DNA of 64,000 bases from Variovorax sp. HW608 (GTDB taxonomy: Bacteria > Pseudomonadota > Gammaproteobacteria > Burkholderiales > Burkholderiaceae_C), in contig NZ_LT607803.1 in assembly GCF_900090195.1 (NCBI RefSeq), positions 3,410,001 through 3,474,000 on the forward strand, in the 5' to 3' direction. A program made the translations under genes and the position numbers. Under the pieces are notes generated by a model. It was not told where the DNA came from. It worked only from the letters and a program-made list of their open reading frames with translations, and made no database searches. Positions 1 to 64,000 of this stretch are shown here, one piece after another; the first letter of the stretch is position 1, and each line of letters starts with the position of its first letter.

Positions 1-266
1 ATCGAGATCGGCAGGCGCGCGACCAGCGCCTTCGCGCGCTCGACGTCGGGCGGCGTGCCGAGGTCGGCCACGAGGCGGTCCAGGTAGTCGGTCACGATCG
101 GCCGCGCGGCATCGCGCCAGCCGCCGGAGAAGGCGCGCTGCATGCCGCCGAGGAACACCGCCGTCATCGCCAGCGCGAGCAGCACGAAAACGGTGATGAG
201 CCGCACGCGCAGCGAATGGCCCCAGCGATGGCGCCAGTGCGAAGGCCGGCCGTTGCTACGCCTCAT
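1..266 (-). CDS. Sensor histidine kinase, N-terminal part (cut by window edge)
   Basis: The reading frame starts at the ATG at 264-266 and runs off the left edge, so only about 88 residues are visible. It begins with a basic stretch (MRRSNGRPSHWRHRW), followed by a hydrophobic segment (about residues 22-40, LITVFVLLALAMTAVFLGG) and the start of a periplasmic sensor region. Its start overlaps the stop of the upstream response regulator by four bases (ATGA), as is usual for two-component pairs. The kinase domain lies outside the window, so the assignment comes from the signal-anchor shape and the pairing with the regulator, not from catalytic motifs. The signal it senses may concern the envelope, given the Spy-like gene in the same operon (inference). 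Confidence 0.75.
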   Translation of the reverse strand, partial: MRRSNGRPSHWRHRWGHSLRVRLITVFVLLALAMTAVFLGGMQRAFSGGWRDAARPIVTDYLDRLVADLGTPPDVERAKALVARLPIS

Positions 267-964
267 GGCGCGCTCTTGCCCACGGCGAGCGTGTAGCCCG
301 CGTTGCGCAGCGTCTTGATGCAGTCCAGCGGTTCGAGCTTCTTGCGCAGCCGGCTGACGACGATGTCGACTGCGCGCGTGTAGAGCTCGGCCTCGTGCCC
401 GCGCAGGCGGTTGAGGATGTCGTCGCGGCTCCAGACCTTGCCGGGCTGGTCGGCCAGCAGCGCGAGCAGCTCGAACTCGGTGCCGGTCAGCTCGATGCGC
501 TCGCCGTGGCGCAGGACTTCGCGCTTGTCGAGGTCGATCGAGAGGCCGTCGAAGTCCCGGCGCTGCGCCGGCGGTGCGGCCGGCGTGCTGCGCTGGCGCC
601 GCAGGATGGTCTGCACCCGCGCCACCAGTTCGCGCGGCTCGAAGGGCTTGGGCAGGTAGTCGTCGGCGCCGAGCTCGAGGCCCACCACGCGGTCCATGAC
701 CTCGCCGCGTGCGGTCAGCATCACGATCGGGATGTCGCTTTCCTTGCGGATCTCGCGGCACAGCGCGAAGCCGTCCATCTCGGGCAGCATGACGTCGAGG
801 ATCGCGGCGTCATAGTGGCCGGCGCGCAGCTTCGCCAGGCCGTCGCTGGGGCGCGTGGTGCTCTCCAGCACGTAGTCGAAGCGCGCGAAGTAGCTCGCGA
901 GCGGTGCGCCCAGGTGCTCGTCGTCGTCGATCAGCAGGATGCGTGGCATTCGGGCATTGTGCAT
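263..964 (-). CDS. OmpR/PhoB-family response regulator
   Basis: This is a two-domain transcription factor of 233 residues. The receiver domain (about 6-120) has the acidic pair after LLIDDD, the phospho-accepting Asp57 in AILDVMLP, the Thr in MLTA and the Lys in LPKPF. A winged-helix DNA-binding domain follows (about 135-230), ending in the typical VSRLRKKL and IKTLRNAGYTL segments. Phosphorylation by the adjacent kinase would control target promoters. The true start may be the sixth codon (MPRILLIDDD, 949), because family members usually begin there; neither start has a clear ribosome site. It lies 13 bases after the DUF4260 gene and is probably cotranscribed with it. Confidence 0.92.
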   Translation of the reverse strand: MHNARMPRILLIDDDEHLGAPLASYFARFDYVLESTTRPSDGLAKLRAGHYDAAILDVMLPEMDGFALCREIRKESDIPIVMLTARGEVMDRVVGLELGADDYLPKPFEPRELVARVQTILRRQRSTPAAPPAQRRDFDGLSIDLDKREVLRHGERIELTGTEFELLALLADQPGKVWSRDDILNRLRGHEAELYTRAVDIVVSRLRKKLEPLDCIKTLRNAGYTLAVGKSAP

Positions 965-977
965 ACGCCGGTCGCGT

Positions 978-1454
978 TCACCAGGGATCGGCCGGCCCGA
1001 TGCGCCCGAGGTGCGTGGCCGCGAAGCCCGAGCCGTATTTCAGTCCCAGGCCCAGCATGCGGTCGAAGCCGATGTGCGCGCACCAGATCAGGCCGACCGC
1101 GAGCGCGACCGGCAGACCGGCCACGGCGCCGAGCGCGAGCAGCGCCACCGGCAGGGCGTACGCGTGCGCGAGGTTGTAGATCGCCGCGCCGGTGCGCGGC
1201 CCTGCCAGGTAGCCGAGGACCGAGAGGTCGGGCACGAGGAACAGCGTGGCGAATGCGCCCCAACCTGCACCGAACTGCCCGTAGCCGGCGACCGAGGCGA
1301 GCAGCACGACGAGGCCTTCGAGGCGCAGCACCGTGCGGACGCCGCCGGAGACCGCGCCCTCTGCAGCGGCATCGGCCGCCTGCCGGCGGGTCGTCCACGC
1401 CGCCGGCCAGTTCCCGGCGCGCGGCACGCCCGATGAGTGCGAGACGTAGCTCAT
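978..1454 (-). CDS. DUF4260 family membrane protein
   Basis: A 158-residue protein with about three or four hydrophobic segments. The C-terminal part carries the pattern typical of DUF4260 proteins: YNLAHAYALP near the middle, then AHIGFDRMLGLGLKYG and THLGRIG close to the end. Its biochemical role is not known. The start overlaps the stop of the Spy-like gene by four bases (1451-1454, ATGA), so translation is probably coupled. The N-terminal 40 residues are polar and rather low in complexity, so an internal start near the first hydrophobic segment is possible. Confidence 0.8.
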   Translation of the reverse strand: MSYVSHSSGVPRAGNWPAAWTTRRQAADAAAEGAVSGGVRTVLRLEGLVVLLASVAGYGQFGAGWGAFATLFLVPDLSVLGYLAGPRTGAAIYNLAHAYALPVALLALGAVAGLPVALAVGLIWCAHIGFDRMLGLGLKYGSGFAATHLGRIGPADPW

Positions 1455-1921
1455 CCCCGGCCCCAGCGTCGGGCGCGGTCCATGAAGTCACGGACCTTCT
1501 GCTGCTGCGTCGGATTGAGGCTGTCGAAGAAGTCGGCCGCCGCGGCGATCACCTCGGGGCTGCCGGCCTGGATGGCGGCGGTCTTGTCCTCGACCAGTTT
1601 CTTCGCACGCTCCTGGTCGAGCTTGTCGCCGGCAAACAGGGCACGGAACTCGGCACGCGGATCGCCGCCGCCGCGCAGTGCCGCGCGCTGGGCCTGGATC
1701 TTCTCGCTCAGGGTCACGAGCTTGGCTTTCTGCGCGGCGTCGAGTTCGAGCTTGCTGCTCACGCGCTCGACCATGCGTGCGCGGAATTCGGCGCGGTCCT
1801 GCTCGGAGGCGTTGTGCCAGCCGCCGTGGCGATAGGCACCGCAACCGGTGAGGCTGCCGGCGACCAGCGCCGCACCGGCGAGGCCGAAGAGGGATCGTTT
1901 GAACCAGGGATTCATGAGCAT
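1451..1921 (-). CDS. Spy/CpxP-like periplasmic lipoprotein (LTXXQ motif)
   Basis: A 156-residue exported protein. Residues 1-26 form a lipoprotein signal with lipobox LTGC (Cys27). The mature part is helical and charged and ends with LNPTQQQKVRDFM, which fits the LTXXQ motif of the Spy/CpxP family of periplasmic chaperones and stress sensors. It is the first gene of a four-gene run with DUF4260, a response regulator and a sensor kinase, the order expected if the lipoprotein reports on or is controlled by the two-component system (inference). MLMNP offers two nearby ATG starts (1921 and 1915). The 124 bases upstream to the ptsI stop hold the likely promoter, but no clear hexamers were found. 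Confidence 0.8.
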   Translation of the reverse strand: MLMNPWFKRSLFGLAGAALVAGSLTGCGAYRHGGWHNASEQDRAEFRARMVERVSSKLELDAAQKAKLVTLSEKIQAQRAALRGGGDPRAEFRALFAGDKLDQERAKKLVEDKTAAIQAGSPEVIAAAADFFDSLNPTQQQKVRDFMDRARRWGRG

Positions 1922-2045
1922 CTTCCTTGCGTTGCGATCGGGGATCGATCGGAAGACTCCATGCTCGCGGCGAGCGGCCGCGAAGTCCTTTCGCGGCGGT
2001 TTCGCTGTGTTTCGTTTTATTGCGGCGCGGCGCTTCGGCGCCGAT

Positions 2046-3854
2046 CTACCGGGCCAGCGCGGCCGCGGGATCCTCGGCCTCGACGACTTCGCGCGCCCAG
2101 GCTTCGAGCTTGCTGACGTCGGCGCGCAGCACCTCCTGCTTGACCGCCAGGATCTGCGAGGGATGCATCGAGAAGCTGCGCAGGCCCAGCCCGAGCAGCA
2201 GGCGGGTGAACATCACGTCGCCGGCCATTTCGCCGCAGACGCTCACGCCCTTGCCCTGGCGGCGGCACTCGGCAATGGTGTCGGCCACCAGCCTGAGCAC
2301 CGCGGGGTGCGCGGGGTCGTAGAGGTGCGCCACCGATTCGTCGGCACGGTCGATCGCAAGCGTGTACTGGATCAGGTCGTTGGTGCCGATCGAGAGGAAG
2401 TCGAAGTACTTGAGGAAGGTGCGCAGCGTGAGTGCGGCCGCCGGGATCTCGATCATCGCGCCGACCTTCACGTGGCCATAGGCGACGCCGCGGTTGTCGA
2501 GTTCGGCGCGTGCGAAGTCGATGAGCGACAGCGTCTGCCGGATCTCGCTCACGTGCGCCAGCATCGGGATCAAGAGGTGGATCTCGCCGTGCGCCGCGGC
2601 GCGGAGGATGGCGCGCAGCTGCGTGAGGAACATCGCCGGATCGGCCAGGCTCCAGCGGATCGCGCGCAGGCCGAGCGCGGGGTTCAGATGGGCGTCGTCG
2701 CGCACCGACTTGCCGTCGAGCGGCTTGTCCGCCCCGACGTCGATGGTGCGGATCGTGACCGGCATGCCCTGCATGCCGTCGATCGCGCGCCGGTAGGCCC
2801 CGTACTGCTCCTCCTCGTCGGGCAGGCGCGTCTTGCGCTGCGACTCGCGCCCCATGAAGAGGAATTCGCTGCGGAACAGGCCGACGCCGACCGCGCCCGC
2901 CTTGACGGCGCCCAGCGTGTCCTCGGGCATCTCGATGTTGGCGAGCAGCTCGACGCGCTGGCCGTCGAGCGTGACAGCCGGCTTGTGCCGCAGCCGCGAC
3001 AGCCGCCCGCGTTCGAGGTCGCCCTGGCGCTGCTTGAAGCCGTATTCGGCCAGGATGATCGGCGACGGATCGACGATCACCACGCCGGCATCGCCGTCGA
3101 TGATGACCCAGTCGTCCTGCCGCACGAGCTGGCTCACGCTGCGCGCGCCGACCACGGCAGGGATGTCCATGCTGCGCGCGACGATCGCGGTGTGCGAGGT
3201 GCGGCCGCCGACGTCGGTCACGAAGCCGGCGAACACGCTCTTCTTGAACTGCAGCATGTCGGCCGGCGACAGGTCGTGCGCGATCAGCACCAGCGGCGCA
3301 TCGAAGGCCTCGCCGGCGGTGGGATCGGCATGGTCCACGTCGTCGTTCTCGGCGGCGGCCCGCTTGCGCCGCGGCGGAGGCGGCGGCGCGAGGACCGCGG
3401 CGGTGCCCTTCATGCGGTGCAGCAGCCGCTCGACCACCTGCTCCAGGTCGGCCTTGCGCTCGCGCAGGTACTCGTCCTCCATCTCGTCGAACTGGCGGGC
3501 GACGATTTCGAGCTGGGTGGTGAGCGCCCATTCGGCGTTGTAGAGGCGCTCGACGATCCAGTGCTTGACGCCGGTGGTGAGCACCTCGTCCTGCAGCAGC
3601 ATCAGGTGCACGTCGAGCAGCGCGGAGAGTTCGTGCGGCGCGTCGTTGGGCCCCATGAGCGCGACGCTGGCCTGCAGCTTCTGCAGTTCTTCGGTCACGC
3701 CGTTGCGGGCGACGCGCACGCGGTCGATCTCGGATTCGATCTCCTCGGGCTTGATGAAGTAGTGCGCGACGTCGATGCGGCTCGACACCACGAGCACCGC
3801 ACGCCCGATGGCAATGCCACGGGCGACCGGAAGACCGTGGATAGCGAATGTCAT
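2046..3854 (-). CDS. ptsI: Phosphoenolpyruvate-protein phosphotransferase (PTS enzyme I)
   Basis: Enzyme I takes phosphate from PEP onto a histidine and passes it to HPr in the cytoplasm. The 602-residue protein has the N-terminal helical HPr-binding part, the phospho-His domain with GGRTSHTAIVARS (His221), and the C-terminal PEP-binding barrel with RSEFLFMGR, DVGADKP, SIGTNDLIQYTLA and the active-site Cys in VCGEMAGD. It is slightly longer than usual because of a Pro/Arg-rich and acidic insert at about residues 155-187. It lies 28 bases downstream of ptsH and after an EIIA-Man gene. No EIIB or EIIC permease is nearby, which fits a regulatory rather than a sugar-transporting PTS, as known for many betaproteobacteria. 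Confidence 0.96.
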   Translation of the reverse strand: MTFAIHGLPVARGIAIGRAVLVVSSRIDVAHYFIKPEEIESEIDRVRVARNGVTEELQKLQASVALMGPNDAPHELSALLDVHLMLLQDEVLTTGVKHWIVERLYNAEWALTTQLEIVARQFDEMEDEYLRERKADLEQVVERLLHRMKGTAAVLAPPPPPRRKRAAAENDDVDHADPTAGEAFDAPLVLIAHDLSPADMLQFKKSVFAGFVTDVGGRTSHTAIVARSMDIPAVVGARSVSQLVRQDDWVIIDGDAGVVIVDPSPIILAEYGFKQRQGDLERGRLSRLRHKPAVTLDGQRVELLANIEMPEDTLGAVKAGAVGVGLFRSEFLFMGRESQRKTRLPDEEEQYGAYRRAIDGMQGMPVTIRTIDVGADKPLDGKSVRDDAHLNPALGLRAIRWSLADPAMFLTQLRAILRAAAHGEIHLLIPMLAHVSEIRQTLSLIDFARAELDNRGVAYGHVKVGAMIEIPAAALTLRTFLKYFDFLSIGTNDLIQYTLAIDRADESVAHLYDPAHPAVLRLVADTIAECRRQGKGVSVCGEMAGDVMFTRLLLGLGLRSFSMHPSQILAVKQEVLRADVSKLEAWAREVVEAEDPAAALAR

Positions 3855-3882
3855 GTCAGCACCTCACCGCCCCGCCGAGTCA

Positions 3883-4152
3883 TCACTCTCCTTCGCCGAA
3901 CTTGTCGTTCATGAGCGCAACGATGGCGTCCAGGGCCTCCTGCTCCTGATCGCCCTGGGTCTCGACCTCCACCGTCACGCCGAGGCCGGCGGCCAGCATC
4001 ATCACGCCCATGATGCTCTTGGCATTCACGCGGCGCTCGCCGCGCGAGAGCCAGACGTCGCAGGGATAGCCCCCCGCGAGCTTGGTGAGTTTGGCCGAGG
4101 CGCGCGCATGCAGGCCCAGCTTATTGCTGATGGTCACGGATGTCTTGATCAC
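3883..4152 (-). CDS. ptsH: PTS phosphocarrier protein HPr
   Basis: An 89-residue HPr that shuttles phosphate from enzyme I to EIIA proteins. His15 sits in the conserved LGLHARASAK motif and Ser46 in AKSIMGVMML, so both the catalytic site and the regulatory HprK site are kept. The gene overlaps the end of the upstream EIIA gene by 32 bases and is followed by ptsI, giving the order EIIA-ptsH-ptsI typical of betaproteobacterial regulatory PTS operons. Confidence 0.96.
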   Translation of the reverse strand: MIKTSVTISNKLGLHARASAKLTKLAGGYPCDVWLSRGERRVNAKSIMGVMMLAAGLGVTVEVETQGDQEQEALDAIVALMNDKFGEGE

Positions 4153-4576
4153 TGTGCTTTCTTCTTGCCTGGTTCTGGGGTGCGGTCACCGCGACCTGCA
4201 TCACGCCGGCGGTGCCGCCGGTGAGCGCGCGCTGCACCAGCGTATCGAGCGGCTCGTTGCGGTAGCTCACGGCGCGCAGCAGCATGGGCAGGTTGACGCC
4301 CGCCACGAGCCGCGAACGGACGCCGTCGACGAGCTTCTGGGCCACGTTGCAGGGCGTCGCGCCGAACACGTCGGCCAGCACGAGCACCTGCGAGCGCGGC
4401 GTCCGCTGGAGCTGCGCCAGCGTGATGCGCGCGGCCGCGAGGGTTTCGTCCGGCGAGACATTGGGCAGCACGTCGAGCGCCGCGATCGACGACTCGCAAT
4501 CGGGAAACACATGCAGCGCGCATTGCCGCAGCGCATTCGCGAGCGGCACGTGGGCGATGATGAAGATGCTGTTCAT
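4121..4576 (-). CDS. PTS EIIA component, mannose/fructose family
   Basis: A 151-residue cytosolic protein of the EIIA-Man fold. It starts MNSIFIIAHVPLANAL, where His9 is in the place of the phosphorylated histidine, and continues with VLVLADVFGATPCNVAQ and AGVNLPMLLRA, which match the family. No EIIB, EIIC or EIID partner is encoded here, so a regulatory function downstream of HPr is more likely than sugar uptake. Its 3' end overlaps ptsH by 32 bases, so the two are translationally linked. The C-terminal 20 residues are polar and not family-typical. Confidence 0.9.
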   Translation of the reverse strand: MNSIFIIAHVPLANALRQCALHVFPDCESSIAALDVLPNVSPDETLAAARITLAQLQRTPRSQVLVLADVFGATPCNVAQKLVDGVRSRLVAGVNLPMLLRAVSYRNEPLDTLVQRALTGGTAGVMQVAVTAPQNQARRKHSDQDIRDHQQ

Positions 4577-4655
4577 GCGGGTCGATCTGCTGCCTGTCGA
4601 TTATGCGGGGGCATCCAGGAAAGGAACTGCGCTCGCAGGGCTTGATTTTTCGCGC

Positions 4656-5183
4656 TCACGGGATGCGGAACCCTTCAAAGAACGTCGCCACGGCGTCCGC
4701 CGATGACGGCGCACCCGAGACGGTGGCCTGGTAGATCGACGCGCTGCCGTCCGGTCGGCGATGGGCAAACCACAGCACGTGGGCCGCTTCCGCCCCCTGC
4801 GTGTCGAGGCGCGCCGGCGCGGGCGAGGACGCGGCCCGGGCGAGGACCGCCGGCGACTCGACCACGGGCACGCCGGCCAGCTGGCCCCGCGTGGCCGCGT
4901 GCCAGGCGCGCAGCCAGAGCTCGGCCTGCTCGGCGCTCTCCGCCCGGGCGTGCGCGACCGCAAAGGTCGCGCCCCCGGCCTTGCAGCCGGCCATGTCGAC
5001 CGGGATCGACGTGCTGCCGAGCGGCAGATCGCGCGTGGCGCGCTCGGGTTTGCACGGGAGCAGTGCGATCACGCCCGCGTCGCCGATGGGCACTTCACGC
5101 CAGTTGAAGGTGGGGCTGCAGGCGGCGAGAACGGCCGTCGCGGCGGCGAGCACGGCGCGGGCCAGGCGGTAGGCAAATGACAT
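4656..5183 (-). CDS. Predicted lipoprotein of unknown function
   Basis: The start chosen is MSFAYRLARAVLAAA at 5183, because it gives a clean lipoprotein signal with lipobox VLAAC; the longer frame to 5267 adds 28 residues before the signal. The mature part is about 155 residues, contains three further cysteines, and ends FFEGFRIP. No known domain was recognised. It is likely attached to the inner or outer membrane. It is read away from the TlpA-like gene at 5282, so the 98 bases between them must hold both promoters. Confidence 0.72.
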   Translation of the reverse strand: MSFAYRLARAVLAAATAVLAACSPTFNWREVPIGDAGVIALLPCKPERATRDLPLGSTSIPVDMAGCKAGGATFAVAHARAESAEQAELWLRAWHAATRGQLAGVPVVESPAVLARAASSPAPARLDTQGAEAAHVLWFAHRRPDGSASIYQATVSGAPSSADAVATFFEGFRIP

Positions 5184-5281
5184 GGAGCGGTCATTATCGA
5201 ACCCGCCGGCCGGCGCACGGCCGGGCTGCACATGACGGCAAGCGGAACTAAAATCGCGTCTGGACACCCTATCCGCCCACC

Positions 5282-5779
5282 ATGAAGAAACTCATTCCCG
5301 CCGCCCTTCTGGGCCTTGCCCTGGCTGTCGGCGCGGGCGTCTACCTCGGCACCGGCGCTTCCGCGGCGCCGGCCTCGACCTTCGTGCTGCTCGACGGCAC
5401 CAAGAAAACCACCGAGGACCTGAAGGGCAAGGTGACGCTGGTCAATTTCTGGGCAACGAGCTGCGTCACCTGCGTCGGGGAGATGCCCAAGGTGATCGCA
5501 ACCTACGACAAGTACAAGAACCAGGGCTACGACACCCTGGCCGTCGCGATGAGCTACGACCCGCCGGCCTATGTCGTCAATTTCGCCGAGACGCGCAAGC
5601 TCCCGTTCAAGGTGGCGATCGACAACACCGGCGCGGTGGCCCAGGCCTGGGGCGACGTGAAGCTCACGCCGACCACCTACGTGGTCAACAAGCGCGGCGA
5701 GATCGTGAAGCGCTACGTCGGCGAGCCGGACTTCGCCGAACTGCACAAGCTGATCGAGAAGCTGCTCGCCGAGGCCTGA
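5282..5779 (+). CDS. TlpA-family thiol-disulfide oxidoreductase
   Basis: A 165-residue exported thioredoxin-fold protein. An uncleaved or cleaved signal (MKKLIPAALLGLALAVGAG) is followed by the redoxin domain with active site FWATSCVTCVGEMP (Cys-Val-Thr-Cys) and the cis-proline region VKLTPTTYVVN. Family members reduce disulfides in the periplasm, for example in cytochrome c maturation or for exported enzymes. The adjacent cytochrome c' fragment is suggestive but is a remnant. A strong terminator follows the stop codon. Confidence 0.9.
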   Translation: MKKLIPAALLGLALAVGAGVYLGTGASAAPASTFVLLDGTKKTTEDLKGKVTLVNFWATSCVTCVGEMPKVIATYDKYKNQGYDTLAVAMSYDPPAYVVNFAETRKLPFKVAIDNTGAVAQAWGDVKLTPTTYVVNKRGEIVKRYVGEPDFAELHKLIEKLLAEA

Positions 5780-5807
5780 ACCGGGCCTGGCGGCCCACGC
5801 AAGCAAG

Positions 5808-5834
5808 GCGCTGCCCGAGGCAGCGCTTTTTTTT
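5808..5834 (+). terminator. Rho-independent terminator after the TlpA-like gene
   Basis: The sequence GCGCTGCC (5808-5815) pairs with GGCAGCGC (5819-5826) around a three-base loop and is followed by eight T (5827-5834). It lies 29 bases after the TlpA-like stop codon. Confidence 0.9.
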
Positions 5835-5923
5835 CAGCGGTTACGAAAGTCGTCGTGGCACGCCTTGCAGGTCTTGCCCACGGGCCCATGCAGCTTCACC
5901 GCATGTGTGACAAGACGTTTCAT
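5834..5923 (-). pseudogene. Remnant of a cytochrome c' / c-556 gene (C-terminal haem-binding end)
   Basis: A 29-codon minus-strand frame ends in VGKTCKACHDDFRNR. CKACHDDFR is the C-terminal haem-attachment motif (CXXCH) of class II cytochromes c (cytochrome c' and c-556), which normally follows about 120 residues of four-helix bundle and a signal peptide. Neither is found in any frame upstream (5924-6106), so this is probably the last piece of a decayed or truncated gene. The ATG at 5921-5923 may be chance. Nothing else was seen in 5924-6106. Confidence 0.55.
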
Positions 5924-6106
5924 CGCGAATCCCTCTCGCGGAGGCGTCGTGGGGCACGGTGCCGCGGGCGGGACTAGAGACAACCCGCAGGACGGCCCGC
6001 CGCCGAAGTTTGCTAATCTGCGCTTCCCGAGAGCCATGCGCCCACCGCCACCCATGACCGCCTCCCTCGAGCGCGCGCGACGCCATCCGGGAGCGTCGCT
6101 GCGCCT

Positions 6107-6688
6107 ATGAGCCATTCGACGTCGCGTCCGCTCCCGCTGGCGGGCATGCCCGAGATCGTGCTGCTCACGCCCGACGAGGCGCACGAGCTCGACGCTGTCC
6201 GCGCCATCTTCCGCGACTACGCGGCCTCGCTGGACATCGATCTCTGTTTCCAGCATTTCGATGAAGAGCTCGCGGCCCTGCCGGGCGAATACGCCGAGCC
6301 GCGCGGCGCGCTGTTGCTGGCCCTGGTCAGCACCACGGATACGGCCGTGCTGGTGAAGGCCGAGCCCTTGCAGCGCGCCCAGGGGGGTCTTGCCCATGTC
6401 GCGGGCTGCTGTGCGCTGCGCCCGCTGGATTCAGCCGACTATCCCAACGCCGCGGAAATGAAGCGCCTCTATGTGCGGCCCGAATTTCGCGGGGTGGGAC
6501 TCGGGCGGCAGTTGGCCGAAGCCATCCTGGATGCCGCGCGCGGCGCCGGCTATGCGTGCGTGCTGCTGGACACGCTCGACGACATGGAATCGGCGAGGGC
6601 ACTCTACGAAGACCTGGGCTTCGTCGAAGTGCCCCCCTACTACCACAACCCGATTCCGGGGTCGCACTACCTCAAGGTGGAGCTTTAG
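6107..6688 (+). CDS. GNAT-family N-acetyltransferase
   Basis: A 193-residue protein with the GNAT fold in its C-terminal half: AEMKRLYVRPEFRGVGLGRQLAEAIL contains the acetyl-CoA binding loop (R-G-x-G-x-G/R), followed by LDTLDDMESARALYEDLGF, the usual last helix and strand. It would acetylate a small molecule or protein amine; the substrate cannot be told. The TAG stop lies in the 6-bp target duplication of the IS1634 element inserted right behind it, and the coding sequence is intact. Confidence 0.88.
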   Translation: MSHSTSRPLPLAGMPEIVLLTPDEAHELDAVRAIFRDYAASLDIDLCFQHFDEELAALPGEYAEPRGALLLALVSTTDTAVLVKAEPLQRAQGGLAHVAGCCALRPLDSADYPNAAEMKRLYVRPEFRGVGLGRQLAEAILDAARGAGYACVLLDTLDDMESARALYEDLGFVEVPPYYHNPIPGSHYLKVEL

Positions 6689-6702
6689 CCCGAACTTTGA
6701 GC
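6684..6702 (+). repeat. Left end of IS1634 element: target duplication plus inverted repeat
   Basis: TTTAGC (6684-6689) is the 6-bp target duplication and overlaps the GNAT stop codon. CCGAACTTTGAGC (6690-6702) is the left terminal inverted repeat. Confidence 0.92.
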
Positions 6703-6759
6703 TGCGAATGAGCGCAACCCCTTGATCCTGCTGAGTTTGTTCAGCGAGGCTGGGTGGGC

Positions 6760-8499
6760 TTACTGGGTACAGGCGGGATTGACGGCGAGCAGCTTGAAGG
6801 CCTTGTCCTGCAGCGGCGTGGGCCGCGTGGTGATGACGATCTTGGCGTTCGGATTCAGGCTCGTGTGGGTGATGTTGTAGGCGAGCGTGGCCAGGTCCTG
6901 CAGCAGCGTGCGCAGGCTGTGCAGCGGCAATCCGTCGCTGGCGTGCTTCGATGTGTCCTTGTCGCGGGCGTGCTCGGAGCGCACCGCCTTGGCGACCGGA
7001 GAAGCCCGCTGGCCTTGGGCCTGCTCGAGGAACTCATCGTCGAACAGCATGGGCTTCAGGCGCTCGCGCAGGTGCCATTCGACGTAGTAGGCAAGCATGC
7101 ACAGGAAGACATGCGCGCGAACACGCTCGGTGTTGTAGTGGAAGACCGGCCGCACATGCAGGTCCACCGTCTTCATCGAGCGGAACGCGCGCTCCACCTG
7201 GGCCAGGCTCTTGTAGGCGGCCACCGCCGAGGTGGCATCAAGCTGCTTGGCGCTCAAGCTGGTGCGGATCACGTACAGCCCGTCCAGCGCGGTCTCGGCT
7301 GCGATCGAGTCGGCCTTGCGCCGGAATGCGAAGGTCGTCTCGGTGATCGTGAGCTCGAAGTGCTTGGCCACGTTGAAGCGGTCGATGAGGCGCCCCACGC
7401 GCAACGCGATGGCCTGCTCGCCGCGCAGCGGCTGGCGCGCACGCTGCGTGGCCGCGGTGATCTTGCCCAGATCGGCCTCGGTGGCCGCCAGCAACTCGGC
7501 GCGCTTGCGTGAGCGCTCGGCCGCCAGAAGCGGGTTGCGGCACACCACGAGCCGCTCGCCGGGAAAGTGCTCGCTGCTGACTTCGATGAGATTGCGCTCA
7601 TCGAACAGCGACGGCTGGAAGGGCCCGAGCTCGGCGGCCAGCTGCGCGATTTGCGGCGCGCGCAGACTGCTGATCCAGTCCATGCCCTGCGGCTTGAGCA
7701 CCTGCTCGATGCGTGCCGAGGTCAGCATCCCGCGATCGCCCACCCACGTGATGCGTTCGATGCCAAAGCGCTGCTTGAGCTTGGCCACCTGCTCGGCCAC
7801 CGTGGCCGGGTCGCCCGTGTTGCCGGCGAACACTTCGACGGCGATCGGGCAACCATCGGCGGCGCAGACCAGCCCGAACACGATCTGTGGATCGTCGCGC
7901 TTGCCGTCGCGCGAGTGGCCGCGCGCGGCCAGCTCGCAGCAACGCCCCGTCAGCCAGGTCGAGGTGAGGTCGTACAGCACCAACGTGCTGCCGGCCAGAT
8001 GCTTGCGCGCCAGTCGTCGCTCGATCGCCGGCTGCGCGCCGTGCAGCCAGTCCAGCGCACGGTACAGATCATCGGCGCTGCACTGGCCCACGCCCAGCAC
8101 GCGGCCCAGCGAGTGGGTGGCGGTGTCGTCGTGCAACATGCGATGCGTCGCGAGCTTGGAGCCGGGCGTGAGCACGCGCGCCACGAGCATGGCCAGCAAC
8201 AGTGCGCGCAGGTCCTCGGGCGCACTGGCAAACCAGGCCGGCGCGTCGCATTGGCGCGCGGCCGCCAGCACGGCGGCCACATGGCCGTGGGGCAGGCTGC
8301 GCTCGATGCTGAAGACCTCCTGCGCGTCGGGCACGGCCACGCCCCCGCGCAGCAACACCTTCAAGCCCTCTATGACCTCCGCACTCAGGCTCGACAGATT
8401 GGCCAGCGTGCGCTTGCGCACCTTGCCGTCTTCGCGATAGGACTCGCGCAACAGGATCGCGGGGGGTGAGTCGCGGTTGGGGACGGCCTCGATGTACAT
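6760..8499 (-). CDS. IS1634-family transposase
   Basis: A 579-residue DDE transposase of the IS4-related IS1634 group. It begins MYIEAVPNRDSPPAILLRES and continues REDGKVRKRTLANLS, the N-terminal pattern usual for this family. Core motifs include LVLYDLTSTWL (first Asp), ITWVGDRGML (second Asp) and the YREK-like region YKSLAQVERAFRSMK (Glu) followed by LHVRPVFHYNTERVRAHVFLCMLAYYVEWHL. The length is normal for the family and no frameshift was seen, so it is probably active. Confidence 0.95.
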   Translation of the reverse strand: MYIEAVPNRDSPPAILLRESYREDGKVRKRTLANLSSLSAEVIEGLKVLLRGGVAVPDAQEVFSIERSLPHGHVAAVLAAARQCDAPAWFASAPEDLRALLLAMLVARVLTPGSKLATHRMLHDDTATHSLGRVLGVGQCSADDLYRALDWLHGAQPAIERRLARKHLAGSTLVLYDLTSTWLTGRCCELAARGHSRDGKRDDPQIVFGLVCAADGCPIAVEVFAGNTGDPATVAEQVAKLKQRFGIERITWVGDRGMLTSARIEQVLKPQGMDWISSLRAPQIAQLAAELGPFQPSLFDERNLIEVSSEHFPGERLVVCRNPLLAAERSRKRAELLAATEADLGKITAATQRARQPLRGEQAIALRVGRLIDRFNVAKHFELTITETTFAFRRKADSIAAETALDGLYVIRTSLSAKQLDATSAVAAYKSLAQVERAFRSMKTVDLHVRPVFHYNTERVRAHVFLCMLAYYVEWHLRERLKPMLFDDEFLEQAQGQRASPVAKAVRSEHARDKDTSKHASDGLPLHSLRTLLQDLATLAYNITHTSLNPNAKIVITTRPTPLQDKAFKLLAVNPACTQ

Positions 8500-8548
8500 G
8501 GCTTCATGTATGGATCACGAATCGAGGAAATTCAAGTACAAAAATATC

Positions 8549-8577
8549 AATTTACATGGCTACATATTTGCACACAA
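8549..8577 (-). promoter_or_regulatory. Candidate promoter for the IS1634 transposase
   Basis: On the minus strand TTGTGT (8572-8577) and TAAATT (8549-8554) are 17 bases apart, inside the AT-rich segment between the transposase start (8499) and the right IS end. It would give a leader of about 45 bases. This is a sequence-pattern call only. Confidence 0.35.
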
Positions 8578-8623
8578 AAATAGCCGAAACCCGCGCCACG
8601 CTTGGGCTCCGGCTACTTCATGT

Positions 8624-8642
8624 GCTCAAAGTTCGGTTTAGC
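8624..8642 (-). repeat. Right end of IS1634 element: inverted repeat plus target duplication
   Basis: GCTCAAAGTTCGG (8624-8636) is the exact reverse complement of the left end. The following TTTAGC (8637-8642) repeats the sequence at 6684-6689, and the peroxiredoxin stop codon begins at the next base. Confidence 0.92.
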
Positions 8643-9149
8643 TCAGCCCTTGGCCTGAGCGAGCAGGGTGTCGGCGTCGCTGACCTCGAACTTGCCGGGC
8701 GCCTCGACGTTCAGCGAAGCCACCTTGCCGTCCTTCACGAGCATCGAATAGCGGTTGCTGCGGATGCCCATGCCGCGCGCGGTCAGGTCCAGCGTCAGGC
8801 CGGTGGCATTCGCGAAGGCTGCGCTGCCGTCGGCCAGCATGCGAACCTTGCCGGAGGTCTTCTGGTCGCGGGCCCACGCGCCCATGACGAAGGCGTCGTT
8901 GACGCTGACGCACCAGATCTCGTCCACGCCGGCGGCCTTGAAATCGTCGAAATGCTGCACGTAGCCCGGGACGTGCTTGGCGGAGCAGGTGGGCGTGAAC
9001 GCGCCCGGCAGCGCGAACAGCGCAATGGTCTTGCCGGCGGTCGCCTTGGCCACGTCGACAGCATTCGGGCCGATGCTGCAGCCCTCGCCTTCAACCTCCG
9101 AATACTCCTGCAGCGTTGCCGAGGGAAGGGTGTCGCCAACTTTGATCAT
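8643..9149 (-). CDS. Peroxiredoxin (Prx5 type)
   Basis: A 168-residue thiol peroxidase. The peroxidatic cysteine is Cys55 in LPGAFTPTCSAKHVPGY, the hallmark of Prx5-type enzymes, and the active-site Arg lies in the GIRSNRYSMLVKDG region. It reduces hydrogen peroxide and organic hydroperoxides in the cytoplasm, probably with glutaredoxin or thioredoxin. It lies downstream of the S10 ribosomal operon but behind a strong terminator, so it should be expressed mainly from its own promoter. Its stop codon abuts the right flank of the IS1634 element. Confidence 0.93.
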   Translation of the reverse strand: MIKVGDTLPSATLQEYSEVEGEGCSIGPNAVDVAKATAGKTIALFALPGAFTPTCSAKHVPGYVQHFDDFKAAGVDEIWCVSVNDAFVMGAWARDQKTSGKVRMLADGSAAFANATGLTLDLTARGMGIRSNRYSMLVKDGKVASLNVEAPGKFEVSDADTLLAQAKG

Positions 9150-9164
9150 CTGAAATGCTCCTCA

Positions 9165-9194
9165 AAAAAGAAAAACGGCCCACATTGTGGGCCG
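9165..9194 (-). terminator. Rho-independent terminator at the end of the S10 operon
   Basis: Read on the minus strand, CGGCCCACA (9186-9194) and its complement (9176-9184) form a hairpin followed by TTTTTCTTTTTT (9175-9164). It lies about 27 bases after the rpsQ stop and ends the rplC-rpsQ transcript before the peroxiredoxin gene. Confidence 0.9.
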
Positions 9195-9220
9195 CTTTTG
9201 CGTTGGCTGCTTCGCCGGGA

Positions 9221-9496
9221 TCAGACCAGGGCGGCCTTCTCGACCAGGCGGGTCACAACCCAGTTCTTCGACTTCGAGATCGGACGGCTTTCCGTGATCT
9301 CGATGATGTCGCCGAGCTTGTACTCGCCCTTTTCGTCATGGGCGTGGTACTTGCTCGTCTTGGCGACGATCTTGCCGTAGAGCTCGTGCTTCACGCGACG
9401 CTCGACCAGAACGGTCACGGTCTTCGCGCGCTTGTCGCTGACCACCTTGCCGATCAAGGTGCGCTTGAGGGACTTTTTAGCTTCCGTCATGGTCAC
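9221..9496 (-). CDS. rpsQ: 30S ribosomal protein S17
   Basis: A 91-residue primary 16S rRNA-binding protein. The sequence [32 protein letters not shown] (residues 9 onward) is typical of S17, with the conserved [17 protein letters not shown] segment near the end. It is the last gene of this part of the S10 operon. In most bacteria rplN and the spc genes follow; here a terminator and a peroxiredoxin gene follow instead. Confidence 0.97.
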
Positions 9497-9499
9497 TCC

Positions 9500-9745
9500 T
9501 TACTTGGCGGCTTCTTGCTGCTTCTGCGCAAGAATGGTCTTCGCACGCGCGATGTCACGGCGGGTGACGCGCAGCGTAGCGGTGTTCGACAGTTGTTGCG
9601 TGGCCTTCTGCATGCGCAGGCCGAAGTGGGCCTTCTGCAGATCCTTGATTTCGGCTTGCAGGCCGGCAACGTCCTTGTTGCGCAGCTCGGCAGCCTTCGA
9701 CGTCTTGGCGTTTGCCGCGGCGTCCTTCTTCTTACGAATTGCCAT
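9500..9745 (-). CDS. rpmC: 50S ribosomal protein L29
   Basis: An 81-residue L29, about 15 residues longer than usual. The core [26 protein letters not shown] and the [13 protein letters not shown] segment are typical. The extra part is a Lys/Ala-rich N-terminal tail ([16 protein letters not shown]). The start at 9745 is supported by a good ribosome site (GAGGAG) a few bases upstream, so the tail is probably real. L29 sits at the peptide exit tunnel. Confidence 0.95.
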
Positions 9746-9759
9746 GGTGTTCTCCTCGA

Positions 9760-10176
9760 TCAGGCGCCGAGCTGGCGTGCGACGAAGGTCGTGCGCAGCG
9801 GGAGCTTGGCAGCGGCCAGACGGAAGGCCTCGCGAGCGAGTTCTTCGGGAACGCCGACGATCTCGTAGATCACCTTGCCGGGCTGGATTTCGGCGACGTA
9901 GTACTCGGGGTTGCCCTTGCCGTTACCCATCCGCACTTCTGCGGGCTTGTGGGAGATCGGCTTGTCGGGGAACACGCGAATCCAGATACGGCCACCGCGC
10001 TTGACGTGGCGCGAGATCGCGCGACGTGCGGCTTCGATCTGGCGCGCCGTCAGGCGGCCGCGGTCGATCGACTTCAGGCCGAAGTCACCGAACGACACCG
10101 CGTTGCCGCGGGTCGCGATGCCGGTGTTGCGGCCCTTTTGTTCCTTGCGGAACTTTCTGCGTGCAGGTTGCAGCAT
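9760..10176 (-). CDS. rplP: 50S ribosomal protein L16
   Basis: A 138-residue L16, normal length. It starts [17 protein letters not shown] and carries the conserved [30 protein letters not shown] and [19 protein letters not shown] segments. L16 helps organise the A-site and is needed for late 50S assembly. It lies 28 bases downstream of rpsC. Confidence 0.97.
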
Positions 10177-10204
10177 GTTTGTTACTCCGTAGTTCTAAGA
10201 CCGA

Positions 10205-11101
10205 TCACTCGGTCTTGGCACCGTCCGCTGCTGCAGCGGGCGCGGCTTTGCGGACGCGCTTAACGGCGGGTTTCGAGTCTGCACCACCGGCTTCTGCCGG
10301 CTTGTCGCTGCCATCGGCCGGAGCGGCGTTGCCGCCGACCGGACCACGGGCACCGCGGGGACCGCGGCGGTCGGAACCGGGACGGTCGCCACCGGGGCGG
10401 CCATCGCGGCGCGGGCCACGCGGACGGCGCTCTTCTTCGGGACGCGGCGTCTCGACGACCGGCAGGTCGTTGCGACCCAGCGTGTCGCCCTTGTAGACCC
10501 AGACCTTGACGCCGATGACGCCGTAGGTGGTCTTGGCTTCCGAGGTGCCGTAGTCGATGTCGGCGCGCAGCGTGTGGAGCGGCACGCGACCTTCGCGGTA
10601 CCACTCGGTACGGGCGATTTCGATGCCGTTCAGACGACCGGCCGACATGATCTTGATGCCCTGGGCACCCAGACGCATGGCGTTCTGCATCGCACGCTTC
10701 ATGGCGCGGCGGAACATGATCCGCTTCTCGAGCTGCTGCGTGATGCTGTCGGCGATCAGCTGCGCATCGATTTCGGGCTTGCGCACTTCTTCGATGTTGA
10801 CCGCGACCGGAACGCCGAGCTGCTTGCCCAGCTCGCGCTTGAGGTTTTCGATGTCCTCGCCCTTCTTGCCGATCACGACGCCCGGACGTGCCGAGTAGAT
10901 CGTGATGCGTGCGTTCTTGGCGGGGCGCTCGATCAGCACGCGCGACACGGACGCGTTCTTGAGCTTCTTCTTCAGGTACTCGCGCACCTTGATGTCTTCG
11001 GCCAGCATGCCGGCGAAGTCGCGGTTGCTTGCGTACCAGCGGCTGGACCAGTTACGGCTGACCGCGAGGCGGAAGCCGGTTGGGTGGATTTTCTGTCCCA
11101 T
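10205..11101 (-). CDS. rpsC: 30S ribosomal protein S3 with long C-terminal tail
   Basis: S3 forms part of the mRNA entry channel. The start is set at [14 protein letters not shown] (11101), the normal N-terminus, with GGAAG upstream; the frame extends nine codons further but without family support. The KH domain ([15 protein letters not shown]) and C-terminal domain ([20 protein letters not shown]) are complete by about residue 215. A tail of about 80 residues follows, rich in Arg, Gly, Pro and Ala ([18 protein letters not shown] and so on). Such basic tails are seen in Comamonadaceae S3 proteins; total length here is 298 against about 230 in E. coli. Confidence 0.96.
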
Positions 11102-11117
11102 GTTTCTTCCAGGCCTG

Positions 11118-11450
11118 TTAGTTGCCAACCGTCACGTACACATGGCACGTGGGCTTGCTGATGCGATTGCCGCGACCCTTGGCGCGCGCGGTGAAGCGCT
11201 TGAGCGTGGCGCCTTGCTCGACGTAGATGGTCTTGACCTTCAGTTCGTCGATGTCGGCACCGTCGTTGTGCTCGGCGTTGGCGATGGCCGACTCGAGCAC
11301 CTTCTTCACGATCACAGCGGCCTTCTTCTGCGTGAATTGCAGGATGTTGAGGGCTTGATCGACCTTCTTGCCGCGGATCAGGTCGGCGACCAGACGGCCC
11401 TTATCGACCGAAAGGCGGACGCCGCGGAGGACTGCACGTGTTTCAGACAT
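11118..11450 (-). CDS. rplV: 50S ribosomal protein L22
   Basis: A 110-residue L22, normal length, beginning [27 protein letters not shown] and ending with the [20 protein letters not shown] hairpin that lines the exit tunnel and is the site of macrolide-resistance changes. Nine bases separate it from rpsS upstream. Confidence 0.97.
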
Positions 11451-11459
11451 GGTCGTTCC

Positions 11460-11738
11460 TTACTTCTTCTGGACTTTCTTGTCCGCGGGGTGGCCCTTGA
11501 ACGTGCGCGTGAGCGCAAATTCGCCGAGCTTGTGGCCGACCATCTGGTCGGTGATGTACACAGGCACGTGCTGCTTGCCGTTGTGCACGGCAATGGTCAG
11601 GCCGATGAACTCGGGCAGGACCATCGAGCGACGCGACCAGGTCTTGATCGGCTTCTTGTCCTTGGTCGTCACGGCCTTGTCGGCCTTCGCCAGCAGGTGG
11701 TGGTCGACGAACGGACCCTTCTTGAGAGAGCGAGTCAT
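11460..11738 (-). CDS. rpsS: 30S ribosomal protein S19
   Basis: A 92-residue S19. [20 protein letters not shown] at the N-terminus and [22 protein letters not shown] in the middle are conserved. It sits in the head of the 30S subunit with S13. It is ten bases after rplB. Confidence 0.97.
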
Positions 11739-11748
11739 TTGCTATCCC

Positions 11749-12573
11749 TTACTTCTTGCGACGCGACACGATGAAGACCTGCGTGCGCTTGTTGTTGCGG
11801 GTGCGATAACCCTTGGTCAGGTTGCCCCATGGGTCAACCGGATGACGGCCTTCACCAGTGCGGCCTTCGCCACCACCGTGCGGGTGATCGATCGGGTTCA
11901 TCACCACGCCGCGAACGGTCGGGCGGATACCCATCCAGCGCTTCACACCGGCCTTGCCGAGCTGGCGCAGGCTGTGCTCTTCGTTGGCGACTTCACCGAT
12001 GGTCGCGCGGCACTCGACGTGCACGCGGCGGACTTCGCCCGAACGCATGCGGACCTGGGCGTAGACGCCTTCACGGGCCAGCAGCGTGGCCGAGGTACCG
12101 GCCGAGCGGGCGATCTGCGCGCCCTTGCCGGGCTGCAGCTCGATGCAGTGGATCGTCGAACCCACGGGGATGTTGCGGATCGGCAGCGTGTTGCCGGCGC
12201 GGATCGGGGCTTCCGAACCGCTCAGCAGCGTTGCGCCGGCTTCCAGGCCGCGCGGGGCGATGATGTAGCGACGCTCGCCGTCTGCATAGCAAACGAGGGC
12301 GATGTGGGCGGTGCGGTTCGGGTCGTACTCGATGCGTTCGACCTTGGCCGGGATGCCGTCCTTGTTGCGCACGAAGTCCACCACGCGGTAGTGGTGCTTG
12401 TGGCCACCGCCCTTGTGACGGGTCGTGATGTGACCGTTGTTGTTGCGGCCGGCCTTCTGGAATTGCGATTCCAGCAGAGGCGCGTGCGCTGCACCCTTGT
12501 ACAGGTGGTCGCGCGAAATCTTCACTGCACCGCGTTGACCCGGCGAAGTGGGTTTCTGCTTGATGACGGCCAT
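11749..12573 (-). CDS. rplB: 50S ribosomal protein L2
   Basis: A 274-residue L2, normal length. The conserved HKRHYRVVDF-like region ([13 protein letters not shown]), and near the C-terminus [22 protein letters not shown] with the essential His of the peptidyl-transferase region, are present. It follows rplW with a two-base gap. Confidence 0.97.
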
Positions 12574-12575
12574 GA

Positions 12576-12911
12576 TTAAGCGCCTTCCCCGACGAGGTTG
12601 AGCTCTTGACCGGCCTTCAGCGTCACATAGGCCTTGCGAACGTTGTCGCGGCGGCCGACGGACTTGCCGAAGCGCTTGGTCTTGCCCTTGGTGTTGAGCA
12701 CCGACACGCCCTGGACTTCGACCTTGAACATCAGTTCAACGGCCGCCTTGATCTCGGGCTTGGTGGCATCCTGCAGCACCTTGAAGGTGACTGCGTTCGA
12801 CTTTTCGCCGACCATCGTGGCCTTCTCGGACACGATCGGGGCGACCAGCACGTTCATCAGGCGACCTTCGTCGAACTGACGCTGCTGGGGGGTAGGGTTC
12901 ATGCGGCTCAT
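12576..12911 (-). CDS. rplW: 50S ribosomal protein L23
   Basis: A 111-residue L23, docking site for trigger factor and SRP at the exit tunnel. The core begins at [21 protein letters not shown] (residue 19). The start at 12911 overlaps the rplD stop by four bases (ATGA), which favours this longer start, although the internal ATG codons at residues 4 and 19 cannot be excluded. [23 protein letters not shown] near the end is typical. Confidence 0.95.
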
Positions 12912-13528
12912 GCGAACATCTCCTTGAGCTTGTCGACGGCACCCTTGGTGACCAGCACCTTCTTGTAGTGGACCAGCGAAACCGGGTCGGCGTAACGCGG
13001 CTCGACGACGAGCACGTTCACCAGGTTGCGCGATGCCAGATACAGGTTCTCGTCGACTTCCTCGGCGATCACGAGCACGGACTCGAGATTCATCGCCTTG
13101 AACTTGGCGGCCAGCGCCTTGGTCTTGGGCGAATCGACCTTGATCGAATCGACCACAGCCAGACGGCCTTCGCGAGCGAGCTGCGAGAAGATGGAGGCCA
13201 TGCCGGCGCGGTACATCTTCTTGTTGATCTTCTGCGTGAAGTTTTCGTCAGGCATGTTCGGGAAGATGCGGCCACCCCCGCGCCACAGCGGCGAGGAAGT
13301 CATACCGGCACGGGCGCGGCCCGTTCCCTTTTGCTTGAAAGGCTTCTTGGTCGAGTGCTTGACCTGCTCGCGGTCCTTCTGGGCGCGCGTGCCTTGGCGT
13401 GCATTGGCCTGGTAGGCAACGACGATCTGGTGAACCAGGTCTTCGTTGTAGTCACGGCCGAACACGGTCTCGGGCGCGTCGAACTTCGACGCCGCCTGGC
13501 CCTGCTCATTCAGGAGTTCGAGTTCCAT
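12908..13528 (-). CDS. rplD: 50S ribosomal protein L4
   Basis: A 206-residue L4. The tunnel loop with [25 protein letters not shown] is conserved. In E. coli L4 also represses the S10 operon by binding its leader; here the operon is split, so the target RNA is unclear. Its ATG overlaps the rplC stop by one base (TAATG). Confidence 0.97.
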
Positions 13529-14208
13529 TACTTGGCTCCTTCAGCGGCTTGCGGCTTGGCCTTGATGGCCGGACGCACGGTGACAAAGCCACCCTTCGAG
13601 CCCGGAATCGCACCCTTGATCAGGAGCAACTGACGCGCTTCATCGATACGGATCACATCGAGGTTCTGGGTCGTGACGGTGACGTCGCCCAGGTGGCCCG
13701 TCATGCGCTTGCCCGGGAACACGCGGCCGGGGTCCTGCGCCATACCGATGGAGCCAGGAACGTTGTGCGAACGGCTGTTACCGTGCGAGGCGCGCTGCGA
13801 ACCCATGTTGTGGCGCTTGATCGTGCCGGCGTAGCCCTTGCCGATCGAGGTGCCTTGCACGTCGACCTTCTGGCCCACGGCGAAGACGCTGCCGACGGCG
13901 ATCGCGCCACCCGCCTTGTGCTGGGCAGCGGCATCGGCGGTCACGCGGAATTCGCGGATGATTTCGCCAGCTTCGACGCCCGCCTTGGCGAGGTGGCCGG
14001 CTTCGGGCTTGGTCACGCGCGATGCCTTGCGCGAACCGAACGTCACTTGAAGTGCGACGTAGCCATCGTTCTCTTGGGATTTGATCTGGGTCACGCGGTT
14101 GTTGGACACGTCCACCACCGTGACGGGAACTGCGTCCCCGTCATCGGTGAAGAGACGCATCATCCCCACCTTGCGGCCCAGCAACCCGAGGGAATTGCTC
14201 AGACTCAT
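13528..14208 (-). CDS. rplC: 50S ribosomal protein L3
   Basis: The start is [20 protein letters not shown] at 14208, with GGAG nine bases upstream; the longer frame to 14325 has no family support. The 226-residue protein has the conserved [31 protein letters not shown] segment reaching to the peptidyl-transferase centre, with the glutamine that PrmB methylates. It is the first gene of the separate rplC-rpsQ transcript, with its own promoter at 14343-14372. Confidence 0.97.
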
Positions 14209-14342
14209 TGGTTTTCTCCAAAACTTCCGCCGCTGCCACTTCAATTGGCGACAGCGTTTGGTATGCGAAAGAAGGTTGATAAAGCCCCGCTCAACGCAGG
14301 CGGCATGCAGCATGCCAAGGCGCAAGTTGGGCAGAGCCGGAG

Positions 14343-14372
14343 ATTATAGCCCGCGGGACCCGCCGCGCGCAA
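14343..14372 (-). promoter_or_regulatory. Sigma70-type promoter for rplC-rpsQ
   Basis: On the minus strand TTGCGC (14367-14372) and a consensus TATAAT (14343-14348) are 18 bases apart. Transcription would start near 14336, giving a leader of about 128 bases before rplC, which contains the palindrome GGCATGCTGCATGCC. The promoter explains how rplC onward is expressed although a terminator and two unrelated genes lie between it and rpsJ. Confidence 0.75.
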
Positions 14373-14398
14373 CTCCCGACCTTTTTGGCTGGAGGAGG

Positions 14399-14968
14399 CT
14401 ACTTCACCTGCATCGACCGGATCTTCTCGCCGGCCGCATCCTGCTTGAGCTCGCCGGTCGCGGGCAGCGCGGCCGGCGCCTTGCCGACCTGCACCGGGAT
14501 CGAGGTTGCGCTGGTCGCGCCGTTCTGCGTCGTGAAGACGTGGAGGTAGGCGATGCCCTGCGCGGAAGGCACGACCTCGACCGTGATCGTCGTGGCCTGC
14601 CCCGAGGGCAGCGTGACGGCCGCCGGCGTCGTCGCACCCATCGCCAGCCCGCCTTCGGTGGTGAAGCGCAGCGCAGCGCCGGCGGGATCGGTGACGCCGT
14701 CGAAGCTCAGCACGACCCGGACGGTCGTGCCGACCTCGGGGGTCCCGTCGACGCGGTACTGGACCGCCACCCCGGATCCGCTGGACTTCATGGGCGCCGA
14801 TTTCATCGGCGGCGCGCCGGCCTGGCTCCTGGCAGGCGACGACTTGGCGACACCGTCGGCGCTCGCGCATGCGGGCACCAGCATCGCCAGCACGGACAGC
14901 GCCGCGGCCGCCATGCCGAACCTCGTCGCGACGAGGGATGGCTTCAATTGATGGTCACGCTGAAACAT
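14399..14968 (-). CDS. Secreted protein of unknown function, between rpsJ and rplC
   Basis: The start chosen (14968) gives 189 residues and a signal peptide with a charged N-region, a hydrophobic core ([14 protein letters not shown]) and an ACASA cleavage site. It overlaps the end of the upstream metalloprotease-like gene by 25 bases, so the two are likely cotranslated. An internal ATG at 14914 is an alternative. After a Ser/Pro/Lys-rich linker ([10 protein letters not shown]) the body is a predicted all-beta region with alternating hydrophobic residues ([27 protein letters not shown]), possibly Ig-like. No family was recognised. It probably works with the adjacent lipoprotein outside the inner membrane. 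Confidence 0.7.
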
Positions 14969-16521
14969 GTGTTTGCCGAGGAATTGTTGAAGTCGTTGAT
15001 GACCAGGATGCTCTCGCCGGCCGGCAGGCCGACCGTCGCGGTCTCGCTCGTGCCGAATCCGTCCGATGCCGCGATCTGGCCGCCGTTGTAGACGACCCAA
15101 TCGGGATCCGAGGCCGGGGACGTCGGACCGCTGACCGAGATCTGGTGGCTTCCGGCCGTGGCGACGCTGAAGCGGAGATAGACATAGCTGCCGAGCTTGT
15201 TGCCGGACCCTGCCTTGTTCGTGACGCAGGCCGGGCTCAGGCCGTTGACGTACATCGGCAGGGCCTGCGACACCGTTCCGTTGTTCGTCTCGGAAACGCC
15301 GAAGGGATCGTTGGGCGCCGTGCTGATGTTCTGCCCGGCAAGCAATCCGGCCAGCGCCGACGAGCTGCCCGGCGCAGCAGCGTTGAACGCGGCCGTGAAG
15401 GGATGGATCGAAGTCACCGGCAGTCCGCTCTTGAACGATCCGGTCAGGGTGTCGTGGATGGGCTTGAAGCCGACCTGATTGTTGAGGTTCCACAGGATGG
15501 AGTGAATGGAGGCTTCGCGGTACCACCCCGGGTTGGAGCCGGGCCCGACCGTCAGGTCGAGGTTGGCACCCTGGGCCTGGCCCGCTCCGGCGGAGTCCGT
15601 GTAGTTGCTGCGGCCGAGCGCGATGCCCGACCAGGCGTTGCCCCAGCCCTCGGAGAACGCGACGCGGCGGTCCACGAGATCGCTCAACGCGTGGCTGCCA
15701 CCCGGGGAATCGTCGCGGCTGAACGCCGACTGGTAGTAGTGGCCCCATTCGTGGGCGACGACCGTGGCATCGTATTCGTCGGTATCGACGTTCTCCTTGC
15801 CGAGCACGTAGATGACGCGACCCGCGCTGTCGCTGCCGAAGAACGTCGTCCCGATCTGCCCCTGGGTCGGATCGCCGCTGGCGGGCAGGTTGTTGACGCT
15901 CCAGAACACGCGCAGGGATGGGAATGCCGTGCCGGGCGCGACCGACAGCACCTTGGCCTGGGTCGAGTAGATCGTGTCGAGGACCGCGAAGGGTGCGGCC
16001 ACGCGGGTGGCGCCGTAGCTGGCGCCGGTCCAGCCGGAGGGCGCGTTCACGTTGCGCGTGAGCGCTGCGGTGCCGGTCGAAAACGACGGCGATTCCATCG
16101 CGTAGATCGCATTCGACTGCGTGTTGTCGCGCACCGTCACGTCCCACGTCGGGCCGGTGCCGCCCTGCGACATCTGGGCCTTGACCCGAACGACGACGGC
16201 AGTGCTCGAAGGCAGCGAAACCGAGTATGCGCCATTCGCATCCGTGCCGGTCGTCGCGATGACGGACGAGGCGCTGTTCAGGATTTCGACCACCGCGCCG
16301 CGCACCGGCTTCTGGGTGGTGGCCGCGTACACGAGCGCGCCGGAGGGATTCGGAACGGAGTCATAGGTCACGACGCCGCTCAGCGTGACGGTGGTCGCAC
16401 CGGGGATTCCCACCGTCGCCAGGGCGGCCAGGTTGCTGCCCCCTCCTCCGCCGCCGCCACAGGCGGCCAGAAGCGCCAAGGCCGTCGTCGCCAACACATG
16501 TCTCACCCCGATACGTTTCAT
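14944..16521 (-). CDS. Putative zinc metalloprotease lipoprotein (HEXXH), inserted in the ribosomal gene cluster
   Basis: The start at 16521 ([21 protein letters not shown]) gives a lipoprotein signal with Cys21 and has GAGAGG upstream; the open frame continues far upstream but only as read-through across rpsJ. The 525-residue protein then has a Gly-run, a carboxypeptidase-regulatory-like beta domain (about 45-115, with the [12 protein letters not shown] turn), and a zincin core with [11 protein letters not shown] (His257, Glu258, His261) and [11 protein letters not shown] about 30 residues later, where Glu291 could be the third zinc ligand. The remaining part is Gly/Ser/Asn-rich and beta-like. 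The peptidase call rests on the motif; the substrate is unknown. Confidence 0.78.
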
Positions 16522-16594
16522 CTGCGCCTCTCTGATCGCCATGCCAATGGTCGCGACTCCAGGCCCCCTAGGATGCCACACCTTCGCCACCGAT

Positions 16595-16631
16595 ACGAAA
16601 AAGCCCGCGCGCATTGCTGCGCGCGGGCTTT
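16595..16631 (-). terminator. Rho-independent terminator after rpsJ
   Basis: A14-base stem (16600-16613 with 16618-16631, core GCCCGCGCGCA) with a four-base loop, followed on the minus strand by a T-run (16603-16597 gives CTTTTTC). It lies 18 bases after the rpsJ stop, so it separates the str-rpsJ transcript from the inserted genes and rplC. Confidence 0.9.
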
Positions 16632-16649
16632 CAAGATAGTCGAAGAAGC

Positions 16650-16964
16650 TTACTGGAGCTTGATCTCGACGTCCACGCCGGCCGGCAGGTCGAGCTTCAT
16701 GAGCGCGTCCACCGTCTTGTCCGTCGGATCGACGATGTCCATCAGACGCTGGTGCGTGCGGATCTCGAACTGGTCGCGGCTGGTCTTGTTGACGTGCGGC
16801 GAGCGCAGGATGTCGAAGCGCTTCATGCGGGTCGGCAGCGGCACCGGACCCTTGACGATGGCGCCGGTGCGCTTGGCGGTGTCCACGATCTCGGCAGCCG
16901 ACTGGTCGATCAGCTTGTAGTCGAACGCCTTCAGGCGGATGCGGATTTTTTGCTTGGTGGCCAT
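16650..16964 (-). CDS. rpsJ: 30S ribosomal protein S10
   Basis: A 104-residue S10 (NusE), normal length, with [29 protein letters not shown] at the N-terminus and VDVEIKL at the end. It also takes part in transcription antitermination. It lies 24 bases after tuf and closes the str operon; it is followed by a terminator rather than by rplC. Confidence 0.97.
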
Positions 16965-16988
16965 GTTGATTCCTTGCTAGCGTTCGAA

Positions 16989-18182
<1,194 letters not shown>

Positions 18183-18300
18183 TTTTCAATCCTTGAAAGA
18201 GCAGAGTCCGTGTGGGGTTTAACGTCTGCACCGTGTTGCTGGATCCCTCGCCACGGACAACGAGGGGCACACGGTCGCAGAATGCAACTGGATGGAAACA

Positions 18301-18339
18301 AGGCAGCTGCGCCGCCTTGTCCTTGTGAGGCAGCTGCGC
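18301..18339. repeat. Direct repeat with palindromic core in the fusA-tuf spacer
   Basis: AGGCAGCTGCGC occurs at 18301-18312 and again at 18328-18339. Each copy holds the palindrome GCAGCTGC, and the second forms a hairpin GGCAGC-TGC-GCTGCC. On the mRNA this lies directly after the fusA stop codon and could slow decay or mark a processing site (inference). Confidence 0.6.
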
Positions 18340-18349
18340 TGCCTGTTAC

Positions 18350-20452
18350 TTACTTGGTGCGAGCGGCGACGATCGCTTCTGCGACGTTGCGAGGCGCTTC
18401 AGCGTAGTGCTTGAACTCCATCGTGTACGTGGCACGTCCTTGCGACATCGAGCGCAGCGTCGTGGAGTAGCCGAACATTTCCGACAGCGGAACCTCGGCC
18501 CTGATGACCTTGCCGCCACCGACCATGTCGTCCATGCCCTGCACCATGCCGCGACGCGAGGACAGGTCGCCCATCACGTTGCCGGCGTAGTCTTCGGGCG
18601 TCTCGACTTCCACGGCCATCATCGGCTCGAGGATCACGGGGTTGGCCTTGCGGGCGCCTTCCTTGAAGCCGAAGATCGCAGCCATCTTGAACGCCATTTC
18701 GTTCGAGTCCACGTCGTGGTACGAACCGAAGTGCAGCGTGACCTTGACGTCGACCACCGGATAGTTGGCGAGCACGCCCTGAGTCAGTGCTTCGATGACA
18801 CCCTTCTCGACCGCGGGGATGTACTCGCGCGGCACCACGCCGCCCTTGATCGCGTCGACGAACTCGAAGCCCTTGCCGGCTTCGTTCGGCTCGAGCTTGA
18901 GCACGACGTGGCCGTACTGGCCCTTGCCGCCCGACTGGCGCACGAACTTGCCTTCGGCATCTTCAACCGTCTTGCGGATGGTTTCGCGGTAGGCCACCTG
19001 CGGCTTGCCGACGTTGGCCTCGACGCCGAACTCGCGCTTCATGCGGTCGACGATGATTTCGAGGTGCAGCTCGCCCATGCCGGAGATGATGGTCTGGCCG
19101 GATTCTTCGTCGGAACGCACGCGGAACGACGGATCTTCCGAGGCCAGGCGCTGCAGCGCAATGCCCATCTTTTCCTGGTCGGCCTTGGTCTTGGGCTCGA
19201 CGGCCTGCGAGATCACGGGCTCGGGGAACTCCATGCGCTCGAGGGTGATGACGGAATCCGGATCGCACAGGGTTTCGCCCGTGGTGACGTCCTTCAGGCC
19301 CACGCAGGCAGCGATGTCGCCGGCGCGGATTTCTTCGATCTCGAGACGCTCGTTCGCGTGCATCTGCACGATACGGCCGATGCGCTCCTTCTTGCCCTTG
19401 ACCGGGTTGTAGACGGTGTCGCCCTTGGCCAGAACGCCCGAATACACACGCACGAAGGTCAACTGGCCGACATAGGGGTCGGTCATCAGCTTGAACGCCA
19501 GGGCGGAGAACTTCTCGCCGTCGTCCGGCTTGCGGTTCACTTCCTTCTCGTCCTCGTCCGTTCCGCCGACGGGCGGAATGTCCAGCGGCGACGGCATGAG
19601 TTCGATCACGGCGTCGAGCATGCGCTGCACGCCCTTGTTCTTGAACGCGCTGCCGCACAGCATCGGCTGGATTTCGCCGGCGATCGTGCGGGTACGCAAG
19701 CCGAGCGTGATCTCGTCCTCGGTGAGGTCGCCCTCTTCGAGGTACTTGTTCATGAGCTCCTCGGAAGCCTCGGCCGCGCTTTCGACCATCTTCTCGCGCC
19801 ATTCCTTGGCTTGCTCCAGGAGCTCGGCCGGAATCTCCTTGAACTCGAACTTCATGCCCTGCGAAGCCTCATCCCAGATGATCGCCTTCATCTTGCGCAG
19901 GTCCACGACGCCCTGGAACTTGTCCTCGGCGCCGATCGGAATCACGATCGGAACGGGGTTCGCACGCAGGCGGTCGACCATCATCTGGCGCACGCGGAAG
20001 AAGTTGGCGCCGATGCGGTCCATCTTGTTCACGAACGCCAGGCGCGGCACCTTGTACTTGTTGGCCTGGCGCCAGACGGTTTCGGACTGGGGCTGAACGC
20101 CGCCGACCGAGTCATACACCATCACGGCGCCGTCGAGCACGCGCATCGAGCGCTCCACCTCGATGGTGAAGTCCACGTGCCCGGGGGTGTCGATGATGTT
20201 GATACGGTGCTCGGGGAAGGAGCGGTCCATGCCCTTCCAGAAGCAGGTCACGGCTGCGGACGTGATCGTGATGCCACGCTCTTGCTCCTGCTCCATCCAG
20301 TCGGTGGTCGCCGCACCATCGTGCACTTCGCCCAGCTTGTGGGTGACGCCGGTGTAGAAAAGGATGCGCTCGGTCGTGGTGGTCTTGCCGGCGTCGATGT
20401 GCGCCGAAATACCGATGTTGCGGTAGCGCTCGATGGGGGTCTTGCGTGACAT
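18350..20452 (-). CDS. fusA: Elongation factor G
   Basis: A 700-residue translocase GTPase of normal length. [20 protein letters not shown] is the P-loop region, [17 protein letters not shown] is G3 and [12 protein letters not shown] is G4; domains III-V follow with GMGELHLEI and the C-terminal [16 protein letters not shown]. It lies 83 bases after rpsG. Confidence 0.98.
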
Positions 20453-20535
20453 GAAATTACTCCGTTAACGGATGAAAGCCCGCCCACCAATTCAGCGGGT
20501 CGGGCTTCCAGCCTGTCTGACTTATGTGACGATTC

Positions 20536-21009
20536 TTAGAAGCGGAAGTGACTGAACGCCTTGTTGGCCTCGGCCATGCGGTGCACTTCGTCACGCTTCT
20601 TCATGGCACCGCCACGGCCTTCCGTGGCTTCCATGATCTCGTTGGCCAGGCGCAGGGCCATCGACTTCTCGCCGCGCTTGCGGGCGGCTTCCTTGATCCA
20701 GCGCATCGACAGCGCCAGGCGGCGAACCGGGCGCACTTCGACCGGCACCTGGTAGTTCGCACCACCGACGCGGCGCGACTTCACTTCGACCATCGGCTTG
20801 ACGTTGTTGATGGCGATCGTGAAGGCTTCCACCGGGTCCTTGCCCGGGTTCTTCTTTTCGATCTGGTCGAGGGCGCCGTAGATGATGCGCTCTGCAACCG
20901 CCTTCTTGCCGCCTTCCATGATCACGTTCATGAACTTCGACAGCTCGACATTGCCGTACTTGGGATCCGGCAGGATTTCACGTTTGGGGACTTCGCGACG
21001 ACGTGGCAT
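20536..21009 (-). CDS. rpsG: 30S ribosomal protein S7
   Basis: A 157-residue S7 that nucleates folding of the 16S rRNA 3' domain. [20 protein letters not shown] is the usual start, and [17 protein letters not shown] and [17 protein letters not shown] are conserved. In E. coli S7 represses the str operon translationally. Confidence 0.97.
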
Positions 21010-21152
21010 TTTTAAAACCTCTTTGCTTCAGTTGGCGCCGTTGCCGGCACCGCGAGAGCCAACAAAGAACTCTCACTTACTCGACCCAATGGCGGGTCAC
21101 TCCGTCCGATGCGCCAGCCAGGCGACCGAACACCGTTGAAACACGACCTCGA

Positions 21153-21530
21153 TCAGGCCTTCTTGGGACGCTTCGCGCCGTACTTGGAGCGAGACTGCTT
21201 GCGATCCTTGACGCCCTGCAGGTCCAGCGAACCGCGCACGATGTGATAGCGAACACCCGGCAGATCCTTGACACGACCGCCGCGAACCAGCACGACGCTG
21301 TGTTCCTGGAGGTTGTGGCCTTCGCCGCCGATGTAGGAAATGACTTCGAAGCCGTTGGTCAGGCGCACCTTGGCGACCTTGCGCAGCGCCGAGTTCGGCT
21401 TCTTGGGGGTCGTGGTGTAGACCCGGGTGCAGACGCCACGACGCTGCGGCGAGTTCTGCATGGCAGGGCTCTTCGACTTGGTCTTTTCGACCTCGCGACC
21501 CTGACGCACCAGTTGATTGATGGTTGGCAT
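21153..21530 (-). CDS. rpsL: 30S ribosomal protein S12
   Basis: The start is [12 protein letters not shown] at 21530; a 20-codon upstream extension has no family support. The 125-residue protein has Lys43 in [11 protein letters not shown] and Lys88 with Pro91 in [11 protein letters not shown], the wild-type residues at positions where streptomycin-resistance changes occur. It is the first gene of the str operon; the spacer to rpsG is 143 bases. Confidence 0.97.
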
Positions 21531-21652
21531 GGATGAATAAGTCCCAAAACAAGTCCAACCCCAGCCAGATTCCTCGTCGCGACGTGACACGCGAGGGGGC
21601 CAGGAGATGAACGAAAACGTGAAACCCTTCGGATTTTTCCGAAAAGCTCTCG

Positions 21653-21661
21653 ATCATAGCA
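21653..21661 (-). promoter_or_regulatory. Extended -10 promoter of the str operon
   Basis: On the minus strand the sequence reads TGCTATGAT (21661-21653), an extended -10 element; no good -35 hexamer lies upstream. The leader of about 115 bases to rpsL holds a small hairpin TTCGG/CCGAA (21628-21643). The position 123 bases before rpsL fits the main promoter of the str operon. Confidence 0.5.
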
Positions 21662-21695
21662 CACCCCCGGGCCGCGCCGGCCGAAGGAGCAACAG

Positions 21696-22865
21696 CTACT
21701 TTATCCAGAGGCGGATTGCATCCCAGGCTCGCCCGAGCACGCTCGCTTGCTCCACGGGCTCCAGGGCGACCAGCGGGACTTCCGCGACCGGCTCGTCCGC
21801 GAGGGTGACCTTGAGCGAGCCGATCGGCTGGTACTTGGTGAAGGGCGCCACCAGCGGTTCGGGCCGCGCCACCTGCGTCTTGATCTTGCCCGCGGTACCC
21901 GCGGGAACCGCCACGACGATCGGGTTCGGCCGGCCCAGCTTGACGGTGCTTTCCTTGCCCTTCCACACCGGCGGCGTCGCGACGGGCTGATTCGCGTCGA
22001 ACAGGCGCACGGCGTCGAACGCGGTGTAGCCCCAGTTCAGCAGCTTCTGCGATTCGTTGGCGCGCGCGTTCTCGCTGGCGGCACCCAGGACGATCGACAG
22101 CAGGCGCCGGCCACCGCTCAGGTTCGGGAAGTCGCGCTTGGCCGTCACGACCATGCAATAGCCGGCGCCGTCGGTATGGCCGGTCGTCAGGCCGTCGACC
22201 GTCGGATCGCGGAAGAGGAGCACGTTGCGGTTGGTGTCGTTGGTCGACGGCGCGCCCGGCAGGCGGTACTTCTTGATCGCATAGAAGTACATGTACTGCG
22301 GGAAGTCGCGCATCAGCCGCGTCGCCAGGGTGCCGAGATCGCGCGCGGTGGTCATGTGGCCCGGCGCGGCCAGACCCTCCGGGTTCTTGTACGTGGTGTT
22401 CTTCAGCCCGAGCACCCTTGCCTGCTCGTTCATCAGTTCGACGAAATGCTCGACCGTGCCGCCGACGCCTTCTGCCAATGCAATGGTCGCGTCATTGGCC
22501 GACTGGACGATCAGCCCCTTGAGCAGATCCTCGACCGGAACCTGCATCTTCGGATCGATGAACATCCGGGAGCCCGGCATCTTCCAGGCGCGCGTGCTGA
22601 CCGGCAGGGTCTGCTGCAGCGTGATCTTCCCGGACTTCAGGGCGTCGAAGACCAGGTAGGCGGACATCAGCTTGGTCAGCGAGCCCGGTTCCACCGGGCT
22701 GTCGATGTCCTTTTGCGCCAGCACCTGGCTCGCCGTCACATCCAGCAGCAGGTAGTTTCGCGCGGCGATTTCCGGCGCTGCGGGCACCTGCGCGACGGCG
22801 ACGATGCAAAAGGAAAGGGCAGCAGCGACCGCGAACGCACGCAGCGCCGTGATGAAGCGACTCAT
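21696..22865 (-). CDS. dacC: D-alanyl-D-alanine carboxypeptidase (PBP5/6 family) with altered KTG motif
   Basis: A 389-residue exported penicillin-binding protein that would trim the terminal D-Ala of peptidoglycan pentapeptides. It has a signal peptide (about 1-25), the SxxK motif SLTK (Ser62, Lys65), the SAN motif (122-124), a PBP5-type C-terminal beta domain, and an amphipathic end (LGRAWDAIRLWIK) that could anchor it in the membrane. The third motif, normally KTGHT, reads TTGHT here (Thr227, codon ACG at minus-strand 22187-22185) while the surrounding DGL and DGAGYCM are normal. That Lys is usually needed for activity, so the enzyme could be impaired or specialised. Confidence 0.9.
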   Translation of the reverse strand: MSRFITALRAFAVAAALSFCIVAVAQVPAAPEIAARNYLLLDVTASQVLAQKDIDSPVEPGSLTKLMSAYLVFDALKSGKITLQQTLPVSTRAWKMPGSRMFIDPKMQVPVEDLLKGLIVQSANDATIALAEGVGGTVEHFVELMNEQARVLGLKNTTYKNPEGLAAPGHMTTARDLGTLATRLMRDFPQYMYFYAIKKYRLPGAPSTNDTNRNVLLFRDPTVDGLTTGHTDGAGYCMVVTAKRDFPNLSGGRRLLSIVLGAASENARANESQKLLNWGYTAFDAVRLFDANQPVATPPVWKGKESTVKLGRPNPIVVAVPAGTAGKIKTQVARPEPLVAPFTKYQPIGSLKVTLADEPVAEVPLVALEPVEQASVLGRAWDAIRLWIK

Positions 22866-22887
22866 GGGGATGAGAGAGGCGAAAAAC

Positions 22888-23520
22888 CTAGCCCGCGCGC
22901 AGATGGCGGACCACGAGATTCTTGAGCAGCGGCAATTGTCCGTGAAAGAAATGACCGCCCCCGGGAACGACTGTGACAGGAAGTGTCTGCGGACGCGCCC
23001 AGTCCATCACCGCAGCGAGCGGCACGGTGTCGTCCTGCTCGCCGTGCACGACGAGGGTGCGCTCATGCCAGGCCGGCGGCACCGCCGCAACCGCGAAACG
23101 CGCCGCCGCCGTGCCGACCAGCACGATATGCCGGATATCGCGGGATGCGGCCAGTTTCTCGATGGCCCGGCTGGCAACGAAGGCGCCGAACGAAAACCCG
23201 GCGATCGCCAGCGGCCCGTCGTGCGCCACCTGGTCGATCACCGAAAGCAGGTCCTCGTACTCGCCGCGCCCTTCGTCGTGCACGCCCTCGCTGGCGCCGA
23301 CGCCGCGGAAGTTGAAGCGCACGGCGGTCCACCCGCAGCTCACGAACGCGCGAGCCAGGGTCTGGACCACCTTGTTGTCCATGGTGCCGCCGAAGAGCGG
23401 ATGCGGATGGGTGATGACCGCAACGCCGAGCGCCGGCGTGCCGTCGGCCGCCGGATCGCGAAGCGCTTCGATGGCGCCGGCCGCGCCCTTGAGCTTTAGC
23501 TTTTCCGTACGTGAATTCAT
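22888..23520 (-). CDS. Alpha/beta hydrolase (DUF-type small hydrolase)
   Basis: A 210-residue cytosolic protein without a signal peptide. It has VITHPHPLFGGTMDNKVVQTLARAF near the start, the nucleophile elbow GFSFGAF (Ser about 119), and late VVHGEQDDTVPLAAV (Asp) and GGGHFFHG (His), completing a catalytic triad. The substrate is unknown. Proteins of this type often lie near dacC and a 2Fe-2S ferredoxin in Burkholderiales, as here. Confidence 0.85.
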   Translation of the reverse strand: MNSRTEKLKLKGAAGAIEALRDPAADGTPALGVAVITHPHPLFGGTMDNKVVQTLARAFVSCGWTAVRFNFRGVGASEGVHDEGRGEYEDLLSVIDQVAHDGPLAIAGFSFGAFVASRAIEKLAASRDIRHIVLVGTAAARFAVAAVPPAWHERTLVVHGEQDDTVPLAAVMDWARPQTLPVTVVPGGGHFFHGQLPLLKNLVVRHLRAG

Positions 23521-23534
23521 GGCGGCCCGATGCT

Positions 23535-23888
23535 TCAGCGCCCGACGTTGGGCGGGAGCAGCAGACGCTCGACCACCTGGCCGTTCTTGAGGTGGGAATC
23601 GACGATCTCGTCGATGTCGTTCTCGTCGACGTAGGTGTACCAGACCGCTTCCGGATAGACGACCGCCACCGGCCCGCCCGCACAGCGATCCAGGCAGCCG
23701 GCCTTGTTGACGCGGACCTTGCCGGGCCCGGCAAGACCTTCGGCCTTGACGCGCAGCTTGCAGCGCTCGAACCCTTGCTGCGCGTTGTGCTTGGAGCAGG
23801 AATCCTCGTCGCCCTTGCGCTCGTTCAGGCAGAAGAAGATGTGTCGGCCGTAGTAACCCTTCGGCGCCGGTGCGTTGGAACTGGACAT
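23535..23888 (-). CDS. Thioredoxin-like 2Fe-2S ferredoxin
   Basis: A 117-residue protein with the cysteine pattern of (2Fe-2S) thioredoxin-like ferredoxins: FFCLNERKGDEDSCS near residue 20-30 and AGCLDRCAGGPVAVVYP near 65-75. Such proteins carry electrons in the cytoplasm; the partner is unknown. It ends 14 bases before the hydrolase gene and the two may be cotranscribed. Confidence 0.9.
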   Translation of the reverse strand: MSSSNAPAPKGYYGRHIFFCLNERKGDEDSCSKHNAQQGFERCKLRVKAEGLAGPGKVRVNKAGCLDRCAGGPVAVVYPEAVWYTYVDENDIDEIVDSHLKNGQVVERLLLPPNVGR

Positions 23889-23940
23889 CGAGGCATTTTA
23901 GGGAGCGATGCCCGGCGGATGCTCCAGCAGGGTCGTGCCA

Positions 23941-25053
23941 TCAGCCGTTTCGCGGCCGGCCTGAAAGCACCATCAGCACGTAGCCGAGCGTCGCGAACGG
24001 CCAGATCCAGCCCAGCCATTGCGCCACCCCGTGGAAGCGGATGAAGCGCCCCTGCTCCCAGGTCGCGAGGGTCTGCGCGAAGTAGGCGCTTTCGGGCGCC
24101 TGGTTCAACAGGCTCAGGTGCACCATCAGGGCGATGAGCAGCAGCGCGGCGCAGAACCTCCTGGACGCGCGCACCAGCAGGACACCGAAGAACAGCGCCG
24201 CGGCGATGCCGATCTGCACCGGGAGGCTGAGCCACGCCCACGCGTGCTCGGGTCCGTAGCTCAGGGCCGCCGACAGCGCGCTCGCCGCGATGCCGGCCAG
24301 GAGCGTCGCCGGCAGCAGGATGGCGCGCCGGGCGACCGAGCGCGTGACCAGGAAGCCGAGGAGACAGGGAACCAGCGCGCCGAGCATCACGCAGAACGCC
24401 TCCACGCCGGGCACCAGCGGTTCGAGTTCGAACTGCCGCACCGGCAGCCAGTCGATGAAAGGCGTGTCGACGAGCCATTCCGAGATCGCGGATTCAACCC
24501 GCTCGAACACCTGGCCGAGGCCGAAGGTGACCGCGGCGGGAAACAGAAGGGCCGGCGGCCAGAGGGCCAGCAGGACCAGCCCGCCCCGCGCGTCTTCCAC
24601 GAACCAGTTGGCACGTGCGCGCTGCCAGTGGGCCACCAGCCCAAATCGCTCGAACGCGGCCGCCAGCAACGCGCCGACGAAGGTGCCGAGGGTGTTCAGC
24701 CCCAGGTCGACGTTGGAGGGGACGCGCGACGGCAGATAGCTCTGCAGGGTTTCCATCGCGAATGAAATCGCGCCGCCCGCCAAGGTCGCGCGGAACACCG
24801 CGCCCATCGCCGAAGCATCAGGCCGCGAGCGCAGCAGCGCCACGGCGACCAGGAAGCCGAGCGGCATGTAGCCGACGACGTTGATCCCGAAATCGAAGCC
24901 GGTCCACCACCTCGGCCACGGCGCGGCCAGATAGGCCCACGGCGCGATCCCCTGGTCGCGCCAGTCCGCGAACGGATAGAGGCTCGCATAGACGATGAGA
25001 ACCGCATACGCCAAGGCCAGCGGCAGCGCGATGGACTTGTGCTGCGTTTCCAC
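23941..25053 (-). CDS. VanZ-family membrane protein
   Basis: A 370-residue polytopic membrane protein with about eight hydrophobic segments. The N-terminal half has the VanZ pattern: YPFADWRD..., then NVVGYMPLGFLVAVAL and LETLQSYLPSRVPSNVDLGLNTLGTFVGALL. The role of chromosomal VanZ proteins is not firmly known; some affect glycopeptide sensitivity or stress. It starts five bases after the hemJ stop and is probably in one operon with it. Confidence 0.85.
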   Translation of the reverse strand: METQHKSIALPLALAYAVLIVYASLYPFADWRDQGIAPWAYLAAPWPRWWTGFDFGINVVGYMPLGFLVAVALLRSRPDASAMGAVFRATLAGGAISFAMETLQSYLPSRVPSNVDLGLNTLGTFVGALLAAAFERFGLVAHWQRARANWFVEDARGGLVLLALWPPALLFPAAVTFGLGQVFERVESAISEWLVDTPFIDWLPVRQFELEPLVPGVEAFCVMLGALVPCLLGFLVTRSVARRAILLPATLLAGIAASALSAALSYGPEHAWAWLSLPVQIGIAAALFFGVLLVRASRRFCAALLLIALMVHLSLLNQAPESAYFAQTLATWEQGRFIRFHGVAQWLGWIWPFATLGYVLMVLSGRPRNG

Positions 25054-25058
25054 AGCGT

Positions 25059-25487
25059 TCAGAAGGGTTTGACGACGACCAGCACGACGATTGCGAGCAA
25101 AAGCAGCACCGGGAGTTCATTGAACCATCGATACCAGCGATGACTGTGCCTGTCTTCTCCCGAGGCCAGCCGGCGCAGAAGCACGCCGCAGCCGTGGTGA
25201 TAGCCGATCACGACCAGCACCAGCGCGAGCTTCGCGTGCATCCAGCCATTGCCCGGCCCCCGGCCTATGCCGTAGCCGAGCCACAGCCAGAGACCGAATC
25301 CCACCGCGGGCACGGCCAGGAAGGTGGTGAAGCGGAACAGCTTGCGCGCCATCAGCACGAGCCGGGCGCGTTCCGCCACCGACTCCGGCGCGACCATGGC
25401 CAGGTTCACGAAGATCCGCGGCAGATAGAACAAGCCGGCGAACCAGCTGGCGATGAAGACGATGTGCAGCGACTTGACCCAAAGCAT
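25059..25487 (-). CDS. hemJ: Protoporphyrinogen oxidase HemJ (CopD/UPF0093 family)
   Basis: The start MLWVKSLHIVFIASWFAGLFYLPR (25487) is chosen because the family begins this way; the longer frame to 25592 crosses the terminator hairpin upstream. The 142-residue protein has four membrane segments, the conserved His8, and the WMHAKLALVLVVIGYHH motif with the conserved Lys. HemJ oxidises protoporphyrinogen IX to protoporphyrin IX in the inner membrane. Its neighbour on the other strand is hemB, an earlier step of the same pathway, which supports the call. Confidence 0.85.
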   Translation of the reverse strand: MLWVKSLHIVFIASWFAGLFYLPRIFVNLAMVAPESVAERARLVLMARKLFRFTTFLAVPAVGFGLWLWLGYGIGRGPGNGWMHAKLALVLVVIGYHHGCGVLLRRLASGEDRHSHRWYRWFNELPVLLLLAIVVLVVVKPF

Positions 25488-25540
25488 GGTGCGGCAGTTT
25501 AGTGGCCGGCTCCGGGCCCGACGCCGGCCGCTCGCGCGGG

Positions 25541-25643
25541 CAAAAAAAAGCCCGGCGTCTGAACGCCGGGCGGGAAGCCCTTTTGCTGTCACACATCAAG
25601 GCACCCGCTCAGGGAGGAAAAGCGGGGAGCGGCAAGCCGCCCA
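25541..25643 (-). ncRNA. Candidate small RNA or attenuated hemJ leader ending in a strong terminator
   Basis: A promoter (25650-25678) and an intrinsic terminator frame a segment of about 103 bases without an ORF. The terminator is a nine-base stem (GCCCGGCGT at 25550-25558 with 25563-25571) followed on the minus strand by eight T (25549-25542). The segment also contains GGGCGGCTTGCCGC, which can form a hairpin, and CCCGCT/AGCGGG arms. It lies 54 bases before the hemJ start, so it is either a free-standing sRNA or a leader where transcription into hemJ-vanZ is attenuated. No Rfam family was recognised. Confidence 0.5.
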
Positions 25644-25649
25644 AGACAG

Positions 25650-25678
25650 AATTTAACAAAGGCAAAACAACCTATCAA
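25650..25678 (-). promoter_or_regulatory. Promoter for the hemJ leader / small RNA
   Basis: Minus-strand TTGATA (25673-25678) and TAAATT (25650-25655) are 17 bases apart, within a locally AT-rich stretch. The predicted start is near 25643. Confidence 0.5.
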
Positions 25679-25715
25679 GCTAACGGTGACTTTTTTTGTT
25701 CTTTCGGTCTACAGA

Positions 25716-25743
25716 TTGATGCTTCAGAGGCGCTGTCTGATAG
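25716..25743 (+). promoter_or_regulatory. Candidate hemB promoter
   Basis: TTGATG (25716-25721) and TGATAG (25738-25743) are 16 bases apart, 73 bases before the hemB ATG. An inverted repeat, AGAGGCGCTG (25726-25735) and CAGCGCCTCT (25788-25797), spans the -10 and the leader and could form a long-range stem. Pattern-based only. Confidence 0.35.
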
Positions 25744-26820
<1,077 letters not shown>

Positions 26821-26885
26821 GCGGACGACACTGCCGGCGCCCCGGCCACGGCGCCGGCGTCATGGACCCCACGGCAAGAGGCCTC

Positions 26886-28025
26886 ATGCGCATCTTCAAG
26901 ATCAACGGTACGCAGGTCACCGAACACGACGCGCTCGCGCCCATGGCTGCGCCGGGCGCCTGCGAGCAGGGCTACCTCTGGCTGTCGCTGACGCGGGACG
27001 AATTCCGCGCCTCGCTCGCCGAGGCGCAGGACGTGCTGCAGTCCCTGTGCAGCACGCATCTGGTCGACCTGCACGTGAGCGATCTGCTAAACGACCAGCT
27101 TCCCTCGCGCTACGACTACACCTCCCAGTACGACCTGCTGGTGTTTCGCCGGCTGGCGGCCTCCAACGGCCATCCGCCGTCCGAGCAGGCCGCGCCTGCC
27201 GCGCCGAAGACGGGGCCGACCGTGCTGCGGCGGATCGATACGCGACCGGTCGGCTTCGCGCTGTTCGATCGGGTGCTGCTCTCGGTCCATCCCGAAGACG
27301 GCGCGGTGCGCGATGCGTTCGCATCCAAGCTCCTTGCGGCGGCCGCACCCGGTGAACTCGGCGGCAGCGCGGCGCCGGCGCTCGACGTGCGGGCGGTTTC
27401 GGCGCGCATTCCCGCGAACCCGGCCGACCTCATGCTGCGCGTCGTCAACCACATCGTCGATGCCTATCTCGACCTGAGGCGCGAACTGACGCGCCAGCTC
27501 GATCACTGGCAGTCCGAACTGATCGACCCGAAGAGCCGCTTCAGCAACTGGGGCGCGTTGATGGAGGCCCGCCAATCGCTCCACCATCTGGGCGAAATCT
27601 GCGAAGACCAGCGCGCCTCGATCCAGGACTGGATCGACGCGCTCGAAACCCTGCCGGCCCCGGCCAGCGCCACGGCGCACCGGGAGCACGAGCTCGTCAT
27701 GATCCGCAGCCGGGACGTGCTCGAACACATCGAGCGCGTGGTCCACCACGTGCGGCGCCTCGAACAGAACGCCGAAACCGCGGTGCAGATGCACTTCAGC
27801 GTGCAGAGCCACCGCACGAACGACATCATGCGCGTGCTCACCGTGCTGACCGCGGTGTTCCTGCCGCTCAACCTGATCGCCGGCATCTTCGGGATGAATT
27901 TCGAGTTCATCCCGCTGATCCACAAGGCCGACGGCTTCTGGATCGCCATGGGGTCCATGGGCGCGATCGCGCTGGTGCTCGTGGTGGTCTTCTGGCGCAA
28001 GCGCTACCTGGCGCGCACGCGCTAG
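26886..28025 (+). CDS. CorA-family divalent cation transporter
   Basis: The start ATG at 26886 has AGAGG upstream; the open frame reaches back into hemB only as a shadow. The 379-residue protein has a long cytoplasmic alpha/beta and helical part and two C-terminal membrane segments, with the CorA signature GMN in LIAGIFGMNFEFIP between them and a basic end (WRKRYLARTR). It would carry Mg2+, Co2+ or Zn2+; CorA-like proteins with an EFIP rather than MPEL loop are sometimes Zn2+ transporters (ZntB). It follows hemB by 65 bases. Confidence 0.88.
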   Translation: MRIFKINGTQVTEHDALAPMAAPGACEQGYLWLSLTRDEFRASLAEAQDVLQSLCSTHLVDLHVSDLLNDQLPSRYDYTSQYDLLVFRRLAASNGHPPSEQAAPAAPKTGPTVLRRIDTRPVGFALFDRVLLSVHPEDGAVRDAFASKLLAAAAPGELGGSAAPALDVRAVSARIPANPADLMLRVVNHIVDAYLDLRRELTRQLDHWQSELIDPKSRFSNWGALMEARQSLHHLGEICEDQRASIQDWIDALETLPAPASATAHREHELVMIRSRDVLEHIERVVHHVRRLEQNAETAVQMHFSVQSHRTNDIMRVLTVLTAVFLPLNLIAGIFGMNFEFIPLIHKADGFWIAMGSMGAIALVLVVVFWRKRYLARTR

Positions 28026-28033
28026 TGCGAACG

Positions 28034-28073
28034 GAAAAAGAAAGAGCCGGACGGCGCTTTCGCACCGTCCGGC
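28034..28073 (-). terminator. Terminator after small exported protein gene (28094)
   Basis: Stem GCCGGACGG (28046-28054) with CCGTCCGGC (28065-28073); on the minus strand it is followed by a T-rich run (CTCTTTCTTTTTCC). It serves the minus-strand gene at 28094 and may also end the corA transcript from the other side. Confidence 0.8.
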
Positions 28074-28093
28074 CTTGGCAGGCGGGGGCCGGA

Positions 28094-28462
28094 TTACTTG
28101 GCCGCGGCTGCGCCTTCCTTCTGGGCCTGGACGCGCGGCTCGGCCGACTTGTTCATCGTCGAGATCACGCGGCTGTTGACGCGCGAACCGGCGGACACGT
28201 TCTGGTCGGGCGCATTGGCCGTGGCGACGGCGTCGGCGCGCACCGCCGCCTCATTGGCGACCGACTTGAACGGCTCGGCGCCGCGCGAACCGCGCGGGAT
28301 GTTCTGGTCGGCAGCGCCGGCGGCGCTCACGGCTTCCGTGTTCACTTCGCCGCGGCTCTTGGCCGAGACGGCGGCATGCACGCCGGTGTAGGTTTCAGCC
28401 TGGGCGCCAGCGGCGGCGAGGATCGAGAGAGCGGCAGCGGCGAGGATGTGCGAGGTCTTCAT
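28094..28462 (-). CDS. Small exported protein, paralog A of a tandem pair
   Basis: A 122-residue protein beginning MKTSHILAAAALSILAAAGAQA, a clear signal peptide, with AAGGA-like ribosome site upstream. The start at 28462 is chosen for this. The mature part starts ETYTGVHAAVSAKSRGEVN and is polar, Ala-rich and probably disordered; no domain was recognised. Its signal and first 25 mature residues closely match the next gene (28677-29021), so the two arose by tandem duplication. Each has its own terminator, so they can be expressed separately. Confidence 0.75.
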   Translation of the reverse strand: MKTSHILAAAALSILAAAGAQAETYTGVHAAVSAKSRGEVNTEAVSAAGAADQNIPRGSRGAEPFKSVANEAAVRADAVATANAPDQNVSAGSRVNSRVISTMNKSAEPRVQAQKEGAAAAK

Positions 28463-28627
28463 TTCAGTTCCTTTGGTTCGTCGGAGGTCGGGATCGTTTT
28501 CAACCCAGGCTCGCTGTCGCTGGCCTGTGCGGCAGAGTGTCCGGCGGAACACCTCAGGGAAAACACCGAGAAATGAGACACGGCGTTTCCGCGATCGAAA
28601 CAATCGCGAAAACGCCGAAAAGATGAA

Positions 28628-28655
28628 GGCGGGCCGCGCTTGCACGCGGCCCGCC
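28628..28655 (-). terminator. Terminator after small exported protein gene (28677)
   Basis: Stem GGCGGGCCGCG (28628-28638) with CGCGGCCCGCC (28645-28655), followed on the minus strand by a modest T-rich run (TTCATCTTTTC). A second imperfect hairpin lies at 28581-28615 in the spacer before paralog A. Confidence 0.7.
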
Positions 28656-28676
28656 CTGTTCCGAGCGAATCGGGGA

Positions 28677-29021
28677 TTACAGGCCGGCTTGCTTCGTCGT
28701 CTCGAGCTTGAACTGCGACGGGACCACGCTGTTCACGAACGCTTCGCGCTTCAGGTTCTGGTTCGCCGAGTGCGCGGTGGCAACGGCGGTGGTGCGAACT
28801 GCCTGGCGGTCGGCCGACGCGGTCAGCGCAGGTTCGACACGCGAGGAGGCGGCATCGCCGTATGCATTCTCGCTGCGGGCGGCGACCACGCCCTGCGCCT
28901 GGACTTCGGCGCGGCTGTTGGCCGACACGGGCGCGTGCACGCCGTCGTAGGTTTCGGCCTGCGCGCCGGCGGCGGCGAGAATCGACAGGGCTGCGGCGGC
29001 GATGAGCTTCGAGGTGTTCAT
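28677..29021 (-). CDS. Small exported protein, paralog B of a tandem pair
   Basis: A 114-residue protein starting MNTSKLIAAAALSILAAAGAQA, nearly the same signal peptide as the 28094 gene, then ETYDGVHAPVSANSRAEVQ. The C-terminal half differs from its paralog (VVPSQFKLETTKQAGL). The unit V/I-ATA-x-A-x-N/DQN occurs in both (VATAHSANQN here, VATANAPDQN there), suggesting repeated motifs. Function unknown; probably periplasmic. It is divergent from the lysR gene, with 184 bases between. Confidence 0.75.
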   Translation of the reverse strand: MNTSKLIAAAALSILAAAGAQAETYDGVHAPVSANSRAEVQAQGVVAARSENAYGDAASSRVEPALTASADRQAVRTTAVATAHSANQNLKREAFVNSVVPSQFKLETTKQAGL

Positions 29022-29140
29022 TCTGGAGGTCTTCCTTGGTTTGGTTCTGGTTACGTCGGCCGGGCATTCATCAGCGATGGGATCCCGGCTCGGCCAGATC
29101 AGTCTTGGTTGGCTGCTCTGTGCCGCGAGTTTGCTCCCGT

Positions 29141-29163
29141 TTTCTAGGTAGAAACCCTATAAA
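29141..29163 (+). promoter_or_regulatory. Palindromic operator and -10 element upstream of lysR
   Basis: TTTCTA-GG-TAGAAA (29141-29154) is a perfect inverted repeat, and TATAAA (29158-29163) follows three bases later. It lies between the divergent lysR and exported-protein genes and could be the binding site of the regulator for autoregulation and for control of paralog B. Confidence 0.45.
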
Positions 29164-29205
29164 ACTGAACAACGGTGTTCACCAAAGAGAAACAATGGAA
29201 TTCCA

Positions 29206-30156
29206 ATGGACAGTCTTGACTTGCTGAAAGCCTTTCGTGAGGTTGCCGCGCGGGGCAGCTTTTCGCGCGCCGCGACCACGCTCGGGATGTCGAAGGCGAA
29301 TATCAGCAAATACGTGGCGCAGCTCGAGGAGCGCCTCGGCGTGCGGCTCTTGAACCGCTCGACGCGCTCGGTGAGCCTGACCGACGCCGGGCATCTGCTG
29401 CTCGAACGCAGCACGCCGTTCATGGAAATGGTCGAGCTCACGCAGAGCGAGCTGCAGGAGCACGCGGGGAATCCGCGCGGACGGCTGCGGATCACCGCGC
29501 CGCACGGCCTGAGCCAGGGCAAGTTCCCGGGCCTGATCGGCGAATTCATGGCCACCTATCCGGACGTGCATGTAAGCCTGCACCTGAGCAACCGCGTGAT
29601 CGACCTCGTGGGGGAAGGCGTGGACATCGCGCTGCGCCTGGGCCGCATCCGCGACGAGAACCTCATCGTGCGGCGGCTCCAGCGGATGGACCTCGCGCTT
29701 TGCGCGACGCCGGGCTACTGGGCCAAGCGCGGCCTCCCCAGGAAGCCGGACGACATGCGGCGGCATGACGTGCTGACCTATTCGCTGGCGGGCAACACGC
29801 CCAGCCTGCCTTTCGAAGTGGACGGCAAGCCCTACAGCGTCCCGGTGCACAGCCGCATGGACGCCAACGACGCGGCGCCGCTGATCGGCGTTGCCCTGTC
29901 CGGACTCGGCGCGGTGTGCGTGCCGGCGATCATGGCCCAGCCCGAGATCGAGCGCGGCGCGCTCGTGCCGGTGCTCAAGGACTACATGCCGACCGACCTG
30001 TGGCTGTACGCCGCCTACACGCAGCGCCGCCACAACAGCGCGGCGCTTCGCGCCATGCTCGACTTTCTCGAGTCCAGGGTCGCCGAGGCGGCGCCCGCCC
30101 GGCCTGCGAAGCGCAGCACCCGCGTGGCCCGCGCCGCATCGACGGCGCCGGCCTGA
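29206..30156 (+). CDS. LysR-family transcriptional regulator
   Basis: A 316-residue regulator. The N-terminal winged helix (about 1-60) has LLKAFREVAARGSFSRAATTLGMSKANISKYVAQLEERLG and LLNRSTRSVSLTDAG; the effector domain runs to about 295, with GRLRITAPHGL, VDIALRLGRIRDENL and DLWLYAAY. It belongs to the large CrgA/DmlR-like group, which act on nearby catabolic or redox genes. The C-terminal 25 residues are an Ala/Arg-rich tail. Candidate targets are the dienelactone hydrolase gene, read toward it, and the exported-protein genes, read away from it. Confidence 0.93.
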   Translation: MDSLDLLKAFREVAARGSFSRAATTLGMSKANISKYVAQLEERLGVRLLNRSTRSVSLTDAGHLLLERSTPFMEMVELTQSELQEHAGNPRGRLRITAPHGLSQGKFPGLIGEFMATYPDVHVSLHLSNRVIDLVGEGVDIALRLGRIRDENLIVRRLQRMDLALCATPGYWAKRGLPRKPDDMRRHDVLTYSLAGNTPSLPFEVDGKPYSVPVHSRMDANDAAPLIGVALSGLGAVCVPAIMAQPEIERGALVPVLKDYMPTDLWLYAAYTQRRHNSAALRAMLDFLESRVAEAAPARPAKRSTRVARAASTAPA

Positions 30157-30161
30157 TCCGC

Positions 30162-30845
30162 TCAGCCGAGGTGCCTGGCGAAGAACGCCAGCGTGCGCTC
30201 CTTCGCGAGCTTGGCCGCCTGGGCGTTGTAGGCGCCGCGCTGGTCGCAGTTGAAGCCGTGACCGCAGTCATAGAGGTGGACTTCGACCCCGGGATGCGCC
30301 TTCCTGAGGGCTTCGACGGTGTCGAGCGGAATCCAGTGGTCTTCCTTGCCGAAGTGCGCGAGCACCGGCACCTTGGGCTGGCGTGCGATTTCCCCGGGCG
30401 TCGTCGAACCGCCGCCGTAGTAGGGCACCGCGGCCGACAGTCCCGAGAGTTGCACGGCCGCGCGCCACGTCAGGAGGCCGCCCCAGCAGTAGCCGACGAT
30501 GCCCACCTTGCCGGCCTTCGTCGCGTAGTCGACCGCGGCCTGCAGGTCCTGCAGCACGCCCGGCGCCGGCAGCCCTTCGACCGCCGCCTTGAGCGCGGCC
30601 CCGGCCTTCATGTCGTCCTCGGCGTAGCCGAGTTCGACGTCTTGCTTCACGCGATGGAAGGTCGCCGGCGCAATCGCGAGATAGCCGTCCGCCGCGTAGC
30701 CATCGGCGACCGCGCGGATGTGCGAATTCACGCCGAAGATTTCCTGCACGACCACCACGGCGCCCTTGGGCTTGCCCGCCGGTTCCGCGACGTACGCGGG
30801 AAAGGTGCAGCCGTCCCTGGCGGTGAGATCGATGAATTGACCCAT
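30162..30845 (-). CDS. Dienelactone hydrolase family protein
   Basis: A 227-residue alpha/beta hydrolase with AAGGAG before the start at 30845. It shows the DLH pattern: Glu in VVQEIFGVN, nucleophile Cys in GIVGYCWGG, Asp in FGKEDHWIP and His in CGHGFNCDQR. DLH cleaves the lactone ring in chloroaromatic degradation, but many homologs have other or unknown substrates. It lies 26 bases downstream of the isomerase gene and is probably cotranscribed with it. Confidence 0.93.
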   Translation of the reverse strand: MGQFIDLTARDGCTFPAYVAEPAGKPKGAVVVVQEIFGVNSHIRAVADGYAADGYLAIAPATFHRVKQDVELGYAEDDMKAGAALKAAVEGLPAPGVLQDLQAAVDYATKAGKVGIVGYCWGGLLTWRAAVQLSGLSAAVPYYGGGSTTPGEIARQPKVPVLAHFGKEDHWIPLDTVEALRKAHPGVEVHLYDCGHGFNCDQRGAYNAQAAKLAKERTLAFFARHLG

Positions 30846-30871
30846 GTGAGTGCTCCTTTGCTTGTTGATCG

Positions 30872-31471
30872 TTATGGCTTGAGTGCGCGCTCGACGAATT
30901 CGAGCCGGTCCTGGCCCCAGAAGATCTCGCCGTCGATCACGTAGCTCGGCGCACCGAAGACCTTGGTGTCGATGGCTTCCTGGGTGTAGTCCTCGTAGCG
31001 TTCCTGCACGGTCTGGCTGAGCGACTGCTCGACGCGCCGCGCCGACAGGCCGCATTCGGCGACGAGGGCCTCCAGCACCTTGGGGTCCGCGATGTTGCGT
31101 TCCTGCACCCACACCGCCGCGAAGATCGCCGCGCACAGTTTCATCGCGATGTCGGTGCCGTCATGCAGATCGACCGCAATGATGAGCTTGGCCGCATCGT
31201 CGCTCGCCACCGGGAAGAACTTGGGTTTGGGATTCAGCGGGATGTCCAGATGGTGGGAAAAGCGTGCCAGCTCGACCAGCCGGTAGGCCTGCCGCTGCGG
31301 CGCGCGCTTGCCCAGCGGCAGCCCGCCGGACACCGGGAACACCGCGCCGAAATCGATCGGCCGCACGCGCACGGCGGCGCCGTGGGACTTGGCGATGGCG
31401 GCGAAGCGCGCATGTCCGAGGTAGGTCCAAGGGCTCTGGGGCGTGAAGTAGTAGTCGATGGTGCGGCTCAC
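30872..31471 (-). CDS. DsbA-family 2-hydroxychromene-2-carboxylate isomerase
   Basis: The start is a GTG at 31471 (reading MSRTIDYYFTPQSPWTYLG), which has GAGGAG upstream and matches the family N-terminus; the longer frame to 31639 is not supported. The 199-residue protein has the SPW-Y active-site pattern near residue 14, the IDFGAVF and KFFPVASDDAA segments, and late GAPSYVIDGEIFWGQDRLEFVERAL. Family members are glutathione-dependent isomerases in naphthalene degradation or GST-kappa-like enzymes. The true substrate here is open. Confidence 0.88.
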   Translation of the reverse strand: MSRTIDYYFTPQSPWTYLGHARFAAIAKSHGAAVRVRPIDFGAVFPVSGGLPLGKRAPQRQAYRLVELARFSHHLDIPLNPKPKFFPVASDDAAKLIIAVDLHDGTDIAMKLCAAIFAAVWVQERNIADPKVLEALVAECGLSARRVEQSLSQTVQERYEDYTQEAIDTKVFGAPSYVIDGEIFWGQDRLEFVERALKP

Positions 31472-31544
31472 GGGAGGCTCCTCGATGATGTAATCCGACC
31501 CAGGGTTTTTAACTGAGGCACGGCTTCTGTGCAGGAGGTGGGAA

Positions 31545-32291
31545 TTGGACAAGGTGCTCTTGGTCACGGGCGGCAGTCGCGGCATCGGCGCCGCCACGGC
31601 CTTGCTGGCGGCGAAGCGCGGCTTTGCGGTCGCGGTCAACTACACGAGCAATTCGCTCGCCGCCGATGAAGTGGTGCGCGCGATCCGCGCCGACGGCGGC
31701 ACCGCGATCACCGTCAAGGCCGACGTGGGCGTCGAAGCGCAGGTGCTGGCGATGTTCGACAAGGTCGATGCCAAGCTGGGCCGCCTCACCGCGCTGGTGA
31801 ACAACGCCGGCATCGTCGACGTGCAGGCGCGCGTCGACGAGATGAGCTTCGAGCGCCTCGAACGCATGCTGCGCATCAACGTGATCGGCAGCTTCCTTTG
31901 CGCGCGCGAGGCCGTGCGGCGCATGAGCACGAAGCACGGCGGCGAAGGCGGCGCCATCGTCAATCTCTCCAGCGCGGCGGCGCGGCTCGGCTCGCCGGGG
32001 CAGTACGTCGACTACGCGGCCAGCAAGGGCGCGATCGAGAGCTTCACCATCGGGCTGGCGAAGGAAGTCGCGGACGAGGGCATCCGCGTCAACGCGGTGC
32101 GGCCGGGCCTGATCGACACCGAGATCCACGCCTCGGGCGGCATGCCCGACCGCGCCTTCCAGCTCGCGCCGACGGTGCCGATGAAACGCACCGGCAGCGC
32201 CGAGGAAGTGGCGCAGGCCATCGTCTGGCTGCTGTCGGATGACGCCAGCTATGTGACGGGCACCTCGCTCGACGTGACGGGCGGACGCTAG
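31545..32291 (+). CDS. SDR-family oxidoreductase (TTG start)
   Basis: A 248-residue short-chain dehydrogenase/reductase. The TTG at 31545 is preceded by a very strong ribosome site (AGGAGGTG), and the Rossmann motif VTGGSRGIG starts at residue 8, so no upstream start is needed. The catalytic Ser is in VNLSSAAARLG and the YxxxK in VDYAASKGAI; NNAG is at about 84. The product would reduce or oxidise a sugar, alcohol or acyl group. Its stop codon TAG is completed by the first base of the IS630-family element inserted at its end. Confidence 0.92.
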   Translation: MDKVLLVTGGSRGIGAATALLAAKRGFAVAVNYTSNSLAADEVVRAIRADGGTAITVKADVGVEAQVLAMFDKVDAKLGRLTALVNNAGIVDVQARVDEMSFERLERMLRINVIGSFLCAREAVRRMSTKHGGEGGAIVNLSSAAARLGSPGQYVDYAASKGAIESFTIGLAKEVADEGIRVNAVRPGLIDTEIHASGGMPDRAFQLAPTVPMKRTGSAEEVAQAIVWLLSDDASYVTGTSLDVTGGR

Positions 32292-32319
32292 TGTAGTGTT
32301 CTGTTCTTAACGGAACTTA
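32289..32319 (+). repeat. Left end of IS630-family element with TA duplication
   Basis: TA (32289-32290) is the left target copy; the terminal inverted repeat runs from 32291 to about 32319, ending in CGGAACTTA. Confidence 0.88.
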
Positions 32320-33454
32320 TATGAATCGGGCTTCTCTCATGCTCTACTGCCATCCAGGTTGGAGAGAGCGAATGCGAGTTGCCTCCGAAATAGTGTTGAA
32401 CGATGAGGAGCGAGGCGAGTTGACGAGGCTGGTTCGCTCCAAGCTCACGAGCGTGAGGCTGGCGCAGCGCGCGCGCATCGTGCTGCTGGCCGCTGACGGG
32501 GTGCAAAACAAGGACATCGCCGAGCAGTTGGGAATCGGACGCGTGCAGGTCGCACGTTGGCGTGAGCGCTATGGGCAATTGCGCCTGGCCGGCATCCAGC
32601 GCGACTTGCCGCGCGGCGCGCCGCCGGTGAAGGTTGACGTTGCTCGCCTGGTGGCGTTGACGACCCAGAGCACGCCCGCGGCGGCCACGCACTGGAGCAC
32701 GCGCAAGATGGGCGCCGAGTTGGGCGTGAGCGCCAGCACCGTCATGCGCCATTGGCACGCCCACGGCTTGAAGCCGCATATCGTGCGCGGCTTCAAGGTC
32801 TCGCGGGACCCGAAGTTTGTCCAGAAGCTCGAAGACATCGTGGGGCTGTACATGTCGCCACCCGAGCATGCGCTGGTGCTGTGCTGTGACGAGAAGAGCC
32901 AGGTGCAGGCGCTGGACCGCACGCAGCCCGGGCTGCCGATGAAGAAGGGGCGCGCGGCCACCATGACGCACGATTACAAGCGCAACGGCACCACCACCTT
33001 GTTTGCCGCGCTCAACGTGCTGGACGGCCAGATCATCGGCCAGTGCCAGCAGCACCACACCCACGTCGAGTGGCTGAAGTTCCTGCGCCAAATCGATCGC
33101 CAGACGCCCAAGGACAAGACGCTGCATCTGGTCGCCGACAACTACGCCACGCACAAGCATCCGGCCGTGCAGGAGTGGCTGGCCAAGCATCCGCGCTTCA
33201 ACATGCACTTCACGCCCACCTCGGCGTCGTGGCTGAACATGGTCGAGCGCTTCTTTCGCGACATCACCACCGAGCGGCTGCGCCGCGGCGTGTTCACCAG
33301 CGTGCCCGAACTCGTCGCTGCCATCGATGAGTACGTCGCACATCACAACATCAAACCCAAGCCGTTCATCTGGACCAAGAGCGCTCGCGACATCCTGCAG
33401 AAGGTCATTCGTGCCAACCGCCGCTTAAGTTCCAAACAGAATGGAACACTGCAC
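32291..33454 (+). mobile_element. IS630-family insertion sequence, complete
   Basis: The element is 1164 bp, flanked by the dinucleotide TA at 32289-32290 and 33455-33456, the target duplication typical of IS630/Tc1 elements. The ends are imperfect inverted repeats of about 29 bp (left starts GTGTAGTGTTCTGTTC, right reverse complement starts GTGCAGTGTTCCATTC; both end in GGAACTTA/GAACTTA). It encodes one intact transposase. It inserted in the TA of a TAG stop codon. Confidence 0.93.
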
Positions 33455-33457
33455 TAG
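32321..33457 (+). CDS. IS630-family transposase
   Basis: A 378-residue DDE transposase. The N-terminal helix-turn-helix (about 40-110) includes RAQRARIVLLAADGVQNKDIAEQLGIG-like sequence; the catalytic domain has LVLCCDEKSQVQAL (first Asp), LHLVADNYATHKHP (second Asp) and SWLNMVERFFRDITTE (Glu). The start may be the in-frame ATG at residue 18 (MRVASEIVLNDEERGELTRLV), nearer the family start. The stop TAG is formed by the right TA duplication plus the next host base, so the ORF ends exactly at the element border. Confidence 0.94.
   Translation: MNRASLMLYCHPGWRERMRVASEIVLNDEERGELTRLVRSKLTSVRLAQRARIVLLAADGVQNKDIAEQLGIGRVQVARWRERYGQLRLAGIQRDLPRGAPPVKVDVARLVALTTQSTPAAATHWSTRKMGAELGVSASTVMRHWHAHGLKPHIVRGFKVSRDPKFVQKLEDIVGLYMSPPEHALVLCCDEKSQVQALDRTQPGLPMKKGRAATMTHDYKRNGTTTLFAALNVLDGQIIGQCQQHHTHVEWLKFLRQIDRQTPKDKTLHLVADNYATHKHPAVQEWLAKHPRFNMHFTPTSASWLNMVERFFRDITTERLRRGVFTSVPELVAAIDEYVAHHNIKPKPFIWTKSARDILQKVIRANRRLSSKQNGTLH
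33426..33456 (-). repeat. Right end of IS630-family element with TA duplication
   Basis: The right inverted repeat (33426-33454, TAAGTTCC at the inner end, AACACTGCAC at the outer end) is followed by TA at 33455-33456. Confidence 0.88.
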
Positions 33458-34114
33458 ATGGCCACGCCGACGATGGACCTGATCAAGCCGCTGATCACGC
33501 TGCTGGCCATCGTGAATCCGCTGGCGATCGTCCCGTTCTTCATCCACTACACCCAGGGCTGCACCGATCTGCAGCGCAGGCGCACGGCCTGGGTGTCGGC
33601 CTTCAGCGCCTTCGTCGTCATCGCGGTGAGCGCGCTGCTCGGGCTGCAGCTGCTGTCGTTCTTCGGCATCTCGATCGCGAGCTTCCAGGTCGGCGGCGGC
33701 ATGCTGCTGCTGATGAGCTCGCTCTCCATGCTCAATGCGCAGCCGGCCGAATCCAAGACCACCACCGAGGAGATCCGCGCGACCGAGGTGAAGGCCTCGC
33801 TCGGCGCCTCGATCGCAGTGGTGCCGCTGACCATCCCGCTCCTGACCGGACCGGCCACGATGTCGACCGTGGTCATCTTCGCCGAGCGGGCGCAGCACTA
33901 CTGGGAGCTCGCGGTGCTGGTCGGCTACGGCGTCGTGATCGGGCTGGCCACCGGCGTGACCTTCTCGCTCGCCGAGCCGATCTCGCGCGTGCTCGGCAAG
34001 ACCGGCATCAACGTCATGACGCGGCTGATGGGCCTGATCCTCGCCGCGCTCGCGGTCGAAGTGATGGCGGCCGGGCTCGGCACGCTGTTCCCGGTGCTGC
34101 ACCGGGCGGCGTGA
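33458..34114 (+). CDS. MarC-family integral membrane protein
   Basis: A 218-residue protein with about six membrane segments, of the MarC/UPF0056 family: LLAIVNPLAIVPFFIHYT at the N-terminus, then ISIASFQVGGGMLLL and VVPLTIPLLTGPATMSTVVI, which are conserved. The function is unknown; the old link to multiple antibiotic resistance was not confirmed. The ATG directly follows the IS630 transposase stop. Before the insertion it directly followed the SDR stop codon (TAGATG). Confidence 0.9.
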   Translation: MATPTMDLIKPLITLLAIVNPLAIVPFFIHYTQGCTDLQRRRTAWVSAFSAFVVIAVSALLGLQLLSFFGISIASFQVGGGMLLLMSSLSMLNAQPAESKTTTEEIRATEVKASLGASIAVVPLTIPLLTGPATMSTVVIFAERAQHYWELAVLVGYGVVIGLATGVTFSLAEPISRVLGKTGINVMTRLMGLILAALAVEVMAAGLGTLFPVLHRAA

Positions 34115-34123
34115 TCCCCGACC

Positions 34124-34588
34124 TTAGCGTGCAACCAGCTCGACGATGCGCGGCGTGACCGCGCCGCCATCGAGCAGCAGTTCGGCGGCGGAGATCGGCA
34201 GCTTGAAGCGCCTCGGCCCGGCGCTCCCGGGATTGATGTAGAGGACGCCTTCGCGCTCCTGCGCCAGCGGCCGGTGCGAATGCCCGGAAACCACCACGCG
34301 CACACCGGCGGCGACGGGGCCCGCGGGCAATTCCGCGAGGTTGTGGATCGCGTAGATGCGCACGCCATCGAGCTCGAGCAAGGCCGTTTCCGGAATCTCC
34401 TGTGCCCAGGCACCCCGGTCGTTGTTGCCGCGAACAACGGTCAGCGGCGCGACCCCGGCCAGCGCGTCGAGGATGCGCTGCCCGCAGATGTCGCCGCCAT
34501 GGATGATGTGGTCGCAGCCGCGCAGGAACGCCAGCGCCTCGGGCCGCAGCAGGTCGTGCGTGTCAGAGACGAGGCCGATGCGTCGCAT
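34124..34588 (-). CDS. YfcE/MJ0936-family metallophosphoesterase
   Basis: A 154-residue phosphodiesterase with all metal-binding blocks: GLVSDTHD (residues 5-12), HIIHGGDI, VVRGNNDRG, YAIHN and VVSGHSHRP, and late LYINPGSAGPRR. The fold binds two metals, often Mn2+, and cleaves phosphodiesters; the natural substrate is unknown. It is convergent with marC, nine bases apart. Confidence 0.92.
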   Translation of the reverse strand: MRRIGLVSDTHDLLRPEALAFLRGCDHIIHGGDICGQRILDALAGVAPLTVVRGNNDRGAWAQEIPETALLELDGVRIYAIHNLAELPAGPVAAGVRVVVSGHSHRPLAQEREGVLYINPGSAGPRRFKLPISAAELLLDGGAVTPRIVELVAR

Positions 34589-34613
34589 GCGGCAGCAGCC
34601 GGTGTTGCCGCCC

Positions 34614-35276
34614 TCAGCGCGGCTGGCTGACCCAGGCCACGATGTCGGTGACCACTGCGTCGCTCGCGGCCGCGAGCGCCTTCACGCCGCCCGGCGCGTC
34701 GTTGCTCGGCGCCGGCTGCCGAGCGGTGAAGCTGCGTTGCGCGAGCACGCGGTCGCCGCCCGGCGCGGTGCGGATCAGGGTCGCGTTGACGCGGATCAGG
34801 CCCACGCTGGTCGAGGGCGATTCGAAGAAATGGCTGAACTCCTCCAGCGTGACGCGCAAGGTATCCGGCATCCGGCCTTCGGTGCGCGCGATGGTGGCGC
34901 TCTCCTCCGGCCCCAGCACCGGGCGCGTGGCGACGAGCGCCTCGCGCAGCCGCTGCCGGAACAATTGGGCAGGCGCCTGGCTCCAGCGCGACTGGCCGTA
35001 GGGCCTGACCTCGTTCGCGTCCGCGTAGCCGAGGCGGTAGAGCATCTGCGTGCCGTCGAGCCGGGTGTTCGCCTCGATGTCGGCCAGCGCCAGCGGCTGC
35101 AACGCGGGCGTGCCGGTGCGTGCGGAAGCGGCCGATACCGGCCCCGGCCCGAAGTCGTAGAGCGTCGCGCGGGCGGGCTTGTCGGGCAGCGCGCCGCAGC
35201 CCGCCATCAGGAGCGCCGCCAGCAGCGCAACGGCGGTGGCCGCGTTCTTCAACGGTGGGAGCATCTTCATGGTCAT
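34614..35276 (-). CDS. ABC-type transport auxiliary lipoprotein (MCE system)
   Basis: A 220-residue lipoprotein with a signal ending in LLMAGC (Cys27) and an ABC_trans_aux-type body: TLYDFGPGP near the start, MLYRLGYADANEVRPYGQSRWSQAPAQL in the middle (the usual Y-x-x-S-x-W-x-x-P region), then LRVTLEEFSHFF. In PqiABC-like systems this lipoprotein sits in the outer membrane and works with the MCE protein. It starts four bases after the MlaD-like gene and ends the operon. Confidence 0.9.
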   Translation of the reverse strand: MTMKMLPPLKNAATAVALLAALLMAGCGALPDKPARATLYDFGPGPVSAASARTGTPALQPLALADIEANTRLDGTQMLYRLGYADANEVRPYGQSRWSQAPAQLFRQRLREALVATRPVLGPEESATIARTEGRMPDTLRVTLEEFSHFFESPSTSVGLIRVNATLIRTAPGGDRVLAQRSFTARQPAPSNDAPGGVKALAAASDAVVTDIVAWVSQPR

Positions 35277-35280
35277 GATC

Positions 35281-36264
35281 TCAGGGCGCGGGGGAAGCGG
35301 AAGGCGAAGCGAAGCCCGGTTCGCCCGGCCCCGCGACCACGCCGCCGCTGCCGAACAGCAGCGATTGCGGGTTGTCGTTGATGTTGTCCGCCGCCCGCCC
35401 GAGGCGACGCACCGCGCGCGAAGTGTCGTCGGCCACGCGGTTCAAACGCGGCAGCGTGGCGTTGTTGAAGGACTCCACCGCCTGCGACAGCGACCTGGTC
35501 CCGTCGCCGAGCCGGTCGATCGGGCCGTCCTGCGCGTTGAGCCGCACCACCGTGTTGTTGAGGTTGCCTGCGACACGCGAAACGTCGCTGGCCGCGCCCT
35601 TGACCGAGACCATGGTGTCCTTGGTGCGCTCCACCAGCGGCGGCAGGGCCTTGAGCGTGGGGTTGAGGCCGGTCTTGATGGTGTCGTCGAGCGACCTCGT
35701 GAGCTGGTTGGCGCTCGCCGCCGCCTGCGCGATGTTCTCCAGCGCATCGGCGATGCGCTTCTGGTTGTCCTCGCTCAGCAGCGTGTTGAGGCGCTTCGTC
35801 GCGTCCTCGACCCGGCCGACGATCGCCTCGCCGCGGTCCTGCAGTTGCGAGAGCAGCGAGGGCTTGAGCGGGATGCGCGGCGGGTTGTCGTTGTCGGGCA
35901 CGAGCGCCACCTGCGATTCGCCCTTGTCGTCGAGCGCGATGAAGGCCAGCCCGGTCACGCCCTGGTAGCTCAGCGTCGCGAAGGTCGAGGTCGTGAGCGG
36001 CACGCGCTGGTCGACCGTGATGCGCACGCGCACATTGCCCTTGACCTTGGGATCGAAGTCGATCGAAGCGACCTTGCCGACCGCGATGCCGCGATAGCGC
36101 ACCATCGCCTGCGGCTGCAGGCCGCTCACCGGATCGCGCGTGGACAGTTCGAAGGTGTTGCGCACCGTGTCGTCGCGCGTGAGCCAGACGACCAGCGCGA
36201 CGAGCACGGCGACCAGGCCGAGGACGAAGACACCGGCGGCCAGGGCATGGGCCTTGTTTTCCAT
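35281..36264 (-). CDS. MlaD-like MCE-domain protein
   Basis: A 327-residue periplasmic protein anchored by one N-terminal membrane helix (residues 6-28). The MCE domain (about 38-115) has GLQPQAMVRYRGIAVGKVASIDFDP and TYQGVTGLAFIALDD-like sequence. A long helical region follows (about 150-310), suited to forming a tube for lipids between the membranes. It works with the ATPase and permease encoded upstream in the same operon. The C-terminus is Ser/Pro/Ala-rich. Confidence 0.94.
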   Translation of the reverse strand: MENKAHALAAGVFVLGLVAVLVALVVWLTRDDTVRNTFELSTRDPVSGLQPQAMVRYRGIAVGKVASIDFDPKVKGNVRVRITVDQRVPLTTSTFATLSYQGVTGLAFIALDDKGESQVALVPDNDNPPRIPLKPSLLSQLQDRGEAIVGRVEDATKRLNTLLSEDNQKRIADALENIAQAAASANQLTRSLDDTIKTGLNPTLKALPPLVERTKDTMVSVKGAASDVSRVAGNLNNTVVRLNAQDGPIDRLGDGTRSLSQAVESFNNATLPRLNRVADDTSRAVRRLGRAADNINDNPQSLLFGSGGVVAGPGEPGFASPSASPAP

Positions 36265-36269
36265 GGCAG

Positions 36270-37115
36270 CTACCTTTCGTTTTGGGGGGACGAGGCCGTG
36301 TCGGCCGGTCCGGCGAGGGCCGCGGGGACGGAGCCGTCATGGAGCGCCTCCATGGCGCGCTGGCCGCGGCCGCCGAGAAAGTATTCGTGGATGAAGGGGT
36401 GCGGGTAGGCGATGACGTCGCGCGCCGTGCCCGCGACGATCACCTTGTGGTCGGCCAGCACCGCGATGCGCGTGCTCAGGTCGAACAGCGTGTCGAGGTC
36501 GTGCGTGACCATCACCACCGTGAGCCCGAGTTCGCGATGCAGCCCGCGCAGCAGGTCGCAGAAGCCGTCGGCGCCCTCGGGATCGAGGCCGGCGGTGGGC
36601 TCGTCGAGCAGCAGCAGCGGCGGGTCCATGATGAGCGCGCGCGCGAGCGCCACGCGCTTGATCATGCCGCCCGAGAGATCGGCCGGACTCTTGGTCGCGT
36701 GCTTGGGTTCCAGGCCCACCATCTGCAGCTTGACCAGCGCGGCGTCGCGGATGAGCTCGTCGGGCAGCACCTTGAGTTCGCGCAGCGGGAACGCGATGTT
36801 GTCCAGCACGCTGAAGGCCGAGAACAGCGCACCGTGCTGGAACAGCATGCCGACGTTGGCCGCGCCCTTCGCGCTGAACTGGCCCGGCGGCCGGCCGAGC
36901 ACCGTGACCGTGCCCTTGGACGGATGCTCCAGGCCGAGGATCTGGCGCAGCAGCACCGTCTTGCCGGTGCCCGAGCCGCCGACCAGCGACAGCACCTCGC
37001 CGCGCCGGATCGTGAGATCGAGATCGCGGTGCACCACCTGATCGCCGTCCGGGGTCTTGAAGACCGTCCAGAGCTTGCGGATCTCGACGAGAGGCGCGCT
37101 GGGGGCGAGTGTCAT
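36270..37115 (-). CDS. ABC transporter ATP-binding protein, MlaF-like
   Basis: A 281-residue ATPase. Walker A is GGSGTGKTVLLRQ, the Q-loop is MLFQHGALFSAFSV, the signature LSGGMIKRVALARAL, Walker B LLLLDEPTAGLDP, and the switch His is in VTHDLDTLF. The signature GGM-KR and the HGALFSA Q-loop are typical of MlaF. The start at 37115 lies two bases after the permease stop codon. The energy from ATP drives lipid movement through the MlaE-like permease. Confidence 0.95.
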   Translation of the reverse strand: MTLAPSAPLVEIRKLWTVFKTPDGDQVVHRDLDLTIRRGEVLSLVGGSGTGKTVLLRQILGLEHPSKGTVTVLGRPPGQFSAKGAANVGMLFQHGALFSAFSVLDNIAFPLRELKVLPDELIRDAALVKLQMVGLEPKHATKSPADLSGGMIKRVALARALIMDPPLLLLDEPTAGLDPEGADGFCDLLRGLHRELGLTVVMVTHDLDTLFDLSTRIAVLADHKVIVAGTARDVIAYPHPFIHEYFLGGRGQRAMEALHDGSVPAALAGPADTASSPQNER

Positions 37116-37117
37116 GC

Positions 37118-38281
37118 CTAGCGGAATCCCACGCCCTTGAACAGCACCGCGAAGAGCGCGTCGACGAGGATCACGACGGTGATCGAGGTCACCACCGACG
37201 ACGTCGTGCCGCGACCGAGGCTCTCGGTGTTGGGCTTGACCTTGAGGCCGAAATAGCAGCCGATGAGCGCGATCAGCACGCCGAACACCGCCGACTTCGA
37301 CATCGCGAGCCAGAGGTTCGCCATCGGCACCGCACGCGGCAGCGCCGACATGAAGTACGACGGCGAGATGTCGAGCGCAAGGTCGGCCGCGATCATGCCG
37401 CCGAACAGCGCCGCCATCGAGGTCCACATGCTGATGAGCGGCATCGCGATCGCCAGCGCCAGCACGCGCGGCATCACGAGCCGGAAGCCGTGCGGGATGC
37501 CCATCACGCGCATCGCATCGAGCTCTTCGGTGACGCGCATCACGCCGATCTGCGCGGTGATCGCCGAGCCCGAGCGACCCGCGATCAGCACCGCCGCGAG
37601 CACCGGGCCGAGCTCGCGGATCAGCGAGAGCCCCAGGATGTTGACGATGAAGGTTTCCGCGCCGTACTGCCGCAACTGCTGGGAGGTCAGGTAGGCCAGC
37701 ACCACGCCGATCAGCAGCCCCACCAGCGCGGTGATCGGCAATGCGGTGGCGCCGAAGTGGTAGACCTGCCCCGAGAAGTCGCGCCACGGCGCGCGGTGCG
37801 GCGCGCGCAGGAGCTTGCCGACGTCCAGCGTGAGCTGGCCGATGAGGCCCAGGAAATCGCGCGCCACGAACATCATGCGCGGACCGTTGTGCGCGAAGGC
37901 CTTGAACCGGTCCGCGAGCGTCGGACCGACTTCGGCCGGCGCCACGCAGGTGTAGAGCGCGACCTGGTCCAGCACCGCCTTGTGCTGCGAGTCCATCTCG
38001 ATGCGGGCCGGCCAGGCATGGCGCCAGTGGTCCCACAGCAGTTGCGCGCCGATGTGGTCGAGCGTCTCGATGGACCGCAGGTCCCACGCACGGTCGTCGC
38101 TCGGCGGCACGACGGCCAGGTTGCTCGACAGCGCGTCCCAGGCGCGCCGCGAGGACATCGCGAGCGCGGTCCAGCGGCCGCTCGCAATGGCCCAGTGGCC
38201 GCCCTCCTGCTCGCGCTCCTCGACCCGAGGGCGATCGCTCTCGGCTTCCGGCGCGGTGGGGGGCGGGGGGTTGGCAGACAT
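37118..38281 (-). CDS. MlaE-family permease with N-terminal STAS-like domain
   Basis: The start MSANPPPPT (38281) is chosen as the first Met of a plausible protein; the frame to 38428 adds no recognisable sequence. Of 387 residues, about 30-115 resemble a STAS domain (WDLRSIETLDHIGAQLLWDHW), and the rest is the MlaE permease with GLLIGVVLAYLTSQQLRQYGAE, LIRELGPVLAAVLIAGRSGSAITAQIG and MRVTEELDAMRVMGI. In E. coli the STAS part is the separate MlaB protein; here it is fused. It is the first gene of the operon. Confidence 0.93.
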   Translation of the reverse strand: MSANPPPPTAPEAESDRPRVEEREQEGGHWAIASGRWTALAMSSRRAWDALSSNLAVVPPSDDRAWDLRSIETLDHIGAQLLWDHWRHAWPARIEMDSQHKAVLDQVALYTCVAPAEVGPTLADRFKAFAHNGPRMMFVARDFLGLIGQLTLDVGKLLRAPHRAPWRDFSGQVYHFGATALPITALVGLLIGVVLAYLTSQQLRQYGAETFIVNILGLSLIRELGPVLAAVLIAGRSGSAITAQIGVMRVTEELDAMRVMGIPHGFRLVMPRVLALAIAMPLISMWTSMAALFGGMIAADLALDISPSYFMSALPRAVPMANLWLAMSKSAVFGVLIALIGCYFGLKVKPNTESLGRGTTSSVVTSITVVILVDALFAVLFKGVGFR

Positions 38282-38451
38282 GCAGGCGGAGGGGGCGTCA
38301 GCAAACAACGAACAACGCAGCATCCTAACCGGGTGCGTCCGTGCAAACCCTCGGGACGAACGCGCACGGCGCACGGGCGCATCTCTCGGGCGTTTGCCAC
38401 AATCGGCGACCGAACCCCGGCAACTCACAACAAGCAGAGACGAGCAGCGGC

Positions 38452-40089
38452 ATGACCGACACCACCTTCGACTACATCGTCATCGGCGCGGGCACCGCCG
38501 GATCGCTCATGGCCAACCGCCTCTGCGCGGACAAGCGGATGCGCGTGCTGCTCATCGAAGCCGGCCGCAAGGACGACTACCACTGGATCCACATCCCGGT
38601 CGGCTATCTCTACTGCATCGGCAACCCGCGCACCGACTGGCTCTACAACACCGAGCCGGACGCGGGCCTCAATGGCCGCATCTTGCGCTATCCGCGCGGC
38701 AAGACGCTCGGCGGCTCGTCGAGCATCAACGGAATGATCTACATGCGCGGCCAGTCGCGCGACTACGACCAGTGGGCGGGCCTCACCGGCGACGACGAAT
38801 GGCGCTGGGCGAACGTGCTGCCCGCCTTCAAGAAGCACGAGGACTATTACCTCGGCGCGGATGAAGTTCACGGCGCCGGCGGCGAATGGCGCGTCGAGAA
38901 GCAGCGGCTGCGCTGGGACATCCTCGACGCCTTCGCCGAAGCGGCGGTGCAGGCCGGCGTGCCGCGCAGCTCCGACTTCAACCGCGGCAGCAACGAGGGC
39001 GTGGGCTATTTCCAGGTCAACCAGAAGGACGGCTGGCGCTGGAACACCGCCAAGGCCTTCCTGCGGCCGACCTGCTATGGGCGCCCGAACTTCGAGCTCT
39101 GGACCGGCGCCCAGGTGTCGCGCCTGATCTTCGACACCCATGCGGACGGCAGCCACCGCTGCACCGGCGTGCAGGTGTGGGACGGGCACGAGATGGTGAT
39201 CGCGCACGCCACGCGCGAGACCATCCTCTGCGCCGGCAGCATCGGCTCGCCGCAGATCCTGCAGCTCTCGGGAGTGGGTCCGGCGGATCTGCTGCGCCAG
39301 CACGGCATCGACGTCGTGCGCGATGCACCGGGGGTCGGCGCGAATCTGCAGGACCATCTCCAGATACGCGCGGTCTACAAGATCAGGGATGCGCCGACGC
39401 TCAACGTGCTGGCGTCATCGCTCTACGGCAAGGCGAAGATCGGGCTGGAATACGTGCTCCGGCGCACCGGACCGATGAGCATGGCGCCCTCGCAGCTCGG
39501 CGCGTTCACGCGCAGCTCGCCGGCCTACGAGTGGCCGAACCTCGAATACCACGTGCAGCCGCTCTCGCTCGACGCCTTCGGCGAGCCGCTGCACAGCTTT
39601 CCGGCCTTCACCGCGAGCGTCTGCAACCTGAACCCGACGAGCCGGGGCACGGTGCGCATCAAGAGCCCGCGCTTCGAGGATGCGCCCGCGATCGCGCCCA
39701 ACTACCTCAGCACCGACGAGGACCGCAAGGTGGCGGCCGATTCGCTGCGCGTCACGCGCCGCATCGCATCGCAGCCGGCGCTCGCGCGGTACAGCCCCGA
39801 GGAATGGAAGCCGGGCCCGCAGTACCAGAGCGACGAAGAACTCGCGCGCCTCGCGGGGGACATCGCGACCACCATCTTCCACCCCGTCGGCACCACGAAG
39901 ATGGGCAGAGACGATGATCCGATGGCGGTGCTCGATCCGCGCCTGCGCGTGCGCGGCATCGGCGGGCTGCGCGTGGTCGATGCCGGCGCAATGCCCACGA
40001 TCACCAGCGGCAACACCAACAGCCCGACGCTGATGATGGCGGAGAAGGCGGCCGCATGGGTCCTCGAAACCACTGCTGAGCGGGTTTGA
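38452..40089 (+). CDS. GMC-family FAD oxidoreductase (choline-dehydrogenase-like)
   Basis: The start MTDTTFDYIVIGAGTAG (38452) puts the FAD-binding GAGTAGS motif at residues 12-18. The 545-residue enzyme has GMC signatures GKTLGGSSSINGMIYMRG and ILCAGSIGSPQILQLSGVGP, and near the end the catalytic His in FHPVGTTKMG and the Asn in SGNTNSPTLMMAEKAA. It oxidises an alcohol; the substrate is not clear. It is divergent from the MlaE-like gene and is followed by a terminator. Confidence 0.95.
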   Translation: MTDTTFDYIVIGAGTAGSLMANRLCADKRMRVLLIEAGRKDDYHWIHIPVGYLYCIGNPRTDWLYNTEPDAGLNGRILRYPRGKTLGGSSSINGMIYMRGQSRDYDQWAGLTGDDEWRWANVLPAFKKHEDYYLGADEVHGAGGEWRVEKQRLRWDILDAFAEAAVQAGVPRSSDFNRGSNEGVGYFQVNQKDGWRWNTAKAFLRPTCYGRPNFELWTGAQVSRLIFDTHADGSHRCTGVQVWDGHEMVIAHATRETILCAGSIGSPQILQLSGVGPADLLRQHGIDVVRDAPGVGANLQDHLQIRAVYKIRDAPTLNVLASSLYGKAKIGLEYVLRRTGPMSMAPSQLGAFTRSSPAYEWPNLEYHVQPLSLDAFGEPLHSFPAFTASVCNLNPTSRGTVRIKSPRFEDAPAIAPNYLSTDEDRKVAADSLRVTRRIASQPALARYSPEEWKPGPQYQSDEELARLAGDIATTIFHPVGTTKMGRDDDPMAVLDPRLRVRGIGGLRVVDAGAMPTITSGNTNSPTLMMAEKAAAWVLETTAERV

Positions 40090-40285
40090 GGGCAGTTGCG
40101 TTGCCGGTTGTTGCAGATTGGGGCCGATTGGCGGGTAATCCCCGATGCACTGCGGCGGTGCGCCGAATAAAGTCCCCCCACTCGCAAACGGGCCTGCCCG
40201 CTGCGCGGGGGACCGAGGAGACAAACCTTCGAAGAACCAGAACACTAGACACAAGGCATCCGCACGAGATGCTGTTTTTTTGATC

Positions 40286-40318
40286 AAGGCGCCGCTGGTC
40301 GGCGCCTTTTCTTTTTTT
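40286..40318 (+). terminator. Terminator after the GMC oxidoreductase gene
   Basis: Stem AAGGCGCC (40286-40293) with GGCGCCTT (40301-40308), followed by TTCTTTTTTT. The 196 bases between the stop codon and this hairpin contain no ORF or clear signal. Confidence 0.88.
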
Positions 40319-40350
40319 GGCCCGCCGGTCGGGAGCTCCTGCCGGCCATG

Positions 40351-40380
40351 GGTTTGCAGCTACAAAATCAATAGCAAACC
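40351..40380. repeat. 30-bp palindromic element upstream of the TSUP gene
   Basis: GGTTTGC (40351-40357) and GCAAACC (40374-40380) are exact inverted arms, and the inner part reads GCTACAAAATCAATAGC, which can extend the stem. Short GCTA-N-TAGC elements of this kind recur between genes in Comamonadaceae as far as I recall (not checked). It is 21 bases before the TSUP start. Confidence 0.55.
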
Positions 40381-40401
40381 GCGCTGCGACAATCTCCGCC
40401 A

Positions 40402-41160
40402 ATGGAAATCGTCGTGCTGACCCTGGCCTCGCTGTTCGCGGGATTCGTAGATTCGATCGTGGGGGGAGGCGGACTGATTCTGGTGCCGGCGCTCTTCAGC
40501 GTGCTGCCCGGCGTGGCCCCGGCAACCTTGCTGGGCACCAACAAGAGCGCCTCGGTCTGGGGCACGGCGGCGGCCACCGCGCAGTTCCACTACCGCGTCG
40601 GCCTGCGCTGGCGCACGCTGATGCCGGCGGCGGCCTTGGCATTCTTCGGTTCGCTGATGGGCGCCTGGGCCGTGACGGCGGTGCCGGGCGATTTCCTGCG
40701 CAAGCTGCTGCCGGTGATCCTCGTGCTGCTGCTGCTCTACACCCTCGCGCGCAAGGACATGGGCAAGCATCACGAGCCGCGCTTCCACGGCCGCGCCGAA
40801 CTCGCCGCGACCGCAGCGATCGGTTTCGCGCTCGGCGTCTACGACGGCTTCTTCGGGCCGGGCACGGGCAGCTTCTTCGTGTTCCTGTTCGTCCGCTGGC
40901 TGGGCTACGACTTCCTCAACGCCGCCGCGTCGGCCAAGCTCCTCAACGTCATGACCAACCTGGGCGCGCTGCTGCTGCTCGGGCTCAAGGGCCACGTGCT
41001 GTGGCACTACGGGCTGGTGATGGCGGTGGCGAACGTCGCGGGCGGCGTGATCGGCGCCCGCGTGGCGATCCGTCACGGCGCGGGCTTCGTGCGCACGGTG
41101 TTCATCTTCGTGGTGAGCGCGCTGATCCTGAAGACCGCCTACGACGCCTTCCTGCGCTGA
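40402..41160 (+). CDS. TSUP-family membrane permease (TauE/SafE)
   Basis: A 252-residue protein with about eight membrane segments. The two family repeats are visible: AGFVDSIVGGGGLILVPAL at the N-terminus and LGVYDGFFGPGTGSFFVFLFV in the middle, with GTNKSASVWGTAAAT and KLLNVMTNLGALLLL. TSUP proteins move sulfite, sulfonates or related anions. The substrate cannot be told here. It is convergent with mrdA. Confidence 0.93.
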   Translation: MEIVVLTLASLFAGFVDSIVGGGGLILVPALFSVLPGVAPATLLGTNKSASVWGTAAATAQFHYRVGLRWRTLMPAAALAFFGSLMGAWAVTAVPGDFLRKLLPVILVLLLLYTLARKDMGKHHEPRFHGRAELAATAAIGFALGVYDGFFGPGTGSFFVFLFVRWLGYDFLNAAASAKLLNVMTNLGALLLLGLKGHVLWHYGLVMAVANVAGGVIGARVAIRHGAGFVRTVFIFVVSALILKTAYDAFLR

Positions 41161-41247
41161 AGCCGGCGCATGAGCCGCCGGGCCGCCCCAAGGCGAATAC
41201 CGGAGCGCTGCTGCGCGGAGGTACTCCAATGAGCCGGCGGCGCCGCA

Positions 41248-43224
41248 TCAGGGGGCGGCCGATGCAGCGGCCTGGGTGCCCGGCGGCGGCCACGCGACCT
41301 CGCTCGCGACGCGCGGCTTGCCGATCGGCGCGGCGGCCTTGCCCTGCTGGATGGCGGCCATGTCGGCCTCGCTCGGGTACTGGTTCAGCAGCCAGTAGTC
41401 GAACACGCGGCGCGCGATCGGCGCGGCGGCGCCGGCACCCCAGCCCGCGTTCTCGACGATGAGCGCCACGGCGATCTTCGGATCGTTGGCCGGCGCGAAG
41501 GCCGTGAAGAGCGCGTGGTCGCGCTGATGCTCCTCGAGCGCCTTGGCGTTGTACTTGGTGTTCGCCGCCATGCCCACCGCCTGCGCGGTGCCGGTCTTGC
41601 CGGCCGCCTGGTAGCCCGCGCCGACGAAGACGCCGCGCGCGGTGCCGGCATTGACCACCGCGACCAGGCCATCGCGGACCACGCCGATGTTCGCTGCCGG
41701 GATGTTGAGGTTCTGCGCCGGCGCCTGCTCGATCGGCTTCACGACGCCGGTCACGGTGTCGCGGATCGCGAGGCCCAGGTGGGGCTTGAGCTTGATGCCG
41801 CCATTGGCCACGATCGAGGTCGCGTGCGCGAGCTGCAGCATCGTGAAGGCGTTGTAGCCCTGGCCGATGCCGAGCGAGATGGTCTCCCCCGCATACCACT
41901 TCTTCTGCTCGGGGCGCTTGTAGGTGTTGCGCTTCCACTCGGTGCTCGGCAGCACGCCGCGCACTTCGCCGCCGATGTCGATGCCGGTGATCTGGCCGAA
42001 GCCCAGCGGCTTCATCGAGTCGTGGATCAGGTCCACGCCCATCTCGTTGGCCAGCGAGTAGAAGTAGATGTTGCTCGACAGCTGGATCGCGCGCCGCATG
42101 TCCACGCCGCCGATGTTGCCCTCGGGGCTGCCGAAGCGGTGGCCGCCGAAATTGAAGTAGCCCGGGTCGTTGACCACCACGTTGGGCGCGCGCTTGCCGG
42201 TCTGCAGCGCGGCCAGCGCCATGAAGGGCTTGTAGGTCGAGCCCGGCGGATAGGTGCCGCGCAGCGCCCGGTTGAGCAGCGGCTTGTTGATCGACTCGCT
42301 GAGCTCTTTCCAGTTCTCGCTGTCGATGCCCTCGACGAAGAGGTTCGGATCGAAGGTCGGCTTGCTCACGAAGGCCAGGATCTCGCCGGTCTTGGGATCG
42401 ATCGCGACCAGTGCGCCGCGCCGCTCGCCGAACATGTCCTCGACCATCTTCTGCAGCTTGATGTCGATCGAGAGCATGACGGTGTTGCCCGGCGTCGCCG
42501 GATGCGCCGCCAGCCGGCGCACCGCGCGGCCGCCGGCGGAGGTTTCCATCTGCTCGACGCCGGTCAGGCCGTGCAGGGTCTTCTCGTAGCTCTGCTCGAT
42601 GCCGAGCTTGCCGATGTACTCGGTGCCCTTGTAGTTGGCGAGGTCCTCGTCTTCCCAGTCTTCCATGGCCGCCTTTTCGGCCTGGTTGATGCGCCCGATG
42701 TAGCCCAGCACATGGCTCGCGAGCTCGCCGTTCGGGTAGTTGCGGAACAGCCGCGCCTTGATCTCCACGCCCGGGAAGCGATAGCGCTGCGCGGCGAACC
42801 GGGCGACCTCCTCGTCGCTCAGGCGGGTGCGGATGGGCACCGAGTCGAAGCTGCGCGAATCCTCGCGCAGCCGCTTGAAGCGCCGGCGGTCGCGCGGCGA
42901 GATCTCCAGCACCGCCGACAGGCTGTCGATCGTTTCCTCGAGATCCCCGGCCTTCGATGGCGTGATCTCCAGCGTGTAGGCCGAGTAGTTGGAGGCCAGC
43001 ACGATCCCGTTGCGATCGACGATCAGGCCCCGGTTCGGCACCACCGGCACGATCGCCGTGCGATTGCTCTCCGCCTGCTCGGCCAGGTCCTCGTGCCGCA
43101 CCACCTGCAGGTAGACGAGCCGCGACGCCAGCAGCCCGAAGCACACCAGCACGACCAGCGCGATCACGACCACCCGGCGCTTGAAGCGCGACAGGTCGGC
43201 AGCGACGTTACGGATCTCGGTCAT
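41248..43224 (-). CDS. mrdA: Penicillin-binding protein 2 (cell elongation transpeptidase)
   Basis: A 658-residue peptidoglycan DD-transpeptidase. One membrane segment (about 18-38) is followed by the non-catalytic pedestal domain and the transpeptidase domain with STYK (Ser329, Lys332), SSN in IQLSSNIYFYSL and KTGT in AAGKTGTAQ. A Pro/Ala-rich tail of about 30 residues ends the protein. It belongs to the elongasome with MreB, MreC and MreD, encoded just upstream. The usual partner rodA (mrdB) does not follow; a convergent TSUP gene is there instead. Confidence 0.95.
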   Translation of the reverse strand: MTEIRNVAADLSRFKRRVVVIALVVLVCFGLLASRLVYLQVVRHEDLAEQAESNRTAIVPVVPNRGLIVDRNGIVLASNYSAYTLEITPSKAGDLEETIDSLSAVLEISPRDRRRFKRLREDSRSFDSVPIRTRLSDEEVARFAAQRYRFPGVEIKARLFRNYPNGELASHVLGYIGRINQAEKAAMEDWEDEDLANYKGTEYIGKLGIEQSYEKTLHGLTGVEQMETSAGGRAVRRLAAHPATPGNTVMLSIDIKLQKMVEDMFGERRGALVAIDPKTGEILAFVSKPTFDPNLFVEGIDSENWKELSESINKPLLNRALRGTYPPGSTYKPFMALAALQTGKRAPNVVVNDPGYFNFGGHRFGSPEGNIGGVDMRRAIQLSSNIYFYSLANEMGVDLIHDSMKPLGFGQITGIDIGGEVRGVLPSTEWKRNTYKRPEQKKWYAGETISLGIGQGYNAFTMLQLAHATSIVANGGIKLKPHLGLAIRDTVTGVVKPIEQAPAQNLNIPAANIGVVRDGLVAVVNAGTARGVFVGAGYQAAGKTGTAQAVGMAANTKYNAKALEEHQRDHALFTAFAPANDPKIAVALIVENAGWGAGAAAPIARRVFDYWLLNQYPSEADMAAIQQGKAAAPIGKPRVASEVAWPPPGTQAAASAAP

Positions 43225-43297
43225 GGAAGCTCAGCTTAGCGGGACGAACATCGAAAGCAAATACTCACCAGCAACTCCATCGGCTGGGCGAGCAACA

Positions 43298-43819
43298 TCA
43301 GAGTGGCCGGTTGGCGTCAGGTTCCGGCGCCCGACGCTGCGGTGCCAACAACAGCACGCTGACCAGCGGCCACAACGCGGCCTCGATCACCGGCGCGATG
43401 AGCAGCGTCCAGCCCGGAAACACCCCGCCGCCGATCATGCGGATCGCCAGCTCGATCAGGTGCGACACGGCGAACAGCGGCAGCACCTGCAGCGCCTGCG
43501 AGGCCACCGAAAACCACAGCAGCCGCCGGTGGATCATGATCGCGAAGAAGCCGAGCGTCGTATAGGACAGCGCATGCTGCCCCAGCATCGAGGCCTGGTG
43601 CACATCCATCAGCAGCCCGAAGACGAAGGCGGCGCCGATGCCGATCCGCGCGGGCTGGTGCACGCTCCAGAACACGATCACCAGCGCCAGAAGATCCGGC
43701 GTCCACGCGGCCCGGCCGATCGGCACCATGTTGATCAACAGGGCGACGATCAGGCTGGCCCACATGAACAGCGGGCTGACGGGCAACAGGAGCTGCTGCT
43801 GGCCGGGACGCATGATCAT
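43298..43819 (-). CDS. mreD: Rod shape-determining protein MreD
   Basis: A 173-residue membrane protein with about five hydrophobic segments, ending in the conserved P-G-W-x-L-L region and an Arg-rich tail. LLALVIVFWSVHQPARIGIGAAFVFGLLMDVHQASMLGQHAL is typical for MreD. The start overlaps the mreC stop by four bases. Confidence 0.92.
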   Translation of the reverse strand: MIMRPGQQQLLLPVSPLFMWASLIVALLINMVPIGRAAWTPDLLALVIVFWSVHQPARIGIGAAFVFGLLMDVHQASMLGQHALSYTTLGFFAIMIHRRLLWFSVASQALQVLPLFAVSHLIELAIRMIGGGVFPGWTLLIAPVIEAALWPLVSVLLLAPQRRAPEPDANRPL

Positions 43820-44838
43820 GGCGTGCGCTTCTCCTTCTTGTCGGTCTTGTCGGTCTTTGCGCCGGCCTTGTCGGACTTGTCGGATTTATCTGCCTTGTCC
43901 GCCTTGGCGCCGGCCTTGTCGCTCTTCTTCTTGGCCGGGGTGCCCGCTGCCGGCGCCGCCGGAGCGGGCTTGGGCACCGGCGGCGTGCCGGTCGGCGCCA
44001 GCACCAGCACGTAGCGCGCCGAGTCCACATGACCCATCGGCGTCAGGTGGATGCGGGCGAAGGCGGAATCGGCACGGCGTTCGATGCGATCGATCTTCGC
44101 GACCGGCAGCCCGGGCGGATAGACGCCGTCGACCCCGCTCGTCGTCAACAGGTCACCCTCCTGCACATCCGAGTTGGCACCCATGAAACGCAGTTCGAGC
44201 CCGCCGCCGTGGGCGCTGGCGTCGCCGAAGGCCACGCTGCGCGCACCGGTGCGCGTGTTCTGCACGGGGATGGCGAGATCGCGATCGATCACGAGCGTGA
44301 TCTCGCTCGTGAAAGGTTGCACCTGCGTGACCTGCCCGAGCACGCCGTTCTCGTCGATCACCGGCGAGCCCGCCGCGATGCCGTGCGTCAGCCCCTGGTC
44401 GATCACGACCTTGCGGGTGTACGGATCGGAGGTGTCGTAGAGCACCTCGGCCACCCGGCCCGGCGTCTGCGTGACCTGGCGCAACTCGAGCATCGAGCGC
44501 AGGCGCGCGTTTTCCTGCGCCAGCAGGTCGGCCTGGCTGGCGCGCTCCGATTGCAATGCCAGGGCCTTGCGCGCCTCGGCCTCCTTGGCCTGCGCGTCCT
44601 GCAGGTCTTCGAGATAGCGGCTGCCGCCCACCACGAGCTGCACGGGTTTCAGCGCCAGCCACTGGATCGGGTAGAGCACCGCGCCGACTGCCGTACGGAC
44701 CGGCTGCACGATGTTGAAGCGCGCATCGGCCACCATAAGGAACAGCGCGAGCGCGCTGAAGAAGATCAGCTTGCTGAGCGCCGAGGGCCCCTGGTTGAAC
44801 AGAGGTGGCGCGGTGCGATCGAGCGTGCCGAGCGGCAT
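43816..44838 (-). CDS. mreC: Rod shape-determining protein MreC with Lys/Asp-rich tail
   Basis: A 340-residue periplasmic elongasome scaffold. It has one membrane helix (about 22-40), a coiled-coil (about 75-120, LEDLQDAQAKEAEARKAL), and the beta domain with VIDQGLTHGIAAGSPVIDENGVLGQV and GVDGVYPPGLPVAKI. The last about 60 residues are a low-complexity tail with repeated K-A-D, K-S-D and K-T-D units. The tail's repetitive code is visible as GTCGGACTTGTCGG-like units on the plus strand near 43830-43920. mreC follows mreB after a terminator-like hairpin. Confidence 0.94.
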   Translation of the reverse strand: MPLGTLDRTAPPLFNQGPSALSKLIFFSALALFLMVADARFNIVQPVRTAVGAVLYPIQWLALKPVQLVVGGSRYLEDLQDAQAKEAEARKALALQSERASQADLLAQENARLRSMLELRQVTQTPGRVAEVLYDTSDPYTRKVVIDQGLTHGIAAGSPVIDENGVLGQVTQVQPFTSEITLVIDRDLAIPVQNTRTGARSVAFGDASAHGGGLELRFMGANSDVQEGDLLTTSGVDGVYPPGLPVAKIDRIERRADSAFARIHLTPMGHVDSARYVLVLAPTGTPPVPKPAPAAPAAGTPAKKKSDKAGAKADKADKSDKSDKAGAKTDKTDKKEKRTP

Positions 44839-44857
44839 GGCGGAGGGACTTTAAATT

Positions 44858-44890
44858 GAAAAAGCCGGCCCTGCGCAAACGCGGGCCGGC
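44858..44890 (-). terminator. Terminator or attenuator between mreB and mreC
   Basis: Stem GCCGGCCC (44864-44871) with GGGCCGGC (44883-44890); on the minus strand it is followed by TTTTTCAATTT. It lies 19 bases after the mreB stop and 20 before the mreC start, so it should make mreB more abundant than mreCD. Confidence 0.8.
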
Positions 44891-44909
44891 CATTTGCGCA
44901 TCAGGCGCA

Positions 44910-46480
<1,571 letters not shown>

Positions 46481-46483
46481 GCG

Positions 46484-46560
46484 CCGCGACGGGCCGCCCC
46501 GAGCAAGCTCGCGCCCCCTCGGGGGGCAGCGAGGACACGAAGTGCCGAGAGTGGGGGCTG
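46484..46560 (+). repeat. REP-like GC-rich element between gatC and gatA
   Basis: The 82-base spacer reads CGGGCCGCCCCGAGCAAGCTCG, then CGCCCCCTCGGGGGGCAGCG and GAGGACACGAAGTGCCGAGAG. Two nested hairpins are visible: CGAGCAAGCTCG and CCCCCTCGGGGGG. A related GGGCCGCCCCAAGG-type stretch occurs after the TSUP gene near 41180. Its position inside an operon and its palindromes suggest a dispersed extragenic repeat (inference). Confidence 0.5.
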
Positions 46561-46562
46561 AA

Positions 46563-48050
46563 ATGAGCGTCGCAATCCATCAGATGGGCGTGACCGAGCT
46601 CGCCAAGGCGCTGCAGGGGCGCAAGGTGTCGGCGGTCGAGGCAGCGCGGCACCAGCTCGACCGCATCGGCCAGCACAAGGACCTCGGCGCCTTCGTGGCC
46701 GTCGACGAAGAACTCACGCTCGCGCAGGCCCGCGCCGCCGACCAGAAGCTCGCCGCCGGCAATGCCGGCGCGCTCACCGGCGTGCCGATTGCCCACAAGG
46801 ACATCTTCGTGACCACCGGCCTGCCGACCAGCGCGGGTTCGCAGATCCTGGCCGGCTATCGCTCGCCCTTCGACGCCACCGTGGTGCGGCGTCTCGCCGA
46901 AGCCGGCGCGGTGACGCTCGGCAAGCTCAGCTGCGACGAATTCGCGATGGGCTCGTCCAACGAGAACGTCGCGGTGCCCGCGGTCGGCTTCGACAAGGCG
47001 GTGCCGGTGCGCAATCCCTGGGACCCAGGCCGCATCCCCGGCGGCTCGTCGGGCGGCAGCGCGGCGGCCGTGGCGGCACGCCTCGCGCCCGCCGCCACCG
47101 GCACCGACACGGGCGGCTCGATCCGCCAGCCGGCCTCGTTCTGCGGCGTGACCGGCATCAAGCCGACCTACGGCCGCGCCTCGCGCTATGGCATGGTCGC
47201 CTTCGCGTCGAGCCTCGACCAGGCCGGCCCGATGGCCCGCTCGGCCGAAGACTGCGCCCTGCTGCTGTCCGCCATGTGCGGCCCGGACCCGGACCGCGAC
47301 TCGACCTCGCTCGACCGCCCGGCCGAGGACTTCTCGCGCCGCCTCGGCGATTCGCTCGAAGGCCTGCGCATCGGCGTGCCGAAGGAATTCCTCGGCGACG
47401 GCGTGGCGCCCGGCGTGCGCGCCGTGGTCGAGGCCGCGCTCGCCGAATACGAAAAGCTCGGTGCCCGCCGCGTCGAGATCACGCTGCCGCGCACCGAGCT
47501 GTCGATCCCGGTCTACTACATCATTGCGGCGGCCGAGGCATCGAGCAACCTGAGCCGCTTCGACGGCGTCAAGTTCGGCCATCGCGCCAAGGACTATCGC
47601 GACCTCGCCGACATGTACGCCAGGACGCGCGAGGAGGGCTTCGGCGACGAGGTCAAGCGCCGCATCATGATCGGCACCTACGTGCTGTCGCACGGCTATT
47701 ACGACGCCTACTACCTGCAGGCGCAAAAGGTGCGCCGCATGATCGCGGACGACTTCCAGCAGGCCTTCGAGCAATGCGACCTGATCGCCGGCCCGGCCGT
47801 GCCGACGGTCGCATGGAAGCTCGGCGAGCACGGCGGCGACCCGGTGGCCGACTACCTGGCCGACATCTTCACGCTGCCGGGTTCGCTCGCGGGCCTGCCC
47901 GGCATGAGCATCCCGGCCGGCTTCGACAGCGGCATGCCGGTCGGCCTGCAGTTGCTCGGCAACTACTGTGAGGAATCGCGACTACTCAACGCGGCGCACC
48001 GCTTCCAGCAAGCCACCGACTGGCACCAGCGCGCGCCTGTCGGCTTTTGA
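46563..48050 (+). CDS. gatA: Asp-tRNA(Asn)/Glu-tRNA(Gln) amidotransferase subunit A
   Basis: The start [17 protein letters not shown] (46563) is chosen over a GTG at 46542 that lies in the repeat. The 495-residue amidase releases ammonia from glutamine or asparagine. The catalytic Lys is in [11 protein letters not shown], the Ser pair in [12 protein letters not shown] and the nucleophile Ser in [13 protein letters not shown]. Ammonia passes to GatB. Confidence 0.97.
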
Positions 48051-48065
48051 TGGCGAAGAACTGAC

Positions 48066-49553
48066 ATGAGCGAAACCAACACCTTTGAAGCGCAACAGCA
48101 GGGACGCCCGACGGGTCCGCTGGTGCGCGGCTATGAAGTCATCATCGGCTTCGAGACGCACGCCCAGCTTTCCACCGCATCGAAGATCTTCAGCCGCGCC
48201 TCGACCGCCTTCGGCGCGGAGCCGAACACGCAGGCCAGCGCGGTCGATCTCGCGCTGCCCGGCACGCTGCCGGTGATGAACAAGGGCGCGGTCGAGCGCG
48301 CGATCAGGCTCGGCCTCGCGCTCGGCTCGCACATCGCGCCGCGCAGCGTGTTCGCGCGCAAGAACTACTTCTACCCCGACCTGCCGAAGGGCTACCAGAT
48401 CAGCCAGTACGAGATCCCGGTCGTGCAGGGCGGCTCGGTGAGCTTCTACCTCGGCGACGAGAAGAAGACGGTGCGCCTGGTGCGCGCGCATCTCGAGGAA
48501 GACGCCGGCAAGTCGCTGCACGAGGACTTCGTCGGCCAGTCGGGCATCGACCTCAACCGCGCCGGCACGCCGCTCCTGGAAATCGTGACCGAGCCCGACA
48601 TGCGTTCCACCGCCGAGGCCGTGGCCTATGCGCGCGAGCTGCACAAGATCGTGACCTGGATCGGCATCTGCGACGGCAACATGCAGGAAGGCAGCTTCCG
48701 CTGCGACGCCAACGTGTCGGTGCGCAAGCCCGGCGAGCCGCTGGGCACGCGGCGCGAGATCAAGAACCTCAACAGCTTCAAGTTCATGCAGCAGGCGATC
48801 GACTACGAGATCCGCTGGCAGATCGACGAACTGGAGGAAGGCCGCGCGATCCAGCAGGCGACGGTGCTGTTCGACCCCGACACCGGCGAGACGCGCGCCA
48901 TGCGCACCAAGGAAGACGCCGCCGACTACCGCTACTTTCCCGACCCGGACCTGCCGCCGCTGGCGATCGCGACCGAGTGGATCGAGCGCGTGCGCGCCGG
49001 GATGCCCGAGCTGCCGCGCGCGATGGCCGAGCGCTACGTGCAGCAGCACGGCCTGTCGGAATACGACGCGACGCAGCTCACGCAGAGCCCCGCGCTCGCG
49101 CGCTATTTCGACGATGCGGTGAGCGAGGGCGCTTCGCCCAAGCTCGCGAGCAACTGGATCACCGGCGAGATCGCGCGCCGGCTGAACCTGCAGGACATCG
49201 GCATCGACGAAGCGCCGGTGCGTCCCGCGCAACTCGCCAAGCTCATTGCGCGCATCAGCGACGGCACCATCTCGAACAACGCCGCGCGCCAGGTGTTCGA
49301 CGCGCTCTGGACCGGCGAAGGCCAGGATGTCGACCGCGTGATCGAGGCCAAGGGCCTGAAGCAGATGAGCGACACCGGTGCGCTCGAGAAGATCATCGAT
49401 GGCGTCCTGGCCACCAACCAGAAGAACATCGACGAATACCGCGCCGGCAAGGACAAGGCCTTCAACGCGCTGGTCGGCCAGGTCATGAAGGCCAGCCAGG
49501 GCAAGGCCAACCCGGCGCAGGTCAATGCGCTGCTGAAGTCAAAGCTGGGCTGA
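48066..49553 (+). CDS. gatB: Asp-tRNA(Asn)/Glu-tRNA(Gln) amidotransferase subunit B
   Basis: A 495-residue GatB. It has [22 protein letters not shown], the metal/kinase region [36 protein letters not shown] and [21 protein letters not shown]; the C-terminal YqeY-type tail domain ([18 protein letters not shown]) binds the tRNA elbow. It activates the tRNA-bound Glu or Asp and transfers ammonia to it. Confidence 0.97.
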
Positions 49554-49565
49554 ACGGGGCGGCGG

Positions 49566-50252
49566 TCAGCGCTGCGCCTGCGAGGCCGCATTGGCGGCCC
49601 AGAGCGGCTTCAGGCGGGCCTGCTCCTCGTCGAAGCGCGCGTTGACGCGCTTCTTTTCTTCTTCCTGCTCCGCGATGAAGCGGTTCTGCACATCGACGCT
49701 GCGCGCGTTGTCGTCGGCCTTGCGACGAAGCGAACCGGGCGCCTTGGCCGGATCGCTCTTGTAGAACTCGAGCTCGTCATCGATGCGCTTGCGGTCCTCG
49801 GCCAGTTCGCCCAGGCGCTTCCTGGCGGCATTGGTCACCGCATCGATCTGCACCAGCGCCTCGGCGCGTTCGCGGTCGTGCGCGGCGGCGTTCGGGTAGC
49901 GGACCAGCAAGGCGCGTTCGCGCCGGCGCTCCTCGACCTGGCGCGCGGCCTGCAGCTGGGCCTGGCGCTCGCGCTCTTCACGCTCGGCCTGCTCGCGCGC
50001 GGTGTAGGTGGGTTCGATCTTGCGGCGCGTGGTGCCGCTGGGGCTCAGTTCGCGCTGCTCGCGGTCGATGCAATCCGCGACCGGACGATCCGCGGTGATC
50101 GTGCGACCCTTGGCGTCGACACAGCTGTAGATGCCGGGGCCGGCGCCGCCGCCGCCCGGCTGGCGAGCCGCACCGGATTGCTGCGCCTGCGCCCCACCGG
50201 CCGCAGCCAGCGCGAGCGCCATGAAAGCCAACAGTGCTTGGGTTCTCGCCAA
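49566..50252 (-). CDS. DUF4124 domain protein with coiled coil
   Basis: A 228-residue exported protein: signal peptide MARTQALLAFMALALAAAGGAQAQ, then a short DUF4124-like unit GIYSCVDAKGRTITADRPVADCIDREQREL with two cysteines, then a long charged coiled-coil region rich in Glu and Arg (about 85-220). Function unknown; envelope location likely. It is convergent with gatB and 24 bases after pyrE, with which it may be cotranscribed. Confidence 0.8.
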   Translation of the reverse strand: MARTQALLAFMALALAAAGGAQAQQSGAARQPGGGGAGPGIYSCVDAKGRTITADRPVADCIDREQRELSPSGTTRRKIEPTYTAREQAEREERERQAQLQAARQVEERRRERALLVRYPNAAAHDRERAEALVQIDAVTNAARKRLGELAEDRKRIDDELEFYKSDPAKAPGSLRRKADDNARSVDVQNRFIAEQEEEKKRVNARFDEEQARLKPLWAANAASQAQR

Positions 50253-50276
50253 CGTCCATCCTTCAGGCAGGTCGAA

Positions 50277-50960
50277 TCAGCGCGCGCCGTAGCGCGCCCT
50301 GTACTCCAACACTCCCTGACGGTAGGCGCCCAATTCTCCGTCGGCGCGGCCCGACAGGTACTGTAACAAGTCGTCGAGCGTCGCGATCGCCACCACCTGC
50401 AGGCCGAGCTGATTCCGTACATATTGCACGGCGCTGTGGTCCACGTCGACGCCGTTCTCGGTCGCTTTCTCCTGACGGTCCAGCGCGATCGCCACCGCGT
50501 GCGGCGTGGCGCCGGCATTGCGGATGGCGGCGATCGATTCGCGCACCGCCGTGCCGGCCGACATCACGTCGTCGACGATCAGCACCCGGCCCTTGAGCGG
50601 CGCGCCGACCAGCGTGCCGCCCTCGCCGTGGTCCTTGGCTTCCTTGCGGTTGTAGGCGAACGGCACGTTGCGTCCGCGCCGCGCGAGCTCGGCGGCCACC
50701 GTCGCGCCCAGCGGGATGCCCTTGTAGGCCGGGCCGAAGATCATGTCGAATTCGAGGCCGCTCTCGATCAGGCGGTCTGCATAGAATCCTGCGAGCCGCG
50801 CGATCTTGGCGCCATCGTCGAACAGGCCCGCATTGAAGAAATAGGGGCTCATGCGACCGGCCTTGGTCTTGAACTGGCCGAAGCGCAGCACCCCCGACTC
50901 CAGGGCGAACTGCACGAAATCCTGTGCCAGCGCGCCGCCCTCTCCGATCTCTCCAGCCAT
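50277..50960 (-). CDS. pyrE: Orotate phosphoribosyltransferase
   Basis: A 227-residue enzyme that adds the phosphoribosyl group to orotate in pyrimidine synthesis. The start MAGEIGEGGALAQDFVQF is at 50960. The PRPP motif is GRVLIVDDVMSAGTAVRES, and FGPAYKGIPLGATV and FAYNRKEAKDHGEGG (flexible catalytic loop) are conserved. The start is only 13 bases from that of the divergent xth gene. Confidence 0.96.
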   Translation of the reverse strand: MAGEIGEGGALAQDFVQFALESGVLRFGQFKTKAGRMSPYFFNAGLFDDGAKIARLAGFYADRLIESGLEFDMIFGPAYKGIPLGATVAAELARRGRNVPFAYNRKEAKDHGEGGTLVGAPLKGRVLIVDDVMSAGTAVRESIAAIRNAGATPHAVAIALDRQEKATENGVDVDHSAVQYVRNQLGLQVVAIATLDDLLQYLSGRADGELGAYRQGVLEYRARYGAR

Positions 50961-50973
50961 AGGGAATGTCCTC

Positions 50974-51777
50974 GTGTTCAAACTGACCAGCCTCAACCTC
51001 AACGGCCTCAGATCGGCTGCCACCAAGGGCGTCGCCGACTGGGTGGCCGAACTGGCGCCGGATTGTATTTGCATGCAGGAAACCCGCGTTCAGGCCAGCG
51101 ACATCGAGGGCCGCTTCGAGCAGATGGCGGGCCTCAGGGGCCACTTCCACTTCGCCGAGAAGAAGGGCTATTCGGGCACCGCCGTCTACACCCGGCACGC
51201 GCCGAGCGACGTCGTGGTCGGCTGGGGCGACACCGAATTCGATGCCGAGGGCCGCTACCTCGAACTGCGCTTCGACACGCCCCGGCGCAAGCTTTCGGTG
51301 ATCAGCTGCTATTTCCCGAGCGGATCGTCCGGCGAGGAGCGGCAAGAGGCGAAGTTCCGCTTTCTCAAGCGCTTCTTCCCGCACCTGGTCGCGCTCAAGA
51401 GGGAGCGCGAGTTCATCCTGTGCGGCGACATCAACATCGCGCACAAGGAGATCGACCTCAAGAACTGGCGCGGCAACCAGAAGAACAGCGGCTTCCTGCC
51501 TGAGGAGCGCGCCTGGATGACGAAGCTGCTCGACGCCGGCGCGGAAGGCGCGGGCCTCGTCGACGTCTACCGCCAGCTCAAGCCCGAGACCACCGGCGAG
51601 GCCTACACATGGTGGAGCAACCGGGGCCAGGCCTACGCGAACAACGTCGGGTGGCGTCTGGACTACCACCTCGCCACGCCGGCGATCGCGAAGCTCGCGC
51701 GCACCGAGTCGATCTTCAAGACGATCAAGTTCAGCGACCATGCGCCGATCACGGTCGACTACGAATTCAAGCTCTGA
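50974..51777 (+). CDS. xth: Exodeoxyribonuclease III (AP endonuclease)
   Basis: A 267-residue DNA-repair enzyme of the ExoIII family with a GTG start at 50974 preceded by AGGGA. LTSLNLNGLRSA (Asn), CMQETRVQ (metal Glu), GYSGTAVYTRH, CGDINIAHKEIDLKNWRGNQKNSG (catalytic Asp-x-Asn) and FSDHAPI (Asp-His) are all present. It cuts at abasic sites and removes 3' blocking groups. It is convergent with the gntR gene. Confidence 0.95.
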   Translation: MFKLTSLNLNGLRSAATKGVADWVAELAPDCICMQETRVQASDIEGRFEQMAGLRGHFHFAEKKGYSGTAVYTRHAPSDVVVGWGDTEFDAEGRYLELRFDTPRRKLSVISCYFPSGSSGEERQEAKFRFLKRFFPHLVALKREREFILCGDINIAHKEIDLKNWRGNQKNSGFLPEERAWMTKLLDAGAEGAGLVDVYRQLKPETTGEAYTWWSNRGQAYANNVGWRLDYHLATPAIAKLARTESIFKTIKFSDHAPITVDYEFKL

Positions 51778-51816
51778 GCGCGGCGGCACCGCCGCCGGCT
51801 GAGCAACGCAGCGAGC

Positions 51817-52563
51817 TCAGCGCCCGGGCCGTCGCGCGCGGCCCGCATGCTGCGCCATGTGCACCTCGTGCAGCGTGATCTTGCGCACCTCGGCCTGGCT
51901 GGTCTCGATGTGCGCGCGCAGCAGCATCGCGGCCTGATCGCCGCGATTCGCACGGATCGCCTTCAGGATCTTGGCGTGCTCGTCGTAGGTCGCATCGATG
52001 CGCGGCTGCTTGGTGAAGTCGAGCCGGCGGATGATGCGGATGCGATCGGTCACGTCACGATGCACGCGCGCCATCTCGGCATTGCCGGCGGCTTCGACGA
52101 GCGCGCAGTGGAAGGCCTCGTCCCATTGCGCGACCTGCACCGTGTCGGTGCTGCGTTGCGCGGCCGGCACCAGCCAGATGCTGGCGAGGCTGTCGAGCAG
52201 GCTGCGGTCCACGCGATGGTCGCTTTCGCAGAGCCGGTGCACCGCGGTGGTCTCCAGCACCATGCGCAGGTCGTAGAGCTGCTCGAACTGGTCGAAGTCG
52301 AAAGGCAGCACCCGCCAGCCGCTGCGGAACAGCACTTCGACGAAGCCTTCCTGCTGCAGCCGGAACAGCGCCTGCCGCACCGGCGTGCGCGAGACGCCGA
52401 GCCGCTCGCTGATTTCGTTCTCGGTGAAGCGGTCGCCCGGCACGAGGCGGAACTCGGCGACGTCGCGCTTGAGTTGCGCATAGACCTGGTCGGCGCGTGT
52501 GCGAAAGGCCGCGTCCTGGGACGCGGTGGCGGCGGGGTCGGAAGGGGATCGGACGTTGGACAC
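51817..52563 (-). CDS. GntR-family regulator, FCD subfamily (likely regulator of the urea-oligomer cluster)
   Basis: A 248-residue regulator. The N-terminal winged helix (about 25-90) has GDRFTENEISERLGVSRTPVRQALFRLQQEGFV; the FCD effector domain has conserved metal-site residues in WDEAFHCALVEAAGN, YDEHAKILKAI and RAHIETS. It is the last gene of the long minus-strand cluster, ten bases after the second cysteine hydrolase gene, so it probably controls it. Its likely site is the CTTG-N2-TACAAG palindrome found at 58787 and 62602 (inference). Confidence 0.92.
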   Translation of the reverse strand: MSNVRSPSDPAATASQDAAFRTRADQVYAQLKRDVAEFRLVPGDRFTENEISERLGVSRTPVRQALFRLQQEGFVEVLFRSGWRVLPFDFDQFEQLYDLRMVLETTAVHRLCESDHRVDRSLLDSLASIWLVPAAQRSTDTVQVAQWDEAFHCALVEAAGNAEMARVHRDVTDRIRIIRRLDFTKQPRIDATYDEHAKILKAIRANRGDQAAMLLRAHIETSQAEVRKITLHEVHMAQHAGRARRPGR

Positions 52564-52573
52564 GAATGGAATG

Positions 52574-53239
52574 TTAGGGCCTGTCGAGCGCGGCGAGCAG
52601 TGTTTCGCTGCGGGCGGTCCAGCCGACGATCGCGCCCTGCGCGCGGATCATCTCGATGGCTGCCGCCTTGAAGGCGGGAAAGTAGCTTTCGGTGCAGTCT
52701 TCGAGCAGCAGGCAGTCGTAGCCGCGGTCGTTGGCCTCGCGCATGCTGGTCTGCACGCAGACCTCGGTGGTCACGCCGCCGAAAATCAGGTGCGTGATGC
52801 CGCGCCGCTTCAGCATCTCGTGCAGGCCGGTGGCGTAGAAGGCGCCCTTGCCGGGCTTGTCGACCACGATCTCGCCCGGGGCCGGCGCGAGCGCCTCGAT
52901 GATCTGGTTGCCGGGCTCGCCCATCACGAGGATGCGGCCCATCGGCCCTTCGTCGCCGATGCGCAGGGTCGGATTGCCGCGGTTGCGCTTGGCCGGCGGA
53001 CAGTCCGAAAGATCGGGCTGGTGCGCCTCGCGCGTGTGGACGACGAGGCCGCCGGCCTTGCGCCACGCCTGGAGCGCCCTGCGGGTCGCCGGCACGATGG
53101 CTTCGAGCAGCGACACGTCGTTGCCCAGCGTTTCGCCGAAGCCGCCGGGCTCGATGAAGTCGCGCTGCATGTCGATGAGCACGAGCGCGGTCTTCGCGAG
53201 CTCGAATTCGTAGGCGAACGGATTGGCGTCGATCTGCAT
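52574..53239 (-). CDS. Isochorismatase-fold cysteine hydrolase (candidate triuret hydrolase or second biuret hydrolase)
   Basis: The start [16 protein letters not shown] (53239) matches the length of the family; the frame to 53311 overlaps the ABC gene. The 221-residue protein has the catalytic triad of cysteine hydrolases: Asp23 in LIDMQRDF, Lys128 in [13 protein letters not shown] and Cys151 in [21 protein letters not shown]. It shares the DKPGKG and TT-VCV blocks with the biuret-hydrolase-like protein two genes away, but substrate-contact regions differ ([19 protein letters not shown] instead of [19 protein letters not shown]). Triuret hydrolase TrtA is a known relative of BiuH, so triuret is one candidate substrate (inference). 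Confidence 0.8.
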
Positions 53240-53255
53240 GGGGATGTCCGCAAGC

Positions 53256-54869
53256 TTATGCGGCAGCCGCGTGCTGATGGTCCCCGCCGCCCATGTGCGC
53301 GCCGAGCACATGGCGCTCGGCGGTGGCGGCGGGCGTCTCGAAGACCACGCGGCCTTCGCTCATCACGACGATGCGGTCGGCCATTTCGAGCAGCTCGTCG
53401 AGATCCTCGCTGATGAGCAGCACCGCACCGCCGCGTGCGCGCACCTGCCTGATGCGGCCGTGGATCTCCGCGACCGCCGCGAAGTCGAGGCCGAACACCG
53501 GGTTCGCCGCGATCAGCACGTTGATGTCGCCAGCCAGCTCCCGCGCCAGCACCGCGCGCTGCACGTTGCCGCCGGACAGGCTTCGGATCGGGGCGCCTTC
53601 GCCCTGCGTCTTGACGCCGTACTCCGCGATCCACTCGCGCGCGCGGCTGCGCCAGACCGGAAAGTTCAGCACGTCCGCGCCGCTCGCCTTCCAGGCCAGC
53701 GGCGGCTGGTCGAAATCGCGCAGCGCCATGTTTTCCGACACGCTGAGATCGCCCACGCAGGCATTGCGCAGCGGCTCTTCGGGGAGGCTGCGCACCTTCA
53801 GCCGGCGGTTCTCCTCGCGCCGCGCGCCGTAGGGCTCGCCCATCACCGTGACCTGTCCGCGAAGGCGCGGGCGCTGGCCGACCAGCGCCTCGACCAGCTC
53901 GCGCTGGCCATTGCCCGACACGCCGGCCACGCCGAGGATCTCGCCGCTGCGCACCTGCAGGCTGAGGTCGTGCACCGCGAGCGTGCCGCGATCGCCTTGG
54001 GCGCTCAGCCGCTCCACTTTGAGTGCAACCGGCGCATCGGCGCGCGTGGGCGTCACCGCATGCCATGCGCGACCGGAGGCCGGCGGCGTATCGCCTTCGG
54101 GGGGCGGCCCCTCCCCCTCGCCCATCATCGCCGCCGCGAGCCGCGCGGGGTCGGTGTCCGTCACCTTGCAGTGATGCACTGCCTTGCCGCGCCGCAGCAC
54201 CGTCACGCTGTCCGCATAGGCCATCACCTCGCGGAACTTGTGCGTGATGATGAGCACGGTGCACATGCCGCTCTGCGCGAACTCGCGCACATGGCCGAGC
54301 ACTTCGTCGGCCTCCTGCGGTGTCAGCACCGAGGTCGGCTCGTCGAGGATCAGGAGGCGCGGCTTCAGGTAGAGCTGCTTGAGCAGCTCGAGCTTCTGCT
54401 TCTCGCCGGCCGCGAGCTCGGCCGGGCGCATGTCGAGGTCGAGGCTGAAGGGCGTGGTGGCGAGGAAGTCCTTCAGCTCGGCGCGCTTGCGCTTCCAGTC
54501 GATGAGCAGCGGTGTCTTGCCGCCGGCCAGGAGCAGGTTCTCGGCCACCGTCATGCCCGGCGCGAGCGTGAAGTGCTGGTAGACCATGCCGATGCCGAGC
54601 GCGCGGGCGACGATCGGGTTGGCGATGTCCTGCTCGCGGCCGTCGATGAGGATGCTGCCCTCCTCGGCGCGCTGGTAGCCGGCGACGCACTTGACGAGCG
54701 TGCTCTTGCCCGCGCCGTTCTCGCCGAGCAGCGCGTGCACGGTGCCGGGCTCCACGCGCATCGTCACGCGGTCCATCGCGGTGAAGCTGCCGAAGCGCTT
54801 GGTGAGCTCGTAGGTGTCCAGCGCGAGGGCGCCGGTGGCCGGCGTGATCGGATCGACGGGTGCAATCAT
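53256..54869 (-). CDS. ABC importer ATP-binding protein, two-domain (BMP/nucleoside type)
   Basis: A 537-residue protein with two nucleotide-binding domains. Domain 1: Walker [13 protein letters not shown], signature region [19 protein letters not shown], Walker [23 protein letters not shown]. Domain 2: a degenerate Walker A ([14 protein letters not shown]), signature [15 protein letters not shown], and a Walker B that lacks the usual DEP ([13 protein letters not shown]). This layout is typical of importers with BMP-family binding proteins. Its ATG overlaps the biuret-hydrolase stop by four bases. It energises the permeases at 55588 and 56505. Confidence 0.95.
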
Positions 54870-55582
54870 GGTGCGGTGGCCTCTCGGAAGGTCGCCAGCG
54901 TTTCCAGCAGCGCGCCGGAGCTCGCATGCGCGCCGAACACCCCGCCCTGCATCGTGATCATCTTGAGCGCCGCGAGATGGTTGCCGTGGTCCGTCGCGGC
55001 GGTGCAGTCCGACAGCAGCAGGCACTCGAAGCCGCGGTCGTTGGCGTCGCGCATCGTGGTGTGCACGCAGACGTCGGTGGTGATGCCGGCGAGGATCAGG
55101 TTCTCGATGCCGCGCGTGTGCAGCACCAGTTCGAGATCGGTCGCGTAGAACGAGCCCTTGCCCGGCTTGTCGATCACCACTTCGCCGTCGATCGGCGCGA
55201 GCGCGGGGATGATTTCCCAGCCCGGCTCGCCGCGCACGAGGATGCGGCCGCACGGGCCCGCATCGCCGATGCCGACGCCATTCGCGCCGATCTGCCGCGA
55301 GCGCCAGCGCTTGTTCGCGGGCAGGTCGGCGAGATCCGGGCGATGGCCTTCACGCGTATGGATGATGTGAAAGCCCAGTTGCCGCATCCGCGCCAGCGTG
55401 CGGCGGATCGGCTCGATCGGCGCCTGCACCAGCGTGAGGTCGTAGCCCATCACGTCGACGTAGCCGCCCTCGCCGCAGAAGTCGGTCTGCATGTCGATGA
55501 CGATCAGCGCGGTGTTGTCCGGCCGCAGCGCGCCGTTGTAGGGCCAGAGATAGGGCTCTGCCGCAACATGTGTGGTGTTCAT
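54866..55582 (-). CDS. biuH: Biuret amidohydrolase (isochorismatase-fold cysteine hydrolase)
   Basis: A 238-residue enzyme that would split biuret to allophanate and ammonia. It closely follows the known BiuH pattern: [22 protein letters not shown] near the N-terminus (Asp33), [36 protein letters not shown], Lys142 in [17 protein letters not shown] and Cys175 in [16 protein letters not shown], forming the Asp-Lys-Cys triad. The lysine and cysteine numbering matches what I recall for the Rhizobium enzyme. The gene is embedded between ABC-transporter genes and upstream-encoded AtzF, the allophanate hydrolase that would use its product, which supports the call. Confidence 0.82.
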
Positions 55583-55587
55583 GGCGT

Positions 55588-56508
55588 TCATCGTGTGGAA
55601 GACAGTTCGCCCGGACTGCCGACCGCCACCTTGCCCGGCTTGCAGGTCAGCACGAGGATCACGAGCGTGAGCACGTAGGGCACGGTGTTGAAGAGGTGAT
55701 ACCCCCAGCCCACCCCGATCGATTGCAGCGCCGGCCCGATCGCGCCCGCGCCGCCGAACAGCAGCGCCGCGCCGATGCAGCGCAGCGGGCTCCAGCGCGC
55801 GAAGATCACCAGCGCGACCGCGATCAGGCCTTGTCCGCTGGAGATGCCTTCGTTCCAGCTGCCGGGATAGAAGAGCGTGAGCGACGCGCCGCCGAGCCCG
55901 GCGATGAAGCCGCCCGCCGTGGTCGCCGCGATGCGCAGCCCCGAGACCGAGTAGCCGAGGGCCCGCGTCGCGTTCGCCGAATCGCCCGCCATGCGCACCA
56001 GGAGGCCGATGCGCGTGCGCGCGAAGCCCCACCACAGCAGCACCGCGAGCGCGATGCCGACCGGCACCAGCGCGTTGACCTGCAGCGCCGAGCGGATCAC
56101 CGGGTTGTCGCTCCAGTTGCCCAGCGCAATGGCCGGCAGTTGCGGCGCCTGCGGCTGGATCAGCGGCTTGCCGAGATAGAACGCGAGGCCGGTGCCGAAC
56201 AGCATCAGCGCGATGCCGGTCGCGACGTCGTTCACCCGATCGAGCGAACACAGGAGGCCATGCAGCAGCGCGAGCATCGCGCCGGCGACGGCGCCGATCA
56301 GCGCGCCGAGCCAGGCCGAATCGGTGAGCCAGGCGCCGCCGAACGACGCCATCGCCGACAGCACCAGCACGCCTTCGAGCCCGAGGTTGATGCGGCCCGA
56401 TTTCTCGGTCAGGCATTCGCCGAGGCTCACGAAGAGAAAGGGCGCCCCGACGCGCAAGGCGCCGCCGATGATCGCCGCGAAGAGCGCGACCCACTGGTCG
56501 GCCGTCAT
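55588..56508 (-). CDS. ABC importer permease 2 (BMP/nucleoside type)
   Basis: A 306-residue membrane protein with about eight segments. The family motif [35 protein letters not shown] and [27 protein letters not shown] (here [11 protein letters not shown]) are seen. Start at 56508, overlapping the stop of permease 1 by four bases. It forms the membrane channel together with permease 1. Confidence 0.92.
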
Positions 56509-57593
56509 GGCGTGACCTCCGTCGCCGCGATCGCGGCAGCGCGCGGCGCGGCCGGCGCGCGGCTCTTGACCAGCCCCTTCCAGTCGATCATGCGCAGCCC
56601 TTCGCTCGCGAGGATCAGCACGAAGGCGACGCCCTGCAGCACTAGCACCGACGCATCCGGCAGCCCGAGCCGCCGTTGCAGCAGGCTGCCGGCGGCACCG
56701 AATCCGCCGAAGAGGATCGCCACCGGAACGATCGCGACCGGGTTGTGCCGCGCAATGAAGGACACGAGGATGCCCGCATAGCCGTAGCCGGCGATCAGCG
56801 ACGCATTCGCATTGGTGTGCACCGCGGCGACTTCGACCGCACCCGCCACGCCGGCGCACGCGCCGCCGAGCCCGCACGCGGCCAGGATCAAGCGGTTGGC
56901 CGGCAATCCGACCAGCTGCGCAGTGCGCGGGTTGCCACCGACCACGCGCACAGAAAAGCCCGAGGCCGTGAAGCGAAGCCACAGCCCGGAAGCGAGGCAC
57001 GCCACGACGCCGATCGCGAGACCCCAGTGCACGTCCGAACCGCCGATGCCGCCGATGCCCAACCCGTCGGCGAGCGAGCGCGTGGCCGGCTTGTTGAGGC
57101 TCGCCGGATCGCGCAATGCGCCTTCGACGAAATGCTTGAAGAGGCCGATCGCGACATAGGCCAGCAGCAGGCTGCTGATGGTCTCGTTGATGCCGCGGTA
57201 CTGGCGCAGCCAGCCGGCCAGGGCGATCCACGCCGCACCCGCGAGCGCGCCCGCCACGCACAGCGCGAAGGTGCCGGCGATGTTGGCCGGCAGCGGCATC
57301 ACGTAAGGCAATGCCGCGCACGCCAGCCCGCCCAGCACCAGCGCGCCTTCGCCGCCGATGATCACCAGCCCCGCGCGCGCGGGAATCGCCACGCACAGCG
57401 CGGTGAGCATCAGCGGCGCCGCGCGCTGCAGGGTGTTCTGCCACGAGAACCAGTCGCCGAACGCGCCCTTGAAGAGGATGACCCAGACATCCACCGGGCT
57501 CACGCCGGCGAACCAGACGAACACGCCGAACAGCAGCAGCGCCGCCGCGATGGCGAGCACCGGCAGGGCGATCTCTTTCAATGCGCTGGGCAT
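56505..57593 (-). CDS. ABC importer permease 1 (BMP/nucleoside type)
   Basis: A 362-residue permease with about nine hydrophobic segments: [30 protein letters not shown] is the conserved motif, followed by [18 protein letters not shown] and [29 protein letters not shown]. The C-terminus is Ala-rich. It starts 31 bases after the binding-protein gene. Confidence 0.92.
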
Positions 57594-57624
57594 CGTGGGC
57601 TCGGGTGCTGACGGGGCGCAGGGC

Positions 57625-58740
57625 TCAGCCTACGGAGCCGACGACGCCTTCGACGAGGTAGTTCATCTTTTCCAGTTCGAGATCCGTCTGCTTGAGCGTC
57701 TTGCCGGCGGCGATCACGACACTGCCCTTGTTGTCCTTGAGCGGCCCCTGGAAGATGTCGAAGGTCCCGGCGAGCATCCTGGCCTTGATGTCGTCGGCGT
57801 TCTTCTTCGCCGCGTCGGTCACCATCGAGCCGTAGGGCGACATCTTCACGTAGCCTTCCTTGAGGCCGCCGCGCAGGAAGTTCGGGTGCGGCTTGCCGGC
57901 CTCTGCCGCTTCGATGATGGTCTTGTAGGCGGTGAGCCAGTTCCATTCGGCGCCGGTGAGGTACGCGGCGGGCGCCAGCTTGGCCTGGCTCGCGTGGTAG
58001 CCGCAGACCATCTTGCCGCGCTTGGCGGCCGTCTCGACGACCACCTTCGGGCCGTCGACGTGCATCGTGAACACGTCGCAGCCCTGGTCCGCGAGGCTGT
58101 TGGTGGCCTCGGCCTCCTTCACGGCCATCGACCAGTCGCCGGTGAAGATCACGCTGCAGGTGATGTTCGGCTTGACCGAGCGCGCGCCCATCGTGAAGGC
58201 ATTGATGTTGCGCAGCACCTGCGGAATGGGCTTGGCGGCGACGAAGGCGATCTTGTTGCTCTTCGTCATGTGGCCGGCCACGACGCCGTTGAGGTACTGG
58301 CACTCGTCGATGTAGCCGAAGAAGCTGCCGACGTTCTTCGGATGCTTGCCCTCGGTCCAGAGGCCGCCGCAGTGCGAGAAGCGCACGTCGGGGTACTTGG
58401 GCGCGACCGCGAGGATGTGCGGATCGAAGTAGCCGAACGAGGTCGGGAAGAGCAGCGACGCGCCGTCCTGCGCGATCATGCCGGTCATCGTCTTCTGCAC
58501 CGCCGCGGTCTCGGGCACGTTCTCTTCCTCGACCACCTTGATGCCAGGCATCTTCTTGAGCTCGGCGGCCGCTTGCGCATGCGCCTGGTTGTAGCCGTAG
58601 TCGTCGCGCGGCCCGACATAGATCACGCCGACCGTCATCGGTTTCTGCGCCCGCGCGAGCGCGCTCCAGCCACCGAGCGTCGTCGCCGACGCGAGTGCTG
58701 CAAGGGACTTGAGGGAATCTCGGCGATTGAACTGGCTCAT
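57625..58740 (-). CDS. BMP-family ABC transporter substrate-binding protein
   Basis: A 371-residue periplasmic binding protein. The N-terminus FNRRDSLKSLAALASATTLGG has a Tat-like Arg pair and ends with ALARAQ for cleavage. The mature BMP/Med domain shows VGVIYVGPRDDYGYNQAHAQAAAELKK, LLFPTSFGYFDPHILAVA and GGLWTEGKHPKNVGSFFGYIDECQYLNG. BMP proteins are best known for nucleosides, but the GSFFGYIDECQYLNGVVAGHMTKS type is often found with amide or urea-compound genes (recollection). The upstream 121 bases contain the CTTG-N2-TACAAG operator. Confidence 0.93.
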   Translation of the reverse strand: MSQFNRRDSLKSLAALASATTLGGWSALARAQKPMTVGVIYVGPRDDYGYNQAHAQAAAELKKMPGIKVVEEENVPETAAVQKTMTGMIAQDGASLLFPTSFGYFDPHILAVAPKYPDVRFSHCGGLWTEGKHPKNVGSFFGYIDECQYLNGVVAGHMTKSNKIAFVAAKPIPQVLRNINAFTMGARSVKPNITCSVIFTGDWSMAVKEAEATNSLADQGCDVFTMHVDGPKVVVETAAKRGKMVCGYHASQAKLAPAAYLTGAEWNWLTAYKTIIEAAEAGKPHPNFLRGGLKEGYVKMSPYGSMVTDAAKKNADDIKARMLAGTFDIFQGPLKDNKGSVVIAAGKTLKQTDLELEKMNYLVEGVVGSVG

Positions 58741-58786
58741 GGTGCAGGCTCCTGGAAGTGAAGGGGTCGGAGGGCGCTGAAGGCCT

Positions 58787-58809
58787 AACTTGGATACAAG
58801 TTGGTATGC
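58787..58809 (-). promoter_or_regulatory. Palindromic operator upstream of the BMP transporter genes
   Basis: AACTTG-GATA-CAAGTT (58787-58802) is a perfect 6-bp-arm palindrome, followed by GGTATGC (58803-58809). The same CTTG-N2-TACAAG core and GGTATGC motif occur before atzF at 62602-62634. It lies 47-69 bases before the binding-protein start and fits a GntR/FCD site. Confidence 0.6.
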
Positions 58810-58861
58810 ATAAACCGTACCAGTGGCGATGCGCCGGAATGGGGCTCGAAAGGGGCCGGAA

Positions 58862-59242
58862 TCAGCCCAGAAGGCTCACGTGCGCGGCCACGACGCGCCA
58901 GCCTTGGGCGGTGCGGACCCATGTCTGGCTCTGGCGCCCCGTCCTTGTGCTTCCCTCGCGGCGGAATTCGATGTTGGCGGTCGCGAACTCGCGCCCATAG
59001 GTGGTGATCACGGTGCGCAGGATCTGGCGCGCCAGGCCCTGCGCCGGGCGCGCGGCGCGGAACGCCTGGATCTCCACGTAGCCGTAGAGGTTCTCGGTCG
59101 CGCCGTAGCGCAGCGTGTACGGGCTGTCCCAGAACAGCTCGTCCAGCACATCGACCTTGTTGTTCACCAGCGCGTCTTCGTAGCGATCGAAGGCGGCGCT
59201 GACTTCGGCCACGACCTCGGGGAGATTGATGGGGAGCGTCAT
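58862..59242 (-). CDS. atzH: AtzH-like 1,3-dicarboxyurea deamidase (DUF3225, SnoaL-like fold)
   Basis: A 126-residue protein with no cysteines and an NTF2/SnoaL-like pattern: [54 protein letters not shown] (from residue 5), then [20 protein letters not shown] and [24 protein letters not shown]. This is the DUF3225 family, which includes AtzH, reported to deaminate 1,3-dicarboxyurea in cyanuric acid degradation. It starts 17 bases after atzE. Confidence 0.82.
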
Positions 59243-59259
59243 CGTCGGGTCGGCTTTCT

Positions 59260-60684
59260 TCAAAGCGGTGCGACAGGCGCCTGCGCGACGCCTGCCGATT
59301 CGAGCGCCGCGGCAACGCGCAGCACCAGGTCTTCGCGCCATGGCGCGGCGATCACCTGCACGCCGATCGGCAGGCTGGGATGCGCGCCCCACACCGGCAC
59401 CGCGCACACCGGCAGGCCGATGCACGAGATGGGCTGAGTCAGCACGCCCATGTTGGGCCGCACCGGCAGGCGCTGGCCATGGAGCTCGAACCATTCGGCG
59501 CCGATCGGCGTCGCGGCGCACGGCGTGGCGGGCGCAAGCAGCACATCGAAGCGTTCGAACAGGCGCGCGACCTGCTGCGCATAGAGCCGCCGCACGCGCT
59601 GCGCCCGCGCGACCCACGCGGCCGGCAGCAGCGCGCCCGCGAGAAAGCGGTCGCGCGACAGCGGCTCGAAGTCCTGCGGGCGCGCGCGCAGGTCCGGCAG
59701 ATGCAGCGCTGCGCCCTCGGCGTTGGTGATGAGGAAGGCGGCTGCGCGTCCCGCCTCGACCATGGGCAGCTCCACCGTGTGGTTCGCGCCCAGGGCCTGC
59801 GCGACCGCATCCACTGCGGTGATCGCTTCGGGGAGCGCCCGTTCGCGGAACCAGCCGCCGAGCACGCCGATGCGCAGCCCGTGCAGGCCGTGCCCCAGGG
59901 CCGGCGACGCGAGCTCGATGCTCCGCTGCGCGCATCCGGGATCGCGCGGCCCCAGGGTCTCCGGGCCTTGCATCGCGTCATAGGCCGCCGCCAGATCACG
60001 CACCGAACGCGCGAACGGGCCCAGATGGTCGAGGCTCGACACGAAGGGATAGCTGCCGGTGCGCGGCAGGCGGCCGAAGGTCGGCTTGAGCCCGAACACC
60101 CCGCACAGCGATGCGGGCACGCGGATCGATCCGTTGGTGTCCGAGCCGAGCGTGATCGGCACCTGCCCTGCCGCCACCGCCGCGCCGGAGCCGCCGGACG
60201 AACCGCCCGCGATGCGCGACAGGTCATGCGGGTTGTGTGCCGCGCCGACGTGGCTGTTCTCGGTGGTGAAGCCGTAGGCGTACTCGTCCATGTTGAGCGC
60301 GCCGACCAGCACTGCGCCGGCGCTCTCCAGCCGGCGCACGAGCGCCGCATCGGCGCGCGCCGGCGTGGCCTCGCGCTCGATCTTCGAGCCCGCGAGCGTC
60401 GGCAGGCCGGCGATGTCGAAGAGGTTCTTCACCGCGAAGGGCACGCCCAGGAGCGGCAGTTCGCGCGTGCGCGCGCCCCTGTCCGACGCGAGGGACTCGT
60501 CGATCTGCGACGCGCGCCGCAACGCGCGCTCGCGGACCACGTCGGTGAATGCGTTCACGCGTACGTCGGTGGCCGCAATGCGGTCGAGGCTGGCCTGCAC
60601 GAGCGCGCCGGCACTCAGCACGCCCGAGCGCACCGCCTCGGCCATCGAGGTCGCATCCTTGAGCACGATCCCGGCAGCGTTCAT
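59260..60684 (-). CDS. atzE: AtzE-like 1-carboxybiuret hydrolase subunit (amidase-signature enzyme)
   Basis: A 474-residue amidase with Lys86 in [10 protein letters not shown], Ser162 in [13 protein letters not shown] and nucleophile Ser186 in [16 protein letters not shown]. AtzE acts only with the small partner AtzG; the adjacent gene encodes that partner and its stop overlaps the atzE start (ATGA, 60681-60684), which strongly supports AtzE over GatA or a generic amidase. The reaction would be deamination of 1-carboxybiuret to 1,3-dicarboxyurea. Overall length is normal for AtzE. Confidence 0.85.
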
Positions 60685-60887
60685 TGCTCTTTCTCCCTCG
60701 GCACGACCGGCGAAAACGCCACCGCAGGTTCGTGGTGCGGCGTGAGCGGCACCGCATCGACGACCGCGGCGAACTCGGCCGCGAGCGCGAAGTAGCGGAG
60801 GACACCCGCACGGTGGTCGGGCCGCAGCCGCAGGCCGAGGGCGGCGGATGTCGCGTCAACGTAGGCTTCGATCTGGGCGGGCGTCAT
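60681..60887 (-). CDS. atzG: AtzG-like small subunit (DUF4089)
   Basis: A 68-residue protein starting MTPAQIEAYVDATSAALGLRLRP, with an excellent ribosome site (AAAGGAG) before the ATG at 60887. The helical pattern resembles GatC: RAGVLRYFALAAEFAAVVDAVPL, then HHEPAVAFSPVV. AtzG is known to form a complex with AtzE and to be needed for its folding. The four-base overlap with atzE suggests equal production. Confidence 0.85.
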   Translation of the reverse strand: MTPAQIEAYVDATSAALGLRLRPDHRAGVLRYFALAAEFAAVVDAVPLTPHHEPAVAFSPVVPREKEQ

Positions 60888-60898
60888 GGCGGCTCCTT

Positions 60899-62587
60899 TC
60901 AGCGGCGCGATGCGATGTAGGCTCGCCATCCACCGTGGTGCGTGATGTCCTCGCCGCCCAGCACGGCCAGCGCTTCGCAAAGAAAGCCCTGCACGCTGCT
61001 GCCGTCGGCGAGCAGAACGCTGCCGATGCCAAGCGGTGCCGGGATGAGCGCGACGAAGCTGCCGTAGCGCGCAAGCGGCATCTCCCAGATCTCGACCGCG
61101 ATTGCGGCGCCTTGGTCCGCAGGCACGCGCAGCAGCCCGGGCTTCGCCGGCACCGTGCCGGCCAGCGCATAGAGGCGGTACTGCGGCGCGGTGTGCGTCG
61201 CGTGCAGCAGCCGCGCACCACGTTCGATCAATTGGCCGTTGAGCGGCATCCCGGACAGGTGCGCGCCGACCACGGCGACGCGCACGGCCTCCGCCGGCGC
61301 AACGATCGGCAGCGGCTGCGGCGCGGGCATCGGCTCGCCGGTGGCGCCGAGCGTGAGGCCGGTGGCATGGTGAAAGCGCTGTCCGAGTTCGGCCAGCTGG
61401 AAGTCGCTGCCCGAGCGGCCGATGAGCGTGATGCCGAAAGGCAGGCCGTCCTCGCGGATGCTTGCGGGCACCGAGATGGCCGCGTAGTCGAGCAGGTTGA
61501 CGAAGTTCGTGTACTCGCCCAGGTTGCGGTTGAGGCCGACCGGATCGGCCTGCATGGCCTCGATCGTGTAATGGGTCGGCGCGGTCGGCACCAGCAGCAC
61601 GTCGATGCCGTCCCACAGCGCCGCGGCGCGCTGGGCCAGCGCCTGCAGCTTCACCCGCGCAAGGACGAAATCGGCGGCGCTGTAGTCCCGGCCCTGCGCG
61701 AGGATGCCGCGCACCGGTTCGATCACCTCGGCTTCGTGCGCATCGAAGAACTCGCGCACCGCGGCGTAGCGCTCGGCCACCAGCGCACTGTCATAGAGCA
61801 GTGCAGCGGCCTCGGCGAGCGGCGCATAGTCGATCTCCACCGGCGTGCCGCCGAGCGCGCGCATCTGCTCGATCGCCTGCGCGAAGGCCTGCTGCGCCTG
61901 CAGGTCGCCGAAGAAGCGCAGCAGCGACGGCACGCCGAAGCGGAAGTTCGCCGGCAGCGGCTCCGTCGCCAGCGCGAGGCTGCGCGAATACGGATCGCCG
62001 GCGTCGAAGCCCATCGCGGCCTGCAGCACGCGCACCGCGAGATCGACGGTGCGCGCGAAGATCGACACGCAATCCACGCTCTGCGCCGCCGGCACCACGC
62101 CGCGCGCGCTCACGAGGCCGCGCGACGGCTTGATGCCCACGATGTTGTTGAGGCCCGCCGGCACGCGCCCGGAGCCTGCCGTGTCGGTGCCGAGCGAGAA
62201 ATCGACCTCGCCCGTCGCCACCGCGTAGGCCGAGCCCGAGCTGGAGCCGCCCGAGACGTAGCGCGGATCGAAGCTGTTCGGCACCGCGCCGTAGGGCGAG
62301 CGCGTGCCGTTGAGGCCGCAGGCGAACTGGTCGAGGTTGGTCTTGCCGAGCAGTTCCGCACCGGCGTCGAGCAGGCGCTGCACCACCGTTGCGTGCGCCG
62401 CCGGTGTGCGCGAGAACTCGGAGAAAGCGGGGCAGGCGGCGGTGGTCGGCACGCCGGCCACGTCGATGTTGTCCTTGGCCGCAAAGCGCAGGCCGGCCAG
62501 CGGGCCGCTCCCGGCCGTCTTCACGGGCGCGGCCAGCCGCGTGATCCACGCCGGCCCGGCTCTGTCATCCCATTGCTCGTGCACCAT
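60899..62587 (-). CDS. atzF: Allophanate hydrolase
   Basis: A 562-residue two-domain enzyme. Amidase domain (about 1-440): Lys38 in LRFAAKDNIDVAG, Ser115 in VSGGSSSGSAYAV and Ser139 in GTDTAGSGRVPAG, the Gly-Ser-Gly variant typical of allophanate hydrolases. A C-terminal domain (about 450-562) has VAVVGAHLSGMPLNGQL and YRLYALAGTVPAKPGLLRV, matching the AtzF C-terminal decarboxylase-like domain. It splits allophanate and so releases the last two ammonia from biuret or triuret. It is the first gene of the cluster; the operator at 62602 is just before it. Confidence 0.92.
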   Translation of the reverse strand: MVHEQWDDRAGPAWITRLAAPVKTAGSGPLAGLRFAAKDNIDVAGVPTTAACPAFSEFSRTPAAHATVVQRLLDAGAELLGKTNLDQFACGLNGTRSPYGAVPNSFDPRYVSGGSSSGSAYAVATGEVDFSLGTDTAGSGRVPAGLNNIVGIKPSRGLVSARGVVPAAQSVDCVSIFARTVDLAVRVLQAAMGFDAGDPYSRSLALATEPLPANFRFGVPSLLRFFGDLQAQQAFAQAIEQMRALGGTPVEIDYAPLAEAAALLYDSALVAERYAAVREFFDAHEAEVIEPVRGILAQGRDYSAADFVLARVKLQALAQRAAALWDGIDVLLVPTAPTHYTIEAMQADPVGLNRNLGEYTNFVNLLDYAAISVPASIREDGLPFGITLIGRSGSDFQLAELGQRFHHATGLTLGATGEPMPAPQPLPIVAPAEAVRVAVVGAHLSGMPLNGQLIERGARLLHATHTAPQYRLYALAGTVPAKPGLLRVPADQGAAIAVEIWEMPLARYGSFVALIPAPLGIGSVLLADGSSVQGFLCEALAVLGGEDITHHGGWRAYIASRR

Positions 62588-62601
62588 CTTTAAGCATCCC
62601 G

Positions 62602-62634
62602 TCTTGTGTACAAGATGCCTTGCAAGCGGTATGC
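62602..62634 (-). promoter_or_regulatory. Palindromic operator upstream of atzF
   Basis: TCTTG-TGTA-CAAGA (62602-62615), a second palindrome CTTGCAAG (62619-62626) and GGTATGC (62628-62634) lie 15-47 bases before the atzF start. On the minus strand TTGGCA (62632-62637) is a good -35, placing the -10 inside the palindrome, so a bound regulator would block it. It shares CTTG-N2-TACAAG and GGTATGC with the site at 58787. Confidence 0.6.
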
Positions 62635-62713
62635 CAACGCGCGAACGCGCATCGACCGCGAGGACGCACTACGCAAGCGGGAATAATGGGAGGCCTCAGC
62701 ACAACACCCGTCC

Positions 62714-64000
62714 ATGTCCGCACCACCGGCTGCCGAAGCCCCCCCTTCCCTGCCCTGGCGCGACGCGCTGAAGGTCTATCTCGAACCCGCCACGCTGCGC
62801 ATGCTCGCGCTCGGCTTCTCGGCCGGCCTGCCGTTGCTGCTGGTGCTGGGCACGCTGAGCTTCCGGCTGCGCGAAGCGGGCATCGACCGCACCACGATCG
62901 GCTTCCTGAGCTGGGTCGGCCTCGCCTACGGCTTCAAGTGGGCGTGGGCGCCGCTGGTGGACCGCGTGCCGGTGCCGCCGTTCACCAGCCTCCTGGGCCG
63001 GCGCCGCGGCTGGCTGCTGCTCGCGCAGTTCGCGGTGATCGCGGGCCTCGTCGGCATGGCCTTCAACGATCCGCGCGAGGGCCTGCCGCCGCTGGTGTGG
63101 TGCGCGGTGCTGGTGGCTTTCGGATCGGCCACGCAGGACATCGCGCTCGACGCCTTCCGCATCGAATCCGCCGCCGCGCGCAAGCAGGCCGCGCTCGCCG
63201 CCGCCTACCAGACGGGCTATCGCCTGGCGATGATCTGGGCCGGCGCGGGCGTGCTGTGGATCGCCGCCTGGGCCGAGCTCCCTGGCCTCGCGGGCTACCA
63301 GAACGGTGCGTGGAAGTTCGCCTACCTCGTGATGGCCGGCTCGATGGCGGTGGGCGTCGTCACGGTGCTGCTGTCGCCCGAACCGGTGCGCGCCGCGCTG
63401 CCCCGGCCCCGGAGCGCGGGCGAATGGCTCGAAAGCGTGCTCGTCGAACCCTTTGCGGATTTCATCCGCCGCTACAAGTGGCAGGCGGTGCTGATCCTCT
63501 CCCTGATCGCGATCTACCGCATCAGCGACGTGGTGATGGGCATCATGGCCAACCCGTTCTACGTCGACATGGGCTTCACCAAGGACGAGGTCGCCACCGT
63601 CAGCAAGATCTACGGCGTGGTGATGACGCTGCTCGGCGCCTTCGTCGGAGGCGTGCTGTCGATGCGGCTCGGCGTGATGCGCGTGCTGATGCTCGGCGCG
63701 GTGCTGAGCGCGGCGAGCAACCTGCTGTTTGCCGGGCTCGCCACGCGCGGCCACGACCTCACGGCGCTGGTGCTGGTGGTGTCGGCCGACAACCTCGCGG
63801 GCGGCATCGCTTCGGCGGCCTTCATCGCCTACCTGTCGAGCCTGACGAACGTGAGCTACTCGGCCACGCAGTACGCGCTGTTCAGTTCGCTCATGCTGCT
63901 GCTGCCCAAGTTCATCGCCGGGTATTCGGGCGCGTTCGTGGATGCCTACGGCTACCAGGCCTTCTTCGTCGGCACCGCGGCGCTGGGGGTGCCGGTGCTG
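62714..64000 (+). CDS. AmpG-like MFS transporter, partial (runs off window)
   Basis: An open frame of 429 codons with start ATG at 62714 and no stop before the window end. It shows MFS structure with about ten membrane segments so far: TLRMLALGFSAGLPLLLVLGTLSFRLREAGID and IGFLSWVGLAYGFKWAWAPLVDR are the AmpG-type N-terminus, then GSATQDIALDAFRIE. AmpG imports muropeptides for wall recycling. It is divergent from atzF and shares its intergenic region. Confidence 0.88.
   Translation, partial: MSAPPAAEAPPSLPWRDALKVYLEPATLRMLALGFSAGLPLLLVLGTLSFRLREAGIDRTTIGFLSWVGLAYGFKWAWAPLVDRVPVPPFTSLLGRRRGWLLLAQFAVIAGLVGMAFNDPREGLPPLVWCAVLVAFGSATQDIALDAFRIESAAARKQAALAAAYQTGYRLAMIWAGAGVLWIAAWAELPGLAGYQNGAWKFAYLVMAGSMAVGVVTVLLSPEPVRAALPRPRSAGEWLESVLVEPFADFIRRYKWQAVLILSLIAIYRISDVVMGIMANPFYVDMGFTKDEVATVSKIYGVVMTLLGAFVGGVLSMRLGVMRVLMLGAVLSAASNLLFAGLATRGHDLTALVLVVSADNLAGGIASAAFIAYLSSLTNVSYSATQYALFSSLMLLLPKFIAGYSGAFVDAYGYQAFFVGTAALGVPVL

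Follow-up and report, generated by a model that had tools for sequence, protein, structure and literature searches.

We propose that the eleven-gene cluster described here is, with high probability, a nitrogen-scavenging operon for triuret and biuret that combines an importer, a two-branch breakdown pathway and control by sigma-54 and a GntR regulator. The cluster lies in a window of 64,000 nt from Variovorax sp. HW608 (NZ_LT607803.1), the whole stretch of DNA analysed, and all coordinates are window positions (Table 1). A first-pass annotation had read it as a system that imports a urea oligomer and degrades it stepwise, with its own importer and regulator; gene content, conservation and subfamily assignments support that reading at the sequence level. 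All eleven claimed genes were found on the minus strand, with ends exactly at 51817 and 62587, and the families of all eleven proteins were called by HMM search. The ATGA overlaps, described earlier as several, number four (atzG/atzE, prm1/prm2, prm2/biuH and biuH/atp). The other junctions are gaps of 10–31 bases, except for 121 bases between atzH and bmp, a gap that contains a second predicted promoter.

Table 1. Genes and predicted control sites of the operon, in the direction of transcription (window positions).
Feature	Description	Position	Strand	Family match or remark
TTGGCATACCGCTTGCA	predicted sigma-54 promoter upstream of atzF	62621..62637	-	full -24/-12 consensus match
CTTGTACACAAG	predicted GntR operator, palindrome over expected transcription start	62603..62614	-	6 bases after sigma-54 site
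atzF	allophanate hydrolase, 562 aa	60899..62587	-	TIGR02713, 756 bits (cut-off 511)
atzG	small AtzE partner, 68 aa	60681..60887	-	PF13318 AtzG-like, 50.8 bits (cut-off 24)
atzE	predicted 1-carboxybiuret amidohydrolase, 474 aa	59260..60684	-	NF006631, 703 bits (cut-off 461)
atzH	predicted 1,3-dicarboxyurea decarboxylase, 126 aa	58862..59242	-	PF11533, 199 bits
CTGGTACGGTTTATGCA	weaker sigma-54-like site upstream of bmp	58807..58823	-	2 mismatches
CTTGTATCCAAG	second predicted operator upstream of bmp	58789..58800	-	spacing again 6 bases
bmp	periplasmic BMP-family binding protein, 371 aa	57625..58740	-	PF02608, 143 bits
prm1	ABC permease, 362 aa	56505..57593	-	PF02653 (BPD_transp_2)
prm2	ABC permease, 306 aa	55588..56508	-	PF02653 (BPD_transp_2); ATGA overlap with both neighbours
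biuH	biuret hydrolase, 241 aa	54866..55591	-	isochorismatase fold; NF050097
atp	ABC ATPase, 537 aa	53256..54869	-	PF00005, two matched ABC stretches
trtA	triuret hydrolase, 221 aa	52574..53239	-	isochorismatase fold; closest solved TrtA 6xix
gntR	FCD-type GntR regulator, 248 aa, GTG start	51817..52563	-	PF07729 + PF00392

The operon would work as follows, with enzyme reactions taken from PMC7948467 and PMC6219798. When the cell is starved of nitrogen, sigma-54 together with an activator would open the promoter ahead of atzF and the weaker one ahead of bmp; the FCD-GntR protein, bound to the palindrome, would keep the transcription start blocked until some compound of the pathway appears. Triuret and/or biuret would enter through the system formed by the BMP protein, the two permeases and the ATPase. 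TrtA would convert triuret to unstable 1-carboxybiuret, releasing one ammonia. Along one branch AtzEG would deaminate 1-carboxybiuret to 1,3-dicarboxyurea, from which AtzH would remove CO2 to give allophanate; along the other, carboxybiuret would lose CO2 first, yielding biuret that BiuH would deaminate to allophanate. AtzF would then turn allophanate into ammonia and CO2.

We surveyed the gene neighbourhood in Variovorax. Among 101 genomes, 82 (the window's included) had TrtA at E <1e-100 and 19 lacked it; of the 81 other TrtA-bearing genomes, 61 were compared, one locus each, and 20 were left out. One locus was truncated by a contig end, leaving 60 whole. These loci were picked for having trtA, so its presence is by construction; that of the other genes and their order is not, and tblastn matches below 45% identity were left out of the gene counts. 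The order bmp-prm1-prm2-biuH-atp-trtA-gntR, with atzF upstream, was kept in 60 of 60 whole relatives, which argues that the operon is no chance grouping, with the qualification that the genomes are related by descent and the counts not independent. In each of these 60 loci the importer genes lie intermingled with the genes of the two hydrolases, as they do on plasmids of Pseudomonas, Enterobacter and Rhizobium. A second ABC importer, of NMT1/Tau type, follows atzF in 56 of the 60 and is absent from the window locus. We looked for it elsewhere in the genome and rejected the six Tau-type binding-protein matches, at just 24–31% identity.

The second isochorismatase-fold hydrolase, to which the first-pass annotation gave no assignment, is by its sequence a triuret hydrolase, TrtA. 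Compared with solved structures, it scored 315 bits against 6xix and 229 bits against the nearest biuret hydrolase, and it is 68% identical to the crystallised Herbaspirillum TrtA. The TrtA-type residues F35, N41, A134, E160, Y187 and I205 are all present in the 52574–53239 product (6/6) and all missing from the 54866–55591 product (0/6). The Asp-Lys-Cys triad and substrate residues (equivalents of D24, K129, C162, E72, K132 and Q202) are also kept. In a tree whose bootstrap had not settled and whose long branches were flagged, TrtA fell with 6xix in a 19-row clade (support 100/100), and BiuH rows fell outside. BiuH itself scored 414 bits on NF050097 (cut-off 370), a model on which TrtA reached 262, below the cut-off; it shares 77% identity with crystallised BiuH 6azo and is BiuH-type at 6/6 discriminating sites. 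Identity, residues and tree thus all separate the two hydrolases. Since the loci of our two collections overlap in organism, residues of TrtA and the BMP protein were counted over distinct sequences; at nine sites scored in 120 distinct cluster TrtA sequences, A134 alone varies, being Met in 25.

Identification of TrtA makes triuret most likely the primary substrate and biuret the second, a narrowing of the earlier "biuret, triuret or related"; cyanurate is not indicated. No AtzD-family match was found in the genome, a weak negative, as no control genome matched either. A reading in which biuret is the true substrate, consumed by BiuH and AtzF, with triuret incidental and TrtA and AtzGEH kept for minor by-products, strikes us as quite unlikely. 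Of the two hydrolases BiuH alone passes a curated model, with no TrtA model among the NCBIfam matches, and biuret is also an impurity of urea fertiliser (PMC7700744). Against this, biuH never occurred without trtA in the 101 Variovorax genomes; the 19 without a TrtA ortholog gave a best match of 5e-29, compared with about 1e-63 or better for BiuH matches. Moreover, cluster TrtA proteins keep their TrtA-type residues, and some of our 80 loci have trtA and no close BiuH in the available stretch: five variant loci (L018, L042, L049, L060 and L064) carry trtA, atzE and a distant BMP set, and L048 carries trtA, atzE and atzH.

The remaining enzymes fit the two branches to differing degrees. Residues 24–559 of AtzF are covered by TIGR02713 and align to allophanate hydrolase 4gyr. 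The closest solved AtzE to our AtzE is 6c62 (564 bits), with GatA next at 209; a score over the model cut-off and an adjoining partner gene place the pair as AtzEG on sequence evidence. AtzH is 71% identical to AtzH of Pseudomonas sp. ADP, and Tyr22 and Arg46, reported as needed in the ADP enzyme, are kept in the window and in 55/55 relatives having atzH (published numbering, 3 above positions counted in the alignment). Yet AtzEG and AtzH prove separable: 31 of the 60 whole relatives have atzH and no atzGE in the locus, and five have atzGE and no recognised atzH. The AtzE branch is therefore an optional one, and it is less certain what AtzH acts on.

This pattern lends some weight to an alternative in which AtzH is a carboxybiuret decarboxylase, in the TrtB role, feeding BiuH, with AtzEG as a side branch. 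Both needed residues are intact in the 31 loci with atzH and no atzGE, and after trtA, a Pseudomonas luteola cluster has an AtzH-like gene and a Rhizobium cluster a cupin gene. We nonetheless regard it as somewhat unlikely. AtzH of strain ADP is reported to act on 1,3-dicarboxyurea (PMC6219798), and AtzH proteins from loci with and without atzGE differ at six near-fixed positions, so the two types may differ in activity. For the window we keep to AtzH acting on 1,3-dicarboxyurea.

The nearest solved relative of the BMP protein is AtzT (6pi5; 224 bits, about 40% identity). Glu165 of AtzT, the pocket residue that holds guanine, is Gln174 in the window protein, which therefore departs from the purine type. 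Gln occupied this position in 98/98 distinct cluster BMPs, BMP matches below 60% identity being left out. By contrast, Glu is present in AtzT, in 3s99 and in the genome's two other BMPs, which adjoin adenosine deaminase and a xanthine-type permease. Another BMP lineage, linked to trtA-biuH in two genomes of a single other genus, also lacks the Glu, with Pro and Gln there. The system most likely imports triuret and/or biuret, a ligand that we infer from the pocket and the gene company.

The BMP relatives AtzT and 3s99 bind purines (PMC6834077), which is one of several points in favour of oxalurate, or another purine-derived ureide, as the substrate; AtzG, AtzE and AtzH would then be relatives of HpxX, HpxY and HpxZ, and the BMP system would import purine breakdown products. 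AtzH does pass the threshold of the oxalurate model HpxZ, and comammox clusters combine trtA, biuH and atzF with oxalurate genes (PMC12625717). Such a system would, however, have no role for trtA and biuH, and an HpxW-type family match was found in 0 of the 11 operon genes. With AtzE far above the AtzE cut-off and the guanine-holding Glu missing from every cluster BMP compared, we consider the oxalurate reading highly unlikely and retain triuret and biuret.

The predicted promoter before atzF is the sole match in the 64 kb, where 0.11 were expected. In the 48 of 62 loci (window included) with enough DNA before atzF, such a site was present in 47, again counting the window. The genome has two sigma-54 genes. 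The palindrome that follows has one exact copy in the 7.7 Mb genome and, with variants allowed, lies upstream of atzF in 50/61 relatives. Before bmp, the composite of promoter and operator is one of just two in the window at 2-mismatch tolerance; it recurs in 27/60 relatives, and its palindrome in 29/61. Because the site before bmp occurs in only about half of the relatives, we place less confidence in this second promoter than in the one before atzF. Unrelated regulation of the atz-like and ABC halves would have spoken against a single system; in sequence, the two halves share one type of predicted promoter-operator. Together with the FCD-GntR gene inside the operon, these sites are consistent with the control of its own claimed for the cluster.

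The strict promoter-operator pair occurred in 64 of 101 Variovorax genomes, with one match each, and a reversed control gave 0. None of the 19 genomes without TrtA had it, and it was missing in 18 of the 82 with TrtA. In a family sample counted from motif matches, 12/12 pair matches (the window's included; nine outside Variovorax) stand in front of genes belonging to this system. The palindrome alone, at one mismatch, is in 6 places in the genome versus 34 for the reversed control; by itself it is not special, so the weight comes from pairing and positions. Two plasmid clusters with an orthologous GntR (53%) have the palindrome; a search before their atzF for the strict sigma-54 pattern gave no match. 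In a Rhizobium cluster whose GntR is unrelated (26%), a sigma-54 site lies before bmp and the palindrome was not found; nor did the palindrome pattern that we used match in the five variant loci named above.

Most FCD-GntR proteins act as repressors, and an operator over the expected transcription start is in the usual repressor position. Both points make it unlikely that this GntR instead activates, or responds to allophanate or another intermediate; that reading draws on the operator lying just downstream of the sigma-54 site and on the fact that direction is not given by sequence. We therefore favour repression relieved by a pathway compound. As to nitrogen control, mutation of ntrC in Burkholderia cenocepacia improved growth on biuret rather than impairing it (PMC5491218), which may count against such control here, and the Paraburkholderia phymatum nitrogen-starvation transcriptome paper makes no mention of biuret, allophanate, isochorismatase or BMP (PMC5748707).

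Urea fertiliser brings both triuret and biuret into soil (PMC7948467), and biuret has toxic effects on plants (PMC7700744). Bacterial uptake of either is without characterisation in the literature covered; the locus offers a concrete candidate importer, which one pocket residue separates from its purine-binding relatives. The promoter-operator signature is searchable and marks the regulon in other genomes, and the locus raises the question of the true AtzH substrate. Taken jointly, the findings may describe a leak-proof two-branch triuret pathway that catches both fates of carboxybiuret, a dedicated importer whose pocket changed from purine to urea oligomer (possibly more than once), a two-input promoter answering to nitrogen starvation and GntR release (eight genera), and an AtzH that decarboxylates carboxybiuret where AtzEG is missing. 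For the whole of this combination we would put the chance at a little under even.

Pseudomonas sp. ADP uses AtzR, a LysR-type regulator, in contrast to the FCD-GntR of the window, and AtzD was not found in the window genome, itself a weak negative. The ADP cyanurate operons atzDGEHF and atzRSTUVW resemble the window in AtzG, E, H and F, the BMP-type AtzT and nitrogen-starvation promoters of the sigma-54 class; the genes listed in that account include neither TrtA nor BiuH, and AtzT has the guanine-binding Glu (PMC6834077). The triuret pathway of Herbaspirillum sp. BH-1 and Rhizobium leguminosarum likewise has trtA, biuH and atzF in one operon, to which the window adds atzG, atzE and atzH (PMC7948467). 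The main text of that paper does not mention ABC or permease, has "transporter" in its reference list only, and leaves the operons to a supplement. Ammonia oxidisers, described in 2025, have trtA-trtB-biuH-atzF with bmpA-nupABC and gntR (the last from a synteny figure legend), and so share with the window both hydrolases, allophanate hydrolase, BMP importer and GntR; trtB stands where the window has atzGEH, the importer is called a nucleoside transporter, and the sections concerned do not describe regulation (PMC12625717). The first-pass annotation held that pairing these enzymes with a BMP importer was little described, which these reports do not bear out: it is known for AtzT (PMC6834077), in ammonia oxidisers (PMC12625717) and as ABC clusters in Variovorax and Rhodoferax (PMC6219798). 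The last of these, atzF-[ABC]-atzGEH-ABC-amidase, already gave the window arrangement in 2018, with a substrate described just as "nitrogenous compounds" and, in the relevant passages, neither a triuret or biuret hydrolase nor regulation named (PMC6219798); our analysis proposes a substrate for it. Novelty is accordingly limited: pathways of this kind were already known, and the new element is a predicted on/off switch, made up of a promoter for nitrogen starvation and a putative repressor site belonging to it.

The window's genome is a single contig of 7.7 Mb whose nearest named relatives are Variovorax. Gene order, families and junctions were checked, and the eleven-gene minus-strand cluster of the first-pass annotation was borne out together with its coordinates. 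At four junctions the genes overlap in ATGA; the rest are separated by 10–31 bases, apart from atzH and bmp, which lie 121 bases from each other. On the plus strand at 46181–49553, ending ∼2.3 kb from gntR, lie genes that by eye resemble gatC, gatA and gatB. AtzEG is held to derive from GatCA (PMC6219798); the closeness of these genes to the operon is curious, and probably a coincidence.

Coordinates of the operon, its two hydrolase genes and the predicted regulatory elements
Feature	Position	Strand	Remarks
Predicted sigma-54 site	62637-62621	minus	TTGGCATACCGCTTGCA; full consensus, upstream of atzF
Palindrome	62614-62603	minus	CTTGTACACAAG; six bases past the sigma-54 site
Operon	62587 down to 51817	minus	atzF, atzG, atzE, atzH, bmp, prm1, prm2, biuH, atp, trtA, gntR
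First hydrolase	54866-55591	minus	closest to BiuH
Second hydrolase	52574-53239	minus	closest to TrtA

Two hydrolases had been recognized, one as BiuH-like, a call that the curated BiuH model upholds (414 bits; cut-off 370), and one left unassigned, which we place closest to triuret hydrolase, TrtA. The second scores 262 bits with that model, below the cut-off; among solved structures it matches TrtA best (315 bits; nearest biuret hydrolase, 229), and the first is closest to BiuH (404 bits). Residues distinguishing TrtA from BiuH have been reported (PMC7948467). At the six scored here (F35, N41, A134, E160, Y187 and I205), the second hydrolase has the TrtA residue every time and the first the BiuH residue every time; the catalytic triad is intact in both. 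In a 45-row tree, with bootstrap short of fully settled and some long branches flagged, the second hydrolase and crystallized TrtA fell in one 19-row clade with support 100/100. Among 120 distinct cluster TrtA sequences scored at nine sites, variation was confined to A134 (Met in 25).

TrtA converts triuret to carboxybiuret, which loses CO2 to give biuret with a half-life of ∼20 minutes (PMC7948467). The substrate that AtzEG deaminates is carboxybiuret, and its product, 1,3-dicarboxyurea, is converted by AtzH to allophanate; biuret is a dead end for strain ADP, which cannot use it (PMC6219798). Gene content suggests a two-branch pathway in the window: carboxybiuret would pass via AtzEG and then AtzH to allophanate or, once turned to biuret, would be taken there by BiuH, and allophanate from either route would be handled by AtzF.

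The comparison took in 61 trtA-bearing loci of other Variovorax genomes (L115 and 60 more), all chosen for holding that gene, and left out gene matches below 45% identity. The order atzF-tauA-tauC-tauB-atzH-bmp-prm1-prm2-biuH-atp-trtA-gntR was found in 27, and 24 had the tau-containing order plus atzG and atzE. Five had atzG and atzE with atzH unrecognised, four lacked both the Tau-type importer and atzGE, and in one only trtA-gntR was left, a contig end intervening. The bmp-prm1-prm2-biuH-atp-trtA-gntR block was kept in all 60 whole loci. The window is unlike all 60 in keeping atzGE while lacking the Tau-type importer, for which the rest of its genome offers relatives of just 24–31% identity. 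Outside the genus, Rhodoferax locus L078 also has atzF adjoining atzG and no Tau-type importer, which was present in about half of the genomes of a 2018 paper (PMC6219798). A ∼1-kb gap separates prm2 from biuH in 33 of 60 relatives; three named plasmid clusters have a formamidase gene in this slot, and the window has none there. A search of 101 Variovorax genomes showed a TrtA ortholog in 82, a figure that includes the genome of the window. The same core block is found on plasmids of Pseudomonas luteola, Enterobacter and Rhizobium. Enterobacter plasmid pENT-784 (CP009856.1, from a sink drain; L183 5940–17293) carries a compact atzF-bmp-permeases-formamidase-biuH-ATPase-trtA-gntR module with transposase genes on either side, and bmp genes ∼69% identical to the window's lie on Klebsiella, Enterobacter or Citrobacter plasmids in 19 of 30 among the matches listed.

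Two AtzH residues reported as needed are kept in the window and in all 55 relatives having atzH, 31 of which lack atzGE at the locus. Six near-fixed positions differ between AtzH of loci with and without atzGE. Since a locus without AtzEG would not make the reported AtzH substrate, carboxybiuret decarboxylation is possible there, and AtzH may carry it out instead. At this locus, different Variovorax genomes have AtzH without AtzEG (L132 and 26 similar loci) or AtzEG without recognised AtzH (L131 and 4 others). In Rhizobium (L185 11656–12009), a ChrR-type cupin gene overlaps the trtA end, where the P. luteola cluster has an AtzH-like gene; its product is a candidate decarboxylase for this step.

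The solved structure nearest to the importer's BMP binding protein is AtzT (∼40% identity), in which Glu165 is one of the residues that hold guanine, the base lying between Tyr45 and Trp194 (PMC6834077). The window BMP retains the Tyr, Ser, Phe and Trp of this pocket and has Gln for Glu165, as do 98 of 98 distinct cluster BMPs (at least 60% identity); His and Asp replace Asn218 and Asn220, matching purine binder 3s99. Two further BMPs of the genome, 50–52% identical to AtzT, retain the Glu, and their genes adjoin adenosine deaminase and xanthine-type permease genes. An IS1634-family transposase gene separates these two purine-type BMP genes (L116 7423–9162). The pocket change is consistent with a move away from purines and with urea-oligomer binding. 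Another genus has two genomes (L207 1847–9850 and L209 2056–7980) in which trtA and biuH accompany a different BMP lineage, ∼40% identical to the window's, with Pro or Gln at the Glu165 position. The L207 operon is headed by a 5-formyltetrahydrofolate cyclo-ligase-like gene under the same predicted promoter-operator.

The sigma-54 site is the window's only full consensus match (0.11 expected), and the palindrome has no second exact copy in the genome. A weaker pair with unchanged spacing precedes bmp; allowing two mismatches per half, the pair matches the window only at these two places, and the relatives 78 times on the sense strand and never on the other. Of the 48 upstream regions with enough sequence for this comparison, the window's among them, 47 have a sigma-54 site. 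With variants allowed, the palindrome gave 81 sense-strand matches in the 61 relatives: 50 before atzF, 29 before bmp and 2 elsewhere. A second set of 80 loci, most ending short of atzF, was scanned with a comparable pattern and gave 23 matches: 19 before bmp, 3 before atzF and 1 elsewhere.

Genome-wide, the strict pair was found in 64 of 101 Variovorax genomes, once in each, and the reversed pattern in none. Fifty-eight pairs lay 8.0–14.5 kb upstream of trtA on its contig and strand, and six on other contigs; the match in genome G056, on another contig and divergent in sequence, is probably due to chance. None of 19 Variovorax genomes without a TrtA ortholog, some of them incomplete assemblies, had the pair (association with TrtA, Fisher p 1e-10, the genomes being related). 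In a sample of the family (299 genomes of 141 genera), it occurred in 12 genomes of 8 genera, three being Variovorax with the window counted; the control gave 0. In all 12 the pair is directly followed by genes of this system: atzF comes first in nine, and bmp, tauA and a small-enzyme gene (followed by an importer, biuH and trtA) in one each. In two plasmid clusters whose GntR is orthologous (53%), the palindrome precedes atzF, where the strict sigma-54 pattern was not found; a Rhizobium cluster with unrelated GntR (26%) has a sigma-54 site, and no palindrome was found. Because the pair tracks this system and the palindrome goes with orthologous GntR, the operon's GntR most likely uses the palindrome as its operator; we infer the direction of its action and its effector. 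The promoter before atzF probably responds to nitrogen starvation; the better growth on biuret of a Burkholderia cenocepacia ntrC mutant (PMC5491218) counts against simple NtrC control.

In the openly licensed literature we found nothing joining Variovorax with triuret and, judging by titles and abstract starts among the papers listed, nothing on this promoter. The Variovorax arrangement was described in 2018 with no substrate assigned (PMC6219798), and a BMP importer together with trtA, biuH and atzF was reported in 2025 from ammonia oxidisers (PMC12625717). To these we add the TrtA assignment for the locus, a proposed pathway with two branches, the altered BMP pocket and the predicted promoter-operator signature.
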